This document shows positions 1 to 64,000 of a stretch of 64,000 nt of DNA, piece after piece. The position numbers were made by a program, and so were the translations under genes. Origin of the DNA: an uncultured Candidatus Cenarchaeum sp. (GTDB taxonomy: Archaea; Thermoproteota; Nitrososphaeria; Nitrososphaerales; Nitrosopumilaceae). The DNA is taken from positions 1,472,161 to 1,536,160 of the forward strand of contig OY282369.1 in the NCBI GenBank assembly GCA_958295735.1, read 5' to 3'. The notes below the pieces were generated by a model. That model ran no database searches. It had not been told where the DNA came from and worked only from the letters and a program-made list of their open reading frames with translations. Numbering within the stretch: the stretch's first letter is position 1; the number at the start of each line of letters is the position of its first letter.

Positions 1-786
1 GGGATCGAGACGCTGGGGGGCGTGCGCGAGCCCCTCATAGAGAGGAACACCACCATACCCACGTCCAAGAGCAAGGTCTTCACCACGGCCGCCGACAGCC
101 AGACTGCGGTGACCATACACGTGGTGCAGGGCGAGCGGCCGATGGCCGCCGACAACGTCTCGCTGGGAAGCTTCAACCTCACGGAGCTTCCCCCCGCCCC
201 CCGCGGGGTGCCGCAGATAGAGGTAAAGTTCGACATTGACGCCAACGGCATCATCAACGTGACCGCCAAGGACCTCGGCACGCAAAAGGAGGCAAAGATC
301 ACCATAGAGTCAAGTTCAAAGCTCTCGGAGGCCGAGATAAGCCGCCTGAAGGAGGACGCCGAAAAGTTCTCCGAGGACGACAAGAAGAAGATGGAGGGCG
401 TCAGGCTCAAGAACGAGGCGGAGAACCTCATCTACTCGGCTGAAAAGCTGGTCAACCACGACATGAAGGACAAGATAAGCCAGGAGATGGGGATCAAGGT
501 GACCGACGCCGTGCGGGAGCTGCGGGAGTCGCTGGACAAGGAGCCCGACGCGCTTAGGCCCAAGATGGATGCGCTCCAGTCGCTAGTCCACGAGCTGACC
601 ACCGAGATGTACAAGAACATACAGCAGCAGGCGGCGGCATCCGCCGAACCCGGCCCCGCCGGCGGGGAGCAGGATCCGCCGCAGCCGCCGCCCGGCGGGG
701 AGCAGGATCCGCCGCAGCCGCCGCCCGGCGGGGAGCAGGGCCCCGCAGGCGACGCGGACCGGGACAAGGGCCCCGCAGCCCCCTGA
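1..786 (+). CDS. dnaK: Chaperone DnaK (Hsp70), C-terminal part
   Basis: The gene enters from the left edge, already in frame at base 1, and 261 residues are visible. They cover the end of the nucleotide-binding domain, the substrate-binding beta domain ([45 protein letters not shown]) and the helical lid. Hsp70 is the ATP-driven holdase/foldase that works with DnaJ, whose gene follows 173 nt later on the same strand. The C-terminal tail is unusual: residues about 220-247 are a 33-bp (11-residue) [11 protein letters not shown] repeat of 2.4 copies at 661-740, followed by a Gly/Pro/Asp-rich end. The family assignment is certain; the N-terminal half is outside the window. Confidence 0.97.
661..740 (+). 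repeat. 33-bp in-frame tandem repeat in the dnaK tail
   Basis: Two identical 33-bp copies (661-693, 694-726) and the first 14 bases of a third encode [11 protein letters not shown] units. They replace the usual short disordered Hsp70 tail. Confidence 0.9.
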
Positions 787-929
787 TCGGCTCGGCCCCG
801 CCGCGCCCGCGGTCCTCCCGCGCAAAGTCATTCCCCGCCGCGCCGGTTGCCTTGGCGCGAACCCGGTTCGGCGCGCCGCCTTCGCGCGCGGCCGGCAGGC
901 GCGCGAACCCGGCCGGCCTGCCGCCATCC

Positions 930-940
930 AATTTATAGAC
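930..940 (+). promoter_or_regulatory. TATA box of dnaJ
   Basis: AATTTATAG stands in GC-rich surroundings, centred 25 nt before the GTG start at 960. This fits a leaderless transcript for dnaJ separate from dnaK. Confidence 0.6.
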
Positions 941-959
941 CGGCCGGCCAGCCGCGCGC

Positions 960-2060
960 GTGAGCTCCAAGAGGGACTACTACGAGGTCCTCGGCGTCCA
1001 AAAGGACGCCACGGCCGACGAGATAAAGGCGCAATACCGCAAGCTGGCCCTCAAGTTCCACCCCGACCGGAACAAGACGGCCGAGGCGGCGGAGCACTTC
1101 AAGGAGATCTCCGAGGCCTACGCGGTCGTCTCGGACGGCAAGAAGAGGAAGATCTACGACCGGCACGGCCACGCGGGGGTAGACGGCAGGTATACCACGG
1201 AGGACATCTTCCAGGGGGCGAGCGGAAACTTCAACGACGTGTTCGCCGACCTCTTCGGCCGCCGCGGGGGCGGCGGCGGGTTCGAGTCGGTGTTCGAGAC
1301 GTTCATGGGGCAGGGCGGCGGGCGCGGCGGGCCCGGGCGGCCGAGGGGCAGGGACATGCTGTGCGAGACGACGGTCACGCTGGAGGACGTCCTCCACGGC
1401 AAGCGGGTGGAGTTCGACCACAAGGGGGCCGTGGCCTGCGAGGCGTGCGGCTCCACCGGCTGCGCGCCTGGCAGCACGAAGATCCGGTGCAAGGGGTGCG
1501 GCGGGAGCGGCCAGGTCCGGGCGCAGCGCCGCATGGGGTTCGCCTCGTTCGTCACGGTGGGGGCGTGCCGCGACTGCGGCGGGCAGGGCAGGGTGGTCGA
1601 AAAGCCGTGCCGCGACTGCGGCGGGAGGGGGGTCCGAAAGGGCAAGAGGCGCATAGAGTTCGGCCTGCCCCCCGGCATAGACGACGGCGAATACACGATG
1701 CCCGGCAGGGGAGAGATTGCCCCGGGCGGAATCAACGGGGATCTGATCGTGAGGGTAGCGGTGGAGCCCCACCGCCACTTCCGGCGTGACGGCAGGAACA
1801 TATTCTGCGACAAGCACGTCACCATGGTGGAGGCGGCGCTGGGGGCCGAGGTAAGAGTCCCCACGCTGGAGGGCGAGGAGGACGTGCGCATCGCGGCGGG
1901 GACCCAGCCCAACCACCTGGCCAAGCTGGGGGGGATGGGGGTGCCCAAGCGCGGCTACGGCGGCAGGGGCGACCAGTACGTCCGGATAGTGGTGGACGTG
2001 CCCAAGAAGCTGAGCAAGAGGCAAAAGGCGCTGCTCGACGAGTTCGCCAAAGCCGGCTAG
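960..2060 (+). CDS. dnaJ: Chaperone protein DnaJ (Hsp40, type I)
   Basis: This 366-residue co-chaperone stimulates the DnaK ATPase and delivers unfolded clients. The J-domain occupies residues 1-70, with the HPD motif at 34-36. It is followed by a Gly-rich linker (about 100-130), a zinc-finger domain with four CxxCxGxG-type repeats (CEACGSTG, CKGCGGSG, CRDCGGQG, CRDCGGRG) and the C-terminal substrate-binding domain. Length and domain order match full DnaJ. GTG at 960 is chosen because the reading SSKRDYYEVLGV is the normal N-terminus and the TATA box lies 25 nt upstream. The stop overlaps by 4 bp the stop of the convergent small gene. Confidence 0.97.
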   Translation: MSSKRDYYEVLGVQKDATADEIKAQYRKLALKFHPDRNKTAEAAEHFKEISEAYAVVSDGKKRKIYDRHGHAGVDGRYTTEDIFQGASGNFNDVFADLFGRRGGGGGFESVFETFMGQGGGRGGPGRPRGRDMLCETTVTLEDVLHGKRVEFDHKGAVACEACGSTGCAPGSTKIRCKGCGGSGQVRAQRRMGFASFVTVGACRDCGGQGRVVEKPCRDCGGRGVRKGKRRIEFGLPPGIDDGEYTMPGRGEIAPGGINGDLIVRVAVEPHRHFRRDGRNIFCDKHVTMVEAALGAEVRVPTLEGEEDVRIAAGTQPNHLAKLGGMGVPKRGYGGRGDQYVRIVVDVPKKLSKRQKALLDEFAKAG

Positions 2061-2242
2061 GCGGCCCCGTGCGCGCCCGCGTCACCGGCCTGCCGCTGCT
2101 CTATGCTGTGCCCCTCCTTGACGTGCTGGGCGTGGCACGTCCTTATTATCTCGCCAATCCTCGCCTCCGAGTAGTACTTTGCGTTGTACCTGCCGATTAT
2201 CCTCCTGCAGTCCCTGCAGTATATCTCGGTGTACCGGCCCAT
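2057..2242 (-). CDS. Small cysteine-containing protein, unknown function
   Basis: A 61-residue protein beginning MGRYTEIYCRDCRRII, with a CxxC pair near the N-terminus and a later Cys/His pair (CHAQH) that could complete one metal site. I do not recognise a named family; small zinc-ribbon-like proteins of this type are common in Thaumarchaeota. The ATG at 2242 is preferred over 2269 because an AT-rich box (CTATAGATAA read on the minus strand, about 2267-2281) lies about 33 nt upstream and 2269 would fall inside it. It converges on dnaJ and shares a promoter region with the divergent tRNA-Leu. Confidence 0.65.
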   Translation of the reverse strand: MGRYTEIYCRDCRRIIGRYNAKYYSEARIGEIIRTCHAQHVKEGHSIEQRQAGDAGAHGAA

Positions 2243-2311
2243 CCCGCCGCGGCAGGGAGCGGGGCCCATTTATCTATAAAGAAACTTATTCTGGTGCCGC
2301 GCAGGCGCCGT

Positions 2312-2396
2312 GCGGGAGTCGCCCAGCCCGGTCAAAGGCGTAAGGTTCAGGTCCTTATCTCTCAGGAGTTCGTGGGTTCGAATCCCATCTCCCGCA
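2312..2396 (+). tRNA. tRNA-Leu (anticodon CAG)
   Basis: The acceptor stem GCGGGAG (2312-2318) pairs with CTCCCGC (2389-2395). The anticodon stem TAAGG/CCTTA encloses loop TTCAGGT, so the anticodon is CAG at 2348-2350. A class II variable arm (CTC TCAG GAG) and the T-loop GGGTTCGAATCCC follow. The long variable arm fits leucine. After the discriminator A, CCA is encoded at 2397-2399. An AT-rich box (AAACTTATT, 2282-2290) sits about 25 nt upstream. Confidence 0.95.
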
Positions 2397-2417
2397 CCAT
2401 CCAACCTCCGCGTCCGG

Positions 2418-2556
2418 CCCCCCCGCGCCGCGGCCGCGAAATCGGCCGCATCGCCCCCCCGCGCCGCGGCCGCGAAATCGGCCGCATCGCCCCCCCGCGC
2501 CGCGGCCGCGAAATCGGCCGCATCGCCCCCCCGCGCCGCGGCCGCAGATCCGGCCG
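2418..2556. repeat. 36-bp tandem repeat, about 3.7 copies
   Basis: Copies of a 36-bp unit built on CGCCGCGGCCGCGAAATCGG begin at 2425, 2461, 2497 and 2533, the last diverging after about 15 bases. There are no variable spacers, so this is a minisatellite and not a CRISPR array. It fills the gap between tRNA-Leu and the next promoter. Confidence 0.9.
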
Positions 2557-2612
2557 GGCGCGCCCGCGGCCCAAAAGCAAACAACTTTAAGGCATGAGGC
2601 CATAATGGCGGC

Positions 2613-2870
2613 ATGGGAAAGGTAGTACGTGTTGGAGGTCGCGGCACCGCGCGAAGAGTCGAGACCAAAGAAAAGGACAACTGGACAGGCACGGCGTACA
2701 AAGAGTACACTGATGCCCGAAAGAGCGCGGCCAAGAACATGTTCGTCACGGTGGGCCGCGGGACCCGCAAGATAAAGATGAGCGACATAGCGGAGACCAA
2801 GGGCAGATCGTCGGGCAAGGGCCGCCGTGTAAGTACCAACAGGGGCACCGGCAGGCGCCTAGTGGAATAG
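2613..2870 (+). CDS. Small basic protein, unknown function
   Basis: An 85-residue, Lys/Arg-rich protein (MGKVVRVGGRGTARRVETKE at the start). The C-terminal half (KGRSSGKGRRVSTNRGTGRR) looks disordered and nucleic-acid-binding. No family is recognised; the composition suggests a chromatin- or RNA-associated protein, which is inference only. A TATA-like ACTTTAAGG is centred about 27 nt before the ATG and a T-rich terminator follows the stop, so this is a self-contained, probably well expressed unit. Confidence 0.7.
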   Translation: MGKVVRVGGRGTARRVETKEKDNWTGTAYKEYTDARKSAAKNMFVTVGRGTRKIKMSDIAETKGRSSGKGRRVSTNRGTGRRLVE

Positions 2871-2873
2871 CCG

Positions 2874-2892
2874 CATTTTTTTCCTATTTTTG
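2874..2892 (+). terminator. T-rich transcription terminator
   Basis: Two T runs (2876-2882 and 2887-2891) directly follow the stop of the small basic protein, in a region otherwise poor in T. Archaeal termination typically uses such U-rich ends. The distal part overlaps the end of convergent gatE. Confidence 0.55.
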
Positions 2893-5002
2893 CGCCGGGC
2901 CGCGGTCTTTTGCCGCGCCGGTATCCCGTTTTCCCGCCGCGCCGGCCCGGCGCACCCTTTCCGCCAGCATCCTGTTCACGGCGCTTCCGGGCGCCCGGCC
3001 GCGCAGCTCCCTCATGGCCGCCCCCATGAGCGGCCCCAGGGCGCGCTCCCCGTCCCTCTCCACCATGCCGGCGTTGTCGGCCACTATGCGATCCAGCCTC
3101 TCCCCGAGCTCCGCCTCGGGAATGGTCCCCAGCGACATCTTTTTCACGGCATCGGCTACCGTGTGCGACTCGCCCGCCATTATGCTCTCGAAAATCATCT
3201 CTACGGACTCCTTTGGTATCTCCCCGCGGGCCAGCAGCCCGAAGGCCTCCTCGATCATGCCGCCGCCGAGCAGGTCCGGATCCAGCCCCTTCCTCTGCAG
3301 GCCGGCGGTCGTCGAGCATATGGCCGATGCCGCAAAGTTGGCCCGGATCCCGGCGCCGCAGACCCTCTCCAGCAGGCCGGCGTGCCCCGAGTCCAGCACC
3401 TGCTCGGCCAGCTGCGCGTTCAGGCCGTGCCGCGCGGAGAGGTCGGCGATCATATCGTCCCACGGCATCGGGACGCCCGCGCGCGCCTCGTCCATCTCGC
3501 CGGGCGAGACGGGGACCGGCGGGACGTCGGTCTCCGGGTACATGCGGGCCGGGCCGGGCCTGGGCCTCAGGAACGCGGTCTCCCCGTCGGGCGTGGCCAT
3601 CCTGGTCTCGGCGGAGACCCCCGCGGCGGCCTGTCGGACCCTTTCGGCGACGCGGCCGGGGACGGTCCCGCACTTGGAGGGCGGCAGCGCCATGAGCAGG
3701 AACCCGTCGCCGTCCCCCGCGCCGATGGCCCTCCTCACGCGGCCCACGTCCTCGGCGGTGATGCCGTAGGCGGGAAGCTCGTCCGAATGGAACACCCCCC
3801 CCACCCCGTAGAACCGCACCAGCTGCGCTATCTCGCGGCCCAGCCTGACCCCCCCGTGCGGGGAGAGGCCGAACACGCCGGCGAACCCCGGGGCGAGCAC
3901 CGCCATCACCCTGCTTCCCGACTCCAGCGCCTTCCGCACGGTCTTGGAGCCGCAGCCGGCCATCTCCCCGGTGACATCCGACGCCGCGGATCCCTCCCCC
4001 GTGGCCCCGCGCCGCCCCAGCTCGGCGGCCACCGCCCGCATCCCCTCCTGCCGCGCCACCTCGAACCTGACCACCTTTTCAAGCTGGTCCAGCTGCTGCA
4101 CGCCCTTGACCTCCACCACGGGGCCGCCCCGCGTCGACACGTTGACGTCCTGCCGTATGGTGCCTATCCCCCTCGCGGCCAGTCCCGTGGAGCGCAGCAG
4201 CCTGCCCAGCGCCAGGGCCACCTGCTTGGTCTGGCCCGGGCCGCACCGCATCGGCTCAAGCGCTATCTCGACCAGCGGGATTCCCAGCCTGTCCAGGGAG
4301 TACTCCTTCCTGCCGCCCGAGTTGGCGACCAGTCGGGCCGCATCCTCCTCGAGGCACACGGACTGGACTCCCACCGCGAGGCCGCCCGCGCGGAGCGTCC
4401 CCCCCTGCGCCACCAGCATGGTCCTCTGGAAGCCCGACGTGTTCGAGCCGTCTATCACCATCTTGCGCATCGGGAAGATCTCCCTGAACGTCCTGGCTCC
4501 CAGCGATGCGGCGACCAGCAGGGCCGCCCGCTTCGCGGCGGGATCCACCGCGTGGGGGGGCTCCTCGTCCTCCTCCACGAGGCAGCTCGTCCCCGGGCTC
4601 GTCCGGTACGTTATGGCGTTGGACTTGCCCTCCTCGAACACGGCGGCCGGATCGTACAGGCCCAGCTCGCTCCTGGACGCGCGCAGCCTGCGTGTGAACG
4701 TGCCGCCCCCGCGTTCCGCGCCCCCGCGTTCCGCGCCCCCGCGTTCCGCGCCCCCGCGTTCCGCGCCCCCGCGTTCCGCGCCCCCGCGTTCCGCGCCCCC
4801 GCGTTCCGCGCCCCCGCGTTCCGCGCCCCCCGCGTTCCGCGCCCCCGCGTTCCGCGCCCCCGCGTTCCGCGCCCCCGCGTTCCGCGCCCCTGCACCCGCA
4901 GAACAGCTTCCTTCCGGTGTCAAGCTGCTGGTGCACCTCCAGCCCCACCATGGCCCCGGCGCGCTCGTACAGGCGCTCCGCCTCCGCATCCTCCAGCACC
5001 AC
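2884..5002 (-). CDS. gatE: Glutamyl-tRNA(Gln) amidotransferase subunit E, frameshifted
   Basis: GatE and GatD convert mischarged Glu-tRNA(Gln) to Gln-tRNA(Gln) in archaea. From the GTG at 5002 the N-terminus has the expected VGLEVHQQLDTGRKLFC. The rest of the protein (RRLRASRSELG, TTCLVEEDEEPPH-like CLVEEDEEPPH, RQDVNVSTRGG, VEVKGVQQL, and the C-terminal YqeY/tail region) lies in a different frame. The two frames meet in a 12-copy 15-bp repeat (GGAER units) at 4711-4890, where a C run has six C (4826-4831) instead of five. Removing one base restores a continuous protein of about 700 residues. This could be an assembly error or a real slippage event. The gene follows gatD by 28 nt, so the pair forms an operon. 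Confidence 0.9.
4711..4890. repeat. 15-bp tandem repeat in gatE with one-base phase slip
   Basis: Twelve copies of GCGTTCCGCGCCCCC, eight before and four after an extra C at 4831. On the coding strand each unit encodes GGAER/RGGAE. The tract is inserted between the LFC motif and the RRLR..RSELG motif, where other GatE proteins have a short variable loop. Confidence 0.92.
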
Positions 5003-5030
5003 GCCCTCCGGACTCCCGGCCAGTTAAAAC

Positions 5031-6401
5031 CTAATCGGAGATCTCCGAGGCCACGTTCTCCAGCATGAGGCGCTCCACGCCGTCCGGGTCGTTCTCCCCC
5101 GCCACGCCGAGGGCCCACATGGCCTTGACCAGCGCCGTCTCGGGGATCATGTCGCGCAGCGGCACCACCCCCATGGCGAGCAGGTCGCGGCCGCTCTCGT
5201 AGACGGTCATGCCGACCCTGCCTTCTATGCACTGGGAGGTCATCCCCACGAACACGCCCTCGGCGGCGGCCCGCCGCACCGCCCCGTGGACCGTCCTGCC
5301 CACGTGCCCGAGGCCCGTCCCCTCGAATATGACCGCCCTGTACCGCCCCGCCCCTATGGCCTCCTCCAGGGGGGCCGGGTCGTACCCTGGGTGGTACTTT
5401 ACCAGCGCCGCCCTCGCATCGAGGCGTATCCTGGGCCTGTACTCCCCCGCCCCTCCCCCCCCGCCCCTCCCCCCGCCGCCGGACACGCCGCCCCCGCCGG
5501 CCCCCACGGTGAACGCCGGCTCGCCCCCTATGGTCCGGAATGCGTCCCTCCTGCTGGTGTGGCTCTTGCGCGCCCTCGTCGCCTCGTGGCAGGCCGCCTC
5601 CGCATCGCTGCGGTTGCCGTGCATCACGATGTAGACGCCCCCCCCCGCCTTTCCCGATGCCAGGAGCCGGGCGGCCGCCGCCAGGTTGAGGGGGGCGTCG
5701 GAGGAGGGCCTGTCGGGCGACCTCTGCGAGCCGACGAACGCCACGGGCACGGGCAGGCCGGCCAGCGCGAACGAGACGTACGACGCCGTGTACTGCATGG
5801 TGTCAGTGCCGTGCGCCACCATCACGCCCGCGTACTCGCCTCCGGCCTTTCCCGCGGCGGCGTCGATCTCCCGGGCGAGCCCGACCCAGTGCTCGGGCTG
5901 CAGGTTCTCCGAGTACTCTGAAAAAAGCATCCTGGGAGCTATGCGCGCTATCCCTGCCAGCTCGGGGACGGACGCGGTTATCTCCCCCGCCGTGGCGGCC
6001 GGAGTCACCGCCCCCGTCCTGTAGTCTATGGTGCTGGCTATCGTTCCGCCGGTGGACAGCAGCAGGATCTCGGGAAGCCCCTCGGGGGCCGCCGCCCCCG
6101 CGCCGCCCGGGGATCCGGCCTCCGCGGCGCCGCCCGGGGATCCGGCCTCCGCGGCGCCGCCCGGGGATCCGGCCTCCGCGGCGCGCGCCCGCACGATCTC
6201 GTCCACCTCGATCCCCACATTGTAGCCGCTGCCGAGCTTCAGCACCAGCCTGTCCCCCTCGGAGCCCTCGTACCTGGGCATCACGATCCCCCTGTACTCG
6301 TCGCCGCGCGACGTCGCCACCTCCGCTCCCGCGCCCACCTCCATGCCCTTGGACTCTAAGAAGCGGCGGGAAGCCCCGCGGTAGCCCTCGAACCCCGCCA
6401 T
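5031..6401 (-). CDS. gatD: Glutamyl-tRNA(Gln) amidotransferase subunit D
   Basis: A 456-residue asparaginase-like subunit that releases ammonia from glutamine for GatE. An N-terminal beta-barrel precedes the asparaginase domain, which has STGGTIAS, the catalytic HGTDTM motif and FVGSQRSPDRPSSDA. Two insertions are lineage-specific: a 27-bp repeat (three AEAGSPGGA units, 6100-6183) before the catalytic domain and a Gly-rich loop (GGGVSGGGGRGGGGG, about 5447-5510) inside it. ATG at 6401 is chosen because the TATA-like ATTAATAA lies 27 nt upstream and homologues start near FEGYRG. gatE follows downstream. Confidence 0.96.
   Translation of the reverse strand: MAGFEGYRGASRRFLESKGMEVGAGAEVATSRGDEYRGIVMPRYEGSEGDRLVLKLGSGYNVGIEVDEIVRARAAEAGSPGGAAEAGSPGGAAEAGSPGGAGAAAPEGLPEILLLSTGGTIASTIDYRTGAVTPAATAGEITASVPELAGIARIAPRMLFSEYSENLQPEHWVGLAREIDAAAGKAGGEYAGVMVAHGTDTMQYTASYVSFALAGLPVPVAFVGSQRSPDRPSSDAPLNLAAAARLLASGKAGGGVYIVMHGNRSDAEAACHEATRARKSHTSRRDAFRTIGGEPAFTVGAGGGGVSGGGGRGGGGGAGEYRPRIRLDARAALVKYHPGYDPAPLEEAIGAGRYRAVIFEGTGLGHVGRTVHGAVRRAAAEGVFVGMTSQCIEGRVGMTVYESGRDLLAMGVVPLRDMIPETALVKAMWALGVAGENDPDGVERLMLENVASEISD
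6100..6183. repeat. 27-bp in-frame tandem repeat in gatD
   Basis: Three copies (6100, 6127, 6154) of a 27-bp unit containing GGATCCGGCCTCCGCGGCG encode AEAGSPGGA repeats between the GatD barrel and asparaginase domains. Confidence 0.9.
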
Positions 6402-6423
6402 CGCGCCGGCAGGGGGCAGAGCC

Positions 6424-6433
6424 GTTATTAATG
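6424..6433 (-). promoter_or_regulatory. TATA box of gatD-gatE
   Basis: ATTAATAA on the minus strand is centred about 27 nt upstream of the gatD ATG, supporting a leaderless operon transcript. Confidence 0.6.
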
Positions 6434-6435
6434 GT

Positions 6436-6842
6436 GCAGCCCCCCGCCCATCCCGCAGCCGCGGGGGCGGGACACGCACGGCGAATTGTACGAGCGGGGT
6501 GCAGCCCCCCCGCCCATCCCGCAGCCGCGCCCGCGGCGGCCGCGCCGGGGCGGTTTTTCGAGCCCGAAACCTGGACCGCGGGGCGGGCCGCGCGGGGCCG
6601 CGTACCCGCCAGCCGCGGGCGCGAAAACGATTTCGCTGATCCGGATTCGCGCCTGCGGGGCGGGGGGCCGCCTGCCCCGCGCGACGGGCCGGCGCCCCCC
6701 TCCCCGCCGGGCCCGCCGCCGCCAGGAGGGACCTCGGGCTCGCCGCCCGGAAGGGACGGGGCGAAACGGCGGGCCGCCGCGGGGCCGCGATCCGCGTCCG
6801 CGCAATCGGCCGTTGCCGCCGGGGGGGAAAGGGGACCCGCGC
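6436..6842. other. GC-rich intergenic region without a recognisable gene
   Basis: About 400 bp between the gatD promoter and the end of cdc48. It holds a duplicated segment (GCAGCCCCCCGCCCATCCCG at about 6438 and 6500) and a GC-rich dispersed element at about 6641-6690 that recurs near 23070-23120. I see no start with a promoter box and no RNA gene. Confidence 0.6.
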
Positions 6843-9029
6843 CTACCTGTAGTACGAGGCCACGACCTTCTGGCCCACCTTGAGGTCTTTTTGCTCCTTG
6901 ACCTTCTTCACGGCCTCCTCGAAGTGCCTCATCGTGACGCGCGCCTCCTTGGCGTTGCTCTCGATCTTCTTGGCTTCGGGATGGCTGTCCAGGTACTCGT
7001 GTATGACCAGCGAGACGGCCGTGTTGGCTATGGCCGCCACGTCGGCCCCGCTGAGCCCGTCGGTGATCTCGGCTATCCTCGCAAAGTCGACCCGCTCGGC
7101 ATCGGAGGGATCTTCGACCACCGGGATCTTTTCCGAGTTGATCTTCAGTATGTTGGCCCTGCTCGCCTTGTCCGGCAGCGGAATCTGGATGATCTTGTCG
7201 AACCTGCCGGGCCGCAGCAGCGCGGGGTCTATCATGTCGGCCCTGTTGGTGGCGCCCAGGACCACCACGCCGTGCATGTTCTCCATGCCGTCAAGCTCCG
7301 TGAGCAGCTGGCTGACCACGCGCTCGGCCACGGCCGTCTCGCCGCCGGCCCCCCTTATCGGGGCTATCGAGTCTATCTCGTCGAAGAAAATGACGCACGG
7401 GGACGCCTGCCTGGCCCTGCGGAATATCTCCCGTATGCCCCTTTCGGACTCGCCGACCCACTTGGAGAGGAGCTCGGGCCCCCTGACCGAGACGAAGTTG
7501 GCCTCGCTCTGGGTGGCGACCGCCTTCGCCAGGAGCGTCTTGCCGGTGCCGCTGGGGCCGTGCAGCAGTATGCCGCGGGGCATCTTGTGGCCGAGGTTGT
7601 CGTACAGCATCGGGTACTTCATGGGCCATTCCACGGCCTCCTGCAGCTCCCTCTTGACCTCCTCCAGGCCGCCGACCTCCTCCCACTTCACGTCGGGGTT
7701 CTCTATGAACACCTCTCTCATGCCGGAGGGCGTCACCTCGATGATCGCCTTCTGGAAGTCCTCCGCGTTCACTATGAGCTTGTCGAGCGTCTCGGTGGGT
7801 ATCTTCTCGTCCTCCAGGTTCAGCTCGGGCAGGAGCCTCCTGAGGCACTTCATGGCCGCTTCCTTGCAGAGGTACTCCAAGTCGGCGCCCACGTAGCCGT
7901 GGCTTATCGCGGCCACCCTGTCCAGCCTGACCTCGTCGGCCAGCGGCATGTTCCTCGTGTGTATGGACAGTATGTCCCTGCGGCCCTTCTTGTCGGGCAC
8001 CTTTATCTCGATCTCCCTGTCGAAGCGCCCCGGCCTCCTCAGCGCGGGGTCTATGGCGTTGGGCCTGTTCGTGGCCGATATCACTATGACCTTCCCGCGC
8101 GCCTCCAGGCCGTCCATCAGGGACAGCATCTGCGAGACCACGCGGCGCTCCACCTCCCCGGTCACCTCCTCCCTCTTGGGCGCTATCGAGTCTATCTCGT
8201 CGACGAATATTATGGACGGGGCCTTTTCCCTGGCCTCCTTGAATATCTCCCTGAGGCGCGCCTCGCTCTCGCCGTAGAACTTGCTCATTATCTCGGGGCC
8301 CGAGATGCTGATAAAGTGGGCGTTGCTCTCGTTGGCCACGGCCTTGGCCAGGAGGGTCTTTCCGGTGCCCGGCGGCCCGTACAGGAGCACCCCCTTCGGC
8401 GCCTCTATCCCGAGCTTTTCGAATATCTCCGGGTGGCGCAGCGGCAGCTCGATCATTTCCCTGACCTTCTTTATCTCGTCGGTGAGGCCGCCGATGTCCT
8501 CGTAGGTGACCTGCGGGACGCCCCTGAGGGTCTCGCCCTTCTCCGCTATGTGGAACTGCGTCTTCTGCACCACGAGCACGGCGTCGGCCGCCGGCGTGAC
8601 CCCGATTATCTGGAACGTGAGGCGGCCCCCAAAGTACGGGACCATCACGTTGTCGCCCTTTATCAGCGGGACGCTCTCCAGCGCGTCCGTGAGGTAGCGC
8701 TCGTCTATGGGCGGGATGGTCTCCAGCGGCGAGACCACGACCTTCTCCGCGCCCACCGCCTTTATCTTGCGGACGGTTATCGTGTCGCCTATGGCTATGC
8801 CGGAGTTGTTCCTGCCCAGCCCGTCGATCCTGATTATCCCCTTGCCCTCGTCCGACGGGTACAGGGGCAGGCACTTGGCCACGGTCCTCCGCTTTCCCTT
8901 TATCTCGATGACGTCGCCGGTCGAGGCGCCCAGCGTGTCCATGGAGTCGTAGTCGATGCGGGCCACTCCCCTGCCGACGTCGCGCGTGTACGCCTCGAGC
9001 ACCTTCAGCGAAAGGGGGTTGGCGCTCAT
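6843..9029 (-). CDS. cdc48: Cdc48/p97-type AAA+ ATPase
   Basis: A 728-residue double-ring unfoldase. The N-domain (residues about 1-180, double-psi barrel) binds substrates. D1 has Walker A GPPGTGKT at 218-225 and Walker B IIFVDEID at 273-280; D2 has Walker A GPSGTGKT at 491-498, a second Walker B and an arginine-finger region (RPGRFD). The protein ends in YYR, which resembles the HbYX proteasome-docking tail, so it could feed the 20S proteasome (inference). ATG at 9029 is preferred over 9035 because the TATA box is about 26 nt upstream. It is divergent from rpl2. Confidence 0.97.
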   Translation of the reverse strand: MSANPLSLKVLEAYTRDVGRGVARIDYDSMDTLGASTGDVIEIKGKRRTVAKCLPLYPSDEGKGIIRIDGLGRNNSGIAIGDTITVRKIKAVGAEKVVVSPLETIPPIDERYLTDALESVPLIKGDNVMVPYFGGRLTFQIIGVTPAADAVLVVQKTQFHIAEKGETLRGVPQVTYEDIGGLTDEIKKVREMIELPLRHPEIFEKLGIEAPKGVLLYGPPGTGKTLLAKAVANESNAHFISISGPEIMSKFYGESEARLREIFKEAREKAPSIIFVDEIDSIAPKREEVTGEVERRVVSQMLSLMDGLEARGKVIVISATNRPNAIDPALRRPGRFDREIEIKVPDKKGRRDILSIHTRNMPLADEVRLDRVAAISHGYVGADLEYLCKEAAMKCLRRLLPELNLEDEKIPTETLDKLIVNAEDFQKAIIEVTPSGMREVFIENPDVKWEEVGGLEEVKRELQEAVEWPMKYPMLYDNLGHKMPRGILLHGPSGTGKTLLAKAVATQSEANFVSVRGPELLSKWVGESERGIREIFRRARQASPCVIFFDEIDSIAPIRGAGGETAVAERVVSQLLTELDGMENMHGVVVLGATNRADMIDPALLRPGRFDKIIQIPLPDKASRANILKINSEKIPVVEDPSDAERVDFARIAEITDGLSGADVAAIANTAVSLVIHEYLDSHPEAKKIESNAKEARVTMRHFEEAVKKVKEQKDLKVGQKVVASYYR

Positions 9030-9049
9030 GTGCAAACCCTTCCTGTCTA

Positions 9050-9061
9050 TTTTTTATATCT
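9050..9061 (-). promoter_or_regulatory. TATA box of cdc48
   Basis: AGATATAAAAAA on the minus strand, centred about 26 nt before the ATG at 9029. This is one of the strongest TATA boxes in the window. Confidence 0.7.
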
Positions 9062-9185
9062 TTGTTTAAAAGGGGCGCGCTGACTCGGTCCGGGCCGATC
9101 CCGCGCCCGGCGGCGGGCGCCCCCCCCGCCCGGCGCGCGCCCGCCGCCGCGGGGGCGCCCCCGCCGATCCGGGCCCGCGCCGGGC

Positions 9186-9201
9186 GGGGGGGGGGGGGGG
9201 G
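9186..9201. repeat. G16 homopolymer
   Basis: Sixteen consecutive G in the intergenic region between the divergent cdc48 and rpl2 genes, followed by a short CCCG tandem at 9239-9256. Such a run is likely to vary in length and to be prone to sequencing error. Confidence 0.85.
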
Positions 9202-9227
9202 AGGCGCCCGCCGCCGCGGATTCACAA

Positions 9228-9237
9228 GATTAAAATC
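9228..9237 (+). promoter_or_regulatory. TATA box of rpl2
   Basis: GATTAAAATC is the only AT-rich stretch between the G16 run and the ATG at 9262, centred 29 nt upstream. Confidence 0.6.
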
Positions 9238-9261
9238 CGCCCGCCCGCCCGCCCGCCGCGT

Positions 9262-9993
9262 ATGGGAAAGAGGCCGCTAGTCAGAAGGAGGGGCCGCGGA
9301 GGCATGCAGTTTCGGGCGGCCTCCACCGGCAAGATAGCCCGCGCCCGCTATCCGGGGTTCGCGCTTGCCGAGCAGCGGGCCGGCTCCGTGATAGATCTGG
9401 TGCACGAGCGGGGCCGCGACGCCCCGCTGGCCAAGATCCGGTTCGAGGACGGCTCGGTCTCCTTCGTGCCGGCGGTCCTGGGCGCCCGCGTCGGCGCCGT
9501 GTTCCACTTCGGCCTGCAGTCGGCCATCGAGGACGGCAACGTCATCAGCGTGCAGAACATACCGGACGGCACCACCGTCTGCAACGTGGAGCGGCACTTC
9601 GGCGACGGCGGCACGATAGCAAAGTCGGCCGGGGGCAGCGCCACGATATTCTCGCACGGCGACGACGGCGTCACCGTAAAGCTGCCGTCCGGCCGGTTCG
9701 CCACGCTCAACCCCAAGAGCCGCGCCATGATCGGCACCCTGGCCGGCGGCGGCGTCACCGAGCGCCCCCTGATGAGCGCCGGCGGCAAGTGGCGCCGCTC
9801 CAGGTCCAAGGGCCGCAAGTACCCGATAGTCAGGGGCGTGGCCCAGGCGGCCTACGTCCACCCGCACGGCGGCGGGAGGCACCAGCACGTGGGGCAGAGC
9901 TCGACGGTGTCCAGGAACGCGCCCCCGGGAGCCAAGGTCGGCAGCATCGCCGCCAGGAAGACGGGAAGGGCGCGCATCAAGGAACGCCGCTGA
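9262..9993 (+). CDS. rpl2: Large ribosomal subunit protein uL2
   Basis: A 243-residue protein of the peptidyl-transferase region. It starts MGKRPLVRRRGRGG and has the diagnostic C-terminal segment with HPHGGGRHQHVGQSSTVSR, including the conserved histidine next to the catalytic centre. Length is normal for archaeal L2. It stands alone here, flanked by cdc48 and acylphosphatase, and not inside an S10-type ribosomal cluster. The internal segment at residues 100-140 is richer in Gly/Asp than I expect. Confidence 0.97.
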   Translation: MGKRPLVRRRGRGGMQFRAASTGKIARARYPGFALAEQRAGSVIDLVHERGRDAPLAKIRFEDGSVSFVPAVLGARVGAVFHFGLQSAIEDGNVISVQNIPDGTTVCNVERHFGDGGTIAKSAGGSATIFSHGDDGVTVKLPSGRFATLNPKSRAMIGTLAGGGVTERPLMSAGGKWRRSRSKGRKYPIVRGVAQAAYVHPHGGGRHQHVGQSSTVSRNAPPGAKVGSIAARKTGRARIKERR

Positions 9994-10056
9994 TCCGCTA
10001 CTCCGCAACGGTTGCGCGCGGCCAAAATTGATTAATGGGATGGCCTAGCGGCGCCC

Positions 10057-10341
10057 ATGGCGGAGGGCCGGCAGAGGGTGAGGTTGTTCGTGACGGGAAA
10101 GGTGCAGGGGGTATTTTTCAGGCAGGCGCTCAGGGTCACCGCCAAGCGGCACGGCGTCACCGGCTGGGTGCGCAACCTGGGGGACGGCAGGGTAGAGGCG
10201 GTGGCCGAGGGCGGGGACGCGGACGTGGGCCGCGTGATAGAGTGGTGCCACGCGGGGCCGGCCAACGCCAGGGTCACCGACGTGAAGATCACCACGGAGC
10301 AGTATACCGGCGCCTATTCGGGGTTCGAGGTTCTGTACTGA
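10057..10341 (+). CDS. acyP: Acylphosphatase
   Basis: A 94-residue single-domain enzyme hydrolysing acyl phosphates. The signature VTGKVQGVFFRQ is at residues 12-23 with the phosphate-binding arginine (FFRQ), and GWVRNLGDGRVEAVAEG carries the catalytic asparagine (RN). Length is typical. An AT-rich box (AATTGATTAATG, about 10025-10036) lies about 26 nt before the ATG. Confidence 0.95.
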   Translation: MAEGRQRVRLFVTGKVQGVFFRQALRVTAKRHGVTGWVRNLGDGRVEAVAEGGDADVGRVIEWCHAGPANARVTDVKITTEQYTGAYSGFEVLY

Positions 10342-10384
10342 GCCGCGGGGCGGGAAGCCCGGCCCGCCGGGCGGCCGCCGCCGC

Positions 10385-10721
10385 GGGGCGGGGGGAACGT
10401 GGATGGTGGTAGCAGCCCTGCCGGTTCCGGACCTGGCCGGCGGCCCCATCTCGAGGCGCACAAGATCCGCCACGTTGACGGGGCAGCGTGGATGCTCCGC
10501 CTTAGGACTGCTCCCTCCCGGACCTCGTCCCTTTCGGCGGCTCGGCCATGTCGTCCGCCCCTTCGGACGGATCCTGGCCTGCAACCACCCGCCCCGGCGT
10601 GATTTCATCTCCGTCCGCCAGGCGGGAATCGCCTGCCAGGAGATTTGCCCGGCAGTTGCTGATCTCCGCGTATAGCCGGTTTCGGAATGGGGCACGGCTG
10701 GCACCCCGATCCTCCCTGCTA
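10385..10721 (-). ncRNA. Signal recognition particle RNA (7S/SRP RNA)
   Basis: On the minus strand, 10495-10545 folds as SRP helix 8: the 5' side AGG, a TCC-GGGA-GGG tetraloop stem, then the AGCAG asymmetric loop (10508-10512), all inside a GGAC/GTCC and CCGCC/GGCGG stem. This matches the conserved SRP54-binding core. Helix 5 is supported by GGTGGTTGCA (10580-10589) pairing with TGCTACCACC (10405-10414). A hairpin near 10615-10645 fits helices 3/4. Ends are estimates: a TATA box at 10742-10754 predicts a 5' end near 10721. No protein-coding gene is credible here. Confidence 0.82.
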
Positions 10722-11699
10722 CCGGCCACCGTTGCGCGGTGTTGCTATATCTGCATTAGGATGGGGCCCCCGAAGCTCCAGGACGGTCCTGCACGCGGCG
10801 CACATGCGCCTGTCGGAGCACGGGGAGCCGCACCTGGGGCAGGCGGCCACCTCCGCCACGCCCCCCGCCCCCGACTCCCTCACGGCGCCGGCGATCCTCA
10901 CCGCCGACCTGTACATGCCGTTCTTGGCGCCCGCGTGGGACTCTTCCAGGCGGTTCAGGAACTGCCGCAGCTCGGTCCGCACGCCCTCGCCCGCGTGGGG
11001 GCACGGCTCGGCCTGGAACGGTATGCCGGCAGCGAACGCATAGTACACCACCTCCGCCTCGTATATCTCGCAGAACGGCTTTATCCTCCTGGCCCCCCCC
11101 GCGCCGGGCGCGGCCGGGTCGGCCCGCCCTATCCTTTCCGTGTCGCCCGACATCATGTTGATCAGGAACGTCTGGAGCATGTCGTCCAGGTTGTGCGCCG
11201 TCGCGGTGCAGTCGGCCCCCATGCCGGCCGCCGCCTTGTCTATGGCCCTCCGCCTCAGCGTGCCGCATATTGCGCACGCCGAGACCCTGCGGCCGCCGCG
11301 CGCCTCCAGCGCCCCCTCCAGCGTCGTCCCGAAGAGCTCCTCGTACGAGCACACGTCGTGCCCCACCCCCAGCCTGCCGCAGTACTCCTCCACTATCCCG
11401 AGCGCCTCGTCGCGGTACCCCGGTATGCCCTCGTCTATGGTGGCCGCCCTTATCCGGAAGCGCCCGCCGTCCCGCGACATGCGGTCCAGGACGCGCAGCA
11501 GCGCCAGCGAGTCCTTCCCGCCGGAGACGGCCACGCAGACCAGGTCGCCCCTGCCTATCATCCCGTACTTCGATATGGCCCTCGCCGCCTTGCGCTCTAT
11601 GGACTCCATGAAGCACGGCGCGCACAGGCGCTGCCCCGAGTACCTCCTGGCGTACGCGACGGGCCCCGACCCGCAGGACCCGCAGGCCCCGCCGCTCAT
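10719..11699 (-). CDS. tRNA 2-thiolation enzyme, TtuA/Ncs6 family
   Basis: A 326-residue ATP pyrophosphatase that thiolates a tRNA uridine. Order of features: N-terminal zinc motif (CGSCGSG...CAPC), PP-loop SGGKDSLA at about residues 60-67, the Fe-S/catalytic CAICG motif, the TAHNLDD motif, and a C-terminal zinc finger (CPRCGSPC...CAAC). All cysteines expected for TtuA are present. Whether the target is position 54 or the wobble base cannot be told from sequence alone. The ATG overlaps the stop of the upstream protease gene (ATGA), so they are co-transcribed. Confidence 0.92.
   Translation of the reverse strand: MSGGACGSCGSGPVAYARRYSGQRLCAPCFMESIERKAARAISKYGMIGRGDLVCVAVSGGKDSLALLRVLDRMSRDGGRFRIRAATIDEGIPGYRDEALGIVEEYCGRLGVGHDVCSYEELFGTTLEGALEARGGRRVSACAICGTLRRRAIDKAAAGMGADCTATAHNLDDMLQTFLINMMSGDTERIGRADPAAPGAGGARRIKPFCEIYEAEVVYYAFAAGIPFQAEPCPHAGEGVRTELRQFLNRLEESHAGAKNGMYRSAVRIAGAVRESGAGGVAEVAACPRCGSPCSDRRMCAACRTVLELRGPHPNADIATPRNGGR
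10742..10754 (-). promoter_or_regulatory. TATA box of SRP RNA inside the upstream gene
   Basis: GCAGATATAGCAA on the minus strand lies within the last codons of the TtuA-type gene and predicts transcription start near 10721, at that gene's stop codon. Confidence 0.55.
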
Positions 11700-12910
11700 A
11701 TGGTGAACCAGCCGGACTTTGCGTACGACAGGCCTATGTTCAGGCCGAACAGCACGAAGGTGAACGCGTAGATCCCCAGCATCACGCCGTTGACGGACCT
11801 CTCCGAGATCTTCCTGTCTATTATGCTGTGGACGAACTTGCCGCCGTCCAGTATGGGGAGCGGCAGCATGTTTATGATCCCGATGAAGAACGAGATCATC
11901 CACAGCCACAGCAGGAACAGCGAGAGGTGGTGTTGCCCGTCCCAGTTTATGAGCCCGTATACGGGCTCGTACGCGGCGCTGTTGTCCCGCATTATCCCGA
12001 CCAGGCCGCGCTCGGGATCCTCGGCGGCGGCCGTCACGTCGACCGGCACCGTCACGGCCTCGCCCCCCCGCGACACCGTCACGTCGACCCGGTCGCCCGG
12101 GCTCAGGCCGGCCTTCTCCATGTCGAACGCGGTGAACACCCTGACGTCCCCGATGCCCACTATGACGTCCCCGGGAAGCAGGCCCGCCGCCTCGGCGCCC
12201 GACCCCGGTATCACCGACAGCACGGTCACCCCGTCCGGCTCCTCGTAGAAGGCGCCCCTTATGGGCTCGGGCACCACCACGGCGAACACGGGGTTCGTGA
12301 GCAGCACGGCGCCGAGCGCCAGCGAGAACGCCACGTTGGAGGTGGCGCCGGCGCCTATCACCCTGAGCTTTGACATCTTTTTGGCCTTGTCGAACTCCTC
12401 CTCGTCCGGCTCGACGAACCCGGCGAAGAGCGCCACGAACACGGCGAACCCGCCGGTCTTTATCCTGATCCTCTCCAGGGCCGCCACTATCCCGTGCGCC
12501 CCCTCGTGCATTATGAGCACTATCGGTATGCACAGCAGGAAGTTGAGTATGGCCGAGGCGGAGGTGAGCGTCACTCCGGGTATCAGCACGGTCACCTCGG
12601 CGAAGCCGGAGGGCTTCACGAAGTAGTTGGCTATGTTGGACACGAGGAACCAGAACGCGAACCCCATCATGGCGAACCCCGCCACCACGCTCGCGTCGGC
12701 GAACACGCGCACCCACCGGCGCGAGCGCGCCAGCACGCTGTCCAGCACCGCCTGGACCCCGGAGTTCCTGTACGTTATGCCGTACGGCTTCACGTCGAAC
12801 CCGCGGTTCTGCAGCCTCAGGCCCTTGGCCGCGACCAGCATGATGCCCCACGCCACGAGCACGTACACTATGGCGTTGTCGGTGAGGAAGTCAAGATCCA
12901 AGCCGCACAC
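11696..12910 (-). CDS. Site-2 protease family membrane metalloprotease (M50)
   Basis: About 404 residues with several transmembrane segments. The zinc motif HEGAH (HExxH) lies in a hydrophobic helix and the second zinc motif NMLPLPILDGGKF lies near the C-terminus. A PDZ-like domain (VLSVIPGSGAEAAGLLPGDVIVGI) sits between them. Such proteases cut membrane-anchored regulators. GTG at 12910 is chosen because homology-like sequence begins at GLDLDFLTDN; TTG at 12901 is an alternative. The tRNA thiolase gene follows with overlapping stop/start. Confidence 0.92.
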   Translation of the reverse strand: MCGLDLDFLTDNAIVYVLVAWGIMLVAAKGLRLQNRGFDVKPYGITYRNSGVQAVLDSVLARSRRWVRVFADASVVAGFAMMGFAFWFLVSNIANYFVKPSGFAEVTVLIPGVTLTSASAILNFLLCIPIVLIMHEGAHGIVAALERIRIKTGGFAVFVALFAGFVEPDEEEFDKAKKMSKLRVIGAGATSNVAFSLALGAVLLTNPVFAVVVPEPIRGAFYEEPDGVTVLSVIPGSGAEAAGLLPGDVIVGIGDVRVFTAFDMEKAGLSPGDRVDVTVSRGGEAVTVPVDVTAAAEDPERGLVGIMRDNSAAYEPVYGLINWDGQHHLSLFLLWLWMISFFIGIINMLPLPILDGGKFVHSIIDRKISERSVNGVMLGIYAFTFVLFGLNIGLSYAKSGWFTI

Positions 12911-13046
12911 GCTCAGGCTGCCGCGCGCCCCGGGCGCGGGATCCGTGGTCGGTGGTGTTCGGCCAAGCGCGGCTCCGGCGCAGGCCTGAGCGTGTACTCC
13001 AAGCCGGTTGGTACGTTTTTTTAGCGGCGCACATTTATCGGTTACT

Positions 13047-13388
13047 GTGTGCGGCGGCAGCGGGGACGGCGGCAGCGGGGTAGCGATGCTCGCGTCCACC
13101 TATCCCGACGAGGGCTCGGCGGCGGCGGCAGCGCGCGAGATCGTCGGCGCGCGGCTGGCCGCGTGCGTGAACACGGTGAAGATCTCCTCGGTGTACCGGT
13201 GGCGGGGCAGGCTGGAGGAGGGGGACGAGTGCCTGGCGATCTTCAAGACGGCGGCCGAGCTCCGCGACGCGCTGCGGGAGCGCATAGCCTCGACCCACCC
13301 GTACGAGGTGCCCGAGATAGCGGAGATCGCCGTCCCCTCGATCAACGCGCCGTACCTGGACTGGATCGCCGGGTGCATCTCGCGGTAG
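13047..13388 (+). CDS. cutA: Divalent-cation tolerance protein CutA
   Basis: About 113 residues of the trimeric ferredoxin-like CutA1 fold: STYPDEGSA, ARLAACVNTVKISSVYRWRG, EGDECLAIFKTA, STHPYEVPEIAEI and YLDWI are all family hallmarks. The role in metal tolerance is not well defined. The start is uncertain: GTG at 13047 keeps the first beta strand, while ATG at 13086 agrees better with a TATA-like box at 13031-13040. It is divergent from the site-2 protease gene. Confidence 0.92.
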   Translation: MCGGSGDGGSGVAMLASTYPDEGSAAAAAREIVGARLAACVNTVKISSVYRWRGRLEEGDECLAIFKTAAELRDALRERIASTHPYEVPEIAEIAVPSINAPYLDWIAGCISR

Positions 13389-13403
13389 CGGCGCCCGCCC
13401 GCC

Positions 13404-14495
13404 CTACCCGCCCACCGGGAACCTCAGCGTGGCGACGACCCCGCCCATGCCCGACACCCTCGATCCCGCGTCGGTCGTCGAGTCGACGCTGAGCGCCTTC
13501 CCGCCCCCCGCCTCGGCCTCGTTGAGCATGTCCACCGCCTCCTGCTCGCCCGCCGCCTGCATTATGCCGTCGGAGAAGACCAGCGAGTCGACGGCCCCCA
13601 CGCGGCTTGCCCTCCTCGTCTCCTCGTACCCCATGGCGAACTTGCGCCCCCTCCTGCTCGCCATCAGCATCACCTCGTCGATTACCCTGTACGCCGCCGC
13701 CATCTTGCTGTCCCCCATCGCATCCCTCATGGCCTCCGATCCGGTGAAGGAGCGTATCCCGTCCTCCCCGCCCGTGTCGACCCCCTCCGCCAGCAGGACG
13801 TCCTGCGCCGCCGGGGCGCCGCCGCCGCGGCCGCGCTGCGCCGCCGCCGCCCGCGCCTCGAGCATGCGGTTGCGGAGCCTCCTCTTGGTCTCGCCCGGCC
13901 CGAAGACCACGACGGCGTCGCCCTTCCTGCGCGCGGCGGCGATCGCCCCGGCGGCCTCGTCCAGGTACCTCTCCATGCTGAACCCGGCAGTCTTGTACCT
14001 CTTGCCTCCCGCCCCCGATCGGATCCCGGCCGCCATGGTCAGGCGCGTCCCCGCCAGCCTGGCCACGCCGCAGTCTGCCGAGTCGATGGCGGCCAGCACG
14101 AAGCCCCTCCCGCCCCCGCCGCCGCGCCCCACGAGCCGCGCGTGAACCGGGGACCACGCCTTTTTGGTTATGGTCACGCGGTCGCCGGCCTGGACCAGCA
14201 GGGAGTGGTGGACGCCGTGCGGGATCGCCTCGTTGTCCGACTCCGATATGGTGCCGCGCATCCTCAGCCTGCCCAGCGTGCTGTCGAGCGAGACCGCCTC
14301 CACGTTCAGCGCTATCCTGACCCGCACGCGCTCCCCCCTGTCGGGGCGCGCGTATTCCCCCTCCCTCTTCACCGCCCTGGTGGTGCTCCCCGCCACCACG
14401 TCGCCGGCCTCCACCACGCGCCTCAGGGCCATCAGGTCGTCCGACTCTTCCGGCATCACCGCGAACGATCCCTCGCCGGCCGCCTTTGTGATCAT
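13404..14495 (-). CDS. pelA: mRNA surveillance protein pelota (aDom34)
   Basis: A 363-residue eRF1-like factor that rescues stalled ribosomes with an EF1A-type GTPase (in archaea aEF1A) and ABCE1. The N-terminal Sm-like domain (SFAVMPEESDDLMAL, RVRIALNVEAVSLD) is followed by a central domain and a C-terminal domain (VDSLVFSDGIM). There is no GGQ motif, as expected for pelota as opposed to a release factor. The upstream hypothetical gene on the same strand ends 121 nt away. Confidence 0.95.
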   Translation of the reverse strand: MITKAAGEGSFAVMPEESDDLMALRRVVEAGDVVAGSTTRAVKREGEYARPDRGERVRVRIALNVEAVSLDSTLGRLRMRGTISESDNEAIPHGVHHSLLVQAGDRVTITKKAWSPVHARLVGRGGGGGRGFVLAAIDSADCGVARLAGTRLTMAAGIRSGAGGKRYKTAGFSMERYLDEAAGAIAAARRKGDAVVVFGPGETKRRLRNRMLEARAAAAQRGRGGGAPAAQDVLLAEGVDTGGEDGIRSFTGSEAMRDAMGDSKMAAAYRVIDEVMLMASRRGRKFAMGYEETRRASRVGAVDSLVFSDGIMQAAGEQEAVDMLNEAEAGGGKALSVDSTTDAGSRVSGMGGVVATLRFPVGG

Positions 14496-14616
14496 GCCCC
14501 CGCCGGCCGCCCGCGGCGCGGCGGCCCCCCCCGCGGGCTCACGCCCGGGCCGAAGATGCGCCCGACGACCGCGAACCGCCCCCCGATCCCGCGACTAGGC
14601 CGCAACGGGCGCGGGC

Positions 14617-15012
14617 CTACGCATCCGCGGCGCTGCGCTCCGCATACTCGTCCAGGGAGTCCAGATGGATCACGCCGGCGCCGGCCAGGTTGACGAGGGA
14701 GTTGTTCGAGGCCTCCCCGGTGACGCGGCCGCTGTTCCTTCTGGTCTGGCGCCACATCAGCCTCGTGTTGCCGCTCTTCGACGTGTAGATTATCCCCAGT
14801 ATGTCCACCGCGTTGACGAACGTGATCTCCCTCACCTTCTTGAGGGTGACCTTGTCGGCCGCTTCCACGTAGATCGAGCCGAGCTCGTCCTCGCGCTCCG
14901 CGAACACCTCCTCGTCGTCCAGGTAGCCCTTGGGCGCGAACGAGTCGCAGGTGCTGCTCATGACGAACTTCCGGAAGCTCTCCAGCGACGAGGGCGTGTC
15001 GATGCTGACCAT
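14617..15012 (-). CDS. Conserved-looking hypothetical protein
   Basis: A 131-residue mixed alpha/beta soluble protein with an acidic middle (DDEEVFAEREDELGSIYVEA) and no metal motif, signal peptide or membrane segment. I do not recognise a family. The leaderless-type promoter (CTTGATAAAGAAC, 15033-15043, centred about 26 nt from the ATG) and clean codon use argue that it is real. Pelota follows on the same strand and may be co-transcribed. Confidence 0.7.
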   Translation of the reverse strand: MVSIDTPSSLESFRKFVMSSTCDSFAPKGYLDDEEVFAEREDELGSIYVEAADKVTLKKVREITFVNAVDILGIIYTSKSGNTRLMWRQTRRNSGRVTGEASNNSLVNLAGAGVIHLDSLDEYAERSAADA

Positions 15013-15032
15013 TTACCGGCGTGCTCACCGGT

Positions 15033-15043
15033 TCTTTATCAAG
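15033..15043 (-). promoter_or_regulatory. TATA box of the 131-residue hypothetical gene
   Basis: TTGATAAAGAA on the minus strand, centred about 26 nt before the ATG at 15012. Confidence 0.55.
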
Positions 15044-15291
15044 GTTCTTGAATGGTTTTTCCGCCGGCCGCCCGGCCTCCGCCGCCCGGCCTGTTTCGCG
15101 GCCGCGGTTTCGGGCGCGGGGGGCGCCCGGTTCCGGCGCGCGGGCGCGCGCCGCCCCCGCCGCGAACCCAAGACTCATAGGCGCGCGCCGCCCCCGCCCG
15201 CGCGCGGGCGCTGATGAGCGTATCCCTTTGACCGGTGATGTGGATCTTGAGTTCTGAGCCCGCCACGACTTTTATGCGGCGGCCCGGCAGG

Positions 15292-15717
15292 ATGCCCGTG
15301 AAGTCGCTCACCGAGTACCTCTACTTTGAGACGCCGTCCCGGCGCGCCTTCGTCAACATAACGGGACAGATCGAGGAGCTCGTCCGCAAAAGCGGGATCG
15401 GGGAGGGCCTGTGCCTGGTCAACGCGATGCACATAACGGCCAGCGTGTTCATCAACGACGACGAGGCGGGGCTGCACGGCGACTACGAGCGGTGGCTGGA
15501 GCGGCTGGCCCCGCACGGGCCCACGTCCCAGTACCGGCACAACGACACGGGGGAGGACAACGCCGACGCGCACCTGAAGAGGCAGGTGATGGGCCGCGAG
15601 GTGGTGGTGGCCGTGACGGAGGGCAGGCTGGACTTCGGCACCTGGGAGCGGATATTCTACGGCGAGTTCGACGGCCGCCGGAAAAAGCGCGTGCTGGTGA
15701 AGATCATCGGGGAGTAG
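15292..15717 (+). CDS. YjbQ/UPF0047 family protein
   Basis: A 141-residue protein of the secondary-thiamine-phosphate-synthase-like YjbQ family. Diagnostic segments are [53 protein letters not shown] and the histidine-rich HLK/H cluster near the predicted active site. ATG at 15292 is selected because ACTTTTATG (15268-15276) lies about 20 nt upstream and the family begins near the segment [12 protein letters not shown]. Confidence 0.92.
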
Positions 15718-15767
15718 GCGCGCCTCCGCCCGGGCGGCGCGGCCGGGGACGCGGGCGCGGCGGCGCG

Positions 15768-15935
15768 CTAGCCAAAGTCGGCGTCGCGTTTTTGGCTCCG
15801 GTTCTCGTTGGTCCTGGCCGATGCCCTGAAGCCGTCGTCGTGGTTCTGGGGCCCGTGGCCGCACTTTACGCAGGCGATCTTGAAGCCGTAGCTGTCTTTT
15901 TCGTACTCTCCGCATCCGCAAAAGCACGCAGTCAT
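15768..15935 (-). CDS. Tiny zinc-finger protein
   Basis: A 55-residue protein beginning MTACFCGCGEYEKDSYGFK and continuing CVKCGHG; the CxCxC and CxxC pairs form one probable zinc site. The tail is polar and basic. No named family is recognised, but a strong TATA-like AAGGAATATAAC (15955-15969) centred about 26 nt upstream of the ATG supports expression. Confidence 0.7.
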   Translation of the reverse strand: MTACFCGCGEYEKDSYGFKIACVKCGHGPQNHDDGFRASARTNENRSQKRDADFG

Positions 15936-16206
15936 GCGGCGGCCCGCCCAACTGTCGTTATATTCCTTGTCGGCGCGCGGCGCCATTCCGCATGCCGGCC
16001 GGCGGCCCGGCCCGCCGCGGCGCCGGCGCGGGAATGGCGGCGCGCCCCCTCCGGCGGGTGTAGGGGACGAATGAAGGCGCCGCGCGCGGCGCCGGGATTG
16101 CAGCCCGCGCGGGGCCACGCCGCGCCGCGCGCGGCAGATCTGCGCCAGGTGCCGCAGGACGGGAAGCGCGCCAGCCCCGGGCGGAGATCCGCGGCCGCGC
16201 AGGGAT
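15936..16206. other. GC-rich intergenic region before the transposase relic
   Basis: Apart from the promoter of the tiny zinc-finger gene this stretch shows no gene. It may hold the remnant of the transposase N-terminal helix-turn-helix part, but I could not align it convincingly. Confidence 0.45.
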
Positions 16207-16905
16207 GTGGTCGGAGGGGACGCTCCGCCGGCGCGGGCCGGGGCCGGCGCGGGCCGGGGCGGTTTCCTGGCGCCGCGGCGAGAATCCGGGCGCCGCGAGG
16301 CGCCGCGCGCCGCATGCCGGGGAAAGATGCCGGCAGCCGGGAATCCGCAGAAAAACGAGAAGCGCGAGCGGGCCGGGTTGGAAGAAACGCGCTCCAATTC
16401 CGTGCGGCACGCAGGCTGCAAGCGGCTCCGCGACGGAAGGCGGCTCGCCGCGCACCGGGACGGCGCCTCCGGGGCCGCCGCCGGCCGCGGCGCCTCCGGG
16501 GCCGCGGGAAGGCGCGCCCCGGAGATGCTCGCGAAGGCCGCCGCCGAGCACGGCAGGCCCGAATCGATCACGACCGGTAGCGGATCCCGGCCCCGCGGGG
16601 GCGGAGGCCGGGGAGTCAATTCTGGAGGCGGCCCGCCTGGTCGGACGTGGGGGCGGAACCTGGCAGGGCCGGGGCGGCCCCGGACAGGCGGCAAGCCGGC
16701 GAGGTTCCGCGGCGGGATCGAGAGGAAGACGAGGCGGCCCGGCTGGTCCGACGGGTTCGTCCGCCGGCACAACCGCGGCAGGCCCCGCGGCTCCCCGGAT
16801 CAGAGCACGCCGGGGATGCCTGCCGGGGCGTTCGCGCGCGGGATGCCCGAAAGGGGGAAAGCGGCCGAGGGCGAAGCTGCGGGGGGCGCATCGCTACCGC
16901 CATGA
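16207..16905 (+). pseudogene. Decayed IS481-type transposase relic
   Basis: One frame (16207-16905) retains the outline of an IS481/rve integrase-type transposase: KNEKRERAGLEETRSNSV followed by HAGCKRLRDGRR (functional relatives have HTDYK..DDGRW), AKAAAEHGRPESITTGSGSR (normally AEHGRPESILTDRGSQF), GGKPARFRGGIERK (normally NGKLERFHREIERK), DGFVRRHNRGRPRGS (normally FVxWYNxxRPHMSL) and TPGMPAGAFARGMPERGK near the end (normally TPxxAFxRKMPxxG). The acidic catalytic residues are gone: the Asp positions have become Gly. The frame lacks stops only because stop codons are rare at this GC content. The comparison rests on my memory of thaumarchaeal IS481 proteins. Confidence 0.72.
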
Positions 16906-17035
16906 AGCGAAACGATTCCGGAATCGCGCAGGCGCGCGGAGGGTGCGCGTTTGGGCACCCGCGCCGTCCTGGCGCGGAACCGTCCGGCAGCGCCGCGCTC
17001 GGGGAGATCCGAACGCCGGCAGCGCCGCGCGAGGC

Positions 17036-17605
17036 CTATTTTCCCCACGCGCTCTCCGGGATCCTGCCGCCTTCCTGCTCGCCCTCGCCCTCGCCGCCTT
17101 CCTGCTCGCCCTCGCCCTCGCCGCCTTCCTGCTCGCCCTTGCCGCGGCAGCACTCGCCCATCGGTATGTCGAGCCCGTGCGGGCATCTCCGCGGGTGGTT
17201 GAGCATCGTGCAGAGAGCGTCGGCGAACTGCCTGTTCATGTGGTGCTCCACCCCGCAGACCATCTCCTCGTCGATCTCGATCTTCAGCGCGCTGTCCATG
17301 AGGACCTCCAGCAGCCTGCTGTTCCTCATCATGGTGGCTCCGACCCTCGCCCCCTCGTCCATGAGGACGACGCCGGCCTTGTTGTACGTCACCAACTTTT
17401 GGCCGTTGAGCTTCTTGAGCATCTGCACCACGCTGGGCTGCCTGACGTTGAGCATCTTGGCTATGGTGCTTATCTTGACGTCCTCGCCCCGCTCCTTGAT
17501 GTGCCATATGGCCTTCAGGTACATCTCCACGTGCTCGGCCTCGGCGGTCCCGACGAACAGTATCTCCTGGTCTATGGCATCCATGCAGTCACGCCTCTCC
17601 TGCAT
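17036..17605 (-). CDS. DtxR/MntR-family metal-dependent regulator
   Basis: A 189-residue repressor-type protein. The N-terminal winged helix (EMYLKAIWHIKERGEDVKIS then RQPSVVQMLKKLNGQKLV) binds DNA, and the dimerisation/metal domain contains EEMVCGVEHHMNRQF and CPHG, which supply Cys/His/Glu metal ligands. The C-terminus carries a 27-bp repeat encoding EGGEGEGEQ units (17066-17140) in place of an SH3-like domain. The start overlaps the end of the upstream TrmB-like gene by 17 nt; an in-frame ATG at 17584 would give no overlap. It probably controls iron or manganese genes. Confidence 0.9.
   Translation of the reverse strand: MQERRDCMDAIDQEILFVGTAEAEHVEMYLKAIWHIKERGEDVKISTIAKMLNVRQPSVVQMLKKLNGQKLVTYNKAGVVLMDEGARVGATMMRNSRLLEVLMDSALKIEIDEEMVCGVEHHMNRQFADALCTMLNHPRRCPHGLDIPMGECCRGKGEQEGGEGEGEQEGGEGEGEQEGGRIPESAWGK
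17066..17140. repeat. 27-bp in-frame repeat in the DtxR-like gene
   Basis: Copies starting at 17066, 17093 and 17120 of a unit containing GCCGCCTTCCTGCTCGCCCT encode an acidic Gly/Glu tail on the minus strand. Confidence 0.88.
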
Positions 17606-18368
17606 CTTTTATTAAGTATTCAAAATAGTCGCGGGCGAAGACGGCCAGCCCCGGGTGGTCGGCCCATATGGCCACGGTGCCCGCCGACGAGGACGCCTCG
17701 CTCATCTCCGTGCCGAGCAGGATGACCACGTGCCGCCTGTCTGCGATTATCCCCCCCCCGAAGAGGCCCGCCCTGACCCTCACCGAGCTTACCACCCTGG
17801 AGAGCGCGGCCAGCGCGTCCCTGTCCATCTTGTCCGAGGTGAGCACGGTGACGCCCACCCCCCTCTCGCGCAGCTGCCGCAGCTTGGGGAGGGCCTGCCT
17901 TACCAAGGCCTCGCCCGCCCTCGGCACCGCTATGAGGACCTCGCTCCTGCACGACTCGACCATCTCCAGTATCTTGGCCGCTATGTTGGGGGTGCCCGAG
18001 AGGAACCATATGTCGGGCCTCTCGCTCGTGCCGCTCCCCTCGTACAGGGGCAGCAACTCGCTGAGCACGGCGCCGCTGCTTTCCGCGAACTCCGAGTCCA
18101 TCCTCTGCTTGGTGGCCTCCAGCCCCGTCGAGGGGGACTTTGCAAAGTACCTCGCGGGCCTCGACCTGTCCGAGCCGACCCATCCCTTGTAGGCCAGCGT
18201 CCCGAGCACCTCGTACACCTTGGAGTACGGCACCCCCGACTCCTTGCTCAGCGCGGCCGCCCCCAGCCCTCCGCCGGACCGGAGGAGGGCGGCGTACGCC
18301 CTCGTCTCGTAGCTGGTGAGGCCCACCCTTTCCAGCGACTTTTTCGCCTTTTCGGAGACGGCGCTCAT
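17589..18368 (-). CDS. TrmB-family transcriptional regulator
   Basis: A 259-residue protein. The N-terminal winged helix has the TrmB signature (LTSYETRAYAALLRSGGGLGAAALSKESGVPYSKVYEVLGTL), followed by a coiled linker and a phospholipase-D-like effector domain (VLIAVPRAGEALVRQALPKL, GVGVTVLTSDKMDRDAL). TrmB-type regulators usually sense sugars or other small molecules. ATG at 18368 is chosen because TGATTTAAGG (18391-18400) lies about 27 nt upstream. The DtxR-like gene is translated immediately downstream, so the two regulators share a transcript. Confidence 0.9.
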   Translation of the reverse strand: MSAVSEKAKKSLERVGLTSYETRAYAALLRSGGGLGAAALSKESGVPYSKVYEVLGTLAYKGWVGSDRSRPARYFAKSPSTGLEATKQRMDSEFAESSGAVLSELLPLYEGSGTSERPDIWFLSGTPNIAAKILEMVESCRSEVLIAVPRAGEALVRQALPKLRQLRERGVGVTVLTSDKMDRDALAALSRVVSSVRVRAGLFGGGIIADRRHVVILLGTEMSEASSSAGTVAIWADHPGLAVFARDYFEYLIKDAGEA

Positions 18369-18390
18369 CGCACGGCGGGCACGCGCGGGC

Positions 18391-18400
18391 TGATTTAAGG
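18391..18400 (-). promoter_or_regulatory. TATA box of the two-regulator operon
   Basis: CCTTAAATCA on the minus strand, about 27 nt before the TrmB-like ATG. Confidence 0.55.
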
Positions 18401-18808
18401 TGACGGCAGGCGGCCCGGAGGGGGCTCGGCCGCAGCCGGGCGCCTCCGGCAGGACGGCCCCGCCGCGGCCCGCGGCCGCGCCGCGGCAGCCGCCTGCCCC
18501 GGCGCCCCGCCCGGAAGCCGGCGGGCCCCGCACGACGCGGCGGCCCAGCTCCGGAGACCGGCGGCCCGACCGGCGCCCCGCCCGGAAGCCGGCGGGCCCC
18601 GCACGTCCGGCCGCCGGAGCCCAAAAACGCCCGATCTTGGCAGAGCCGCGGGCGGAAGGGGGCGGGCCGCGGCGGGCGGGCATCACAGGAGTTCGCTAGT
18701 TGCCGCTTTGAGCTTACGCCTGTTTGTGATTTCCAAAAGAGGCCCAACGCATGAAAGCGCGCGGGCCGGCCCGCGTTAGCCACCTAAACACACATGGCGC
18801 GGTGTGGA
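18401..18808. other. Intergenic region with a duplicated GC-rich block
   Basis: A segment containing GCGCCCCGCCCGGAAGCCGG followed by CGGGCCCCGCACG occurs at about 18501-18535 and again at 18572-18606. The right-hand part (18680-18800) is less GC-rich and may carry operator sequence for the tetraether synthase gene. No gene is seen. Confidence 0.55.
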
Positions 18809-18810
18809 TC

Positions 18811-18821
18811 AGAATATATAC
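18811..18821 (+). promoter_or_regulatory. TATA box of the tetraether synthase gene
   Basis: AGAATATATAC, centred about 28 nt before the ATG at 18844. Confidence 0.65.
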
Positions 18822-18843
18822 CAACTTTCAAAACTACTGACAG

Positions 18844-20508
18844 ATGTCACTGATACAGATCGCCAACCAGTCGATCAAGAACCTCGGCAAGCGGTCGACG
18901 ATCCGCTTCACGCAGAGCATATGCCCCGACTGCAACATGATCCTCGATGCCGAGGTGTTCGAGAGGGACGGCCGAGTCTACATGACAAAGACGTGCCCGA
19001 CCCACGGCGAGTGCGAGGAGCTGTACTTTGGCTCGTACGAGATGTACCAGAAATTCAGCACCTACTGGCAGGACGGCAAGGGGGCCCACGCCCCCAACGT
19101 GATGATCGAAAAATGCTCCTGCCCCAACAACTGCGGCCTGTGCTCCAACCACCTGTCCCACAGCGGCCTGGCCAACATGATAGTCACGAACAGGTGCGAC
19201 CTGACGTGCTGGTACTGCTTTTTCTACGTGAAGAAGGGCCTGGAGGGCGCCTACATGTACGAGCCGTCCCGGGACCAGGTGCGCGCCATGATGAAGACCC
19301 TGCGCGCCGAGCGGCCCATACCGGGCAACTCGATGCAGATAACCGGCGGCGAGCCGATGCTCCGCGAGGACATCGCCGACGTCATACGCATAATGAAGGA
19401 GGAGGGCGTGGACCACATACAGATGAACACCAACGGCATACGCCACGCCATGGATCCGGAGGCGGCCCGCGAGGTGAGGCTGGCCGGCTGCAACAACCTG
19501 TACCTAAGCTTCGACGGAGTCACCGCCAGGACCAACCCGAAGAACCACTGGGAGATCCCCCACGCCCTGGACAGCTGCCGCAAGACCGGCACCACCGTCG
19601 TGTTCGTCCCCACCGTGATAAAGTCGATAAACGACCACGAGCTGGGCGGGATAGTCAGGTACGCCCAGAAGAACATGGACGTGGTGCACGCGGTAAACTT
19701 CCAGCCGGTCTCCCTCACGGGGCGCATGGGCAAGCAGGAGCGCGAAAAGTACCGCATCACGATACCCGACTGCATACAGCGCATAGAGGAGCAGACGGGC
19801 GGCGAGGTCACGGTGGACGACTGGTTCCCCGTCCCGAGCTGCATGCCGCTCACCAACGTCATAGAGGCATTCTCGAGCAAGCCAAAGTACGAGCTGTCGA
19901 TCCACTTCGCGTGCGGCGCCGGCACGTACGTGTTCGAGGACGCGGAGACCAAAAAATTCGTCCCCCTCACGAGGTTCTGCGACATACAGGGCATGCTGGA
20001 GCTGTTCGAGGACAAGGCCGAGGAGATCCGCTCCGGCAAGAACAGGTACTTCACGATGCTCGAGGTCGTCCGCAAGCTGAAAGGCTTCGTGGACACCAAA
20101 AAGCAGCCGGCCGGGCTGGATCTCGCGAAGATGTTCGGCAGCATACTGATGAAGCGCTCCTTTGACTCCGTGGGCTCGTGGCACGTGAAGGGGCTGTTCC
20201 TGGGCATGATGCACTTCCAGGACAAGTACAACGAGGACCTGGAGCGCCTGCAGCGGTGCGACATACACTACGTCACGCCCGACCTGCGCATCATACCCTT
20301 CTGCGCGTTCAACGTCATCCCGGAATGGTACCGCGACCGCATACAGAAGAAATACTCCATCACCGTGGAGGAGTGGGAAAAGCGCGAGGGCGTGAAGCTC
20401 GAGGACGGCCTCTACCGCGGCCTGATGAGGCGGGGCGCCGGGGACGAGCTTGCCGCCGGTTGCGCGAAGAGCCAGATGTTCCACCAGGCCTCGCAGGCCC
20501 TGTCATAG
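18844..20508 (+). CDS. tes: Tetraether lipid synthase (radical SAM, Tes)
   Basis: A 554-residue multi-cluster radical SAM protein. Cysteine motifs in order: rubredoxin-like CPDC (27-30) with CPTHG (51-55), an auxiliary cluster region CSC...CGLC (91-100), and the radical SAM motif CDLTCWYC (118-125), followed by the SAM-binding QITGGEPML. Homologues of this architecture (MJ0619 type) couple archaeol chains to form GDGT membrane-spanning lipids by sp3 C-C bond formation. That fits an organism expected to make crenarchaeol. It has its own strong promoter and no operon partner. Assignment within the family rests on motif pattern and length. Confidence 0.88.
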   Translation: MSLIQIANQSIKNLGKRSTIRFTQSICPDCNMILDAEVFERDGRVYMTKTCPTHGECEELYFGSYEMYQKFSTYWQDGKGAHAPNVMIEKCSCPNNCGLCSNHLSHSGLANMIVTNRCDLTCWYCFFYVKKGLEGAYMYEPSRDQVRAMMKTLRAERPIPGNSMQITGGEPMLREDIADVIRIMKEEGVDHIQMNTNGIRHAMDPEAAREVRLAGCNNLYLSFDGVTARTNPKNHWEIPHALDSCRKTGTTVVFVPTVIKSINDHELGGIVRYAQKNMDVVHAVNFQPVSLTGRMGKQEREKYRITIPDCIQRIEEQTGGEVTVDDWFPVPSCMPLTNVIEAFSSKPKYELSIHFACGAGTYVFEDAETKKFVPLTRFCDIQGMLELFEDKAEEIRSGKNRYFTMLEVVRKLKGFVDTKKQPAGLDLAKMFGSILMKRSFDSVGSWHVKGLFLGMMHFQDKYNEDLERLQRCDIHYVTPDLRIIPFCAFNVIPEWYRDRIQKKYSITVEEWEKREGVKLEDGLYRGLMRRGAGDELAAGCAKSQMFHQASQALS

Positions 20509-20668
20509 GACGGCCAGGTTTTGCCCGAATGCGAGGTTTTCCTGCGAACTCCCCCCGCTTTGGAAACGATTCCGTGCGAGTTTCTTGGCAATAATGCGGC
20601 AAAGTTGAAAAAATTATGGATCTAACCTTATATACACGCGATTTCCTTAAGGGTGGAGGCGATACGGA

Positions 20669-20911
20669 GTGACGTGCAAGGGAATCTGCACCAGGTACAA
20701 GGCGCAAAAGCCCGTGGGGACGGGCAGGTACGCCTCGGGCCAGCGGAGGTGCCAGATATGCGAGATATTCATAAAGTGGGCCGGCCTCTGGTGCCCGTGT
20801 TGCGGGTACCGGCTGAGGACGAAGCCGCGCAACCTAAAGTACAAGGCCAAACTCCGGGCCAGGGTGGAAGCGGACACCAAGGACTCCGGGACGGCGGCGG
20901 CAAAGGCCTAG
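20669..20911 (+). CDS. Small zinc-ribbon protein
   Basis: An 80-residue protein with two probable zinc knuckles: CKGICTRY at the N-terminus and CQICEIF..LWCPCCGYRLR in the middle, then a basic tail (RTKPRNLKYKAKLRARVEAD). Proteins of this pattern are frequent in Thaumarchaeota and may bind nucleic acid; no function is known to me. The GTG at 20669 follows a purine-rich GGTGGAGG about 10 nt upstream, and CCTTATATAC (20626-20635) is the likely TATA box, giving a short leader and not a leaderless start. Confidence 0.75.
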   Translation: MTCKGICTRYKAQKPVGTGRYASGQRRCQICEIFIKWAGLWCPCCGYRLRTKPRNLKYKAKLRARVEADTKDSGTAAAKA

Positions 20912-20927
20912 GCCGCCGCATGCAGCC

Positions 20928-21329
20928 TTGCCGCTAGACGGAACGCGGGGCCGGGATGGCGCCGGTCCCGGCGGCGGGGGGCGGGAGGGCGGCCCCGAAC
21001 TGGCGACGCGGACGGTCAGCGCCTCCGGCCGCTCGTTCGCGGTGGCCGTCCTGCGCTTCGCCAACGGCGACTTCATCTCGGTGTCGGAGGGCGAGGGCCG
21101 CCTGGGCCAGATGGTCGCCTCGCTGGCGGGCGCCGGCCCGGCGCCGGTCACCGCGACGGTCATCCCGTCGAAGACGGACGCGCTGTTCCTGCGGCTGGTG
21201 GCGGAGCGGGCCAGCAGCGCGAGCGGGGGGATAGCGGTGGTGTCGAGCAGCGTGCGCGCCGGGCTCGGCGCCGAGGCCGCGAAGGCCCTGATGTCCGAGA
21301 TAGCGGAGATGGTGCGGCGTGGCGCGTGA
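20928..21329 (+). CDS. Hypothetical protein upstream of the UbiD-type gene
   Basis: Up to 133 residues, of which the part from about residue 26 on (TRTVSASGRSFAVAVLRFANGDFIS) looks like a folded alpha/beta protein of about 105 residues. The start is uncertain: TTG at 20928 is the first possible, and no clear promoter box is seen. The end overlaps the UbiD-type start by 11 nt, so the two are translationally coupled. No family is recognised; it may assist the decarboxylase, which is only inference. Confidence 0.65.
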   Translation: MPLDGTRGRDGAGPGGGGREGGPELATRTVSASGRSFAVAVLRFANGDFISVSEGEGRLGQMVASLAGAGPAPVTATVIPSKTDALFLRLVAERASSASGGIAVVSSSVRAGLGAEAAKALMSEIAEMVRRGA

Positions 21330-22656
21330 CCTGCGCGGCTACCTGGAGGAGCTGGAGGGGGCCGGCGAGCTGGGCAGGGTGGGCCGCGCGGTCTCGACCG
21401 AGTACGAGATCGCGGCGGTCACCGCGAGGGCCGACGGGGGCAAGGCGCTGCTGTTCGAGAGCGTGGAAGGCTCGGAGTTCCGCGTCGCCGCCAACCTGGC
21501 CGGGACCAGGCGGAGGTTCGCCATGGCGGCCGGCTGCGGCGAGGGCGGCATACACGGCAGGATGGCCGAGGCCGTGCGCGGGGCCTCGCCGCCCGCCCGG
21601 CGGGGGGCGCCCGGCCTGTTCATGCGGAACAGCCGCACGGACCTGTCGGCGCTTCCCGTCGTGAGGCACTTCGAGAAGGAGCCCGGCCCGTTCATGACGT
21701 CCTCGATGGTGCACGCCCGCAACCCCGAGAGCGGGGAGCAGAACAGCTCGTTCCACAGGATGATGCCCGTGGACGGATCGCACGCGTCGGTGAGGATGGT
21801 CGAGGGCCGGCACCTGCACAGGTGCTACGAGGAGGCGCGGTCGCGCGGGGACGACCTCCGCGTGTCCGTGACGGTGGGCGTGCATCCCGCCGTCTCGATC
21901 GCCGGCGCGTACCAGGCGGAGTGGGGGGCCTCCGAGATGGGGGTGGCCAACGCGCTGCTGGGCGGCCGCCTCGAGCTCGCGGAGTGCCGCTACTCCGGGA
22001 CGGCCGTGCCCGCCGGCGCGGAGGTGGTGATGGAGGGGCGCATCCTGTCGGACCGCACGAGCCGGGAGTGGATGGTCGAGATGCTCCAGACGTACGACCA
22101 CGCCAGGGAGCAGCCGGTGTTCGAGCTGGAGAGGCTGTACCACAGGGACGAGCCGGTGTTCCACGACGTGCTGTCGGGCTACTCGGAGCACAGGATGCTG
22201 ATGGGCATGCCGGCGGAATCGAAACTGGACTCGGAGCTGAAGGCGGGGTTCCCGCACGTGGGGCAGGTCCGCCTGACCGACGGCGGGTGCAACTGGCTGC
22301 ACGCGGTGGTGCAGGTGCGCGGGCGGGACGAGGGTGAGCCGCGGCGGATAATCGAGCGGGCGTTCCTCGTACACAGGTCGCTAAAGCAGGTGACCGTGGT
22401 GGACGGCGACATCGATCCGGGCTCGGCCGAGCGGGTCGAGTACGCGCTCGCCACGCGGTTCCAGGCGGACCGGGACCTCGTCGTGACCGAGGACGTGCGC
22501 GGCTCCAGCCTGGATCCGTCCAGCGACCAGGAGCGCCTGCGCACCGCGAAGGTGGGGATCGATGCGACGCGGCCCCTCTCCAAGCGCCCCGAGGGGTTCG
22601 AGGTGGCCCGCATACCAGGCGCCGAGGGGATCTCGCTGGACGACTACGTGCGCTAG
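21319..22656 (+). CDS. UbiD-family decarboxylase
   Basis: A 445-residue protein of the UbiD (prenylated-FMN) family: RRFAMAAG, FHRMMPVDG, SVTVGVHPAVSIAGAY, CRYSGTAVPAGAEVVMEGRI and the C-terminal TVVDGDIDPGS are typical. In many archaea a UbiD paralogue is anhydromevalonate phosphate decarboxylase of the modified mevalonate pathway. With no quinone genes nearby, that role is more likely here than aromatic decarboxylation, but this is inferred. The HMG-CoA reductase gene at 59487 would act in the same pathway. Confidence 0.9.
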   Translation: MARDLRGYLEELEGAGELGRVGRAVSTEYEIAAVTARADGGKALLFESVEGSEFRVAANLAGTRRRFAMAAGCGEGGIHGRMAEAVRGASPPARRGAPGLFMRNSRTDLSALPVVRHFEKEPGPFMTSSMVHARNPESGEQNSSFHRMMPVDGSHASVRMVEGRHLHRCYEEARSRGDDLRVSVTVGVHPAVSIAGAYQAEWGASEMGVANALLGGRLELAECRYSGTAVPAGAEVVMEGRILSDRTSREWMVEMLQTYDHAREQPVFELERLYHRDEPVFHDVLSGYSEHRMLMGMPAESKLDSELKAGFPHVGQVRLTDGGCNWLHAVVQVRGRDEGEPRRIIERAFLVHRSLKQVTVVDGDIDPGSAERVEYALATRFQADRDLVVTEDVRGSSLDPSSDQERLRTAKVGIDATRPLSKRPEGFEVARIPGAEGISLDDYVR

Positions 22657-22672
22657 GATGCCGCCCGCCGGC

Positions 22673-22975
22673 TCATATGCCGGGCAGCATGCCCAGGTTG
22701 TCCATCTCCACCCTGTTGGCGTCAGTCCTGATGGAGTGCGCGCCGCCCGCCTTGCGCAGGCCGACGCGTTCCCCCATGCGCCAGCGCTGGTTGCCGCTGA
22801 ATATGGTGGCGTACGTCGCGCCCCTCTTCAGGTTGGACTCCACGTCGCTCCGCTCCGCGATCTGCCCGGAGTCTATCTGCCCGCCGGTGTCCCTGTGCTG
22901 CCTGACGCGCGTTATCCTCCTGCCCTCGCCGTACTCCACGGCCGATATGAGATAGTCCGCCCACTTGTCAGCCAC
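22673..22975 (-). CDS. DUF3892-like small protein
   Basis: A 100-residue protein starting MADKWADYLISAVEYGEGRR and ending SIRTDANRVEMDNLGMLPGI. The ADYLIxAV start and the RTDAN...DNLxxLP end fit the DUF3892 pattern (about 90 residues, function unknown). It is clearly paralogous to the first 97 residues of the giant repeat protein at 26370. GTG at 22975 is supported by a TATA box (22995-23006) about 26 nt upstream. Convergent with the UbiD-type gene. Confidence 0.8.
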   Translation of the reverse strand: MADKWADYLISAVEYGEGRRITRVRQHRDTGGQIDSGQIAERSDVESNLKRGATYATIFSGNQRWRMGERVGLRKAGGAHSIRTDANRVEMDNLGMLPGI

Positions 22976-22994
22976 GCAGGCGGCCCGCGCACTT

Positions 22995-23006
22995 CAAATA
23001 TAAAAT
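22995..23006 (-). promoter_or_regulatory. TATA box of the DUF3892-like gene
   Basis: AATTTTATATTTG on the minus strand is a strong TATA box about 26 nt from the GTG at 22975. Confidence 0.65.
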
Positions 23007-23239
23007 TAGGGCGGCGCCCTGCCTGCGGGGCCGCATGCCCGTTGGACGCCGGCGCGAAAGCGGCCCCGCCGCTCCGCATCCGCGCCTGCGGGGCGGGAGC
23101 CGCCTGCCCCGCGCCGCCCGGCCCGCAGCTCGGGCTTTGCGGGAAACCGCCGCGCCGCCGGCGCGGCCGCGGGACGGACTGGCGGCGCCAACCTCGGGCG
23201 CGGCTGCCGGGCGGGCCGGCCGCGCCCCCTGCCGCGGCA

Positions 23240-23659
23240 TCACTGGTTTTTTCGCGGCCACATGCCGTCCCAGGTCTCGGCGAACTTTTTCATAGTCTCG
23301 CCGTACGTGCGTATCTGCTCCATGCCAGACGAGGTGAGGGAGTTCTGCCACGCCTCGGCGAACCGGCGGTACGACTCGGCGGTCGACTCGCTCATCGCCT
23401 TCTGCCAGCTCTCGCCGAACTGCCTCACGCCGCTTATGCCGGCATCGTTCATCGCCTTCTGCCAGCTCTCGCCGAACTGCTTCATGGTGTCGGCCGAGGA
23501 TTCCCGGGCCGCCTTTTCGATGACGTCGTTGAAGCTGCGCCGCACCTCCGCGTTGGCCTTCTGCACGGCCTCGTACATCTGCTTCCAGTTGTCGAACGCC
23601 TGGATGTAGGCGTCCCACAGCCCCTGCCAGTCGTTCCGCGCGCCGCGCTCTTCGGACAT
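23240..23659 (-). CDS. Helical phasin-like protein
   Basis: A 139-residue, almost entirely alpha-helical, Trp/Met/Gln-rich protein. An internal repeat KQFGESWQKAMND / RQFGESWQKAMSE corresponds to a near-identical 60-bp-spaced repeat in the DNA (23396-23485), and related helices continue (FAEAWQNSL, FAETWDGMW). The pattern of amphipathic helices with periodic Trp recalls phasins and PhaE proteins that coat polyhydroxyalkanoate granules. Thaumarchaeota do make such polymers, but no PHA synthase is visible nearby, so the function is tentative. TATA box at 23682-23690. Confidence 0.72.
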   Translation of the reverse strand: MSEERGARNDWQGLWDAYIQAFDNWKQMYEAVQKANAEVRRSFNDVIEKAARESSADTMKQFGESWQKAMNDAGISGVRQFGESWQKAMSESTAESYRRFAEAWQNSLTSSGMEQIRTYGETMKKFAETWDGMWPRKNQ

Positions 23660-23661
23660 GC

Positions 23662-24256
23662 GCGGAGCTCGAAACTCCCGTCTGATAAACCGTTCGGACG
23701 CCCGCCCCGCGCAGACTCACGTCCATTGCGATCTGGGCGCGGGATCGCGGAGCGGATTGTTGCCGCCAGGCGCGGTTTCGGTTTGGACGCAAGTCCGCAC
23801 CCCGCCCCGCCTGCGCGCATCCGGGCAGCCGGCGCCCGCCCCGCCCGCGGGCCGGCCCGGGGCCCGTCCTACCGCGCCCCGGGTCCCGGGGCGCCCTTCC
23901 CGCCGGATGCCCTGCGGCGCCGCCCGCCGCCTACCGCGATCTTGTCCTCCTCGTACGGCATACCCGTGTATCCCCGGGCCGAGATTTACCCGCACGCGCC
24001 TAAAGATCTTCACAACGTGGTGAACTTTTTCAGCGCGATCCGCGCGGCGCGCGGGCGGGCGCGCGCGGGGCGGCAATCCGGTCCGGCCTGCATGCGGGGA
24101 CGCGGCAACCGCCTGCCCTGAAACGGCGGGCGCGCCGCGGCGCGATCCCGCCTTCGCGGCAGGCCTCTTGCGGCCGCCCCGCGGCCCCGGCCGGCGAGAG
24201 CGGCCATCCGGATCCAAAAACGCCCGCGACCGCCTGGGCGCGCATCGATTCACTGG
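23662..24256. other. Long intergenic region with one possible micro-gene
   Basis: About 600 bp separating the helical protein from the CFI-box gene. The only candidate is the 30-codon reading frame at 23869-23961 described separately. The rest is GC-rich with no RNA gene recognised. Confidence 0.5.
23869..23961 (-). CDS. Possible 30-residue micro-protein
   Basis: A short frame, MPYEEDKIAVGGG followed by a basic Arg/Gly/Pro-rich tail, preceded by GGGTAAATCTC (about 23979-23989) at the usual 25-nt distance for a leaderless gene here. There is no homology evidence. It may be chance. Confidence 0.3.
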   Translation of the reverse strand: MPYEEDKIAVGGGRRRRASGGKGAPGPGAR

Positions 24257-24265
24257 AGTTAAAAG
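24257..24265 (+). promoter_or_regulatory. TATA box of the CFI-box surface protein gene
   Basis: GAGTTAAAAG, centred 26 nt before the ATG at 24287. Confidence 0.6.
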
Positions 24266-24286
24266 CGGATCCTGCGACCCTTCCGT

Positions 24287-26365
24287 ATGAGGCGGTCCCG
24301 GATGCGCGCCGTGGCTCTTGGAGCCTTTCTCGCGCTCGCCGCCGGGCTCGCCCCGGCCTCGGAGGCGCAACAGAGCCTCACGCTGGACGGGGTGTTCGGC
24401 AATGACGACGTCCTCGTGTTTCGCGGGACGGGCGAGCCGGGCATCGCCGTCAGCGTGGGGATATACTCGCCGGCGGGCGATCACATCAAGCTGTTCAGCG
24501 CGATTCCTGGTCCCGACGGCGCGTTCGAAACGCTCGGCCAGCTGACGGTGTCCGACGTATTCGGCGCCCGCGGAACGTACGAGGCGCGGCTGGGCCTTAC
24601 CCCTGACGAGGCTCCGTCGCTCCGGATAGAATACGACGGGCAGAGGGCCTACGTGGTGCCGGACTACGTGGTGGATCTGGTCCCGATGGGCGGGAACATG
24701 AGCGTGGAGGCGGGCGAGGCCCTCTCGTTCACGGCCAAAATCACCGACGGTTCCCTGCGCGGCGTGGTGTACGGCCTGGAAGGCAACGTGCCGGCCGGCG
24801 CGTCGATCGGCGCGTCCGACGGCCGGTTCGCTTGGATCCCGGTGCCCTTGCAGGGTAGCGCGCAGGGATCCGCATACACGTTCGACGTGGTGGCCACCAA
24901 GGAAGTACTGGAGGACAGGCAGTCGGTCACGGTGGTAGTGTTTGCGGCAGCGCCAGAGCCCGGGCCGGAGCCGAGTCCAGCGGCAGCGCCAGATCCCGCC
25001 CCATCCGATGTGGCGCCTCCGGCGTTCGTCGAGCCCGGCGTGGACCCCCAACAGTACGTCGACAGGTACGAGTCGGAGCCGGCCTTCCGGCAGTGGTTCG
25101 ACGAGAACTTTCCCGGCGTGACGATCCACGCGGCCGTCGGCCTTCCCGAACCCGTCCCCCGCCCCGCGTTCGTCGAGCCCGGCGTGGACCCCCAACAGTA
25201 CGTCGACAGGTACGAGTCGGAGCCGGCCTTCCGGCAGTGGTTCGACGAGAACTTTCCCGGCGTGACGATCCACGCGGCCGTCGGCCTTCCCGAACCCGTC
25301 CCCCGCCCCGCGTTCGTCGAGCCCGGCGTGGACCCCCAACAGTACGTCGACAGGTACGAGTCGGAGCCGGCCTTCCGGCAGTGGTTCGACGAGAACTTTC
25401 CCGGCGTGACGATCCACGCGGCCGTCGGCCTTCCCGAACCCGTCCCCCGCCCCGCGTTCGTCGAGCCCGGCGTGGACCCCCAACAGTACGTCGACAGGTA
25501 CGAGTCGGAGCCGGCCTTCCGGCAGTGGTTCGACGAGAACTTTCCCGGCGTGACGATCCACGCGGCCGTCGGCCTTCCCGAACCCGTCCCCCGCCCCGCG
25601 TTCGTCGATCCGGAAAGGGATCCGAGGTACTACGTGGCGCGGTACGATGCGGAGCCGGCCTTCCGGCAGTGGTTCGACGAGAACTTTCCCGGCGTGACGA
25701 TCTACGAGGCGGCCGGCACCAACGAGTCGGCCATGAACCGGACCGCCTTCGGCCAGTGCGGGATAGGCACGCGGCTGGTGGGCGGGGAATGCGTGGCGCC
25801 CGATCCGCCCCCGATCGAGGCGGGCCCTGAGCCGCCCGAGCCGGAGCCAAAGCCCGCGGCGCCCGAACCCCCGCCCCCGCCCCGGGATCCCAGGCCCGGC
25901 GGCTGCCTGATCGCCACGGCGGCGCACGGCTCGGAGATGTCCCAGCAGGTCCAGATGCTGCGCGAGGTGAGGGACCGGACGCTGCTGTCCACCGCGTCGG
26001 GGGCGGGATTCGCGGACGGCTTTAACGCGCTGTACTACTCGTTCTCGCCCGCGGTGGCCGATGCCCAGCGGGAAAGCCCGCTTCTCCGGGAGGCGATCCG
26101 GGCCCTGATCGCCCCGATGCTCCTCTACCTGTCCGTGATGACCCTGGCGGAGGAGGGCTCGGAGGCCCACGTGGTCGCGGCGGGGTCTGCCGCCATCGCG
26201 CTCACGCTGGGCACGTACGTGGCAGCCCCCGTGCTGGCCGCGGCGGGCGCCGCTAGGCTGGTCCGGTCCAGGCGGCGCCGCCCGGAGGCGGGCTCCGGGG
26301 CCCGGCGGCCGCCCGGCCGAAAACCCCCGTCCCCGACCTTGTTTAATAGCGGCGGAGTGGGGTAA
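24287..26365 (+). CDS. Secreted/surface CFI-box protein with 48-residue repeats
   Basis: 692 residues. A signal peptide (residues about 1-27, [19 protein letters not shown]) is followed by Ig-like beta domains (about 30-220, including a putative-Ig cadherin-like stretch), then a repeat region with four nearly identical 48-residue units and one diverged unit (each with [20 protein letters not shown]). A Cys-containing link ([15 protein letters not shown]), a Pro/Glu spacer and a C-terminal domain with the CFI-box signature [14 protein letters not shown]...[10 protein letters not shown] complete it, with hydrophobic segments and a basic end (RSRRRRP). Probably exported and membrane-anchored. 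Function unknown. Confidence 0.82.
25020..25700 (+). repeat. 144-bp coding tandem repeat, about 4.7 copies
   Basis: Units start at about 25022, 25166, 25310, 25454 and 25598. The first four are identical or nearly so at the DNA level; the fifth is diverged in its first half ([17 protein letters not shown]) but shares the [10 protein letters not shown] core. Identity at silent sites indicates recent amplification or gene conversion. Confidence 0.92.
26340..26349 (+). promoter_or_regulatory. TATA box of the giant repeat protein gene
   Basis: TGTTTAATAG, centred about 25 nt before the ATG at 26370; it lies inside the last codons of the preceding gene. Confidence 0.6.
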
Positions 26366-26369
26366 GCGC

Positions 26370-29300
26370 ATGGCAAAATGGGCCGACTACCTCGTATCTG
26401 CCGCCTCCTACCTGGAGGGCAGGCAGGTGTCGCTTTTGAGGCGGCACCGCGACGAGGGCGGCAGGATAGCGCCGGGCGAGCTGGTCGACAAGGCCACCGT
26501 CGCTACCGAGATCAGCAAGGGGGCCTCATACATGACGATCTACAGCGCGGCATCCAACTGGACGCCGGGAAGCAGGATCAGGCTGTTCCGCGCCGAAGGC
26601 AGCTACTACCTGAGGACTGACGCCAACTCCGTCTGCTACGACAACCTCGGCCCGCTTCCGGACATACCGGAAGGCCGGCCTGCCCCCGCCGCGGGCGGGG
26701 GGGACGGCAAGCGGCAGCCGGGCGCCGGGGCGGCCGGCGCGCCGCAACCCCGACCAATGTCCCGTGGCGACAAGGAGATGCTCGCGGGCATGGGGGCGAG
26801 CGCGCCGGGGTCGACGGCCCCGCCCGCGCCGCAACCCCCCCTCGTGCCCGTTGCGGACCCCCGCGCCCCGCGCGAAAAGCCCGAGCCCGCGCCGCCTCCC
26901 GCCGCCAAGTCCCGGCGGGAGATCCTCGACGAGTACGAAAAGGAATACCTCGGCAGGATCGGCGCCGACGATCTGGAGGCCGGTCCTCCAGCCGGTCCTG
27001 AAACGCCCGATCTGGAACCGGAGCAAAAGCCCGGGCCCCCTGAACCGGAGCAAAAGCCCGCCCCGGCGCCGGAGCCCGAACCCGAGTCTCCGCACGGCAC
27101 GCTCCCCAAGGGCATGTCGGCCCCGCCTCCCGCGAAGCAGCCGGAGCCCGAACCGGAACAGGAGCCCGAGCCCGCGCCGCCTCCCGCCGCCAAGTCCCGG
27201 CGGGAGATCCTCGACGAGTACGAAAAGGAATACCTCGGCAGGATCGGCGCCGACGATCTGGAGGCCGGTCCTCCAGCCGGTCCTGAAACGCCCGATCTGG
27301 AACCGGAGCAAAAGCCCGGGCCCCCTGAACCGGAGCAAAAGCCCGCCCCGGCGCCGGAGCCCGAACCCGAGTCTCCGCACGGCACGCTCCCCAAGGGCAT
27401 GTCGCCCCCTCCCCCCGAAGAGCCGTCGGCGCCCGCCCCCGAGCCCGCGCCGGAGCCCGAACCCGAGTCTCCGCACGGCACGCTCCCCAAGGGCATGTCG
27501 CCCCCGCCTCCCGCGGAGCAACCAAAGCCCAAACCGGAGCCCGAACCCGAGTCTCCGCACGGCACGCTCCCCAAGGGCATGTCGGCCCCGCCTCCCGCGG
27601 AGCAGCCGGAGCCCGAACCGGAACAGGAGCCCGAGCCCGCGCCGCCTCCCGCCGCCAAGTCCCGGCGGGAGATCCTCGACGAGTACGAAAAGGAATACCT
27701 CGGCAGGATCGGCGCCGACGATCTGGAGGCCGGTCCTCCAGCCGGTCCTGAAACGCCCGATCTGGAACCGGAGCAAAAGCCCGGGCCCCCTGAACCGGAG
27801 CAAAAGCCCGCCCCGGCGCCGGAGCCCGAACCCGAGTCTCCGCACGGCACGCTCCCCAAGGGCATGTCGCCCCCTCCCCCCGAAGAGCCGTCGGTGCCCG
27901 CCCCCGAGCCCGCGCCGGAGCCCGAGCCCGCCCCGGCGCCGGAGCCCGAGCCCGCCCCGGCGCCGGAGCCCGAGTCTCCGCACGGCACGCTCCCCAAGGG
28001 CGTGTCGCCCCCGCCTCTCGCGGAGTCCCCGAAACCCGAGCCCGCCCCCGCCCCGGCGCCGGAGCCCGAGCCCGCCCCGGCGCCGGAGCCCGAGTCTCCG
28101 CACGGCACGCTCCCCAAGGGCATGTCGCCCCCTCCCCCCGAAGAGCCGTCGGTGCCCGCCCCCGAGCCGGCGCCGGAGCCCGAGCCCGCCCCGGCGCCGG
28201 AGCCCGAGTCTCCGCACGGCACGCTCCCCAAGGGCATGTCGCCCCCGCCTCCCGCGGAGTCCCCGAAACCCGAGCCCGCCCCCGCCCCGGCGCCGGAGCC
28301 CGAGACCGCCCCGGCGCCGGAGCCCGAGTCTCCGCACGGCACGCTCCCCAAGGGCATGTCGCCCCCGCCTCCCGCGGAGTCCCCGAAACCCGAGCCCGCC
28401 CCCGAGCCCGCGCCGGAGCCCGAGACCGCCCCGGCGCCGGAGCCCGAGACCGCCCCGGCGCCGGAGCCCGAGTCTCCGCACGGCACGCTCCCCAAGGGCA
28501 TGTCGCCCCCGCCTCCCGCGGAGTCCCCGAAACCCGAGCCCGCCCCCGCCCCGGCGCCGGAGCCCGAGACCGCCCCGGCGCCGGAGCCCGAGACCGCCCC
28601 GGCGCCGGAGCCCGAGTCTCCGCACGGCACGCTCCCCAAGGGCATGTCGCCCCCGCCTCCCGCGGAGTCCCCGAAACCCGAGCCCGCCCCCGAGCCCGCG
28701 CCGGAGCCCGAGACCGCCCCGGCGCCGGAGCCCGAGACCGCCCCGGCGCCGGAGCCCGAGTCTCCGCACGGCACGCTCCCCAAGGGCATGTCGCCCCCGC
28801 CTCCCGCGGAGTCCCCGAAACCCGAGCCCGCCCCCGCCCCGGCGCCGGAGCCCGAGACCGCCCCGGCGCCGGAGCCCGAGACCGCCCCGGCGCCGGAGCC
28901 CGAGACCGCCCCGGCGCCGGAGCCCGAGTCTCCGCACGGCACGCTCCCCAAGGGCATGTCGCCCCCGCCTCCCGCGGAGTCCCCGAAACCCGAGCCCGCC
29001 CCCGAGCCCGCGCCGGAGCCCGAGACCGCCCCGGCGCCGGAGCCCGAGACCGCCCCGGCGCCGGAGCCCGAGTCTCCGCACGGCACGCTCCCCAAGGGCA
29101 TGTCGCCCCCGCCTCCCGCGGAGTCCCCGAAACCCGAGCCCGCCCCCGCCCCGGCGCCGGAGCCCGAGACCGCCCCGGCGCCGGAGCCCGAGTCTCCGCA
29201 CGGCACGCTCCCCAAGGGCATGTCGCCCCCGCCTCCCGCGGAGTCCCCGAAACCCGAGCCCGCCCCCGAGCCCGAGACCGCCCCGGCGCCGGAGCCCGAG

Positions 29301-30359
29301 TCTCCGCACGGCACGCTCCCCAAGGGCATGTCGCCCCCGCCTCCCGCGGAGTCCCCGAAACCCGAGCCCGCCCCCGAGCCCGAGACCGCCCCGGCGCCGG
29401 AGCCCGAGTCTCCGCACGGCACGCTCCCCAAGGGCATGTCGCCCCCGCCTCCCGCGGAGTCCCCGAAACCCGAGCCCGCCCCCGCCCCGGCGCCGGAGCC
29501 CGAGACCGCCCCGGCGCCGGAGCCCGAGACCGCCCCGGCGCCGGAGCCCGAGTCTCCGCACGGCACGCTCCCCAAGGGCATGTCGCCCCCGCCTCCCGCG
29601 GAGTCCCCGAAACCCGAGCCCGCCCCCGCCCCGGCGCCGGAGCCCGAGACCGCCCCGGCGCCGGAGCCCGAGACCGCCCCGGCGCCGGAGCCCGAGTCTC
29701 CGCACGGCACGCTCCCCAAGGGCATGTCGCCCCCGCCTCCCGCGGAGTCCCCGAAACCCGAGCCCGCCCCCGCCCCGGCGCCGGAGCCCGAGACCGCCCC
29801 GGCGCCGGAGCCCGAGACCGCCCCGGCGCCGGAGCCCGAGTCTCCGCACGGCACGCTCCCCAAGGGCATGTCGCCCCCGCCTCCCGCGGTGTCCCCGAAA
29901 CCCGAGCCCGCCCCCGAGCCGGCGCCGGAGCCCGAGTCTCCGCACGGCACGCTCCCCAAGGGCATGCCGCCCCCTCCCCCCGAAGAGCCGCCGGAGCCCG
30001 GGCCCGCCCCAGAACCAGAACCCGGGGCCGCGCCGGCGGCCGCGCCCGAACGGCCTAGCGACCGACAGGGCACCGAAAACATCCCGGCGGCCGCATCCTC
30101 GGCGCGCGATATCGAGGACCAACTGGCGGATCTCAAAAAACAACTGGCCGAGGTCTCGGAACGCGGCGACGCCGACGCCGGCGGCGTCGCGCCTCCGAGA
30201 ATCGCGGCATACTGCATGAAGTGCATGTCCAAGCGCGACGTGCGGGATCCCGTCCAGTCGGCGACGAAGAACGGCCGCCCGGCCGTCAGGGGAACGTGCT
30301 CGGTCTGCGGCGCCAGGATGTCCCGAATGGGAAGGCTGGCCGGCGCGGCGGGCAGGTAG
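26370..30359 (+). CDS. Giant Pro/Glu/Ala repeat protein with DUF3892-like head and zinc-ribbon tail
   Basis: 1329 residues. Residues 1-97 form a DUF3892-like domain closely similar to the small protein at 22673-22975. Residues about 170-1225 are extreme low-complexity sequence: 21 copies of [11 protein letters not shown] (rarely V), separated by Pro/Glu/Ala runs of variable length, plus three copies of a segment beginning [21 protein letters not shown] short coiled coil ([17 protein letters not shown]) precedes a C-terminal zinc ribbon ([14 protein letters not shown]...[11 protein letters not shown]) of the DUF5679 type. No signal peptide or membrane segment, so cytoplasmic. It may be a scaffold with many identical binding motifs. 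Function unknown. Confidence 0.82.
26880..29990 (+). repeat. Nested coding minisatellite of the giant protein
   Basis: Repeats of two kinds are interleaved: a unit encoding [20 protein letters not shown] with Pro/Glu/Ala linkers whose lengths differ by multiples of 24 bp (ETAPAPEP modules), and three copies of a longer unit around 26900, 27190 and 27660. DNA identity between units is very high. Confidence 0.92.
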
Positions 30360-30568
30360 CTTTCCCCCCGCGTTGCCGGAAAGGGCGGGAGGAACGGGCC
30401 GGCGCCCCCCGATCTTCAAGGGAGCGCGCCGCGGTTCCCCCGCCTTCGGCGCGGGCCGGCGCCTCCCCCCCCGCCCGCCGCCTTGATGCGGCGGGGCAAT
30501 CACAAGGTCGTGTTACACGCCCGTATAGCGTGGCCAGATCTTATCAGTGGGCGCCGCGCGCGGGCGCC

Positions 30569-31078
30569 ATGGTGCGGTTCGAGCACGGGCTGGCCGCCGC
30601 GATGGCCGGCCTGATCCTGTTCGCCGTCGCCGCGGCCGTGGCCGCCCCCTCCGACCCCGGCCAGCCGCCGAGCCGCTGGGCAGAGGGCCTGGGCGCTGGA
30701 GCCGCCCCGGGGCACGGCGACCGTCCCCCCGCCGCGCACGGGGTGGCCATCCTGTGGGGCTCCTCCTCCGCTGCGTGCAGCCGCGGGGACTATTGTTATT
30801 TCCCGTCGGTCGTGCGCGTGGAGGCGGGCGACTCCGTGGTGTGGTCCAACCTGGACTCGGCGCGGCACGATGTGGCCGGCACGGCGGGCGGCGAAGCGTT
30901 CAGCTCGCGGTTGCTCGCCGAGGGGCAGACGTTCGAGCGCGCCTACGGGGTGCCGGGAACCTACGAGTACCGCTGCACGGCCCACCCGTGGATGGAGGGG
31001 ACGGTGGTGGTCTCCCGCGCGGGCCAGGATCAGAGCGCCGAGTCCACCATGAGCGCTATGAACAGCACGGCCAGGTAG
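30569..31078 (+). CDS. Plastocyanin-type blue copper protein
   Basis: 169 residues with an N-terminal signal/anchor (GLAAAMAGLILFAVAAAVAA) and one cupredoxin domain: VVRVEAGDSVVWSNLDSARHDV supplies the first His, and YEYRCTAHPWMEGTVVV supplies Cys, His and Met of a type 1 copper site. Ammonia-oxidising archaea use many such proteins as electron carriers outside the membrane. ATG at 30569 fits a weak AT-rich box (GATCTTATCAG, 30537-30547). The 3' end overlaps convergent ctaB by 49 bp. Confidence 0.9.
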   Translation: MVRFEHGLAAAMAGLILFAVAAAVAAPSDPGQPPSRWAEGLGAGAAPGHGDRPPAAHGVAILWGSSSAACSRGDYCYFPSVVRVEAGDSVVWSNLDSARHDVAGTAGGEAFSSRLLAEGQTFERAYGVPGTYEYRCTAHPWMEGTVVVSRAGQDQSAESTMSAMNSTAR

Positions 31079-31956
31079 GGGCTGGAGAACTTGAACAGCA
31101 CCCACGAGGATCTCTCGGTGGGCCGCGCCACGACCCAGGCGGACAGCGCCACCATCAGGGCGCCCGACGCGGCGGCCGTCCAGGCGTACGCGGGGCCGGC
31201 CGCCGGGTCGCCGTTCTCGAGATGCATGAAGAAGGGCGCCGCGCTGAACAGCACCATGGCGACCGTCGAGGCGGCGATGGCCCTGGCCGAGGCGCCCTCC
31301 GACTGGACCGCCGTGAGCATGGGCACGCCGACCCTGTTGTAGTCCTCCTTGAAGTGCAGCGTGAGGGCCCATATGTGCATGGGTATCCAGATGAAGACGA
31401 GCCCGGCCATGGCCAGCCCCATCGTCCACAGGTCGGAGGTGGTCACGGCCGCCCAGCCTATGAGGGGGGGCATGCCGCCGCACAGCCCGCCGAGGATCAC
31501 GTTGAGGCGGCTGCGCCTCTTCAGCGCGTACGAGTACACCAGCACGTTGTTGAACAGGCCGAACGCGATGAAGGCGGTGGCCAGCGCGCCCTGCTCCGGG
31601 GTGGTCGTGGCGGACATGGCCGCGGCCAGCGCCAGGGAGGCGGCCGCCAGCGCGAGCCCGAAGTTGCGGGCGCCGGCGGGGGCGATCCGGCCCGACGGGA
31701 TGGGGCGCTTCTTCGTCCTCTCCATGACGGCATCGATGTCCCTGTCGTGGTAGTTGGTCAGGACGTTGGCCGCCGCCGAGCCGGCCGCCACGGAGCCGAG
31801 CATCAGGGCCCACGTGGCCCCGGAGACCGGCAGGCCGTACGCGTTGGAGGCGGCCACCGCCGCGCCGGCCGCCGTGAACACCAGCAGGTACCATATCTTG
31901 GGCTTGCTCAGCTCATAGTACGCGCCGACCCTCGACTGCAGCCTCTGCTCCTGCAC
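31030..31956 (-). CDS. ctaB: Protoheme IX farnesyltransferase (heme O synthase)
   Basis: A 308-residue UbiA-type prenyltransferase with about nine membrane helices. The first Asp-rich motif is NYHDRDIDAVMERTKKRP, the loop KRRSRLNVILGG and the second motif (HFKEDYNRVGVPML) are in the expected places. It makes heme O for a heme-copper terminal oxidase. The gene follows the Lrp-type regulator on the same strand (15 nt gap) and converges on the blue copper gene, a respiratory context. Confidence 0.95.
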   Translation of the reverse strand: MQEQRLQSRVGAYYELSKPKIWYLLVFTAAGAAVAASNAYGLPVSGATWALMLGSVAAGSAAANVLTNYHDRDIDAVMERTKKRPIPSGRIAPAGARNFGLALAAASLALAAAMSATTTPEQGALATAFIAFGLFNNVLVYSYALKRRSRLNVILGGLCGGMPPLIGWAAVTTSDLWTMGLAMAGLVFIWIPMHIWALTLHFKEDYNRVGVPMLTAVQSEGASARAIAASTVAMVLFSAAPFFMHLENGDPAAGPAYAWTAAASGALMVALSAWVVARPTERSSWVLFKFSSPYLAVLFIALMVDSAL

Positions 31957-31971
31957 CGCGGCCCCGCCCCC

Positions 31972-32448
31972 TCACGCGGGGGGCCTGTACGGCATGGCCC
32001 TCTCCCTGCTCTTCATCTCTATGAAACTCTCCGAGGAGACGACGCCGTCGATCTTGCCTATCCCGTCCGAGACTATCCGGTGCATGTCCTCCAGCGCGCG
32101 GGCGTACACCGTGACGAGTATGTCGAACCTGCCGGTGACCTCTGCCACCTCGCTCACGCCCGGCGTCTCGAACAGGGCGCCTATGGCGTTGTCCCTCTTT
32201 TTCGTGTCCATGTTGAGCCCCACCAGCGCCTTGACCGCGTAGCCGAGCTCCTGGCTGTTCACCACTATGGTGTACCTCTCTATGAGCCTCCCCTTGACCA
32301 TCTTTTTTATCCTGGCGTACACGACGCTCGGGTTGGCCTTTATCCTTTCGGACAGTTTCGGGACGGATATCGAGGCGTCCGCCGACAGCTCCGAGAGTAT
32401 GGCCATGTCAAGATCGTCGACCACAGCGCCCCGCCCCACGGTGCCCAC
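31972..32448 (-). CDS. Lrp/AsnC-family transcriptional regulator
   Basis: 158 residues: N-terminal helix-turn-helix (LDMAILSELSADASISVPKLSERIKANPSVVYARIKKM) and a C-terminal RAM/effector domain (KALVGLNMDTKKRDNAIGAL, VAEVTGRFDILVTVYA). GTG at 32448 is chosen because the TATA box CTTATAAAAT (32468-32478) is centred about 25 nt upstream. The ligand cannot be predicted. ctaB follows after 15 nt. Confidence 0.92.
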   Translation of the reverse strand: MGTVGRGAVVDDLDMAILSELSADASISVPKLSERIKANPSVVYARIKKMVKGRLIERYTIVVNSQELGYAVKALVGLNMDTKKRDNAIGALFETPGVSEVAEVTGRFDILVTVYARALEDMHRIVSDGIGKIDGVVSSESFIEMKSRERAMPYRPPA

Positions 32449-32467
32449 CGCGCTGAACGGCCAAGGC

Positions 32468-32478
32468 GATTTTATAAG
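32468..32478 (-). promoter_or_regulatory. TATA box of the lrp-ctaB operon
   Basis: GGCTTATAAAATCG on the minus strand, about 25 nt before GTG 32448; this choice of start removes a non-conserved 23-residue extension. Confidence 0.65.
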
Positions 32479-32551
32479 CCTTGGCCGGTTGGGGGCCAAA
32501 ACCTGCAAAAATTTCACCGCCGGGCGCCGCGCGGCCCAGATCTGCGCGAGC

Positions 32552-33634
32552 TCAGATCTTGCCCTTCCTTAGCAGCATCTCGGCCAGCAGCACGGCGCCC
32601 TTGCCCGAGCCCATCTTCTTGTTGTGCGAGAACAGGACGTACTTCAGGCCGTTCGCGAACAGCTCCTCCCTCTCCATCCTGCCCACGGTGGTGGTCATGC
32701 CGCCGCCCACCTCCCTCTCCAGCCTGGGCTGCGGCCTGGTCGGGTCGGTGTGGAACGCGTAGTACTTTTCCGGCGCCGACGGGAGCCCCGCCACCGACGC
32801 GGAGGCGTTGGCCTCGTCGAACAGGCGCCCCGCCTCCCGCGGGTCCGCCTCCCCCTCCGTCTCCACCGACACGGACTCGGTGTGGCCGTCTATCACGGGG
32901 ACCCTGGTGCACGTGGCGCTGACCCGCACGTCCGCCTCCCTTATGCGGCCCCCCTCCAGCCGGCCCAGTATCTTCCTCGTCTCGACGCGCACCTTCTTCT
33001 CCTCGTTGGCGATGTACGGTATTATGTTGTCCGTTATGCTCGTGGCCGGCACGCCCGGCGACCTGCCGGCCCCCGATATGGCCTGCATCGAGGTCATCAG
33101 CACCTTCCTGACGCCGTACCGCTCGTGCAGCGGCTTGAGCGTGATGGCCAGCCCCGTGGTGGTGCAGTTGGGCAGGGGGGCCACCCACCCCTTCCAGCCC
33201 CTGTTGGCCCTCTGGGCGTCCAGGAGGTCGGCGTGCCCGTCGTTCACGCCGGGTATCAGTATGGGCACGTCCTCGTCGTACCTGTGCGCGGAGCTGGTCG
33301 ATATCACGGGCACCTGGGCGGCGAACCGCGCCTCCACGTCCCTCGCCGCCCCCGACTCGATGGCCGAGAACACCAGGTCGAGCTCCCCCGCCTCCACCTG
33401 CTCGATGCTCCTCACGACCATCTCCCTCGCGTACTCGGGGACCTCGCCGCCCACCTCCCAGCCTATCGTGCCGCCGGCGCCCCTTATCGCGTCCAGGTAC
33501 TTTTTCCCCGCCGAGCGCTCCGAGGCGGCGATCTGGGTCACCTCGAACCAGGGGTGGCCCTCCAGGGTCTGGACGAACTCCTGCCCCACGGCGCCGGTGG
33601 CCCCCAGCACGGCCACCCTCTTCTTCTCCCCCAT
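32552..33634 (-). CDS. asd: Aspartate-semialdehyde dehydrogenase
   Basis: 360 residues. N-terminal Rossmann motif VAVLGATGAVGQEFV, catalytic cysteine in APLPNCTTTGLA, then SMQAISGAGRSPGVPA and the substrate-binding SATCTRVPVIDGHTESV. It reduces aspartyl phosphate for lysine, threonine and methionine synthesis. ATG at 33634 (MGEKKRVAVLGA) is preferred to 33658 because AAGGAATATT (33661-33670) acts as TATA box. Related enzymes serve as malonyl-CoA reductase in Sulfolobales, but this sequence looks like a true Asd. Confidence 0.93.
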   Translation of the reverse strand: MGEKKRVAVLGATGAVGQEFVQTLEGHPWFEVTQIAASERSAGKKYLDAIRGAGGTIGWEVGGEVPEYAREMVVRSIEQVEAGELDLVFSAIESGAARDVEARFAAQVPVISTSSAHRYDEDVPILIPGVNDGHADLLDAQRANRGWKGWVAPLPNCTTTGLAITLKPLHERYGVRKVLMTSMQAISGAGRSPGVPATSITDNIIPYIANEEKKVRVETRKILGRLEGGRIREADVRVSATCTRVPVIDGHTESVSVETEGEADPREAGRLFDEANASASVAGLPSAPEKYYAFHTDPTRPQPRLEREVGGGMTTTVGRMEREELFANGLKYVLFSHNKKMGSGKGAVLLAEMLLRKGKI

Positions 33635-33716
33635 GTACGGCGCGTCGCGGGCGGTCACCTAATATTCCTTTTTTCCCCGCCGGCCGGGTACGAGGTCAGC
33701 AACCCCCGCTCCCCAA

Positions 33717-33750
33717 GCGTGAACGCGGATCAGCGAAGGCGTTTTCACGC
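33717..33750. other. Stem-loop between asd and the cobalamin operon
   Basis: GCGTGAACGC (33717-33726) can pair with GCGTTTTCACGC (33739-33750) around a 12-nt loop. It stands in the space between the divergent asd and cobalamin promoters and is outside any coding region. It could be an operator or part of a small RNA. Confidence 0.45.
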
Positions 33751-33810
33751 CTGTGACTGGCGGGTACGTGGCCCCATGCCGGCCCGGCCGCGCCCGCGCC
33801 ACCAAAACAC

Positions 33811-33819
33811 ACTAAATCG
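33811..33819 (+). promoter_or_regulatory. TATA box of the cobalamin operon
   Basis: ACTAAATCG, centred about 24 nt before the GTG at 33839. Confidence 0.55.
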
Positions 33820-33838
33820 CCGCGGGCCGCGCGGCAGC

Positions 33839-34942
33839 GTGATCTCCCCCGCCGCCTCCTCCCACTCCCCAGTGCCCCACGGCGGCCCGTACTCCGCCCC
33901 CGCCGCCCTCCGCGGCCGCCTGATCGACTTCAGCTCTAGCATCACCCCCGCCGGCCCGCCGCCCGCGGCCGAGGCCGCCATGCGGCGGGCCCTGGGCGCG
34001 CTGGGCTCGTACCCAGATCCGGCCTCGGAGTCGCTCCGCGCCGCGCTGGCGCGGTACGCCGGGATGCCCTCCCCGTCGTACGTGGCGGCCGGCAACGGGG
34101 CCACCGACCTCATCCACTCCTTCTGCCGCGCCTTTCTGGGCGGGGACCGCCGCGGCCGCGCGGCGCTCGTCCCGGCCCCCGCCTTCGGCGAGTACGAGGC
34201 GGCGGCCCGGCTGGCCGGCGCCCGCGTTATCCCGTTCCGCACGATGGACATGGCCGCCGACCTCGGCGGGTTCGAGGCGGCCATCCCGCGGGGGGGCTGC
34301 GCGTTCCTGTGCAACCCGAGCAACCCCGCCGGCGAGCTGCTCCCCGCCGCGGCGGTGCGGCGGCTGGCGCGCGCGGCCGCATCGCGCTCCTCGCTGCTGA
34401 TGGTGGACGAGTGCTTCATAGAGCTCGTGCCGGGCGCGGACGAGTCGGTAGCCCCGTCCGTCCCGCGGCACGCGGGGCTGGTCGTGCTGCGCTCCATGAC
34501 GAAGTCCTTCGGGCTCGCGGGGATAAGGGTGGGCTACGCCCTGGCCCGCCCCGCGCTGGCCTCGGCCATGGCGCGCGCGGCCGCCTCGTGGAGCGTCTCG
34601 GGGCCCGCCCAGGAGGTGGCCGCCGCCGCCCTCCGCCGCCCGTCGGGGCACCTGGAGGCGGCCCGCCGCATAATACGCTCCGAGTCGGCCTTCCTCAGGA
34701 GGAGTATAAGCGCCATCGAAGGCTTCGAGTGCGGCGCGGGCGGGGCTGCCAACTTCCTGCTCGTGCGCACCGAGCGGCCCTCCGGCCTGGTGAGGAAAAA
34801 ACTCATGGAGGAGGGCGTGCTGGTGCGCGACTGCGCGACCTTCCGCGGGATGGAGGAGGGCCGCCACATCCGGATAGCCGTGAGGACCAGGGCGGACAAC
34901 GAAAAGCTGGTGGCGGCCATGGGGCGGATATGGGCGCGCTGA
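33839..34942 (+). CDS. PLP-dependent aminotransferase-fold enzyme, CobD/CobC type
   Basis: 367 residues of the class I/II aminotransferase fold, similar to histidinol-phosphate aminotransferase. Seen: IDFSSSITPAGPP, SYPDPASESLRAALARY, LCNPSNPAGELLP, MVDECFIELVP and the PLP lysine in LRSMTKSFGLAGIRVGY. As first gene of a cobalamin operon it is most likely the L-threonine-phosphate decarboxylase that makes the aminopropanol linker. HisC cannot be excluded because the families intergrade. GTG start by promoter spacing. It overlaps cobQ by 13 nt. Confidence 0.85.
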   Translation: MISPAASSHSPVPHGGPYSAPAALRGRLIDFSSSITPAGPPPAAEAAMRRALGALGSYPDPASESLRAALARYAGMPSPSYVAAGNGATDLIHSFCRAFLGGDRRGRAALVPAPAFGEYEAAARLAGARVIPFRTMDMAADLGGFEAAIPRGGCAFLCNPSNPAGELLPAAAVRRLARAAASRSSLLMVDECFIELVPGADESVAPSVPRHAGLVVLRSMTKSFGLAGIRVGYALARPALASAMARAAASWSVSGPAQEVAAAALRRPSGHLEAARRIIRSESAFLRRSISAIEGFECGAGGAANFLLVRTERPSGLVRKKLMEEGVLVRDCATFRGMEEGRHIRIAVRTRADNEKLVAAMGRIWAR

Positions 34943-35781
34943 TGGTGCAGGGGACGTCCTCGGGCGCCGGCAAGTCCACCCTGGTAGCGGCGCTGTGCCG
35001 CATATTCTCGGACGCGGGGCTCTCGGTGGCCCCGTTCAAGTCGCAGAACATGTCGCGCTTTTCGTACAGGGGGCGCGGGTTCGAGATCTCGCGCGCCCAG
35101 GCGGTGCAGGCGCTGGCCGCCAGGACGGAGCCCTCGCCTGACATGAACCCCATACTGCTGAAGCCCCGCGGCGCGGCGCGCAGCGCCGTGTACGTGGGCG
35201 GCAGGCGCCTGCGCGCGATGGATGCCGCCGAGTACCACGGGCGGTTCGCGCCGGCGGGGGGCCTCGAGGCCGCCTCGGCCGCCCTGGCGCGGCTCCTCGC
35301 CTCGCGCGACCTCGTGGTGCTGGAGGGCGCCGGCTCGCCCGCCGAGATAAACCTGGGCGGCGGGGCCGACATCGCCAACATGGCCATGGCCGAGCGCGCC
35401 CGCGCGCCCGTGCTGCTGGTGAGCGACATAGACAGGGGCGGCTCGTTCGCGTCGCTCGCCGGCACGCTCCTGCTGCTGCCGGCGCGCCACAGGAGGCTGG
35501 TCCGCGGCCTCGTCCTGAACAGGTTCCGCGGCGATCCCGGCATACTCGAGCCGGGGTTTCCCGCGCTGAGGAGGATCACGGGCAAGCCCGTCCTGGGAGT
35601 CGTCCCGATGATGCGGGAGCGCCTGCCGGCCGAGGACTCGCTGGACCGCGCGGACGCGGAGCCGTTCGAGTGGGGCCGCCGCCAGGTGGCGGCCCTCGAC
35701 CGCCGCCTGGACTCGCTGGCCCGCACCGTGGGGGAGTCGCTGGACATGCGTGCCATAAGGGGGATGGCGCGTGGCCGCTGA
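34930..35781 (+). CDS. cobQ: Cobyric acid synthase, short form without amidotransferase domain
   Basis: 283 residues matching the N-terminal dethiobiotin-synthetase-like domain of CobQ: P-loop QGTSSGAGKSTLV, PFKSQNMSRFSYRGRGFEISRAQ, NPILLKPRG, EGAGSPAEINL, VSDIDRGGSFASL and LNRFRGDP. CobQ/CbiP usually has about 480 residues with a C-terminal class I glutamine amidotransferase domain. Here the frame ends after a short helical tail and the next gene already begins, so the amidotransferase half is absent. Ammonia might be the nitrogen donor, or another subunit supplies it. Overlaps both neighbours. Confidence 0.88.
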   Translation: MGALMVQGTSSGAGKSTLVAALCRIFSDAGLSVAPFKSQNMSRFSYRGRGFEISRAQAVQALAARTEPSPDMNPILLKPRGAARSAVYVGGRRLRAMDAAEYHGRFAPAGGLEAASAALARLLASRDLVVLEGAGSPAEINLGGGADIANMAMAERARAPVLLVSDIDRGGSFASLAGTLLLLPARHRRLVRGLVLNRFRGDPGILEPGFPALRRITGKPVLGVVPMMRERLPAEDSLDRADAEPFEWGRRQVAALDRRLDSLARTVGESLDMRAIRGMARGR

Positions 35782-36892
35782 GGCCCCGCTGCAGGCCGCC
35801 GAGGCCCCGCTGCAGGCCGCCGAGGCCCCGCTGCAGGCCGCCGAGGCCGCGCTGGCCGCCGCCTACGGGACGCCGGCGCTGGGGGCGGCGATCCCGCTGC
35901 TGCTGGCGCTCGGGACCGCGCTGGCCGCCGACCTGGCGCTGGGCGACCCGCGCACCCGCTTCCACCCCACCGCCTGGGCGGGGCGGCTGATCGGCCTGCT
36001 CGTCCCGCTGGGGCGCAGCCCCGGCCGCCCGCGCGCGGAGATGCTCGCCGGCGCCGGCGCCGCCGTCGCGGCGGTCGCCGCGGTGTCGGCCGCGGTGTGG
36101 TCGTTCCACCTGCTGGCCGCCGCGTCCCTGGATGCCGCGGGGCTCCTGGCCGCGCCGGCCGCCGCGCTGGCGGCCGGGATCCTCCTCAAGACCACCATAT
36201 CGGTGCGCGGCATGGAGAGGCACGCCCTCGCGGTGGCCGCCCACCTGGAGGCGGGCAGGCTGGCGCAGGCCAGGGAGTCCCTCTCCATGATAGTGAAGCG
36301 CGACACCTCCTCGCTGGACGGGGCCCACGTGGCCTCGGCCGCGGTGGAGAGCGTCTCGGAGAACACCGTGGACGGGGTGACCGGCCCGCTGTTCTACTTT
36401 GGGCTGCTCGGGCTGTTCGGCGCCTTCGCGCACCGCACCGTGAGCACCCTCGACTCGATGGCGGGGTACCGCACCTGGATGTTCCGCGACCTCGGGCGCT
36501 TCGCCGCCGGCTGCGACACCGCGCTGAACTACGCGCCGGCCAGGCTCACGGCGCTCGTGATGGTGCTGGCCGCCGCGCTGCTCCGGGCCGACTGGAGGGG
36601 GGCGTGCCGCGCCGTGGCGCGCGACCGGTCGGCGCCGGCCAGCCCCAACGCCGGGTACCCGATGGCGGCCATGGCCGGCGCGCTGGCCGCATCGCTGGAA
36701 AAGGAGGGCCACTATACCGTGGGGGCCGGGGGGGCCGCCCCCGATGCCTCCCTCATACGCCCCTCCGTGGCCATCATGAAGGCCACCTCGCTCCTGTTCT
36801 GCTGCACGGTGACCGTGCCCGCGATACTGGCGCTCTCGTGGCTCGGGTGGTGGCAATGGTGGGCGCGGCTGTGGTGGATCCCGCATGCTTGA
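35771..36892 (+). CDS. cbiB: Adenosylcobinamide-phosphate synthase CbiB/CobD
   Basis: 373 residues, multiple membrane helices. Conserved: ADLALGDPRTRFHPTAWAGRLI, TTISVRGMERHA, IVKRDTSSLD, AAVESVSENTVDGVTGPLFYF, RTVSTLDSMAGYRT, RDRSAPASPNAGYPMAAMAGAL. It joins the aminopropanol phosphate arm to the corrin ring. The first 27 residues are a heptapeptide repeat (AEAPLQA) from a 21-bp tandem at 35780-35842, an addition not found in the normal protein. GTG at 35771 overlaps cobQ by 11 nt. Confidence 0.94.
   Translation: MAAEAPLQAAEAPLQAAEAPLQAAEAALAAAYGTPALGAAIPLLLALGTALAADLALGDPRTRFHPTAWAGRLIGLLVPLGRSPGRPRAEMLAGAGAAVAAVAAVSAAVWSFHLLAAASLDAAGLLAAPAAALAAGILLKTTISVRGMERHALAVAAHLEAGRLAQARESLSMIVKRDTSSLDGAHVASAAVESVSENTVDGVTGPLFYFGLLGLFGAFAHRTVSTLDSMAGYRTWMFRDLGRFAAGCDTALNYAPARLTALVMVLAAALLRADWRGACRAVARDRSAPASPNAGYPMAAMAGALAASLEKEGHYTVGAGGAAPDASLIRPSVAIMKATSLLFCCTVTVPAILALSWLGWWQWWARLWWIPHA
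35780..35842 (+). repeat. 21-bp in-frame tandem repeat at the cbiB start
   Basis: Three identical copies of GAGGCCCCGCTGCAGGCCGC(C), followed by a diverged fourth, encode EAPLQAA heptads directly after the start codon. Confidence 0.92.
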
Positions 36893-37634
36893 GGGCATCC
36901 GCTCCGTCGTGTCCTTCCTGACCGTGCTCCCGGCGGGCCCCCGCGGCGCCCCGCCGGGCCTCGGCGCGGCGGCCCGCTCCATGCACCTGTTCCCGCTGGC
37001 CGGCATCGCGGTGGGGCTGGCCGCCGGCGGCGTCGGGTACGGCGCGCACGAGGCCGGCGCCGACCCCCTGATAGCCGCCCTGCTCACGGTGGCCGCGCTG
37101 GCCATGGTGACCGGCATGCACCACGCCGACGGGCTGGCCGACCTGGCCGACGGCCTGATGGCGCGGGGCAGCAGGGGGCGCAGGCTGGCCGTCATGCGCG
37201 ATCCCGCGGTGGGCTCCGCCGGGGCGACGGCCGTCGCGCTCTGCCTGGCCGGCACGCTCGGGACGCTCTCACTGGCCGGCAGCGGCGCCCAGCTCCTCGC
37301 GGCCGTCGTGCTGTCGGAGGTCTCCGCGAAGTTCGCCATGGTGGTCGTGGCCGCCGCGGGCAGGCCGGCGGCCCCCGGCTCGGGCGCCGCGTTCGTCGCG
37401 GCCATGCGGGACCGGCGCAGGCCGGCTGCCGCGGCGGCCTTGGCCGCGGCCGCCTGCGCCGCGCTGGGCGGCCCCGCGGGCCTCGCGATGCTGTGCGCCG
37501 CCGCCGCCGCGGCCGCCGTGCTCGCCCTGGCCTCGACGCGCGGCCTCGGCGGGGTCACGGGCGACGCGATGGGGGCCGCCAACGAGGTGGCCAGGCTGGC
37601 CGCCCTCGTGGTGGCGTTCTGGGTGCCCGCGTGA
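36885..37634 (+). CDS. cobS: Adenosylcobinamide-GDP ribazoletransferase
   Basis: 249 residues, polytopic membrane enzyme that attaches the lower base ribazole in the last step of cobalamin assembly. Motif evidence: FPLAGIAVGLAAGGVG at the first helix, the Asp-rich metal site HHADGLADLADGLMA and the following RRLAVMRDPAVGSAG. The ATG overlaps the cbiB stop by 8 nt and the stop overlaps the cobY start. Confidence 0.94.
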   Translation: MLEGIRSVVSFLTVLPAGPRGAPPGLGAAARSMHLFPLAGIAVGLAAGGVGYGAHEAGADPLIAALLTVAALAMVTGMHHADGLADLADGLMARGSRGRRLAVMRDPAVGSAGATAVALCLAGTLGTLSLAGSGAQLLAAVVLSEVSAKFAMVVVAAAGRPAAPGSGAAFVAAMRDRRRPAAAAALAAAACAALGGPAGLAMLCAAAAAAAVLALASTRGLGGVTGDAMGAANEVARLAALVVAFWVPA

Positions 37635-38275
37635 TGATCGGGCTGGTGATGGCGGGCGGGGCCGGCGCGCGCATGCGCGCCGGCGGCGTGCGCGGCGAAA
37701 AGCTGCTGCTGGCGCCCCCCGGCGGGCAGCCGTCGGTGCTGGCCGTGGCCGGGGCCCTGCGGGACTCGGGCTGCGTGGGGGAGGTGCTCGCGGCCACCAG
37801 CCCCCTCTCGCCGGGGGCGGCCAGGGCGCTGGAGGCGGCCGGCGTCGGCCTCGTGCGCACCGCCGGCTCGGGCTATTCCGCCGACATGGCCGAGGCCGTG
37901 CGCCGCCTGGCCCCGCGCGGCGGCGAGGCGCTCGTGGTGCCGGGCGACATGCCCCTGCTGGATGCCGGCGCCGTGCGGCGCGCCGTCCGGGAGCACCGGC
38001 GGGCCGCCGCGCCCGAGCCGGTCACCGCGTTCGTCGTGCCGGAGCGGCTCGCCCGCGCGGCCGGCCGGCCCCCCCGGTTCGCGGCATTTTGCGGCGGGAT
38101 GCGCTGCGCGTACACGGGGGTCTCGGCGGTCCGCCCCGGGCGCGTGCCGCGCGGGCCCGGTCCGGCGCCGGAGCGGCTCGTGGTGCTGGACGATCCGAGG
38201 ATCGCGTTCAGCCTGAACACGGCCCGGGACTACGAGGAGCTGGCATCCGGGGCGGCCGCCGCCCGGGCCGGCTGA
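37634..38275 (+). CDS. cobY: GTP:adenosylcobinamide-phosphate guanylyltransferase
   Basis: 213 residues, the archaeal CobY type (non-homologous to CobU). A nucleotidyltransferase fold is shown by the N-terminal GLVMAGGAGARM, the later VVPGDMPLLDAGAV (metal-binding Asp) and FSLNTARDYEEL. It activates adenosylcobinamide phosphate before CobS. Start and cobS stop overlap (TGATG). The last 46 bp overlap the convergent eS27 gene. Confidence 0.93.
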   Translation: MIGLVMAGGAGARMRAGGVRGEKLLLAPPGGQPSVLAVAGALRDSGCVGEVLAATSPLSPGAARALEAAGVGLVRTAGSGYSADMAEAVRRLAPRGGEALVVPGDMPLLDAGAVRRAVREHRRAAAPEPVTAFVVPERLARAAGRPPRFAAFCGGMRCAYTGVSAVRPGRVPRGPGPAPERLVVLDDPRIAFSLNTARDYEELASGAAAARAG

Positions 38276-38478
38276 GCCGCCTCCTCCCCCGCGCCCTGCA
38301 CGGTCCCGCGCAGCTTGGCGCCCGAGCCGGTGGGGGTGGCTATCTCGTTGCCGCACGCGTTGCAGGCGACCGGGGTGGACGCGTGCGAGTACACCACCTG
38401 GATCTCGCCGCACTCGTCGCACTTTACCCTGAGGAAGCTGCTGGCCGGCCGCGGGACCGGGATGTGGCTCTTCTTCAC
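38230..38478 (-). CDS. rps27e: Small ribosomal subunit protein eS27
   Basis: 82 residues beginning KKSHIPVPRPASSFLRVKC, with a C4 zinc ribbon (CDECG...CNACG) and TPTGSGAKLRGTV. The usual protein ends there at about 62 residues; this one carries an extra Ala/Glu/Pro-rich tail of about 20 residues that overlaps the end of cobY on the other strand. GTG start overlaps the eL42 stop (GTGA). Confidence 0.95.
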   Translation of the reverse strand: MKKSHIPVPRPASSFLRVKCDECGEIQVVYSHASTPVACNACGNEIATPTGSGAKLRGTVQGAGEEAAQPARAAAAPDASSS

Positions 38479-38759
38479 GCCGCGGCCACCAGCTCGAACT
38501 TCTTGACGCGCAGGCCGCGCGTGTTGAACTTTTTCTTGCATCCGGGGCAGGCCAGCATGCGCGTCACCTTCTTGGTCACCTTGGCCGGCTTGGCGAGCTT
38601 CGGGAACTTCTGCCCCCCGTACCCCTTCTTGTCCTCCGCGTGGCGCCTCTCGCCTATGGCCGAGGCCCTGCGCTTGCCGGCCTTGTATATGGAGACCTTC
38701 TGCAGCGTGTGCTTCCTGCACCGCGGGCAGTACCTTCTTATGGCCTTGGGGTAGTTCAC
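38475..38759 (-). CDS. rpl44e: Large ribosomal subunit protein eL42 (L44e)
   Basis: 94 residues: MNYPKAIRRYCPRCRKHTLQ, HAEDKKGYGGQKFPKL and the second half of the zinc site LACPGCKKKFNTRGLRVKKFE. It lies in the E-site region of the 50S subunit. GTG at 38759, with GCTTAAATTA (38781-38790) about 25 nt upstream as promoter for the eL42-eS27 pair. Confidence 0.96.
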   Translation of the reverse strand: MNYPKAIRRYCPRCRKHTLQKVSIYKAGKRRASAIGERRHAEDKKGYGGQKFPKLAKPAKVTKKVTRMLACPGCKKKFNTRGLRVKKFELVAAA

Positions 38760-38780
38760 GCGCCCGCGCGCCGCCGCGGT

Positions 38781-38790
38781 AATTTAAGCA
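38781..38790. promoter_or_regulatory. TATA box of eL42-eS27, possibly bidirectional
   Basis: AATTTAAGCA / TGCTTAAATT lies 25 nt from the eL42 start. It is also the only AT-rich box upstream of the adenine deaminase gene on the other strand. Confidence 0.6.
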
Positions 38791-38876
38791 TAGACACAAA
38801 CAAATCCCCGCCCTCCCGCCGGCTGCGGTTGGCCGGACGGCTCGGCGGCGCCCCGCTCCCCCCCCTGCGCGATGCG

Positions 38877-40667
38877 ATGCGGCGGCTCAACGCCGTCGCC
38901 GCGGGGGACCGGGAGGCCGACCTGGTGCTGCGCCGCTGCACGGTGGTGTCGACGTACACGGGCGAGGCCGTGGAGGGGCTCGAGATAGCCGTGTCCGGCG
39001 GCCGCATCGCGTACGTGGGCCCCGACGCCTCCCACGCGGCCGGGCCCGGCACCGCCGTGCACGATGCCGGCGGCCGCTACGTCGTGCCCGGCTACGCGGA
39101 CCCCCACACGCACACGGACCAGTTCGCGCTCCCCGCGGAGCTGGCCGCCAGGCTGGTGCTGCGCGGCACCACCTGCCTGTTCGCGGATCCCATCGACATC
39201 GCGTGCGTGGGCGGCGGCGCGCGGGGCCTCGAGGAGATCGTCCGCCTCTCGGCGGGCCTCCCGGTGAGGTTCTTCCACGCGGCGCCGGGCGGGCTGCCCG
39301 TGGACCCGCGGTTCAGCTCGGCCCGGCAGATGGAGCCGCCCGCCCTGCGGGCCGCCCTGGGGATGCGGGAGGTGGCGTGCATGGGCGAGGTCTTCGCGTG
39401 GACCCGGGTGACCTCGCGCGAGCCGCGCACGATGGCGGCCCTCTCGGCCGCCCACTCGGCGGGCCTCCCCGTCAACGGCCACACGGCCGGCCTGCGCGGC
39501 GCGAAGCTGTGCGCGTACGCCGCCTCCGGCATCCTGTCGTGCCACGAGCCCGTCGACTACGGGCAGGCGCTGGAGCGGCTCCGCCTCGGCATGTGGGTGA
39601 TGGTGCGGGAGGGATCCGTCCGGCGCGACCTGCGCGCCATAATGCGGGGGGTCGCCTCGTCGGGGATCCGCACCGACCGGCTGATGTTCTGCTCGGACGG
39701 CGTCTCGCCGCGGGACCTGGAGCGGCTCGGCCACATGGACCACTGCCTGCGCGAGGCCGTCTCGGCGGGGATCCCCCCCGCGGACGCGCTGGCCATGGCC
39801 TCCCGCAACTGCTTCGACTACTACGGGATGGCGGGGGATCTCGGCGGGGTGGCGCCCGGCAGGATGGCCGACCTGCTGGTGCTCCCCGACCTGGAGTCGT
39901 TCGTGCCGGACGACGTCTTCGTGGGCGGCGAGCCGGCGGTGCGCGGCGGGCGCCTCACCGCGCGGTGCGCGGCCCAGCTGCGCCGCGCCTCGTCCAGGAG
40001 GCCGCGGCCGTGGACGCGCAGGACTGTCCGGCTGGGGCTGCTCTCGCCCGGCGACTTTGCCGTGCGGGCCCCCCGGGGCGCGGCCGCGGACGGGGGATCC
40101 GCCAGGGCCGCGACGATAGACCTGGCCACCGAGATAATAACGCGGCGGGGATCGGCCGACCTGCCGGTGCGCGGCGGCGCGGTGCACGCCGCGCCGGACG
40201 AGGGCGTGTGGAAGGTGGCCGCGCTGGACCGCCTGTCCGGCTCGGGCAGGCGCGCCGCGGGGTTCCTGCGCAACTTCGGGGCCCGCGGGGGCGCGCTGGC
40301 CTCCACGTGGAGCTTCCACGAGAACGACCTCGTGGTGATGGGCTCCGACGACGGGGCCATGGCCGCCGCGGCCAACCTGGTGGTGCGGTCGCAGGGCGGC
40401 ATGGCGTTCTCGCCGCCGGGCGGCCGCGGCCCCGCGGCGCACGTGCCGCTCCGGCTGGCCGGGATAGCCTCCACGGATCCCATCGACGACGTGGCCGCCG
40501 CGTTCGCTTCCCTGGACGGCGCCCTGGCCGACGCGGGATGCGCGCTCGGCAGGCCGCACCTGGTCCCGCTGTTCCTGACGTTCCTGGCGCTGCCGGCCCT
40601 GCGCATAGTCAGCTCCGGGCTCATAGACGTCAAGGCCGGGAAGCGGATCCCGCCGGTCGCGCCGTAG
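38877..40667 (+). CDS. ade: Adenine deaminase
   Basis: About 596 residues of the amidohydrolase superfamily. Evidence: ADLVLRRCTVVSTYTGE, PGYADPHTHTDQF with the HxH metal pair, the VNGHTAGLRGAKLCAYAASGI metal-histidine region, MFCSDGVSPRDL with the catalytic Asp, and the C-terminal Ade-specific domain (ASTWSFHENDLVVMGSDD, MAFSPPGG). It converts adenine to hypoxanthine in purine salvage. ATG at 38877 is conservative; TTG at 38829 is possible upstream. Confidence 0.92.
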   Translation: MRRLNAVAAGDREADLVLRRCTVVSTYTGEAVEGLEIAVSGGRIAYVGPDASHAAGPGTAVHDAGGRYVVPGYADPHTHTDQFALPAELAARLVLRGTTCLFADPIDIACVGGGARGLEEIVRLSAGLPVRFFHAAPGGLPVDPRFSSARQMEPPALRAALGMREVACMGEVFAWTRVTSREPRTMAALSAAHSAGLPVNGHTAGLRGAKLCAYAASGILSCHEPVDYGQALERLRLGMWVMVREGSVRRDLRAIMRGVASSGIRTDRLMFCSDGVSPRDLERLGHMDHCLREAVSAGIPPADALAMASRNCFDYYGMAGDLGGVAPGRMADLLVLPDLESFVPDDVFVGGEPAVRGGRLTARCAAQLRRASSRRPRPWTRRTVRLGLLSPGDFAVRAPRGAAADGGSARAATIDLATEIITRRGSADLPVRGGAVHAAPDEGVWKVAALDRLSGSGRRAAGFLRNFGARGGALASTWSFHENDLVVMGSDDGAMAAAANLVVRSQGGMAFSPPGGRGPAAHVPLRLAGIASTDPIDDVAAAFASLDGALADAGCALGRPHLVPLFLTFLALPALRIVSSGLIDVKAGKRIPPVAP

Positions 40668-40830
40668 CCCGGAACGGGCCCCCGGCCTGCGCGGCGGTTT
40701 GCCCGCCGCGCCGCGGCCCGGGTTGCGCGGCACCGGGCGCCCCGCCCGGCGCGGGGCCGGACCGGAGTTGCGCGGTAGCGGCGGGCCGGCGCCCCGCCCG
40801 CCCCGCGCGAGGCGGATGCCGCGCCTTCGT

Positions 40831-40841
40831 AATATTAAAAA
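40831..40841 (+). promoter_or_regulatory. TATA box of the thermosome gene
   Basis: AATATTAAAAA, 24 nt from the TTG at 40859 and 33 nt from the TTG at 40868. Confidence 0.65.
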
Positions 40842-40867
40842 AGGGCATTTGTCGGCCCTTGCTCAAG

Positions 40868-42505
40868 TTGGCATCAATCCAGCAGACACCACAAGGGCCG
40901 GTACTAGTGCTGAAGGAGAGCGCACTGCAGCAGAAAGGCCGCGACGCGCAGCAGAACAACATATCGGCGGCCAAGCTGGTGGCCGAGCTCGTCCGCACTA
41001 GCCTGGGGCCCCGCGGCCTTGACAAGATGCTGGTGGACTCGCTGGGCGACGTTACGATAACAAACGACGGGGCGACCATCCTGAAGGAGATCGACGTGCA
41101 GCACCCGGCCGCCAAGATGATGGTGGAGATATCGAAGGCCATGGACAACGAGGTGGGCGACGGCACCACCTCCTCCGTGGTGTTCGGCGGGGCGCTCCTG
41201 GCAAAGGCCGAGGAACTCCTCAAGAAGGACGTGCACTCGTCAGTGATTGTAGAAGGCTACCAGGCGGCGGCCGAGAGGTCGCTGGAGGTGCTAGAAGCCA
41301 TGTCCAAGACCATAGCCCCCGAGGACAAGGCATCGTTGCTGAGCGTGGCGAGCACCAGCATGCAGTCGAAACTCATATCGGAAGACAGCAACGCGCTGTC
41401 CAGGCTAGTGGTGGATGCTGTCCTCAACGTGGCGACCCGCAAGGGCGAGGAGCGCGCCGTGGACCTTGACAACATAAAGGTGGAGAAAAAGTCCGGCGGC
41501 TCCATAAACGACACGCAGCTCATAAAGGGCATGGTCCTGGACAAGGAAGTGGTGCACAGCGGCATGCCAACCCGCATAGACAACGCCCGCATCGCCCTGC
41601 TCAACGCGGCCATGGAGGTGGAAAAGACCGAGATGAGCTCCGAGATCCGCATCAGCGACCCGACCCAGATGCAGATGTTCCTCGAGGAGGAGAACCGCAT
41701 GCTCCGCTCGATGGTGGACAAGGTGCACGATGCCGGCGCCAACGTCCTGCTGTGCCAAAAGGGCATAGACGACATTGCCCAGCACTACCTGGCCAAGAAC
41801 GGCATACTGGCAGTGCGGCGCGTCAAGGAGAGCGACATGACGAAGCTCGCAAAGGCCACCGGCGGCAGGGTCACCACGAACATTGACGATCTGGTGTCGG
41901 GGGATCTGGGCAACGCCGAGACGGTCCAGCAAAAGAAGGTAGAGTCTGACAAGTGGGTGTTCGTGGAGGGGTGCGACAACCCCCAGTCGGTCACCCTGCT
42001 GATACGGGGCGGCTCCCAGAGGGTCGTGGACGAGGTCGACCGCTCCATGCACGACGCCCTGATGGTCGTAAAGGACGTAATTGAAAAGCCCGCCATAGTG
42101 GCAGGCGGCGGCGCGGCCGAGTCGTACATAGCCTCGCAGCTAAAGTCGTGGGCCGAAAGCTTTGACGGCAGGGAGCAGCTGGCAATCAAGCAGTACGCGG
42201 AGGCCCTTGAGCAGATCCCGCTCACCATAGCCGAGAACGCCGGCATGGATCCCATAGACACCATAGCCAGCCTGCGCTCGAAGCAGAGCCAGGGCAAAAA
42301 GTGGGTCGGGATAGATGCCAGAAACACCCAAGTGTCGGACATGCTGATGATCGAGGTGATCGAGCCCGTCGCCGTCAAGGAGCAGATCATAAAGTCGGCC
42401 ACCGAGGCCGCCTGCATGATACTCCGCATCGACGACGTGATAGCCGTATCCGGAGGGGACGGCGGCTCCGGCGGAGGGCCGCCCGGCGGCCCGCCGCCCA
42501 TGTAG
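40868..42505 (+). CDS. ths: Thermosome subunit (group II chaperonin)
   Basis: 545 residues forming the double-ring archaeal chaperonin. Conserved: SLGPRGLDKMLVD, VTITNDGATILKEID, VGDGTTSSVV (ATP site), VLLIRGGSQ-like TLLIRGGSQRVVDEV, VAGGGAAE and a Gly/Pro tail ending GGPPGGPPPM. TTG at 40868 gives ASIQQTPQGPVLVLKESA, the start I expect in this group; TTG at 40859 adds three residues and fits the promoter spacing better. Codon use is noticeably less GC-extreme than in the neighbours, as in a highly expressed gene. A 70-bp tandem array follows the stop. Confidence 0.96.
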   Translation: MASIQQTPQGPVLVLKESALQQKGRDAQQNNISAAKLVAELVRTSLGPRGLDKMLVDSLGDVTITNDGATILKEIDVQHPAAKMMVEISKAMDNEVGDGTTSSVVFGGALLAKAEELLKKDVHSSVIVEGYQAAAERSLEVLEAMSKTIAPEDKASLLSVASTSMQSKLISEDSNALSRLVVDAVLNVATRKGEERAVDLDNIKVEKKSGGSINDTQLIKGMVLDKEVVHSGMPTRIDNARIALLNAAMEVEKTEMSSEIRISDPTQMQMFLEEENRMLRSMVDKVHDAGANVLLCQKGIDDIAQHYLAKNGILAVRRVKESDMTKLAKATGGRVTTNIDDLVSGDLGNAETVQQKKVESDKWVFVEGCDNPQSVTLLIRGGSQRVVDEVDRSMHDALMVVKDVIEKPAIVAGGGAAESYIASQLKSWAESFDGREQLAIKQYAEALEQIPLTIAENAGMDPIDTIASLRSKQSQGKKWVGIDARNTQVSDMLMIEVIEPVAVKEQIIKSATEAACMILRIDDVIAVSGGDGGSGGGPPGGPPPM

Positions 42506-42530
42506 GCTCCTGCCTCCGTTCTGCCTCCCG

Positions 42531-43037
42531 GCGCGCCTGCAAGATTATCCATCCCGGCACGCCGGTCCTCCCCCGTAGCCCCGTCGTCTACGGTAGCCCG
42601 GCGCGCCTGCAAGATTATCCATCCCGGCACGCCGGTCCTCCCCCGTAGCCCCGTCGTCTACGGTAGCCCGGCGCGCCTGCAAGATTATCCATCCCGGCAC
42701 GCCGGTCCTCCCCCGTAGCCCCGTCGTCTACGGTAGCCCGGCGCGCCTGCAAGATTATCCATCCCGGCACGCCGGTCCTCCCCCGTAGCCCCGTCGTCTA
42801 CGGTAGCCCGGCGCGCCTGCAAGATTATCCATCCCGGCACGCCGGTCCTCCCCCGTAGCCCCGTCGTCTACGGTAGCCCGGCGCGCCTGCAAGATTATCC
42901 ATCCCGGCACGCCGGTCCTCCCCCGTAGCCCCGTCGTCTACGGTAGCCCGGCGCGCCTGCAAGATTATCCATCCCGGCACGCCGGTCCTCCCCCGTAGCC
43001 CCGTCGTCTACGGTAGCCCGGCGCGCCTGCAAGATTA
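42531..43037. repeat. 70-bp perfect tandem repeat array, 7.2 copies
   Basis: Units begin at 42531, 42601, 42671, 42741, 42811, 42881 and 42951, with a partial unit from 43021 (GCGCGCCTGCAAGATTAT). The full copies look identical. Each holds the less GC-rich core CAAGATTATCCATCCC, a palindrome-like CCGGCACGCCGG and a hairpin CCGTAG-N9-CTACGG. The 70-bp period is not a multiple of three, so the array is not coding. There are no spacers. It starts 26 bp after the thermosome stop. Confidence 0.95.
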
Positions 43038-43265
43038 TTCCTCCCCGCAAGACGGCCTGCCGCGCAACCGCAGCCGGCCGCCGCGCGCCCGCGTCCTCCC
43101 GCAGATTGCGCGGAGCCGCTAGGTTGCCCCGTTGCCGGGCGCGGCTTTGGCCGGGGAAAGCGCATGCTCCGGCCGCCTGGCGGCGGCCTGCGTCACAACC
43201 GCGCCCGCGGCGCGGCGGTTTCCCGCGCCCGAAAACGGCGTTGCGGTATAGGCCGCGGGCAGGCA
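43038..43265. other. Intergenic region after the 70-bp array
   Basis: About 230 bp up to the ROK kinase promoter, GC-rich, with no gene recognised. Together with the array it makes a non-coding stretch of almost 800 bp. Confidence 0.5.
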
Positions 43266-43267
43266 AG

Positions 43268-43276
43268 CCTTAAGAG
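43268..43276 (+). promoter_or_regulatory. Promoter box of the ROK kinase gene
   Basis: CCTTAAGAG, centred about 27 nt before the ATG at 43298; weaker than most others. Confidence 0.45.
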
Positions 43277-43297
43277 CCGAACCGCCTCGTCGGGGGC

Positions 43298-44287
43298 ATG
43301 GGCCGCCGCCCCGCCGCCAGTCCCGGATCCCGCGGGCGGCGGCCGCCCTGGCCCCTTCCCGCCGCCGGCGCGGCGCGGGGCCGGCTCCGCGTGGGGATAG
43401 ACTTGGGCGGGACGAAGACGGAGGGCATCCTGCTGGACGTCGGCGCCGGCGGCCGCGGGACGGTGGTCAAGCGCAAGCGCATCCCCACCCCGAGGGAGGG
43501 CGGGTACGGGGAGGTGCTCGCGGCCGTGGCCGCGCTGGTCATCGAGCTCGCGGGGGAGAAGAGATGCTCGGTGGGCGTGTGCTCGCCGGGGACGGCGCCG
43601 GGCGGGGGCGCGGGGGCGGTGAGGAACAGCAACACGCGGTGCCTGGAGGGCAAGCCGTTCCGGAAAGATCTGGAGATGCTCCTCGGCCGCCCCGTCGCCC
43701 TGGAGAACGACGCCAACTGCTTCGCGCTGGCCGAGGCCGCCTTGGGCGCCGGCAGGGGGCACGAGACGGTATTCGGCGCCATCCTCGGGACGGGCGTGGG
43801 GGGCGGCATCGTGCACGGCTGCCGGATGCTGCGCGGGCGGGGCGGCGCGGCGGGGGAATGGGGCCACCACGCGCTGCACCCCGGCGGCAGGGCGTGCTAC
43901 TGCGGGAAAAAAGGCTGCGCCGAGGCGTACCTGTCCGGGCCCGCCCTGGAGGAACTCTGGGTGGAAGAGGTCGGCCCGCCCCGCATGGCCCTCCGCGACA
44001 TAGTGGCATCGCTGGCGCCGGCCGGCCGGCGGGCGCGCGCCCCCCATCCGGGCGCCGCGCGCTGGAAGGCGCGGTTCCTGGACGACTTTGGGGCCGGCGT
44101 GGCCAACGTGATAAGCGTGCTGGATCCGGATGCCGTGGTGCTGGGGGGCGGGGTGTCCAACGTGGAGTTCCTGTACGGCGAGGGGCGCGACTCGGCGCGC
44201 GCCCGCGCCTTCGGGCCGTGCGACACCCCCATACTGCGCAACGAACTGGGGGACTCGGCCGGCGTCTACGGGGCCTGCATGATATAG
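43298..44287 (+). CDS. ROK-family sugar kinase
   Basis: 329 residues. ATP-binding GIDLGGTKTEGILL, sugar-binding ENDANCFALAEA, GAILGTGVGGGIV with a zinc site HHALHPGGRACYCGKKGCAEAYLSG, and VLGGGVSN near the end. Typical ROK members phosphorylate glucose, fructose or N-acetyl sugars; specificity cannot be read here. A 28-residue Arg/Pro/Ala-rich extension precedes the conserved start; the promoter box supports ATG 43298. Convergent with guaA. Confidence 0.9.
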   Translation: MGRRPAASPGSRGRRPPWPLPAAGAARGRLRVGIDLGGTKTEGILLDVGAGGRGTVVKRKRIPTPREGGYGEVLAAVAALVIELAGEKRCSVGVCSPGTAPGGGAGAVRNSNTRCLEGKPFRKDLEMLLGRPVALENDANCFALAEAALGAGRGHETVFGAILGTGVGGGIVHGCRMLRGRGGAAGEWGHHALHPGGRACYCGKKGCAEAYLSGPALEELWVEEVGPPRMALRDIVASLAPAGRRARAPHPGAARWKARFLDDFGAGVANVISVLDPDAVVLGGGVSNVEFLYGEGRDSARARAFGPCDTPILRNELGDSAGVYGACMI

Positions 44288-44294
44288 GCCGCGG

Positions 44295-45815
44295 CTACTG
44301 CGGCTCGATGGTGGACGGCGGCTTGCTGGACACGGCGTACGTGACCCAGGCCGCGCCGTCGACCTCGTTGGTTATCCTGTTGCTGACTGCCTCCAGCACG
44401 CCGTGGGGCAACCGCGTCCAGTCTGCCGTCATGGCGTCCACCGAGTCGACGACCCGCACGGTGACCACGCGCCCGTACAGCCGCTCGTCGCCCACCACCC
44501 CGACGGCCCTGTCGTCGCCCACGGCGGCGTACGCCTGCCACACCTCCCGGTACAGGCCGGCCTTCTCGAGCTCCTCCTCCACTATGGCGCTGGCATCCCT
44601 GCAGATGCGCAGCTTTTCGGCCGTGACCTCGCCCATCACGCGGACGGCGAGGCCGGGTCCCGGAAACGGGTGCCTGCCGATCAGCCCCTCCGGGACCCCC
44701 AGGACGGCGGCCACCCTCCTCACCTCGTCCTTGTACAGGTCCCTCAGGGGCTCCAGCACCCCCATGCCCAGGTCCTCCGGCAGCCCGCCCACGTTGTGGT
44801 GCGACTTTATCACCGAGGCCGGCCCCTTGGAAACGCCGCTCTCGATGACGTCCGGGTACAGCGTCCCCTGCGCCAGCCACCTGAACGGGCCGTTGGCCTC
44901 CGCGAACTCCGAAAAGGCCGCCGCGAACTCCTCGCCGACGGCCAGGCGCTTCTCCTCCGGGTCGGCCACCCCTTCCAGCCTGGACAGGAACCTGCCCGCC
45001 GCGTCCACCCTGTGGAACCGGACGCCGAAGTTGTCCCGGAACATCGCCTCTATGCCGTCGGCCTCGCCCCTGCGCAGCAGGCCGTTGTCCACGAAGACGC
45101 ACGCGAGCCTCCCGCCCGCGGCCCTGTGTATGAGCAGGGCCGCCACGGTCGAGTCTATGCCGCCGCTCACGCCGCACAGGATCCCGCCCTCCGTCGCGCC
45201 TATCTTCCTCACGGACTCCTCCACGAACGCCTCCATGGTCCACTCCCTCCGGGCGCCGCATATGCGCACCGCGAAGTTCTCCAGGACGGCCGCGCCCCCC
45301 TCCGTGTGGGCCACCTCCGGGTGGAACTGTATGCCGTACACCGACCTGTCCCTGTCCGCGATGGCCGCCGCGGCCGCCGCCCCCGTGTGGCCTATGACGC
45401 TGAACCCGGCCGGCACCGCCTCCGCCTCGTCGCCGTGGCTCATCCACGCCCTGGTGCCGCCGCCCAGCCCCCCGAGCAGGTCGCCCCCGTCGTCCACCGT
45501 GAGCCGCGCCGAGCCGTACTCCCTGTTGGCCCGCTTCACCTTCCCGCCGAACCTGTCCACTATCACCTGGTGGCCGTAGCATATGCCCAGCACGGGCACC
45601 CCGAGCCCGAATATCCCGGCATCCGGCAGCGGCGCGCCGTCCTCGTACACGCTGGCCGGCCCGCCCGACAGTATTATCCCCCTGGCCTCCGGCCCGATCT
45701 CGGCGGCCGGCGTGTCGTGCGGGACGAGCTCGGCGCGCACCGAGGCGTCCCTTATCCTGCGGCAGATGAGGTGGCTGTACTGGGAGCCGAAGTCCAGCAC
45801 CGCGATCCTGTCCAC
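44295..45815 (-). CDS. guaA: GMP synthase (glutamine-hydrolysing)
   Basis: 506 residues, fused bacterial-style form. The N-terminal class I amidotransferase domain has the nucleophile in GICYGHQV and the HPEV motif (FHPEVAHTEGG). The ATP pyrophosphatase domain has the PP-loop GVSGGIDSTVAAL, and the dimerisation domain has FPGPGLAVRVMGEV. It converts XMP to GMP, downstream of GuaB encoded at 50940. Many archaea split this enzyme into two subunits; here it is single. GTG start lies 4 nt after the stop of the coiled-coil protein gene. Confidence 0.96.
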   Translation of the reverse strand: MDRIAVLDFGSQYSHLICRRIRDASVRAELVPHDTPAAEIGPEARGIILSGGPASVYEDGAPLPDAGIFGLGVPVLGICYGHQVIVDRFGGKVKRANREYGSARLTVDDGGDLLGGLGGGTRAWMSHGDEAEAVPAGFSVIGHTGAAAAAAIADRDRSVYGIQFHPEVAHTEGGAAVLENFAVRICGARREWTMEAFVEESVRKIGATEGGILCGVSGGIDSTVAALLIHRAAGGRLACVFVDNGLLRRGEADGIEAMFRDNFGVRFHRVDAAGRFLSRLEGVADPEEKRLAVGEEFAAAFSEFAEANGPFRWLAQGTLYPDVIESGVSKGPASVIKSHHNVGGLPEDLGMGVLEPLRDLYKDEVRRVAAVLGVPEGLIGRHPFPGPGLAVRVMGEVTAEKLRICRDASAIVEEELEKAGLYREVWQAYAAVGDDRAVGVVGDERLYGRVVTVRVVDSVDAMTADWTRLPHGVLEAVSNRITNEVDGAAWVTYAVSSKPPSTIEPQ

Positions 45816-45819
45816 GGGG

Positions 45820-46485
45820 TCACCCCGAGGCCTCTTCGTGCATCCTGGACAGCGACCAGCGTAGCGCGCCGGTGATCTCCTTGGCCCTCTCCTCGGTGCG
45901 GTAGCCGCCGACGGTTATCCTGCCCATGCCGCCGTCCTCGTTCGTCTCTATGGACAGGGAGATGCCGCCCTCGCCGCCGCGGCCCTCCGCTTCCGCCTCC
46001 GCTGCGTCCCGCGCCTCCATCCTGGCCACCACCCCGTTCCTGAAGAACGACCGGAACGGGCCCGCCTCGGGATCCAGGCGCACGCCCTCCGCCGGCACCA
46101 CGGTTATGCGCTCGGGCGCCACGTAGCCGGTGGCTATGTGCGTCCCGCCGCCGCCCTCTATGCGGAACGGCTCGCCCTCCTCTCCCGCGGGCGCCTCCCC
46201 CGGGGCCGCGGCGGCCGCGGCGGCCGCGGCGGCCGCGGCCGCATCCACGCGGGGCGCCGCCTCCTCGGCCGCCTCGGCCGTCGGCGCCGCCTCCGGCTCC
46301 TGGGAGCGCAGCTGGGATGCCTTCGTGAAGCTCGCCCTGCCCAGCACCGAGTCGATCACCTCCAGGCATTTTTTGAGCATCTCGGCCTCCTTCTCGTGCT
46401 CTTCTATCTTTTCGGCGACGTACTCCCTCGCGTCCAGTATGCCGCGGACCCTGCTGCCCTCGTCCGCCTGCTCCGCGCTCTCCAC
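45820..46485 (-). CDS. Coiled-coil protein with poly-alanine tract, unknown
   Basis: 221 residues. An N-terminal coiled coil (AREYVAEKIEEHEKEAEMLKK) is followed by an Ala/Glu-rich linker with a run of 13 alanines (46203-46242) and a C-terminal alpha/beta domain of about 110 residues (GYVAPERITVVPAEGVRLDP, FFRNGVVARMEARDA, GRITVGGYRTEERAKEI). I do not recognise a family. GTG at 46485 agrees with the TATA box GTTTTATAC (46506-46514). It is in an operon with guaA. Confidence 0.75.
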   Translation of the reverse strand: MESAEQADEGSRVRGILDAREYVAEKIEEHEKEAEMLKKCLEVIDSVLGRASFTKASQLRSQEPEAAPTAEAAEEAAPRVDAAAAAAAAAAAAAPGEAPAGEEGEPFRIEGGGGTHIATGYVAPERITVVPAEGVRLDPEAGPFRSFFRNGVVARMEARDAAEAEAEGRGGEGGISLSIETNEDGGMGRITVGGYRTEERAKEITGALRWSLSRMHEEASG

Positions 46486-46505
46486 GCGCTGAGGCCGGGC
46501 AGCGG

Positions 46506-46514
46506 GTATAAAAC
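46506..46514 (-). promoter_or_regulatory. TATA box of the coiled-coil gene and guaA
   Basis: CGTTTTATACC on the minus strand is centred 25 nt before the GTG at 46485. Confidence 0.6.
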
Positions 46515-46584
46515 GATTCCAAGCGCCGGCGGCGCGCCCGTCCCGCGGCGGCGGCTCCGCGCGGCGGGGGATCGGGCCGGCCGC

Positions 46585-46697
46585 GGCGGTTGCACCTGGA
46601 GGGCGGCGCCGGCGGCGCTCCCCCTCACGGCTGCGCAAGTCGGCGTTCGTCCCGGATCAGTTGCACCGGGAGGGCGGCGCCGGCGGCGCTCCCCCGC
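46585..46697. repeat. Duplicated 36-bp element upstream of dph2
   Basis: A block containing GGAGGGCGGCGCCGGCGGCG after GTTGCACC occurs at about 46588-46625 and again at 46659-46695, 71 bp apart, with a single C/T-type difference near its start. Confidence 0.8.
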
Positions 46698-46700
46698 AAT

Positions 46701-46711
46701 TGGTTTAAATC
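46701..46711 (+). promoter_or_regulatory. TATA box of dph2
   Basis: TGGTTTAAATC, centred about 28 nt before the GTG at 46734. Confidence 0.6.
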
Positions 46712-46733
46712 CGAACCGCCGGCCCTCCGGCCC

Positions 46734-47735
46734 GTGATAGTGGTAGACGAGGAGCGGATATTCAAGGCCATAGAGGAGAAGAGGCCCGCCTCGGTGGCGC
46801 TCAACGGGCCCGACGGCATCCTGCCGCAGGTGCAAAAGGCGGCCTCCCGGGTGATGGAGAGGTTCGGGATACCGGCGTACGTGATAGCGGACGCCACGTG
46901 GGGGACGTGCGATCTCAACTCGGCCGGCGCCAAGACGCTCGGCGCCGAGATGCTGTTCAACGTGGGGCACACCATAAACGCCGGCGAGTACCCGGGGAAC
47001 GTCTACCTGGTGGACGCGTTCGACGACGTAAAGTTCGACGGGGTGGCGGCCAAGGCGGCCGCGATGCTCGCGGGGACCAGGATATCGCTGGTGACCGACA
47101 GCCAGCACCTCGACCAGGTGGGCCCCGTGAGGGAGGTGCTGGAGTCGGCCGGGGTGGAGGTGGTGGTGGGCGGGGGCAAGGGGCAGCTCAACGACGGGCA
47201 GGTATTCGGCTGCGAGTTCTACCCCGCGACGGATGCCAGGGATTCGGGGGGCGCGGCGGCCAACGTGTTCCTGGGCCAGAGCAGCTTCCACGCGGCCGGC
47301 GTGGCGCTTGCCACGGGCCTGCCCACGTACGCCCTGGACCCGTACTTCAACGAGGTCAGGGAGGTCACCGAGTTCGCCCGAAAGCTGCGCAAAAAGGCCA
47401 CCCTCGCCGTGTACAAGGCCGCCGAGGCCAGGACCTTCGGCGTCGTGGTGGGGCTCAAGGAGGGCCAGCTGTCCAAGACGGCGGGGCTCCGGTTCAAGAG
47501 GGAGCTGGAAAAGGCCGGCAAGTCCGTGCAGCTGTTCGCCATGACTGACATAACCAACGAGAGGCTCCGCTCCCTGCGCGGGATCGACGCCTTCATCCAG
47601 GTGGCGTGCCCGAGGATATCGACGGACAACCGGTTCGACATGCCCGTGCTCTCCACCCCGCAGGGCAACGCGCTGCTCAGGGTGCTCCGCGGCGAGGGCG
47701 AGGGCGAGTACCTGCGGCTGCCCCACTGGCTCTGA
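46734..47735 (+). CDS. dph2: Diphthamide biosynthesis enzyme Dph2
   Basis: 333 residues. Dph2 is the non-classical radical SAM enzyme that transfers 3-amino-3-carboxypropyl to the histidine of elongation factor 2. The three cysteines that hold the 4Fe-4S cluster, one per domain, are visible: Cys59 (WGTCD), Cys160 (FGCEF) and Cys292 (VACPRIS). The HTIN-like segment GHTINAGEY and FIQVACPR are family hallmarks. GTG start is placed by the promoter and by the family N-terminus. Confidence 0.94.
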   Translation: MIVVDEERIFKAIEEKRPASVALNGPDGILPQVQKAASRVMERFGIPAYVIADATWGTCDLNSAGAKTLGAEMLFNVGHTINAGEYPGNVYLVDAFDDVKFDGVAAKAAAMLAGTRISLVTDSQHLDQVGPVREVLESAGVEVVVGGGKGQLNDGQVFGCEFYPATDARDSGGAAANVFLGQSSFHAAGVALATGLPTYALDPYFNEVREVTEFARKLRKKATLAVYKAAEARTFGVVVGLKEGQLSKTAGLRFKRELEKAGKSVQLFAMTDITNERLRSLRGIDAFIQVACPRISTDNRFDMPVLSTPQGNALLRVLRGEGEGEYLRLPHWL

Positions 47736-47762
47736 CCGCCCGCGGCGGCCTGGCGCGCGGGG

Positions 47763-48818
47763 CTAGGGCCTCAGCAGCATCTTGCCGAACAGGCCCTTCC
47801 CGCGCAGCATCCTGGCGTGGGCCTCGGCCGCCCGCTCCAGCGGGTACTCCGAGTCTATCACGGCCCTTATGGCGCCCCGCGACATCCAGTGCAGGCCCCT
47901 CTCCAGCTCCGCCCTCGTCCCCTGGGTCGAGCCCAGCACCGATATGCCCTCGCCCACGAGGCGGCGCAGATCGGTGCGCACGTCGTACCCCGTGGTGGCC
48001 CCCGTGGTCACCAGGGTGCCCCCCCTGCGTAGCAGCGCCAGCGCGCGGCCCCAGTGGTCGCCGCCCACGTGCTCGTACACGACGTCCACCCCGCCGCCGC
48101 CGAGGCGCCGGGCGGCGCGGGCCGCCTCTTCGTCCCACCCGCCCGCGCGGTGGTCCACCGCATAATCGGCCCCCAGTTCCAGGCACCTGTCAAGCTTGTC
48201 TCCGCTCGCCGTGGCTATCACCGAGCAGCCGTGCAGCTTTGCTATCTGTATGCCGAACATGCCCATGCCCGAGCCCCCGCCCATCACGAGGACGGTCTGC
48301 CCGGGGCGCACGGCGGCGCGCCCCGCCAGCATGTGCCAGGACGTCATGAGGGTCATGGACGCGGCGGCGGCCTCGTCCGTGCCGACGCCGTCGGGGATGC
48401 GGACGGCGTTGGCCTCCGGCAGGCGCGCCAGCTCGCAGTAGCCGCCCCAGAGGGGCCCCGTCTGGAACCCCCAGACGGACCGGCGCCGGCAGTTGTACTC
48501 CCTGCCCGAGGTGCACTCGCCGCACACCCTGCACGACAGGTTGCCGTGCGAGACGACCCTGTCGCCCGCGCGCAGGTGCCGGACGCCGGGCCCCGCCTCC
48601 ACGACCTCGCCGGCCGCATCGGTGCCCGATATGTGCGGCAGGGGCACCTTGATGGGGCTGCCCCTCATGCCCCAGATGTCGTCGTGGTTGAGCGCGGCGG
48701 CCTTCACCCTGAAGACCACCTCGCCTGGCCCCGCCGAGGGCGGATCCACGTCCCTCACGCTCAGTATGGACGCAAAGTCGTCGTCTGCAGCGTACCGGTC
48801 GTACACGAGTGCCCTCAT
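47763..48818 (-). CDS. Zinc-type alcohol dehydrogenase / MDR reductase
   Basis: 351 residues of the medium-chain dehydrogenase superfamily. N-terminal GroES-like domain with LNHDDIWGMRG and HISGTDAAGEVVEAG; structural zinc cysteines in CRVCGECTSGREYNC; Rossmann motif VLVMGGGSGMGMFGIQIAK. Usual catalytic Cys is replaced by the N-H-D pattern, as in quinone/enoyl-thioester reductases, so an enoyl-CoA-type reductase (for instance acryloyl-CoA reductase of the 3-hydroxypropionate/4-hydroxybutyrate cycle) is possible. TATA box at 48839-48848. Confidence 0.88.
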   Translation of the reverse strand: MRALVYDRYAADDDFASILSVRDVDPPSAGPGEVVFRVKAAALNHDDIWGMRGSPIKVPLPHISGTDAAGEVVEAGPGVRHLRAGDRVVSHGNLSCRVCGECTSGREYNCRRRSVWGFQTGPLWGGYCELARLPEANAVRIPDGVGTDEAAAASMTLMTSWHMLAGRAAVRPGQTVLVMGGGSGMGMFGIQIAKLHGCSVIATASGDKLDRCLELGADYAVDHRAGGWDEEAARAARRLGGGGVDVVYEHVGGDHWGRALALLRRGGTLVTTGATTGYDVRTDLRRLVGEGISVLGSTQGTRAELERGLHWMSRGAIRAVIDSEYPLERAAEAHARMLRGKGLFGKMLLRP

Positions 48819-48838
48819 GCGGGGAGGGCGGGGCGCGA

Positions 48839-48848
48839 AATAATATAC
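48839..48848 (-). promoter_or_regulatory. TATA box of the MDR reductase gene
   Basis: GGTATATTATT on the minus strand, 26 nt before the ATG at 48818. Confidence 0.6.
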
Positions 48849-48970
48849 CTGCCGCGCCGGCGGCCGCGGCGGCCCGGCCGGAACAGGGACAGCGGCAGGT
48901 AGCGGCGGGCCGCCCCCCGATCCCGCGCCCGGATCGGCGCGCGCGTCTGCGCGACTGTCCCTCTACAAAC

Positions 48971-48981
48971 AATTATAATTC
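48971..48981 (+). promoter_or_regulatory. TATA box of csl4-pheA
   Basis: AATTATAATTC, centred about 26 nt before the csl4 ATG at 49001. Confidence 0.65.
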
Positions 48982-49000
48982 AAGCGCCGCGACGCGCGGC

Positions 49001-49558
49001 ATGGCTGGCCAGATCAGCATGCCGGGCGACCGAATAGCGTACATAGAGGAGTACGTGCCTGGCCGCAACACCTTCGACGACGGCGACGCGGTGAGGGCGG
49101 CCGTGGTGGGCTCGCCGGTGATCGACAGGGAGCAGCGCACGGCCAGCATACGGGACCCCAAGGGCCTGACCGTGCCGGACGCGGGGGACACCATAGTGGG
49201 CACGGTGGCCGCCGTCATGTCCACCATGTTCGCGGTGGCCATAAAGTTCATCAACGGCAGGCCGATCACGTCCGGCGTGGAGTGCATCTGCTCCACGAGG
49301 AGCATGCGCAGGAACGCCGTGGTGGCCCTTCCCAACGACGTGGTCGTGCTCAAGATAGCCAGCCACCTGAACGGGGCCATCCACGCGAAGATGGACGAGC
49401 CGGAGCTGGGGATACTGTTCACCAAGTGCCGCAAGTGCGGCCTGCGCGTCATAACGAGCCGCGACGGCGTCAAGTGCGTCGAGTGCGGCTGGTTCGACGA
49501 GAGGAAGCTGTCCTCGGCCTTCGGGGACGCGCGCGCCGTGGAACTGGCCGGAGGGTAG
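49001..49558 (+). CDS. csl4: Exosome RNA-binding subunit Csl4
   Basis: 185 residues: short N-terminal domain (MPGDRIAYIEEYVPGRNTF), S1-type RNA-binding domain (GDTIVGTVAAVMSTMFAVAIKF) and a C-terminal zinc ribbon (CRKCGLRVI..CVECGW). It caps the archaeal exosome and helps recruit RNA. Prephenate dehydratase begins 4 nt after its stop. Confidence 0.93.
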   Translation: MAGQISMPGDRIAYIEEYVPGRNTFDDGDAVRAAVVGSPVIDREQRTASIRDPKGLTVPDAGDTIVGTVAAVMSTMFAVAIKFINGRPITSGVECICSTRSMRRNAVVALPNDVVVLKIASHLNGAIHAKMDEPELGILFTKCRKCGLRVITSRDGVKCVECGWFDERKLSSAFGDARAVELAGG

Positions 49559-49562
49559 CGGC

Positions 49563-50438
49563 GTGGCGGCCGCGGGCGGCCCCCGCGGCCGCGTGTCCGG
49601 CGTGGCGTTCCAGGGCGAGCCGGGGGCGTACAGCGAGGACGCGGCGGCGCGGTTCTTCGCCGGGCGCTCCGCGGAAATAAGGACGGTGCCGTGCGCTACC
49701 TTCGCCGAGGCGCTGGGCAGCACGGAGCGCGGCGAGACCGACTATACCATGCTGCCCGTGGAGAACTCGCTGGCGGGGAGCGTCGGGGAGAGCATCGATC
49801 TGCTGTACGGCACGCCGCTGCGGGCCGTCGGCGAGTCGTACTACAAGGTGGAGCACTGCCTGATAGGCACGGGCCGGCCGGACCAGGTCTCCACCGTATA
49901 CTCGCACCCGCAGGCGCTCGGCCAGTGCAGGCGGTTCATACAGGGCGCCGGAATGAAGGCCGTGCCCACCTACGACACGGCCGGGAGCGTCAGGATGGTC
50001 AAGGGCATGGGCTCGGATGCCGCGGCGTGCATAGCGAGCAGGGCGGCGGCCGAGCTGAACGGGATGCCCGTGATGGCGGAGGGGATAGCGGACGAGCCGG
50101 GCAACTACACCAGGTTCCTGGCCATGGCGCGCGAGGGGGGGGCGCTCCCGGCCCCCGCGGGGGCGGCCGGCGAGAAGACGTCCGTGATATTCTCGGTGCG
50201 GCACGAGCCCGGCGCCCTGCACCGGATAGTCAGGGCCTTCCACGAGAACGGCACGAGCATGACCAAGATAGAGTCCCGGCCCAGGAGGGGGGCCCCCTGG
50301 GAGTACAACTTTTACGTGGACTTTGAGGGCGGGCCCTCCGACCCCCCCACCGCCGCCATGCTGGAGGGCATGCGGGGCGATGCGCTGTTCTTCAAGGTTC
50401 TGGGCACCTACCCGGCGGCCCGTACTCGCGGCCCCTAG
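49563..50438 (+). CDS. pheA: Prephenate dehydratase
   Basis: 291 residues. Catalytic domain with VAFQGEPGAYSEDAAARFF, DYTMLPVENSLAGSVGES and the TRF motif in NYTRFLAMAREGG; a C-terminal ACT domain (SVRHEPGALHRIVRAF, MTKIESRPRRGAPWEYNFYVDF) gives phenylalanine feedback control. It makes phenylpyruvate. GTG start follows csl4 by 4 nt. Ends overlap the convergent membrane-protein gene by 4 bp. Confidence 0.95.
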   Translation: MAAAGGPRGRVSGVAFQGEPGAYSEDAAARFFAGRSAEIRTVPCATFAEALGSTERGETDYTMLPVENSLAGSVGESIDLLYGTPLRAVGESYYKVEHCLIGTGRPDQVSTVYSHPQALGQCRRFIQGAGMKAVPTYDTAGSVRMVKGMGSDAAACIASRAAAELNGMPVMAEGIADEPGNYTRFLAMAREGGALPAPAGAAGEKTSVIFSVRHEPGALHRIVRAFHENGTSMTKIESRPRRGAPWEYNFYVDFEGGPSDPPTAAMLEGMRGDALFFKVLGTYPAARTRGP

Positions 50439-50929
50439 AACCCGCGCGGCCTCCTCGCGCTGAACGCGGCGCTGAACCCCGCTATGACCATCCCCGATAT
50501 TATGACCAGCACGTGGTAGGTGAAGTGGATGGGGTCGGTGCTGATGTGCGCCGTCCCCTCGACGCGCAGGCCGGACTGCCCGGTGTTCTGCACGTGCAGC
50601 CTGCTCTCGCCGTCGGCCGCGTGCGACCACGAGAGGTCGGCCCCGCCCTTGTGGGAGGCGAGCGGCATGCCGCCAGGGCCGCCGCCCGGCACCGAGAGCT
50701 CCACGTCGAAGGCCTCCGCCTCTATCTTCACGCGCTGCTCCGCGCCGGCCGGCGCGTCGAACCTGTACGAGACGCGCTCTCCAGTGCGCAGGTCGTCTTC
50801 TATGGCCACCTCCTGTATGCCCAGGGCCAGGGCGAACGCGGCCGCGCCTATCCCCATTATGGCGGCCCCGACGGCCATCCCTATCACGGTCCTCTTGGTG
50901 ATCACGGGGCCCCGAGGGGGGCCGCTCAT
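50435..50929 (-). CDS. Small membrane protein, unknown function
   Basis: 164 residues with an N-terminal helix (VIGMAVGAAIMGIGAAAFALALG), a beta-rich extracytoplasmic domain of about 95 residues (VSYRFDAPAGAEQRVKIEAE, LHVQNTGQSGLRVEG) and a C-terminal helix (VLVIISGMVIAGFSAAFSA). The layout suggests a membrane-tethered sandwich domain outside the cell. The gene follows guaB by 10 nt on the same strand. No family is recognised. Confidence 0.75.
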   Translation of the reverse strand: MSGPPRGPVITKRTVIGMAVGAAIMGIGAAAFALALGIQEVAIEDDLRTGERVSYRFDAPAGAEQRVKIEAEAFDVELSVPGGGPGGMPLASHKGGADLSWSHAADGESRLHVQNTGQSGLRVEGTAHISTDPIHFTYHVLVIISGMVIAGFSAAFSARRPRGF

Positions 50930-50939
50930 AAAAAGCAGC

Positions 50940-52382
50940 CTACGCCGGGGAGACGTCGTGCGGCTGGCTCTCGACGAATCCGGCGCGCGAGATCTTCACG
51001 AACTCGGCGTTCTGCTGCATCTGCGGTATGGTGCGGGCCCCGCAGTAGCTCAGCCCGGAGCGGATCCCGCCGGTCAGCTGCTTCAGTATGTCGGTGACGC
51101 TCCCCCTGTGCGGGACGACGGCCTCCACCCCCTCGGCCACGTAGTCGTTCAGGTCGTCGCCGGCCCCCGTGCCGCTGCCCGGCTCCTTGGTGCCGCGCCC
51201 CAGCGAGGCGCCCAGCGAGGCCATCCCGCGGTACACCTTGAACCTCTTGCCGTTCTTCATGAGGACCGCCCCCGGGGACTCGTCGGTGCCCCCCAGCATG
51301 CTGCCCACCATCACGGACGAGGCGCCGGCGGCGAGGGCCTTGGTGGCGTCGCCGGACGTCCTGGTGCCGCCGTCGGATATCACCGGCACGCCGTGGTCGG
51401 CGGCGGCGCGGACGCAGTCCAGGACGGCGGTGAGCTGCGGCACGCCGGACCCCGTCACCACCCTGGTTATGCAGATGGAGCCCGAGCCCACCCCGACCTT
51501 CACGGCGTCCACGCCGGCCCGCGCCAGGTCCTCGGCCCCCTGCGCGGTGGCCACGTTGCCGGCTATGATCTCGCAGTCGGGGAAGGCCCTCTTTATGCTG
51601 CGCACGGCCGTCACGGCGTTGCTGCTGTGGCCGTGCGCGATGTCCACCACTATGGCGTCGGCGCCGGCCCCCAGCAGGGACTCGGCCCTCTCCAGAAAGT
51701 CGCCCTTCACCCCCACGGCGGCCCCGACCAGGGGGCGCCCCTTCCCGTCCTTGGCGGCGTTCGGGTAGTTGTCCCTGTCCGTGATGTCCTTGCTGGTTAT
51801 GAGGCCGCAGACGCGCCCCTCCCCGTCGACCAGCGGCAGCTTTTCCACCCTGTGCCGGCGCAGCAGCTCCTTGGCATCCTCTATGCCCGTGCCGGCCTCG
51901 GCCGTCACGACGTCCTTGGTCATGACGTCCCGCACGAGGGCCCCCTCCCCGCCGAGCCCGAACGCGATGTCCCGCTCCGTGAGTATGCCGGCCAGCTTGG
52001 ACCCGGCGCCGACCGCCAGCAGGCCCGAGACGCCCTTCTCGCGCATGTAGCCCACGGCCTCGGCCACCGTCTGGTCCGGCCGCACCGAGTACGGGTTCTC
52101 TATCATGATGCTGCCCGAGCGCTTCACGCGGAGCACCTCCCCGACCTGCTCGTCCACGGAAAGGAAGCGGTGCACTATCCCGATGCCGCCCTCGCGGGCC
52201 ATGGCCACCGCCATGGACGACTCCGTCACCGTGTCCATGTTGGCGCTCACCAGCGGGATCCCGAGCGATATGTTCCGGGACAGCCGCGTGCGCAGGTCCG
52301 CCTGGGAGCGGCTGGTGACGTCCGAGTACTTTGGTACGAGGAGCACATCGTCGAACGTGAGCCCCTCCCTGAATTCCAACAT
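50940..52382 (-). CDS. guaB: Inosine-5'-monophosphate dehydrogenase
   Basis: 480 residues. TIM barrel start [19 protein letters not shown], a pair of CBS domains (about residues 90-205, [17 protein letters not shown]), catalytic loop cysteine in [15 protein letters not shown], and [20 protein letters not shown] plus the flap YRGMASLGA. It makes XMP for GuaA. ATG at 52382 gives the normal N-terminus; the TATA box (52411-52420) is 33 nt upstream. Confidence 0.96.
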
Positions 52383-52410
52383 CGATCCGCAGGCGTGAGT
52401 CCCGAAAATC

Positions 52411-52420
52411 ATTATAAGCT
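52411..52420 (-). promoter_or_regulatory. TATA box of guaB
   Basis: AGCTTATAAT on the minus strand, 33 nt before the ATG. It overlaps the last codons and stop of folP. Confidence 0.55.
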
Positions 52421-53299
52421 TTTGTCCGCGGCCCCGCCGATCCGGGCCCGCCGCCGCCGGGCCCGGCGGCCTATGCCCGCCGCGGCCGCGTCGACCGCGG
52501 CGGCGGTCGCCGCGACGTCGTGCGTCCTCACCGCGTCGGCGCCCCTCATCACGGCGAGCGCCTCGAACGCCAGCGAGCCGGGCAGCCGCGAGGCCGGATC
52601 CTCCTGGCCGAAGAGCGCGCCGAGGAAGGACTTGCGCGAGACGGACGCGAGCAGGGGCAGCCCCGCCCCCTCGCCGACCTCGCGCAGGCGGTCCAGCACC
52701 TCCGCGTCGCGCCGCGCCGCGCCGGACGAGGCGATCCTGGAGAACAGCCTCCCCCTCCCCCCCCTCCGGAAGAACCCGACCGCGGGATCCGCCACCGCCC
52801 GGCCCGGCGGCACGCCGGCGCGCGCGGCCAGCTCCGCGCTCTCGCGCAGGGCCGAGGCCGTCTCGCCGGGCCCGCCGTCCCGGGCCCGCCGGCGGTGGGC
52901 GCACAGCACCACGGAGGGCGAGTGCCGCGACAGGACGGCGGCCATGCCGGGATCGTGCTTCAGGCCGGTGACGTCGTTCAGTATGGAGGCGCCGCTCCTC
53001 ATGCCGGCCTCGGCCGCGGCGGCCCTGCACGTGTCGACGGAGACGGGCAGGCCCGCCGCGCCCACGGCGGCCTCGACGGCGCGCGCCACGCGCCGCGCCT
53101 CGGCCTCCTCCGGCACGGCGGCGCGCAGGTACGGCGCCGTGGACATGCCGCCCACGTCTATGATGTCGGCCCCCTCGGCCTCCATCCTGGCAGCCGCGCG
53201 GGCCGCATCCCCGTACCCGGCGGCCACCGACCCCTTGTAGAACGACTCGGGGCTCGCGTTTATCACGCCCATGATCCGCACGGGGCGGCTGCCGCCCAC
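52412..53299 (-). CDS. folP: Dihydropteroate synthase-like protein
   Basis: 295 residues. The DHPS signatures are MGVINASPESFYKG, GADIIDVGGMSTAP, PVSVDTCRAA, ASILNDVTGL, DPAVGFFRRGG, LLASVSRKSFLGALFG and VRTHDV. It joins the pterin to an aminobenzoate-type partner; in archaea the product may be a modified folate. GTG at 53299 is the likely start. The gene is divergent from mptE with a shared promoter region, a pterin module. Confidence 0.9.
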   Translation of the reverse strand: MGGSRPVRIMGVINASPESFYKGSVAAGYGDAARAAARMEAEGADIIDVGGMSTAPYLRAAVPEEAEARRVARAVEAAVGAAGLPVSVDTCRAAAAEAGMRSGASILNDVTGLKHDPGMAAVLSRHSPSVVLCAHRRRARDGGPGETASALRESAELAARAGVPPGRAVADPAVGFFRRGGRGRLFSRIASSGAARRDAEVLDRLREVGEGAGLPLLASVSRKSFLGALFGQEDPASRLPGSLAFEALAVMRGADAVRTHDVAATAAAVDAAAAGIGRRARRRRARIGGAADKSL

Positions 53300-53338
53300 G
53301 CGGACCGGGCCCAGGCGGGACTCTGGCCGCTGCACACG

Positions 53339-53347
53339 GTTTATGAC
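53339..53347. promoter_or_regulatory. Shared AT-rich promoter of folP and mptE
   Basis: GTTTATGAC lies 27 nt before the mptE ATG (53369) and about 44 nt before the folP GTG (53299). It is the only AT-rich box between the two divergent genes. Confidence 0.55.
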
Positions 53348-53368
53348 ACGCCGCGCAGATTTGAGGGT

Positions 53369-54172
53369 ATGGCGGGCCGCCGCGCCGCGCGCACCCCGCA
53401 CGTCCCGCCGGTAAGGAGGGGCTGGATGGCGAGGTACGCCGGCATCGCATCGGAGCTCGGGCTCAGCAGGGCCGGGGACGCCGCCGCGGCCCGCGAGCTC
53501 GACCGCGTGCTGCGGGATCCCGCCCCCCTGGGCGCCGCCGCGGGGGCGCTGGCCGGAAGGGCGGTCTTCGTGGCGGGGGCCGGCCCGTCGCTCGCGGCCG
53601 CCGTCCCGCGCGTGGGGAGGCACGCCGGGATGGGGCGGGGGGCCGCGCTGGTGGCGGCCGACAGCGCCCTCGGGACCGTGGTGGCGGGGGGGACGGTCCC
53701 GGACGTGGTAGTCACCGATCTGGACGGCGACTGGGCGAGCCTCGCGCGGGCCGCCGCCGCCGGCTCGCTCATGGTGGTGCACGCGCACGGGGACAACGCG
53801 GGGAGGCTGCATCTGGCCGCGCGCTTCGGGAGGTGCCTCGGGACGGCCCAGGGCAGGCCGCCGGGGCGCCTGCACAACTTCGGGGGGTTCACCGACGGCG
53901 ACAGGGCGGCGTTCATGGCAGAGTCCCTGGGGGCCTCCGCCGTCGTCCTGTGCGGGATGGACCTGCGCGGGGGCCGCATTGGCAGCCGCTCCCGCACCGC
54001 CCCCCGCGACAGGGCCGCGAAGCTGAGAAAGCTCGAGATCGCCGCGGACCTGCTGGAGTGGCTAGCCGAGGGGGCCCGCTGCCCGCTGTACTCCATGTCT
54101 GGGAGCCTGCGGGGCTTTGCGAGGGCGTCCCCGGGGGATCTGGGGAAGATCGCGTCCGGCCGCGCGCCGTGA
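53369..54172 (+). CDS. mptE: 6-hydroxymethyl-7,8-dihydropterin pyrophosphokinase MptE
   Basis: 267 residues of the DUF115 family: AVFVAGAGPSL, GAALVAADSALGTVV, PDVVVTDLDGDW, MVVHAHGDN and LCGMDL. In archaea DUF115 proteins of this type replace FolK, activating the pterin for dihydropteroate synthase. Divergent position next to folP supports this. The ATG agrees with the shared promoter. An N-terminal basic extension of about 18 residues precedes the conserved part. Confidence 0.9.
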   Translation: MAGRRAARTPHVPPVRRGWMARYAGIASELGLSRAGDAAAARELDRVLRDPAPLGAAAGALAGRAVFVAGAGPSLAAAVPRVGRHAGMGRGAALVAADSALGTVVAGGTVPDVVVTDLDGDWASLARAAAAGSLMVVHAHGDNAGRLHLAARFGRCLGTAQGRPPGRLHNFGGFTDGDRAAFMAESLGASAVVLCGMDLRGGRIGSRSRTAPRDRAAKLRKLEIAADLLEWLAEGARCPLYSMSGSLRGFARASPGDLGKIASGRAP

Positions 54173-54520
54173 CGGCGCGGGCCCGCCGGGCTGGGAGAGC
54201 CGCCCCCGCCGCATCCCCCTTCCCCGCAACCCGCCGCCCCCGGCCCGGCCCCCGGGCGGCGGAGGGCGCGGGCGGCCGTGGCGGAATGCGCGGGGCCGAA
54301 GTGTTGCGGAATGCGCGGGGCCGGAAAGCGGGGCGCCGGGAAAAAGGCGCGGGCGGCCGGGGCGGAATGCGCGGGGCCGCCAGTGTTGCGGAATACGCGG
54401 GCCGGGGATCCCGGCGCCGGGAAAAAGGCGCGGGCGGCTCTGGGATCCCGGCGCCGGGAACGCGCCGCGGCGGGGCCGTTCCGCGCCTGCGCGGATGCCG
54501 CCCGCCCCGCGCAATCCACA
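54173..54520. repeat. GC-rich interleaved direct repeats upstream of tiaS
   Basis: From about 54266 to 54465, blocks containing GGCGCGGGCGGCC, GGCGGAATGCGCGGGGCC and GCGCCGGGAAAAAGGCGCGG recur two to three times in shifting combination (for example at 54267 and 54347). No gene is recognisable in the 375 bp between mptE and tiaS. Confidence 0.7.
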
Positions 54521-54548
54521 AATTGGCCGCCGGGCCGCGGGCGGGGGG

Positions 54549-55931
54549 TTGCGCGCGGCTGGCGGGGGGAAGAATGGCGGCGGGGCGACCCTGCTCTCCA
54601 TCGGCATCGACGACACGGACTCGGCCGAGGGCATGTGCACCACGTACCTCGGGTTCATGCTGGCCGCGGAGCTGCTTGAAAAAGGAGAGGCCGGGTTCGC
54701 CTCGTACCCGCGGCTGGTCCGCCTCAACCCCAACGTGCCGTGGAGGACGCGGGGCAACGGGGCCGTCGGGCTGAGGGTGCTGACGGACGATCCCGGCGCG
54801 GTGAAGGAGAGGGCGATCGGCCTCGTGAGGCGCTGCTCGGACGTCAAAAACGGCGCGAACCCGGCCGTCGCGTTCTGCGAGGGCGAAGTTCCGGCGGAGC
54901 TGGCCGCGTTCGGCCGCGCGGCGCTGTGGCGGCTGCTCCCCCGGGCGCGCGCCCTGGAGGCGGCCGAGCGGCACGGCTTGGAGACGTTCCGCATGGGGAA
55001 CGGCCGGGGGCTGGTCGGCGCCGTGAGCGCCATCGGGTACGAGTTCGGCGACAGCACGCTGGAGATCCTCGCGTACAGGGAGCGGGGCAGGTTCGGCACC
55101 GCGAGGGCCGTCTCGCCGGAGAGCGTCAGGCTCATGCATGAGCGGACGCGCCCGCGCACTTTCAACAGCTACGACGAGGAGAAGCGCCGCGCGCTCGTCT
55201 CGCCGCGCGGGCCCGATCCCGTCCTGTACGGGATAAGGGGGGAGGATCCGGCCGTGCTGCTGGCCGCCTCGCGGTCCGTGGATGCCGGGGAGCCGCTGGC
55301 CGGCTACATGATGTTCCAGTCGAACCAGGGTACGGGCGACCACCTGGCCCACGAGCTCGGGGAGCGGGACGCGGTGCCGCACGCGTCGGGGACGGTCACC
55401 GGCACCGTGTCCGGCCCGCCGCGCGTGGGGCCGGGCGGCCACGCGTACTTCGAGGTGGCCGCGGCCGGCGCGCCCGCCGGCAGCCGCCCCCCCGTCCGCT
55501 GCGCCGCGTACAAGGAGTCGGGGCTGGCCGGCTGCGCCGCGGCCATGCGCGGCGGCGACGCGGTGAGGGCGGGGGGCGGGATCCGGCGCGCCGCCGCCGG
55601 CCACCCCCGCGTGCTCAACGCGGAGTTCCTGGAGATCCTGGACCTGGCGCGCCCGACCCGCGAGGCCAATCCCGCGTGCGGGCGCTGCGCCAAAAGGATG
55701 AAGTCCAAGGGCGCGGGGCAGGGATTCAAGTGCATCAAGTGCGGGAGCAGGGCCGGCTCCAAGGTGGCCGAGGCCGTCCCGCGGCGCCTGCGCAGGGGAC
55801 TGTACCTTCCCCCCGCATCGGCGCAGCGGCACCTGGCGCGCCCCCTGCAGCGGCAGGGGGTGACCAATGCGGTGGGGTTCGACGGCTCGGTGGCGTGGAT
55901 CGGGAGGTTTGAAGTTGATAGCGGGGAGTAG
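54549..55931 (+). CDS. tiaS: tRNA(Ile2) 2-agmatinylcytidine synthetase TiaS
   Basis: About 460 residues. TiaS attaches agmatine to C34 of tRNA-Ile2 (CAU) so that it reads AUA. Seen in order: SIGIDDTDSAEGMCTTYLG, LNPNVPWRTRGNGAVGL, the central catalytic region SNQGTGDHLAHEL, an OB-fold part (VSGPPRVGPGGHAYFEV), and a C-terminal zinc ribbon (CGRCAKRM..CIKCGSRA). The start is uncertain; TTG at 54549 fits an AT-rich box at about 54520. The last 13 bp overlap the 3' end of the opposite-strand tRNA. Confidence 0.92.
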   Translation: MRAAGGGKNGGGATLLSIGIDDTDSAEGMCTTYLGFMLAAELLEKGEAGFASYPRLVRLNPNVPWRTRGNGAVGLRVLTDDPGAVKERAIGLVRRCSDVKNGANPAVAFCEGEVPAELAAFGRAALWRLLPRARALEAAERHGLETFRMGNGRGLVGAVSAIGYEFGDSTLEILAYRERGRFGTARAVSPESVRLMHERTRPRTFNSYDEEKRRALVSPRGPDPVLYGIRGEDPAVLLAASRSVDAGEPLAGYMMFQSNQGTGDHLAHELGERDAVPHASGTVTGTVSGPPRVGPGGHAYFEVAAAGAPAGSRPPVRCAAYKESGLAGCAAAMRGGDAVRAGGGIRRAAAGHPRVLNAEFLEILDLARPTREANPACGRCAKRMKSKGAGQGFKCIKCGSRAGSKVAEAVPRRLRRGLYLPPASAQRHLARPLQRQGVTNAVGFDGSVAWIGRFEVDSGE

Positions 55932-56007
55932 ATTTGAACTACTGATTTGCGGGTTATGAGCCCGCCGGGATGACCTAGCCCTTGGCGACTGACTTCCCCA
56001 CCCCGCT
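55919..56007 (-). tRNA. Initiator tRNA-Met (CAT) with enlarged D-loop
   Basis: The acceptor stem AGCGGGG (56007-56001) pairs with CCCCGCT (55926-55920). The anticodon arm is GCGGG-CTCATAA-CCCGC and the T-arm AGTAG-TTCAAAT-CTACT. The A1:T72 pair and three G:C pairs in the anticodon stem identify the initiator. The D-arm region is about 14 nt longer than normal (extra AGTCGCCAAGGGCT or a shifted equivalent), which would make an abnormal D-loop unless removed as a small intron. CCA is not encoded. TATA box at 56031-56038. Confidence 0.88.
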
Positions 56008-56030
56008 GTGCGGGGGGACGAGGCCGCGCG

Positions 56031-56038
56031 CTATATAC
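56031..56038 (-). promoter_or_regulatory. TATA box of tRNA-Met
   Basis: GTATATAG on the minus strand, about 27 nt before the tRNA 5' end. Confidence 0.6.
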
Positions 56039-56039
56039 C

Positions 56040-56299
56040 TTGTCGGAAAGGATGCGTGACGGGAGCCGCGGGGCGGGGCAGCGGCCGCGATGTCTTTCCC
56101 GCCGATGCCGACCTTCCTGCCCGCCCGGCCGGCCGCGCCGGAATGGGGCCGGCCGCGCCGGAATGGGGCCGGCCGGCCGCCCCGCCGGCCGCGCCATTCC
56201 GCGTCCCCCGTTCGGCCGCCTTGGAGCGCCCGCAGAACGATCTGCTGCTGAATAACGCCTCCGGGCCGGATCCGCGCGCTTGTTGAGGATGCCGGTGGA
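56040..56299. other. GC-rich intergenic region with short direct repeats
   Basis: CGCCGGAATGGGGCCGGCCG occurs twice near 56146-56175. No gene or RNA is recognised between the tRNA promoter and the DUF262 gene promoter. Confidence 0.5.
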
Positions 56300-56309
56300 C
56301 ACATAAGGC
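56300..56309 (+). promoter_or_regulatory. Promoter box of the DUF262 gene
   Basis: CACATAAGG, centred about 25 nt before the GTG at 56329. Confidence 0.5.
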
Positions 56310-56328
56310 ATGGCAAGAACCGCCCTTC

Positions 56329-58125
56329 GTGTCCGCCCAGCAGCAAAAGTACGAGGTTAATCAGTACACGGTAGACAGCATACTCGCCTGGGTCGATGCC
56401 GGAGACATAGCGATCCCGGAAATACAAAGGCCGTTCGTCTGGGAAAAGGCGAGGGTAAGGAGCCTCATAGACTCCCTGTACAAGGGATTTCCTATAGGTT
56501 ACCTCATCGTGTGGAAAAACCCAGACGTCACCCTAAAGGACGGCACCAAGTCGCTCGGCAAAAAGATCTTGATTGACGGCCAGCAGAGGGTCACGTCGCT
56601 TGCCGCGGCGCTGCTGGGGAGGGAGATCACGAACAAGCGATACACGAAGGAGAGGATACGCATCGCGTTCAACCCCGCCCGCGAGGAATTCGCGGTGCAG
56701 AACCCGGCCATAGAGAAAGACGACTCGTGGATACCGGACATCGCGCCGATCATGAGCGGCAAGAAAAGCGTGTTCGCGGCCCTCGACGAGTACTGCAGGA
56801 AAAACGGCGGCGCCGACAGGGAAAAAATGGGACGGGCCATAGAAAACCTGTGCGGGATACGGGCGAAGACCCTGGGGCTCATAGAGCTGGGGCAGTACCT
56901 GGACATCGACGCCGTGACGACGATCTTCGAGCGGATCAACTCCGAAGGCGTGCGGCTGAGCAAGGCCGACTTTGCGATGTCGAAGATCGCGTCATACGGG
57001 GAGTTCGGCTCGAACCTCAGAAAACTGATAGACTTCTTCTGCCACCTCGCGGCGGCCCCGGAATTCTACCCGCAGCTGGAAAACATCAGCGACGCGCTCA
57101 GCCCAAAGCACCTGGGCGCCATCCGCTGGCTCAAGGACGAGACGGACGACCTGTACGACCCGACGTACTCGGACGTGCTTCGCGTGGCCCTCGTCGGCGG
57201 ATTCGGCAGGGGGAAGATGGGGGATCTGGTGAGCATGCTGTCGGGGCGGAACTTTGAGACGCGCGAGTTCGAAGTGCAGATACAGGAGGACGCCTTCGAG
57301 CGGCTGGAGGAGACAATCCTGAGGTTCGCCAACGAGCACAACTTCACGAAATTCACCATGATCGTCCGATCCGCGGGGTTCGTCAGCCCCGACATGATCC
57401 GCGGGACGGGGGCGCTGAACTTTGCCTACGCCGCGTACTTGAAGCTGAGGGAACTGGGCACGCCGCAGAACGAGATCGAGCCGTTCGTGCGCCGGTGGTT
57501 CGTGATGTCGCTACTGACGAGCAGGTATTCGGCCTCGCCCGAGACCGTTTTTGACAGCGACATCAAGCGGATCGCGGAAGATCCCCACAAGCACCTCCGG
57601 TACGTGGAGGATTCGGAGCTGTCGGATGCGTTTTGGAACACCAAGCTGGTGGGGGAGCTCGAGACGTCGAGCAGGACCAGCCAGTCCCTGTACGTGTTTT
57701 TTGCATCGCAGATCAAGGCGGCCAGCAAGGGCTTCCTGTCTACGGACATAACGGTGCGCGACATGAGCGCGGGCGACGGGGAAATCCACCACATATTCCC
57801 CAAGGCGTACGTCAAAAAGACCCACAACAACAGGAGGGACTACAACCAGATCGCGAACTTGGTATACATGCAGTCGGAGATCAACAAGGCCGTGGGGGAC
57901 AAGCCCCCGTCCGAATACTTCGGCAAGGTGCTTGCGCAGTGCCGCGGCGGCCCGCGCAAATTCGGCGGCATATCGGACATGGAGTCGCTGCGCTCCAACA
58001 TGGAGCAGAACTGCATCCCGGAGTCCGCGTTCGAGATGTCGATCGGCGACTACCACGACTTTCTGGGCCAGCGGAGGATGCTCATGGCGGGCGCAATCCG
58101 GCGCTATTACGAAGGCCTGCGCTGA
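56329..58125 (+). CDS. DUF262-HNH protein, putative defence NTPase/nuclease
   Basis: 598 residues. N-terminal DUF262 (GmrSD-N, ParB-like) domain with AIPEIQRPFVWEKARVRSLI, GFPIGYLIVWKN and the DGQQR motif at 83-87. C-terminal HNH-like nuclease region with GEIHHIFPKAYVKK (about 485-498) and NQIANLVYMQSEINKAVGDK. Similar two-domain proteins include GmrSD and SspE, which act against modified or unmodified phage DNA. There is no partner gene, methylase or phosphorothioation gene in the window. Its codon use is less GC-rich than the neighbours, suggesting transfer. GTG start by promoter spacing. Confidence 0.88.
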   Translation: MSAQQQKYEVNQYTVDSILAWVDAGDIAIPEIQRPFVWEKARVRSLIDSLYKGFPIGYLIVWKNPDVTLKDGTKSLGKKILIDGQQRVTSLAAALLGREITNKRYTKERIRIAFNPAREEFAVQNPAIEKDDSWIPDIAPIMSGKKSVFAALDEYCRKNGGADREKMGRAIENLCGIRAKTLGLIELGQYLDIDAVTTIFERINSEGVRLSKADFAMSKIASYGEFGSNLRKLIDFFCHLAAAPEFYPQLENISDALSPKHLGAIRWLKDETDDLYDPTYSDVLRVALVGGFGRGKMGDLVSMLSGRNFETREFEVQIQEDAFERLEETILRFANEHNFTKFTMIVRSAGFVSPDMIRGTGALNFAYAAYLKLRELGTPQNEIEPFVRRWFVMSLLTSRYSASPETVFDSDIKRIAEDPHKHLRYVEDSELSDAFWNTKLVGELETSSRTSQSLYVFFASQIKAASKGFLSTDITVRDMSAGDGEIHHIFPKAYVKKTHNNRRDYNQIANLVYMQSEINKAVGDKPPSEYFGKVLAQCRGGPRKFGGISDMESLRSNMEQNCIPESAFEMSIGDYHDFLGQRRMLMAGAIRRYYEGLR

Positions 58126-58340
58126 CCGGACTCCCGCGCGCGGGCGGCGGGAGTCAGGGCGCCCCGAAGGGGGGCGGGCCGGAAGGCGGCCGCGGATCCC
58201 GGCGGGCGGGAGGGGGAGCGCCGAGCGGGGAGGGCGAAAAACCGGAGGCGCGAGGCCCGAGGCCGCGAGTAGCCGCCCCCGCCGATCCGGATCCGCGCCG
58301 GGCGCGGGAGGGCGGCCGGCCCCGGAGGCCCCGCCAACCC

Positions 58341-58350
58341 ATTAATAGAA
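58341..58350 (+). promoter_or_regulatory. TATA box of the sugar dehydrogenase-HMGR operon
   Basis: ATTAATAGAA, centred 25 nt before the GTG at 58369. Confidence 0.6.
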
Positions 58351-58368
58351 ACCGGCGCCCGGGCGCCC

Positions 58369-59490
58369 GTGGACAAGCGCATCCGCATAGCCGGCATAGC
58401 CGCCGCGGTAGCCTTTTCGGCGGTGATACTCACCTCCCCGTCCGAGCCCCTCCCGCTCCCCGCGCCGACCACCACGCGCAACCAGAGCGACTCGGTGGAG
58501 GTCATAGCGACGAACCTGGACGACCCGCGCTCCGTGGCGTTCGCCGGCGGGAACGTCCTGGTCTCCGAAAAGGCCGGCCGCATACGCGTGGTGCAGGACG
58601 GCGCGCTGCTCGCCGAGCCGCTCGCCACGCTGCGCGTGGCCGACGACATCGGCAGCGGGCTGCTGGGGATAGCAGCGCATCCCGGCTACGCGGAGAACCG
58701 CCTCGTGTACGCCTACTACACGTACGCGGAGGGCGGCGCCCTGTGGAACAAGGTGATGCGCATAACCGAGCGGGACAACAGGCTGGAGGACGCGGAGACG
58801 GTGCTGGACGGGATACCCGGCTCGCGGTTCAGCAACGGCGGCGCACTGAAGTTCGGCCCCGACGGCAAGCTGTACGTGGGGACGGGCTCGGTCTCGGACT
58901 CGCTCCGCCTCTCGCAGGATGCGGGCTCGCTGGCCGGGAAGATACTGCGCATCAACGACGACGGGACGGTCCCGGAGGACAACCCGTTCCCCGGCTCCCC
59001 CGTCTATTCCACGGGGCACAGGGACCCGCGGGGCCTGGCGTGGACGGCGGACGGCGCCACGATGTACTCGACGGATCTGGGGCCCTCCAAGAACGACGAG
59101 GTGAACGTGGTGGTGCCGGGCGGCAACTACGGCTGGCCCGACGCCGAGTGCGGCGGGGACGGCGGCGGCGGCCGCCCCGGCCTGCTCGCCCCCGCCGTCT
59201 GCTTCGATCCGGCCGTCGGGGCGGGGGGCATCGTAATATACTCGGGCGGGGTGCCGGGGCTGGAGGGCATGATGATCCTGGCATCCACGAGGACGGCCAA
59301 CCTCTACGGGCTGGACCTCGGCGGGGACGATGCCGGGGCCGGCGGGCAGCGCGGCCTGCTGGGGGGGCTGGGGCGCATCCGGGACGTGGCCCAGGGCCCC
59401 GACGGCAGCCTCTACGCGATAACCGCCAACACGGACGGGAAGGGCTTCCCGGACGACCTGGACGACCGGCTGGTGAGGATCACGGGGTGA
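58369..59490 (+). CDS. PQQ-dependent sugar dehydrogenase-like protein
   Basis: 373 residues. An N-terminal hydrophobic signal/anchor (IAGIAAAVAFSAVILTS) is followed by a six-bladed beta-propeller of the glucose/sorbosone dehydrogenase family: LDDPRSVAFAGGNVLVSEKAGRI, GLLGIAAHPGYAENR, NGGALKFGPDGKLYVGTG, STGHRDPRGLAWTADG, NYGWPDAECGG. Likely outside the membrane. Substrate and whether it binds PQQ are unknown; many archaeal members are not characterised. The stop overlaps the start of the HMG-CoA reductase gene (GTGA). Confidence 0.9.
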   Translation: MDKRIRIAGIAAAVAFSAVILTSPSEPLPLPAPTTTRNQSDSVEVIATNLDDPRSVAFAGGNVLVSEKAGRIRVVQDGALLAEPLATLRVADDIGSGLLGIAAHPGYAENRLVYAYYTYAEGGALWNKVMRITERDNRLEDAETVLDGIPGSRFSNGGALKFGPDGKLYVGTGSVSDSLRLSQDAGSLAGKILRINDDGTVPEDNPFPGSPVYSTGHRDPRGLAWTADGATMYSTDLGPSKNDEVNVVVPGGNYGWPDAECGGDGGGGRPGLLAPAVCFDPAVGAGGIVIYSGGVPGLEGMMILASTRTANLYGLDLGGDDAGAGGQRGLLGGLGRIRDVAQGPDGSLYAITANTDGKGFPDDLDDRLVRITG

Positions 59491-60812
59491 GCGGCACGGC
59501 CGCCGCGCGGCCGCCGCCGCCGCCGCCGCCCGCGGCCGGCGGCTCGGCGATACCGCGCTTTTACGAGCTGGACAGGGCCGCGCGGGTGCGCGCGGTGGCC
59601 GCCTTCGCGGGGCTCACCGCGGAGGAGGAGGCCCTCCTGGCGGGGAGGGGCGGCGGCATCTCCTTCGAGGACGCCGACCGCATGGTGGAGAACGCGGTGG
59701 GAACCTTCTCCCTCCCGCTCGCGGTGGCCACCAACTTCCGCATCAACGGCCGCGACGTCCTGGTGCCGATGGTGACGGAGGAGCCCTCGGTCGTGGCGGC
59801 CGCCTCGAAGGGGGCCAAGGCGGCCAGGGCGGGAGGCGGCTTTTCGGCCAGCGCGGGCGAGCCCGTGTGCACGGGGCAGATCCAGGTGGTGGGCGCCGGG
59901 CCGCCGTCCTCGTTTCCGGACGCGGCGGCCCGCGTGCGCGAGGCCTCCCCGGAGATTCTCGAGGCCGCCAACGCGCGGAGCGGCACGCTGTCCGGGATGG
60001 GCCGCGGCGCCAGGTCCGTCTCGTGCCGGATGCTGCGGCCGGGCGGGGAGGAGGGCGACATGGCGCTGGTGGTGGAGCTCGAGGTGGACGTGGCCGACGC
60101 GATGGGGGCCAACGTGACCAACTCCATGTGCGAGGCGGCCGCGCCCGTGGTGGAGAGGGCCGCGGGGGGGCGGGCGCTGCTCAGGATACTCTCCAACTAT
60201 TCCACCGCGCGGACGGCCAGGGCCGAGGCCGTGTTCCCGCGCGGGGAGGTCGGCGGCGCCGCCGTGGTGGACGACATGCTGCGCGCGTACCGGTTCGCCA
60301 GGGACGACGTGTACAGGGCGGTGACCCACAACAAGGGGGTGATGAACGGGTGCGCGGCGGCCGCCGCCGCCGCGGGGCAGGACGGCAGGGCCGTCGAGGC
60401 GGCGGCCCACGCGTACGCGGCGCGGGGCGGCGCGTACCGGTCGCTCACGGAATGGTCGGCGGACGGGGAGGGCAACCTGGTGGGCTCGCTGGAGATCCCG
60501 CTCGCCGTCGGGACGGTGGGCGGCGTGGCCGGGGTGCACCCGCTCGCCCGGCTCTGCCTCAGGATACTCGGCGCGTCATCCTCGCGCGAGCTCGCGTGCG
60601 CGATAGCCTCGGCGGGGCTGGCCCAGAACTACGCGGCCATGAGGGCCCTGTGCACGGAGGGCATACAGCGGGGGCACATGCGGCTGCACGCCAGGAACCT
60701 GGCCGCCGCGGCCGGGGCGCGGTCCTCCGAGATAGACCGCACGGCCGAGGCGATGATCCGCGAGGGCCGCATATCGCTGGCCCGTGCCGCGGAGATCCTC
60801 GGCGGCGCCTAG
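59487..60812 (+). CDS. 3-hydroxy-3-methylglutaryl-CoA reductase, class II type
   Basis: 441 residues. It makes mevalonate for isoprenoid lipids. The motif set is class II: ENAVGTFSLPLAVATNF (catalytic Glu67), VPMVTEEPSVVAAAS, VADAMGANVTNSMCEA, AVTHNKGVMNG (catalytic Lys), VGTVGGVAGVHPLA and the terminal His segment GIQRGHMRLHARNLA. Class I enzymes instead have ENVIGYMPIP. The N-terminus has a run of eight prolines. GTG overlaps the preceding stop by 4 nt. Confidence 0.94.
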   Translation: MSGTAAARPPPPPPPAAGGSAIPRFYELDRAARVRAVAAFAGLTAEEEALLAGRGGGISFEDADRMVENAVGTFSLPLAVATNFRINGRDVLVPMVTEEPSVVAAASKGAKAARAGGGFSASAGEPVCTGQIQVVGAGPPSSFPDAAARVREASPEILEAANARSGTLSGMGRGARSVSCRMLRPGGEEGDMALVVELEVDVADAMGANVTNSMCEAAAPVVERAAGGRALLRILSNYSTARTARAEAVFPRGEVGGAAVVDDMLRAYRFARDDVYRAVTHNKGVMNGCAAAAAAAGQDGRAVEAAAHAYAARGGAYRSLTEWSADGEGNLVGSLEIPLAVGTVGGVAGVHPLARLCLRILGASSSRELACAIASAGLAQNYAAMRALCTEGIQRGHMRLHARNLAAAAGARSSEIDRTAEAMIREGRISLARAAEILGGA

Positions 60813-61102
60813 CGCCGCCGGAGCGGCCGCGCCCTGGAGCCCAGCGAGGACAAGCCCCCGCCCCCGCCGCCCTTTCCCTCCCCCCGCGCGTCGTAGAACC
60901 TCCTGCCGTCCCCCTTCCCGTACTGCACGAGGTGGGGATGCCTGCTCGGCTCCTCGTGTATCTCGTTGTGGCACTTCCAGTGCACGTAGCAGCAGACCTC
61001 GGGGAAGTACTTCACGTGGTGCACGATAAGCTCCGCATCCTTCTCGGGCGGCCCGCGGCAGCAGATACACATCTCCCTGCCGTTCATGTACGTCCTTTTC
61101 AT
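60809..61102 (-). CDS. Small HNH-type zinc protein
   Basis: 97 residues. CICCRGPPEKDAELIVHHVKYFPEVCCYVHWKCHNEIH shows an HNH-endonuclease-like pattern: two CxxC-type pairs, an HH and a CHNEIH that would be the HNH core. The C-terminus is Gly/Arg-rich. A role as a nuclease is plausible but not proven. TATA box GCCTTTTAGC (about 61120-61130) lies 24 nt from the ATG at 61102. The last 4 bp overlap convergent HMGR. Confidence 0.75.
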   Translation of the reverse strand: MKRTYMNGREMCICCRGPPEKDAELIVHHVKYFPEVCCYVHWKCHNEIHEEPSRHPHLVQYGKGDGRRFYDARGEGKGGGGGGLSSLGSRARPLRRR

Positions 61103-61130
61103 CAGGGGGGGACGGCCGGCCCGGCTAAAA

Positions 61131-61712
61131 GGCTTGGCGCGCGCCTCCCGCCGGCGCGCCAGCCGCGATCCGGGCGCGGGATCGGGGGCGGCCCGCCGCC
61201 GCGGGCGCGGCTTGCCGGGCCGGCCCGCGCCGTCCCGGCGCGGCTCCGCGCGCTTCCCCCCGGCGCGTCCCCGAGCTTCGACCGCGCCGGCCCCCGCCGT
61301 GCCCGCGCGCGCCGCAGGCGATCGCCCCCGTGCTGGCGCGTGCGGAGTACGCCGCGGCGCGGGGCGGCGGGCGGGCGGGCGGGACCGCGCCGGACGCGCG
61401 CATGGCGGGGAACCGCCGCCGCGATGCCACGAAAGTGATAGGGATCGGCGCCCGGGGCGCGCGGGCGCCGGGCGCAGGACCCAAGTGCTTTACGATTGTC
61501 GTCGGCACAGCAACGGGGATCGGCGCCCGGGGCGCGCGGGCGCGGGACCCCGGCACCCGCGATCGCATCGCGGGGAGTGCGCGCGGCGGGCGGGCGCGCG
61601 CGCGGCGAACCCCTGCTCCGGCTCGCGCGGGGGGGCGGCCGCGCCCGCGCGCTGCCGGGACGGCGGGCGGCGCGGCGGCGGCGGCGGCCGATCCGGCGCC
61701 CGGCGCGGGCGC
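61131..61712. other. Long GC-rich intergenic region with a 75-bp-spaced duplication
   Basis: About 580 bp before hisG. A segment around GGATCGGCGCCCGGGGCGCG occurs at 61442 and 61516 with different intervening sequence (including the AT-richer TGCTTTACGATTGTCGTCGG). No gene with a promoter box is recognised; the region may be repeat debris. Confidence 0.5.
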
Positions 61713-61713
61713 G

Positions 61714-61723
61714 GTATTATATA
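61714..61723 (+). promoter_or_regulatory. TATA box of the his genes
   Basis: GTATTATATAG, centred 26 nt before the hisG GTG at 61745. Confidence 0.65.
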
Positions 61724-61744
61724 GTCGGGCGCCGCCCCCGCCCC

Positions 61745-62725
61745 GTGCAGGTGAGGTTCGCCATACCAAAGGGGAGCCTGGAGGAGGCGACGTTCCGGCT
61801 GCTGGAGAGGTCGTGGACGCGCGTCACGCGCAAGAGCCGGACGTACCGCGTGTTCCTGGACGACCCGTCGATACTCGTGAAGATGCTCCGCCCCCAGGAG
61901 ATACCCACCCTGGTCTCGGAGGGCCTGTACGACGTGGGGATAACCGGGAGGGACTGGGTCGGCGAGACCGGCGCGGACGTGGAGCCGCTGCTGGATCTGG
62001 AGTACGGCCGCATCTCGCTGGTGGCAGCGTTCCCGGAAAAGTACAGGTACCGCACGCTCGACTCGATGGTGGACGACTACGCGGAGCGGGGCAGGACGCT
62101 CCGGATATCCTCCGAGTACCTGACCACGGCGTCCGCGTTCGTCAAAAAACTCCCCTCGTACGTGAAGCGCCACGGGGCCAAGTCGCCGCTCATAGTGACG
62201 CCGTGGCTGCGCACCGGCACCAACCGCGCCGTGCAGATACACCTGTCGTTCGGGGCCACCGAGGCCAAGCCGCCGGACGACGTGGACGCGATCGTGGACG
62301 TGACCGAGACGGGCACCACGCTGCGGCAGAACAAGCTGCGCATAGCGGACCGCGTCATGGAGTCCACGGCGCACCTCATAGCGAACCCCCGGTCGCTGCG
62401 CGACACCGCGAAGCGCGGGAAAATATTCGACATCGTGACGCTGCTGCGCGGGGCGGTCCGCGGCCAGCGGTACCTCCACGTGTACCTGAACGTGGAGGGG
62501 CGCAACCTCAAGAGGCTGCTCCGGGACCTCCCGTCGCTCAAGCGCCCCACCGTGAGCCCGCTGGCCGGCGAGGGCGGCGGCTGGTACGGGGTCAACACCG
62601 TGATACTAAAGTCCGAGTACCACAAGGTGATACCGCGGCTGCGCAGGACGGCGCAGGGGCTCGTGGTCCACGAGCCCCGCCAGATACTGGATCTGGAGGA
62701 GGTGAAGCGCGACGAGGAGAACTGA
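61745..62725 (+). CDS. hisG: ATP phosphoribosyltransferase
   Basis: 326 residues, long form. First enzyme of histidine synthesis, condensing ATP and PRPP. FAIPKGSLEEATFRLLERS, GLYDVGITGRDWVGE, the PRPP-binding DAIVDVTETGTTLRQNKLR and a C-terminal regulatory ACT-like domain are seen. The GTG start fits the promoter. hisD follows after 33 nt. Confidence 0.94.
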   Translation: MQVRFAIPKGSLEEATFRLLERSWTRVTRKSRTYRVFLDDPSILVKMLRPQEIPTLVSEGLYDVGITGRDWVGETGADVEPLLDLEYGRISLVAAFPEKYRYRTLDSMVDDYAERGRTLRISSEYLTTASAFVKKLPSYVKRHGAKSPLIVTPWLRTGTNRAVQIHLSFGATEAKPPDDVDAIVDVTETGTTLRQNKLRIADRVMESTAHLIANPRSLRDTAKRGKIFDIVTLLRGAVRGQRYLHVYLNVEGRNLKRLLRDLPSLKRPTVSPLAGEGGGWYGVNTVILKSEYHKVIPRLRRTAQGLVVHEPRQILDLEEVKRDEEN

Positions 62726-62758
62726 CCCCGGGCGGGAACCCGCCGCCGCCGCCCCGCC

Positions 62759-64000
62759 ATGCCCGCGATGAGGGTGGTGCGGGTCGGCGACGCGGCGGGG
62801 TTCGCCGCCTCGGCCCGCCCCGCGCCCAGGGAGGCCGACGAGCGGGCCGCCGCCGCCATCGTCGAGGCGGTCCGCAGGGGGGGCGACGCGGCGGTGCGCC
62901 GGTACGAGCGCAGGTTCGGCGGCCGGGCGGCGGCGGCCCGCCCGCTCCGCCTGGGCCGGCGGGAGGTGGAGGAGGCCTACCGCGCGGCGCCCCCCCGCGC
63001 CCTCGCCGCCGTCCGCGAGGCGGCCAAGCGGCTGGCCCGCTCCGAGAGGGCGCTCCTCTCCGCCGTGCGCCGGCCCGTGGCGGTCGGCGCCGGCGGCGCC
63101 ACGGTGACCCGGCGGCTGGAGCCGCTGGCCAGCGCCGGCTGCTACGTGCCGGGGGGCCGGGCCTCCTACCCGAGCTCGGCCGTGATGACCGTGACCCCCG
63201 CCAGGGTCGCGGGGGTGGGCCGCATAGCCGTGGCGACCCCGCCCGCCGCCTCGGGCGGGGCCGATCCCCTCACCGTGGCGGCCGCCGACATGTGCGGCGC
63301 CACCGAGATATACCGCATGGGCGGCGCCCAGGCCGTGGCCGCGCTGGCCTACGGCACGGGGTCGGTGAGGCCGGTGGACAAGATAGCGGGGCCCGGCGGC
63401 CCGTTCGTCACGGCGGCCAAGGCGCTCGTCTCCCGCCACGTCGCCATAGACATGCTGGCGGGCCCGACCGAGCTGTGCATCGTGGCCGACTCGTCGGCGG
63501 ACGCCCGGCGCGCGGCCGCCGACGTGGTCTCGCAGGCGGAGCACGGCCCCGACGCGTTCTGCTGCGTCATAACCGACTCGGCGGAAAAGGCGGCCGAGAT
63601 AGCCGCCGAGGTGGACAGGGCGGCGGCGGCCGCGCGCCGCTCCGGCGACGTGCTGGCCAGCCTCCGCGGGAGCGGGTTCGTCGCGGTGTGCAGGGACATG
63701 GGGCACGCGGTGGAGCTCGCCAACCTGCTGGCCCCCGAGCACCTGCAGGTCTCGGCGCGGGGGGCGGCCGCGCTGGCGCGCCGCATCACGGCGGCCGGGC
63801 TGGTCCTGGTGGGGGAGCGCACGCCGTCGGCCGCCTCGGACTACCTGCTCGGGTCCAACCACGTGCTGCCCACGGGGGGCTCCGCCCGCGCCCGCGGGGC
63901 CCTGTCGGTGCTGGACTTTGTGAGGCTGGGCACGAGCGTGGCCGCCGCGCGCGGGTGCATGCGGGGGATCTCGCGGCACGCCGCGGCGCTGGCCGAGGCG
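62759..64000 (+). CDS. hisD: Histidinol dehydrogenase, 3'-truncated by window end
   Basis: 414 codons are open from ATG 62759 to the end of the window, nearly the full length of about 430. Motifs: AGCYVPGGRASYPSSAVM, YRMGGAQAVAALAYGTGSV, KIAGPGGPFVTAAK, AGPTELCIVADSSAD, QAEHGPDAFCCVITDS, LAPEHLQV and SDYLLGSNHVLPTGGSARARGALSVLDFV. The zinc-site Gln/His residues in QAEHGPD are present. The usual GPGN is GPGG here. It performs the last two oxidations of histidine synthesis and belongs to the operon led by hisG. Confidence 0.94.
   Translation, partial: MPAMRVVRVGDAAGFAASARPAPREADERAAAAIVEAVRRGGDAAVRRYERRFGGRAAAARPLRLGRREVEEAYRAAPPRALAAVREAAKRLARSERALLSAVRRPVAVGAGGATVTRRLEPLASAGCYVPGGRASYPSSAVMTVTPARVAGVGRIAVATPPAASGGADPLTVAAADMCGATEIYRMGGAQAVAALAYGTGSVRPVDKIAGPGGPFVTAAKALVSRHVAIDMLAGPTELCIVADSSADARRAAADVVSQAEHGPDAFCCVITDSAEKAAEIAAEVDRAAAAARRSGDVLASLRGSGFVAVCRDMGHAVELANLLAPEHLQVSARGAAALARRITAAGLVLVGERTPSAASDYLLGSNHVLPTGGSARARGALSVLDFVRLGTSVAAARGCMRGISRHAAALAEA

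Follow-up and report, generated by a model that had tools for sequence, protein, structure and literature searches.

The short peptide motif that recurs 21 times in a giant repeat protein of the Cenarchaeum-type genome studied here is a selected peptide and not a repeat oddity of one genome, as judged by sequence comparison. The motif is conserved in orthologues and in a second protein family, is under purifying selection in both, is essentially confined to these two families and has changed jointly at their two loci. From this pattern we infer binding, a common partner and scaffolding by the giant; that is, with middling confidence, we regard the peptide as a family-wide selected linear motif that likely docks on a common partner, with the giant as multivalent scaffold. 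The window, meaning the whole 64-kb stretch of DNA that was analysed, corresponds to G000:C1:1472161-1536160, inside one contig of 3,166,131 bp.

The giant gene and its neighbourhood

The giant gene and its surroundings carry the following features (window coordinates, strand):

22673..22975, minus: DUF3892 domain on its own, paralogous to the N-terminal domain of the giant (Pfam, 24.7 bits, above cut-off)
24287..26365, plus: upstream neighbour of 692 aa, a secreted-looking CFI-box-CTERM protein, whose place ahead of the giant is conserved in the sister species
26370..30359, plus: giant repeat protein gene (P0001), 1329 aa from ATG to stop; L085:5813-7984 is among its syntenic orthologues
26370..26672, plus: DUF3892-like N-terminal domain, residues 1-101 (Pfam on family members; AlphaFold2)
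26878..27425, plus: tandem 285-bp unit, 1.9 copies, with a 12-residue YExxYL segment and one ten-residue motif (TRF)
27090..29963, plus: 21 PHGTLPKG motifs in Pro/Glu/Ala linkers (codon-by-codon comparison of copies)
30111..30167, ends approximate, plus: coiled-coil-like stretch of 19 residues (read from sequence)
30210..30329, plus: DUF5679 zinc ribbon (CxxC...CxxC), residues 1281-1320 (Pfam, E 5.4e-14)

The 1329-residue protein of the preliminary description was confirmed as the ORF at 26370-30359 (+), and so was its layout of 21 motifs between a DUF3892-like start and a coiled coil plus zinc ribbon. The array is also overlapped by long ORFs, antisense or out of frame, which were rejected as by-products of GC-rich repeats, the frame being fixed by homology. 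The N-terminal domain was predicted by AlphaFold2 to fold as beta-beta-beta-alpha-beta-beta-beta with a mean pLDDT of 90.7. DUF3892 (PF13031) is described as folding into a meander of three strands plus a helix, a fold also seen in dsRNA-binding and ribosome-hibernation domains, and as being fused in bacteria to Min-Wnt effectors (PMC12419801). The giant's own domain is DUF3892-like: 16 of 21 homologues matched Pfam DUF3892 at E ≤ 0.1 (best 4e-10), but it scored 17.2 bits itself (E 0.0075), under the gathering cut-off of 22.3 bits, has no Min-Wnt fusion and was modelled as one helix between two sets of three strands. Fold searches with this model found nothing in PDB at E ≤ 0.001, and searches against viral models likewise gave no significant result. 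The C-terminus matched DUF5679 (PF18930; four cysteines) at 52.5 bits, cf. a gathering cut-off of 27; this zinc ribbon is kept in most Nitrosopumilus-type giants, and in the window giant it is fused to a motif array. Relatives of the giant have coiled-coil-like stretches at the position matching 30111..30167.

The stop codon of the CFI-box-CTERM gene lies 4 bp ahead of the giant's ATG, so the two genes may be co-transcribed. The same upstream gene contains a tandem repeat of its own at window 25022-25717 (144 bp or 48 aa, 4.8 copies, 95% matches). A UbiD-like gene lies near both motif loci (window 21319-22656, by family search, and L095:8347-9792, by eye).

The motif array

Within the array, which is 36% Pro and 17% Glu with a net charge of -135, the ten-residue motif is exact in 20 of the 21 copies, the 6th copy reading GV. 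Spacings between successive copies are 95, 32, 28, 95, 46, 40, 38, 40, 48, 48, 48, 56, 48, 40, 36, 36, 48, 48, 48 and 32 aa; the 24-bp steps in which linkers had been said to vary hold for 13 of these 20 spacings (multiples of 8 aa) and not for the rest. A third copy of the 285-bp unit was found around 27630-27860, and YExxYL occurs at 26934, 27219 and 27684. The motif pattern had 27 matches in the window genome against 0 for the reversed control pattern, a count far above chance.

Across the 21 copies, 11 consecutive codons around the motif showed zero silent variation, whereas several flanking codons used two or more forms. Silent sites are thus more uniform in the motif than in the linkers, which indicates recent repeat homogenisation and carries no information on selection. 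The argument of the preliminary description, that invariance within the gene speaks for selection, was therefore not borne out, the identical codons in 21 of 21 copies being the mark of recent homogenisation. Selection on the motif, as such, gained support from comparison outside the gene, namely from the second locus, the orthologues and the second family. The two observations named beforehand as favouring neutral amplification accordingly came out divided: silent sites were uniform, but the motif was not absent outside this genome, given a second locus in other codons, syntenic orthologues with 1-15 copies and a second family.

A second, unlinked motif locus and its protein family

A search with the same pattern located a second, unlinked locus in the window genome, with six copies of SPHGTLPKG at 2097653-2098110 (-). 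P0002, a protein of 405 aa ending in PSRGTMPKGF, encodes the motif as GGG ACG CTT CCG AAG, cf. GGC ACG CTC CCC AAG in the giant. It also carries LESYEKEYLARL, a near-match of the 12-residue segment in the giant, and YExxYLxR is a second module common to the giant and P0002 families.

Proteins of the P0002 type end in [KR]G[TS]LPKGF. Relatives turned up in 35 of 61 close genomes, all in the archaeal family of the window, and all 44 matches in a 300-genome sample of the phylum (44/44) fell in that family. Named matches in a GTDB scan belonged to Nitrosarchaeum, Nitrosopumilus, Nitrosopelagicus, Nitrosomarinus, Nitrosotalea and unnamed Thaumarchaeota or Nitrosopumilaceae; judging from these homologues, the P0002-type family is general within one archaeal family, Nitrosopumilaceae going by the named matches. 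No relative was found in viral contigs. In the 13 regions compared, a conserved order was seen of a membrane-channel-like gene, a peroxiredoxin-like gene and a P0002-type gene, often with a second copy (gene names by eye). P0002-type proteins are basic (pI 9.5-10.4), have a short N-terminal coiled coil and were predicted by AlphaFold2 to be mostly disordered (mean pLDDT 55.9), with helices at the N-terminus and over YExxYL.

Giant orthologues and copy number

We assigned to the family of motif-array giants any protein that starts with a DUF3892-like domain and has one or more copies of [RHK]G[TS]LPK within a disordered linker; the window giant falls within it, and synteny was tested for the sister species. 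The latter (G001, 2,045,086 bp) has a giant orthologue with the same neighbours (UbiD and a CFI-box-type protein) and 15 copies of PRG[TS][LM]PKG, set between linkers that bear no relation to those of the window giant, with silent changes within the kept motif (ACC/ACT, AAA/AAG, GGA/GGG). This giant is basic (pI 9.5), cf. the acidic giant of the window, and for this reason charge-complementary co-condensation of an acidic giant with basic P0002 was set aside as a general explanation. Nitrosopumilus-type giants, including that of G127 (1,645,259 bp), open with a DUF3892-like domain, hold 1-5 copies of RG[TS]LPK together with coiled-coil-like stretches, and in most cases have DUF5679; the latter was found neither at the end of the G001 ORF nor in giants of the Nitrosopelagicus-like type. 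Across many other genomes, orthologues contain 1-5 motif copies, each in its own linker. Overall, copies per giant range from 1 to 21 across the family, the linkers turning over while the motif is kept.

The giant's N-terminal domain was undetected in more than half of the sampled genomes of the family, many of which are incomplete. Since copy number is 1 in some relatives and this domain often goes undetected, high valency cannot be essential. In Nitrosopumilus giants a motif-free coiled-coil unit is likewise amplified; the motif is therefore not alone in being amplified.

Selection on the motif

Read as a comparison between blocks and not as exact constraint (pS is near saturation, the sequences are related and the genes were chosen for the motif), the single C-terminal GTLPKGF of P0002-family genes gave a pS of 0.604 and a pN of 0.046 (pN/pS 0.075), cf. 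pN/pS of 0.90 and 0.97 at a similar pS (about 0.6) in the two 7-codon blocks upstream, and the first PRGTLPK copy of the giants (n = 19) gave a pN/pS of 0.124, cf. 0.78 in the preceding 7-codon block. The P0002-family sample comprised 37 distinct 3' ends, some from paralogues; G, P, K, G and F of the C-terminal motif were identical in 36 of 36, while Leu was written in six codons. The codons after the giants' first motif had a pN/pS of 0.30, mainly due to EELPQEL in Nitrosopumilus.

Confinement and joint change at separate loci

All 23 motif matches in G001 (23/23) lay inside the two homologous loci, as did all matches of a looser pattern in the window genome except two isolated ones. The isolated match GWIPKG was rejected on a codon pattern that is not that of the motif, and GSLPKG, at 132942 of the window genome, on a frame that looks noncoding. 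In eight other genomes, matches outside the two loci were near the control count. Genome-wide, the motif thus appears essentially confined to two protein families.

The His form SPHGTLPKG occurs at both loci of the window genome, cf. Lys or Arg in most other genomes, and Nitrosopelagicus-like genomes have GPHxHDE in both families. In one of these genomes (G019, 1,232,128 bp), both families end in AKANTGH, and the GPHxHDE pattern occurs six times, three per locus and partly in different codons (control 0). Such lineage-specific sharing of motifs at separate loci is expected if the proteins meet one partner; coding segments exchanged long ago and then subject to selection would give an identical pattern. 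A 52-aa motif-only protein, MGGPHAHDEK...GATLPKGFIKDAKANTGH, is encoded between two P0002-type genes of G019 (L197, 397500-404500), and its close relatives were found only in Nitrosopelagicus-like genomes.

Proposed function and alternative explanations

A motif that is conserved within disordered linkers is naturally read as a binding site. We propose that the core [HRK]G[TS][LM]PK(G[FM]) is a putative docking peptide of Nitrosopumilaceae, carried by two unlinked, mostly disordered and apparently cytosolic families. The giant would gather many copies of the putative partner through its 1 to 21 motifs, while P0002 proteins, and in Nitrosopelagicus-like genomes the 52-residue motif-only protein, would bind the same partner at low valency. 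The coiled coils probably oligomerise the giant, while anchoring to RNA or ribosomes may be the part of its DUF3892-like domain and its zinc ribbon. Motif copy number shifts by tandem-repeat slippage or unequal crossover, a drift that may or may not be adaptive. More tentatively, as a possibility in which we place limited confidence, the two disordered families and the mini-proteins may form a Nitrosopumilaceae motif network at one peptide-binding hub, that is, a cytosolic assembly or condensate with repeat-tuned valency.

Repeat-number drift is a serious rival for the copy number, although not for the motif. The motif would then be selected for binding, but its 21-fold number would be neutral, a few copies being sufficient and slippage or unequal crossover having inflated the array; we consider this somewhat doubtful, if well worth weighing. 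That 11 codons show no silent variation across the 21 copies indicates very recent amplification, relatives manage with 1-5 copies, and the neighbouring gene and other sites in the window hold near-perfect tandem arrays. Repeat-rich proteins are common in these lineages, and C. symbiosum and N. maritimus head the listed archaea in compositional order (PMC3836704). However, two Cenarchaeum-type genomes have expanded the array in different linkers (21 vs. 15 copies), and the sister array retains the motif despite silent changes. It is improbable, in our estimate, that the array is a bulk charged disordered spacer, an entropic bristle or linker of the end domains in which the motif is mere structural punctuation: the Pro- and Glu-rich composition, the net charge of the array and the conservation of the end domains in relatives would suit such a role, but the sign of the charge is not conserved (the sister giant having a pI of 9.5) while the motif is, its pN/pS is low, and proteins of a second family have it at their very C-terminal end. 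We give hardly any credence to a processing or sorting signal, whether an LPxTG-like sortase site or the cleavage site of a multi-copy peptide precursor. LPKG superficially resembles LPxTG and the spacing is regular, as in such precursors, but by eye neither the giant nor the second family shows an evident signal peptide or transmembrane segment, and beyond the C-terminal copy there is no tail that could be cleaved off. To our knowledge, the motif is not among archaeosortase signals.

The preferred reading, a docking motif presented by a multivalent scaffold, has counterparts in CsoS2 and EPYC1, in which a disordered chain bears a repeated short conserved motif in variable linkers. The giant would work alike, a functional analogy that implies no membership; its motif is not known from those systems, and it has no link to RuBisCO. 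Linear-motif scaffolding has, as far as we know, been studied in depth in eukaryotes and in a few bacterial systems and hardly in archaea. The open literature searched on disorder and tandem repeats in these archaea yielded no description of these proteins, nothing was found there on DUF5679, and DUF3892 was found in passing only. The result is purifying selection on one motif in two otherwise fast-evolving disordered families without assigned function, one of which, the P0002 family, is spread throughout a family of ammonia oxidisers that is abundant worldwide and among the commonest marine archaea. Orthologues occur in a cultivable species, the ten-residue motif or KGTLPKGF with a free carboxylate offers a short peptide bait, and the giants provide a natural valency series, from 1 to 21, of one motif.

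Additional observations

Two further tandem arrays were found in the window, one of 70 bp at 42527-43049 (7.5 copies, 99% matches) and one of 15 bp at 4704-4890 (12.4 copies). A PDB match between the P0002-family profile and CFA/I fimbrial fusions was attributed to chance, no single stretch passing alone, and weak Pfam matches of the family (TFIIA, Virilizer), below cut-off or scattered, were discarded as composition artefacts. P0002-type proteins of several genera (L050, L053, L041, L033 and L034) have Lys/Arg/Thr-rich, histone-H1-like N-terminal tails, a composition that hints at nucleic-acid binding in some members. One P0002-type protein (L055, in G004) has four copies of PHETLPKG, in which Glu replaces the first Gly. 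A minus-strand frame of 385 aa in G019 (L209, 519000-525500) has YEQKYL, GATLPKGY and GGPHAEEEK, without a DUF3892-like start.

Follow-up and report, generated by a model that had tools for sequence, protein, structure and literature searches.

The spacer between the thermosome and ROK-family genes of this Candidatus Cenarchaeum genome carries a tandem array of 70-bp units, which is most likely a young, largely neutral, single-locus non-coding minisatellite and one of many here. This reading draws on the identity of the copies, their confinement to a single locus, their absence from the relatives examined and a spacer that is larger than in the relatives measured, as well as on the surplus of comparable arrays in the portion of the genome that was sampled and on the preference of arrays within genes for periods that are multiples of three.

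The genome is assembled as a single contig of 3,166,131 bp, and the window, i.e. the whole stretch of 64,000 nucleotides analysed here, has a GC content of 71.3 %. The gene order around the array is an adenine-deaminase-like gene, the thermosome gene, the array, the ROK-family gene and, on the opposite strand, guaA. The thermosome (group II chaperonin) subunit gene lies at 40868-42505 on the + strand, with a probable TTG start and the stop codon at 42503-42505 (Pfam Cpn60_TCP1, E 2.1e-188), and its residues 1-531 share 83 % identity with a same-genus protein. The ROK-family gene, probably encoding a sugar kinase, occupies 43391-44287 on the + strand (Pfam ROK, E 3.6e-61); its start at 43391 is assumed from the alignment, and an alternative in-frame ATG is present upstream at 43298. 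It is followed by a guaA-type GMP synthase gene on the - strand (44295-45815, Pfam GATase and GMP_synt_C). Measured to the aligned ROK start, the spacer between the first two genes spans 885 bp (42506-43390).

Within this spacer, exact 70-bp periodicity extends over 42527-43038 (512 bp), with seven identical units followed by the initial 22 bp of another; Tandem Repeats Finder (TRF) reports 42527-43049, with 7.5 copies at 99 %. The array sets in 21 bp past the thermosome stop codon, it lies outside called genes and its period is not a multiple of the codon length. An initial annotation had described seven identical 70-bp units plus a partial one behind the thermosome gene, with a non-codon period, at 42531-43037; all of this agrees with the exact periodicity, the coordinates being correct to within four bases. 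Each unit contains an inverted repeat and a core that is richer in AT, and the head-to-tail arrangement, a unit in the range of approximately 10-100 bp, the high identity and the single locus are the features by which minisatellites are recognised. Prokaryotic minisatellites or VNTR loci are built in the same way, from almost identical units, each tens of bp in length, that follow one another head to tail at a single locus.

Bases 23-45 of the eighth copy (43039-43061) still match the unit in register at 15 of 23 positions. Because this level of match is rare, being seen in 29 out of 37,776 overlapping non-repeat intergenic 23-mers, the stretch is probably a decayed continuation of the eighth copy. 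On the left flank, no comparable decayed copy was detected (19 of 70 positions in register). The 3′ coding end of the thermosome gene at 42406-42420 resembles part of the unit in a local match (14 of 16 columns identical), and judging from this resemblance it is a possible source of the repeat seed.

A search of the complete 3.17-Mb genome with a three-unit query returned four matches, all of them in the array or at its end. No match to the unit was obtained in 40 relatives at E <= 0.001, nor in plasmid and phage records, and the 21-base inner stem-loop had no exact match in viral contigs. In a search of the genus (two genomes), the unit was confined to the genome under study, with the same-genus relative (G001; 2,045,086 bp) being devoid of it. 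Apart from the seven units, the pattern CCGTAG-N3-20-CTACGG occurs at just one position in the genome, whereas its backward control yields 37 occurrences per strand. The search for the unit elsewhere in the genome and in relatives, which the initial annotation had proposed, thus points to a single locus, and this rules out a dispersed repeat family, REP-like or mobile. In the part of the literature that was covered, no title dealt with this array or with how heavily Cenarchaeum-like genomes are loaded with tandem repeats.

Comparison of the locus across relatives shows how unusual the size of the spacer is. A ROK match occurs near the thermosome gene at 57 of 110 loci, a count that includes our own loci, paralogues and contig ends. 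Spacers were measured at 56 of these, skipping one where ROK lies on the other strand (L086); leaving out one nonsensical negative value (L067) and the window itself (L085), the set consists of 54 loci, some of which may stem from near-identical genomes. The spacer measures 16-104 bp in 49 of them and 195-411 bp in the remaining five, and only 20 bp in G001, against 885 bp here, of which the array contributes 512. Judged by eye, TRF arrays were present inside the spacer at none of the 54 loci. Additionally, the coding fraction obtained with one home-made gene caller is 75 % in our sample and window together, 81 % in G001 and 84 % in a further relative (G003); it is lowest in the genome under study, and enlarged spacers therefore look like a general trait of this genome.

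The array is by no means isolated. Defining near-perfect arrays as those with at least three copies, at least 98 % match and a period of at least 10, we found 34 in a 380-kb sample of the same genome (stretches L115-L133) and four in the 64-kb window, i.e. 38 in 444 kb or approximately 86 per Mb. Samples of 380 kb yielded three such arrays in G001 and six in G003, corresponding to approximately 11-fold and 5-fold lower densities. Order-1 and order-3 Markov controls derived from the sample, 380 kb each, contained no near-perfect array, and an array like the 70-bp one is therefore far beyond chance. At a stricter cut (at least four copies, at least 99 % and a period of at least 20), 18 arrays remain in the sample and one, the 70-bp array, in the window, with none in G001 and two in G003. 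In a published survey of satellites (PMC6749651), more than four satellites per Mb are called rare, although the definition may differ and the densities are not comparable.

High GC content alone does not seem to be the cause of this excess, because 200 kb of bacterial plasmid DNA with 65.5-69.4 % GC were free of near-perfect arrays. A plasmid stretch from Natrialba (59.7 % GC) contained two in 50 kb, approximately half the density found here, and hence the excess is not unique. These high-GC controls comprise five plasmid stretches from three records, plasmids being an imperfect stand-in for chromosomes. For sponge-associated relatives, a genome study (PMC7848895) reports a GC content of 47-67 % in 7 of 11.

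The periods of the arrays follow the reading frame. Amongst the near-perfect arrays, the period is divisible by three in 20 of the 21 coding cases, whereas this holds for 3 of the 17 non-coding ones (Fisher p 9e-7); the single coding exception has a period of 43 bp (L124), and the gene that contains it may be false. Genes in the sample were called with a home-made codon-usage caller, and comparison with annotation covered the flanking genes. Such a bias is expected if arrays arise everywhere and the frame-breaking ones in genes are subsequently removed, and a tendency of coding-array periods towards multiples of three is also a trait of prokaryotic minisatellites (compare the satellite survey PMC6749651). 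The 17 non-coding arrays are distributed over seven tandem, five convergent and four divergent spacers, with one undetermined. Since near-perfect arrays are frequent both inside and between genes, the position of the 70-bp array behind the thermosome gene needs no special explanation.

In the process that we envisage, a 70-bp stretch of the thermosome-ROK spacer would have been duplicated, and slippage during replication and/or unequal recombination would then have raised the number of copies and maintained their identity; the copy number may be variable. The initial suggestion of recent amplification or homogenisation fits the seven identical copies and the relatives examined, which are without the array. 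Some observations speak against this reading: amongst the 17 near-perfect non-coding arrays, none is longer and none with a period of at least 40 has more copies, and the unit folds better than most of its shuffles.

With regard to folding, the initial annotation had singled out a hairpin, CCGTAG-N9-CTACGG, in each unit. The stem is indeed present in all seven units, but it is merely the inner part of a longer, nested imperfect hairpin, located in the first unit at 42556-42607 (inner stem-loop 42573-42593) and recurring every 70 bp, seven times in all. As a special hairpin the 6-bp stem was dismissed, since stems of at least 6 bp are common by chance, both in shuffled units (168 of 500) and in non-repeat intergenic 70-mers (313 of 600). 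In the register that displays the complete hairpin, a choice that flatters the z-score, the fold is equalled by only 1 of 200 dinucleotide shuffles on the + strand and by none of 200 on the - strand. When the best of 10 rotations is taken for the unit and for each shuffle, these numbers rise to 6 of 200 and 1 of 200, respectively. Two joined units gave z values of -4.5 and -5.0 for RNA and of -2.2 and -5.2 for DNA, which are inflated because shuffling joined units also destroys the repetition. Amongst intergenic 70-mers, again at the best rotation, 27 of 60 are at least as stable as the unit and one of 60 has a z as low. For a sequence of its composition, the unit is thus moderately more self-complementary than expected, which could reflect selected structure.

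Hairpins are not a general explanation for the formation of these arrays. We examined 15 non-coding arrays with a period of 28-120, at least 2.5 copies and at least 95 % match, the 70-bp array included, and on the + strand two of them reached a z of -2 or below, the 70-bp array and L117:4442-4741. Because the other 13 of the 14 remaining arrays do not reach -2 and the z values, with only the unit shuffled before it is repeated, are -1.62 for the 70-bp array and range from -1.90 to 1.32 in the full set of 17 near-perfect non-coding arrays, hairpins as the general cause were rejected. According to a study on Pyrococcus abyssi polymerases (PMC4134008), both PolB and PolD undergo slippage in vitro when the template forms a hairpin and contains short direct repeats, and PCNA inhibits this slippage. 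By analogy, the hairpin may have helped slippage at this particular array.

The functional roles proposed initially, a transcription terminator or 3′ UTR array, a recombination or segregation site and a protein-binding array, gained no support, given the lack of a T-run, the single locus, the absence of conservation in the relatives searched and the distance from Orc1/Cdc6. An array that forms or protects the 3′ end of the thermosome mRNA through its nested hairpins and separates the ROK gene from it would account for the onset 21 bp after the stop codon and for a hairpin that beats its shuffles; moreover, with spacers as short as those of relatives, the two genes may at one time have shared a transcript. 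We nevertheless regard such a role as unlikely, as the fold energy of the unit is ordinary for this genome, the corresponding spacers of relatives lack an array and convergent spacers account for just five of the 17 non-coding arrays, which reveals no general tie to gene ends. Archaeal intrinsic terminators are T-rich, with a T run near the transcript end, and the + strand at 42500-43400 contains no run of four or more T, which sets the array apart from them. The perfect tandem repetition, the inverted repeat and the AT-richer core also recall iteron-like or dif-like sites for replication, segregation or a binding protein, and within the window the cumulative GC skew, taken in 4-kb steps, reaches its minimum at 48-52 kb, some 5-9 kb away from the array. 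The ORB repeats of archaeal replication origins lie close to an orc1/cdc6 gene. Here, the sole Orc1/Cdc6 match above cut-off is approximately 185 kb away, and a second, at approximately 34 kb, is weak and partial (20.1 bits against a cut-off of 181.3), and the skew across the genome, sampled in the window and in 19 stretches of 20 kb, varies patchily and does not clearly peak or dip at the array. An origin or terminus at this place is hence unsupported: although the array shares tandem direct repeats and an inverted element with iteron- or ORB-type origins, it has no close Orc1/Cdc6 neighbour, is absent from the relatives examined, including the same-genus genome, and is one of many look-alikes, which makes a site of this type a highly improbable explanation.

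Assemblies often give tandem arrays the wrong size, and the true number of copies could differ from seven and a fraction. That the array is an artefact of this kind is very unlikely, as 512 bp is shorter than a typical long read, the single-contig genome suggests that long reads were used, and assembly error would not yield 38 arrays with periods following the reading frame. CRISPR arrays, too, have a regular period and end in a partial, decayed copy; however, all 70 positions are identical across the seven units, hence there are no differing spacers, and CRISPR was ruled out. Searches of the array against Rfam returned no family at threshold, the one sub-threshold match being at chance level and outside the array. 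Elsewhere in the window, ARAGORN predicts a tRNA-Gly of 103 nt at 23119-23221, possibly with an intron, for which Rfam has no hit at threshold; conversely, a tRNA-like match at 55927-55982 comes from Rfam alone.

Taken by itself, the minisatellite behind the thermosome gene is an ordinary one that might serve as a strain-typing marker; of more interest is the load of arrays across the genome, the cause of which was not found. It is conceivable, though less likely than not, that new minisatellites arise unusually often in this lineage and enlarge spacers such as that between the thermosome and ROK genes, owing to a change in replication or recombination. If so, perfect arrays of differing sequence would be arising in genes and spacers alike at the density observed. 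Loss of repair genes was considered as a cause, the genes searched being NucS and MutS. NucS was found in 5 of the 25 genomes searched (four above cut-off), these not including our genome, G001 or G003, and MutS domain V in none of 11 genomes. As G001 and G003 also lack them and yet hold few arrays in their samples, the lack of NucS and MutS is not by itself the cause. A genome with such an unusually high load of young tandem arrays lends itself to the question of how repeat expansion is controlled in archaea that have no detectable NucS or MutS.

The arrays in the sample differ widely in dimensions, examples being a 21-bp unit in 102 copies (L126:6442-8586), a 29-bp unit in 14.4 copies (L127:1408-1825) and a 111-bp unit in 6.0 copies (L129:10034-10703). 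In the window, a non-coding 36-bp unit is repeated 3.6 times at 100 % identity (2417-2545), shortly after a tRNA-Leu gene (2312-2399), and an imperfect 81-bp tandem duplication is present at 54265-54438 (2.1 copies, 89 %). A long repeat region with 144-bp units (25022-25717) and a second region, in which nested repeats have periods divisible by three and Pro and Glu codons abound (26878-30010), probably encode large repeat proteins.
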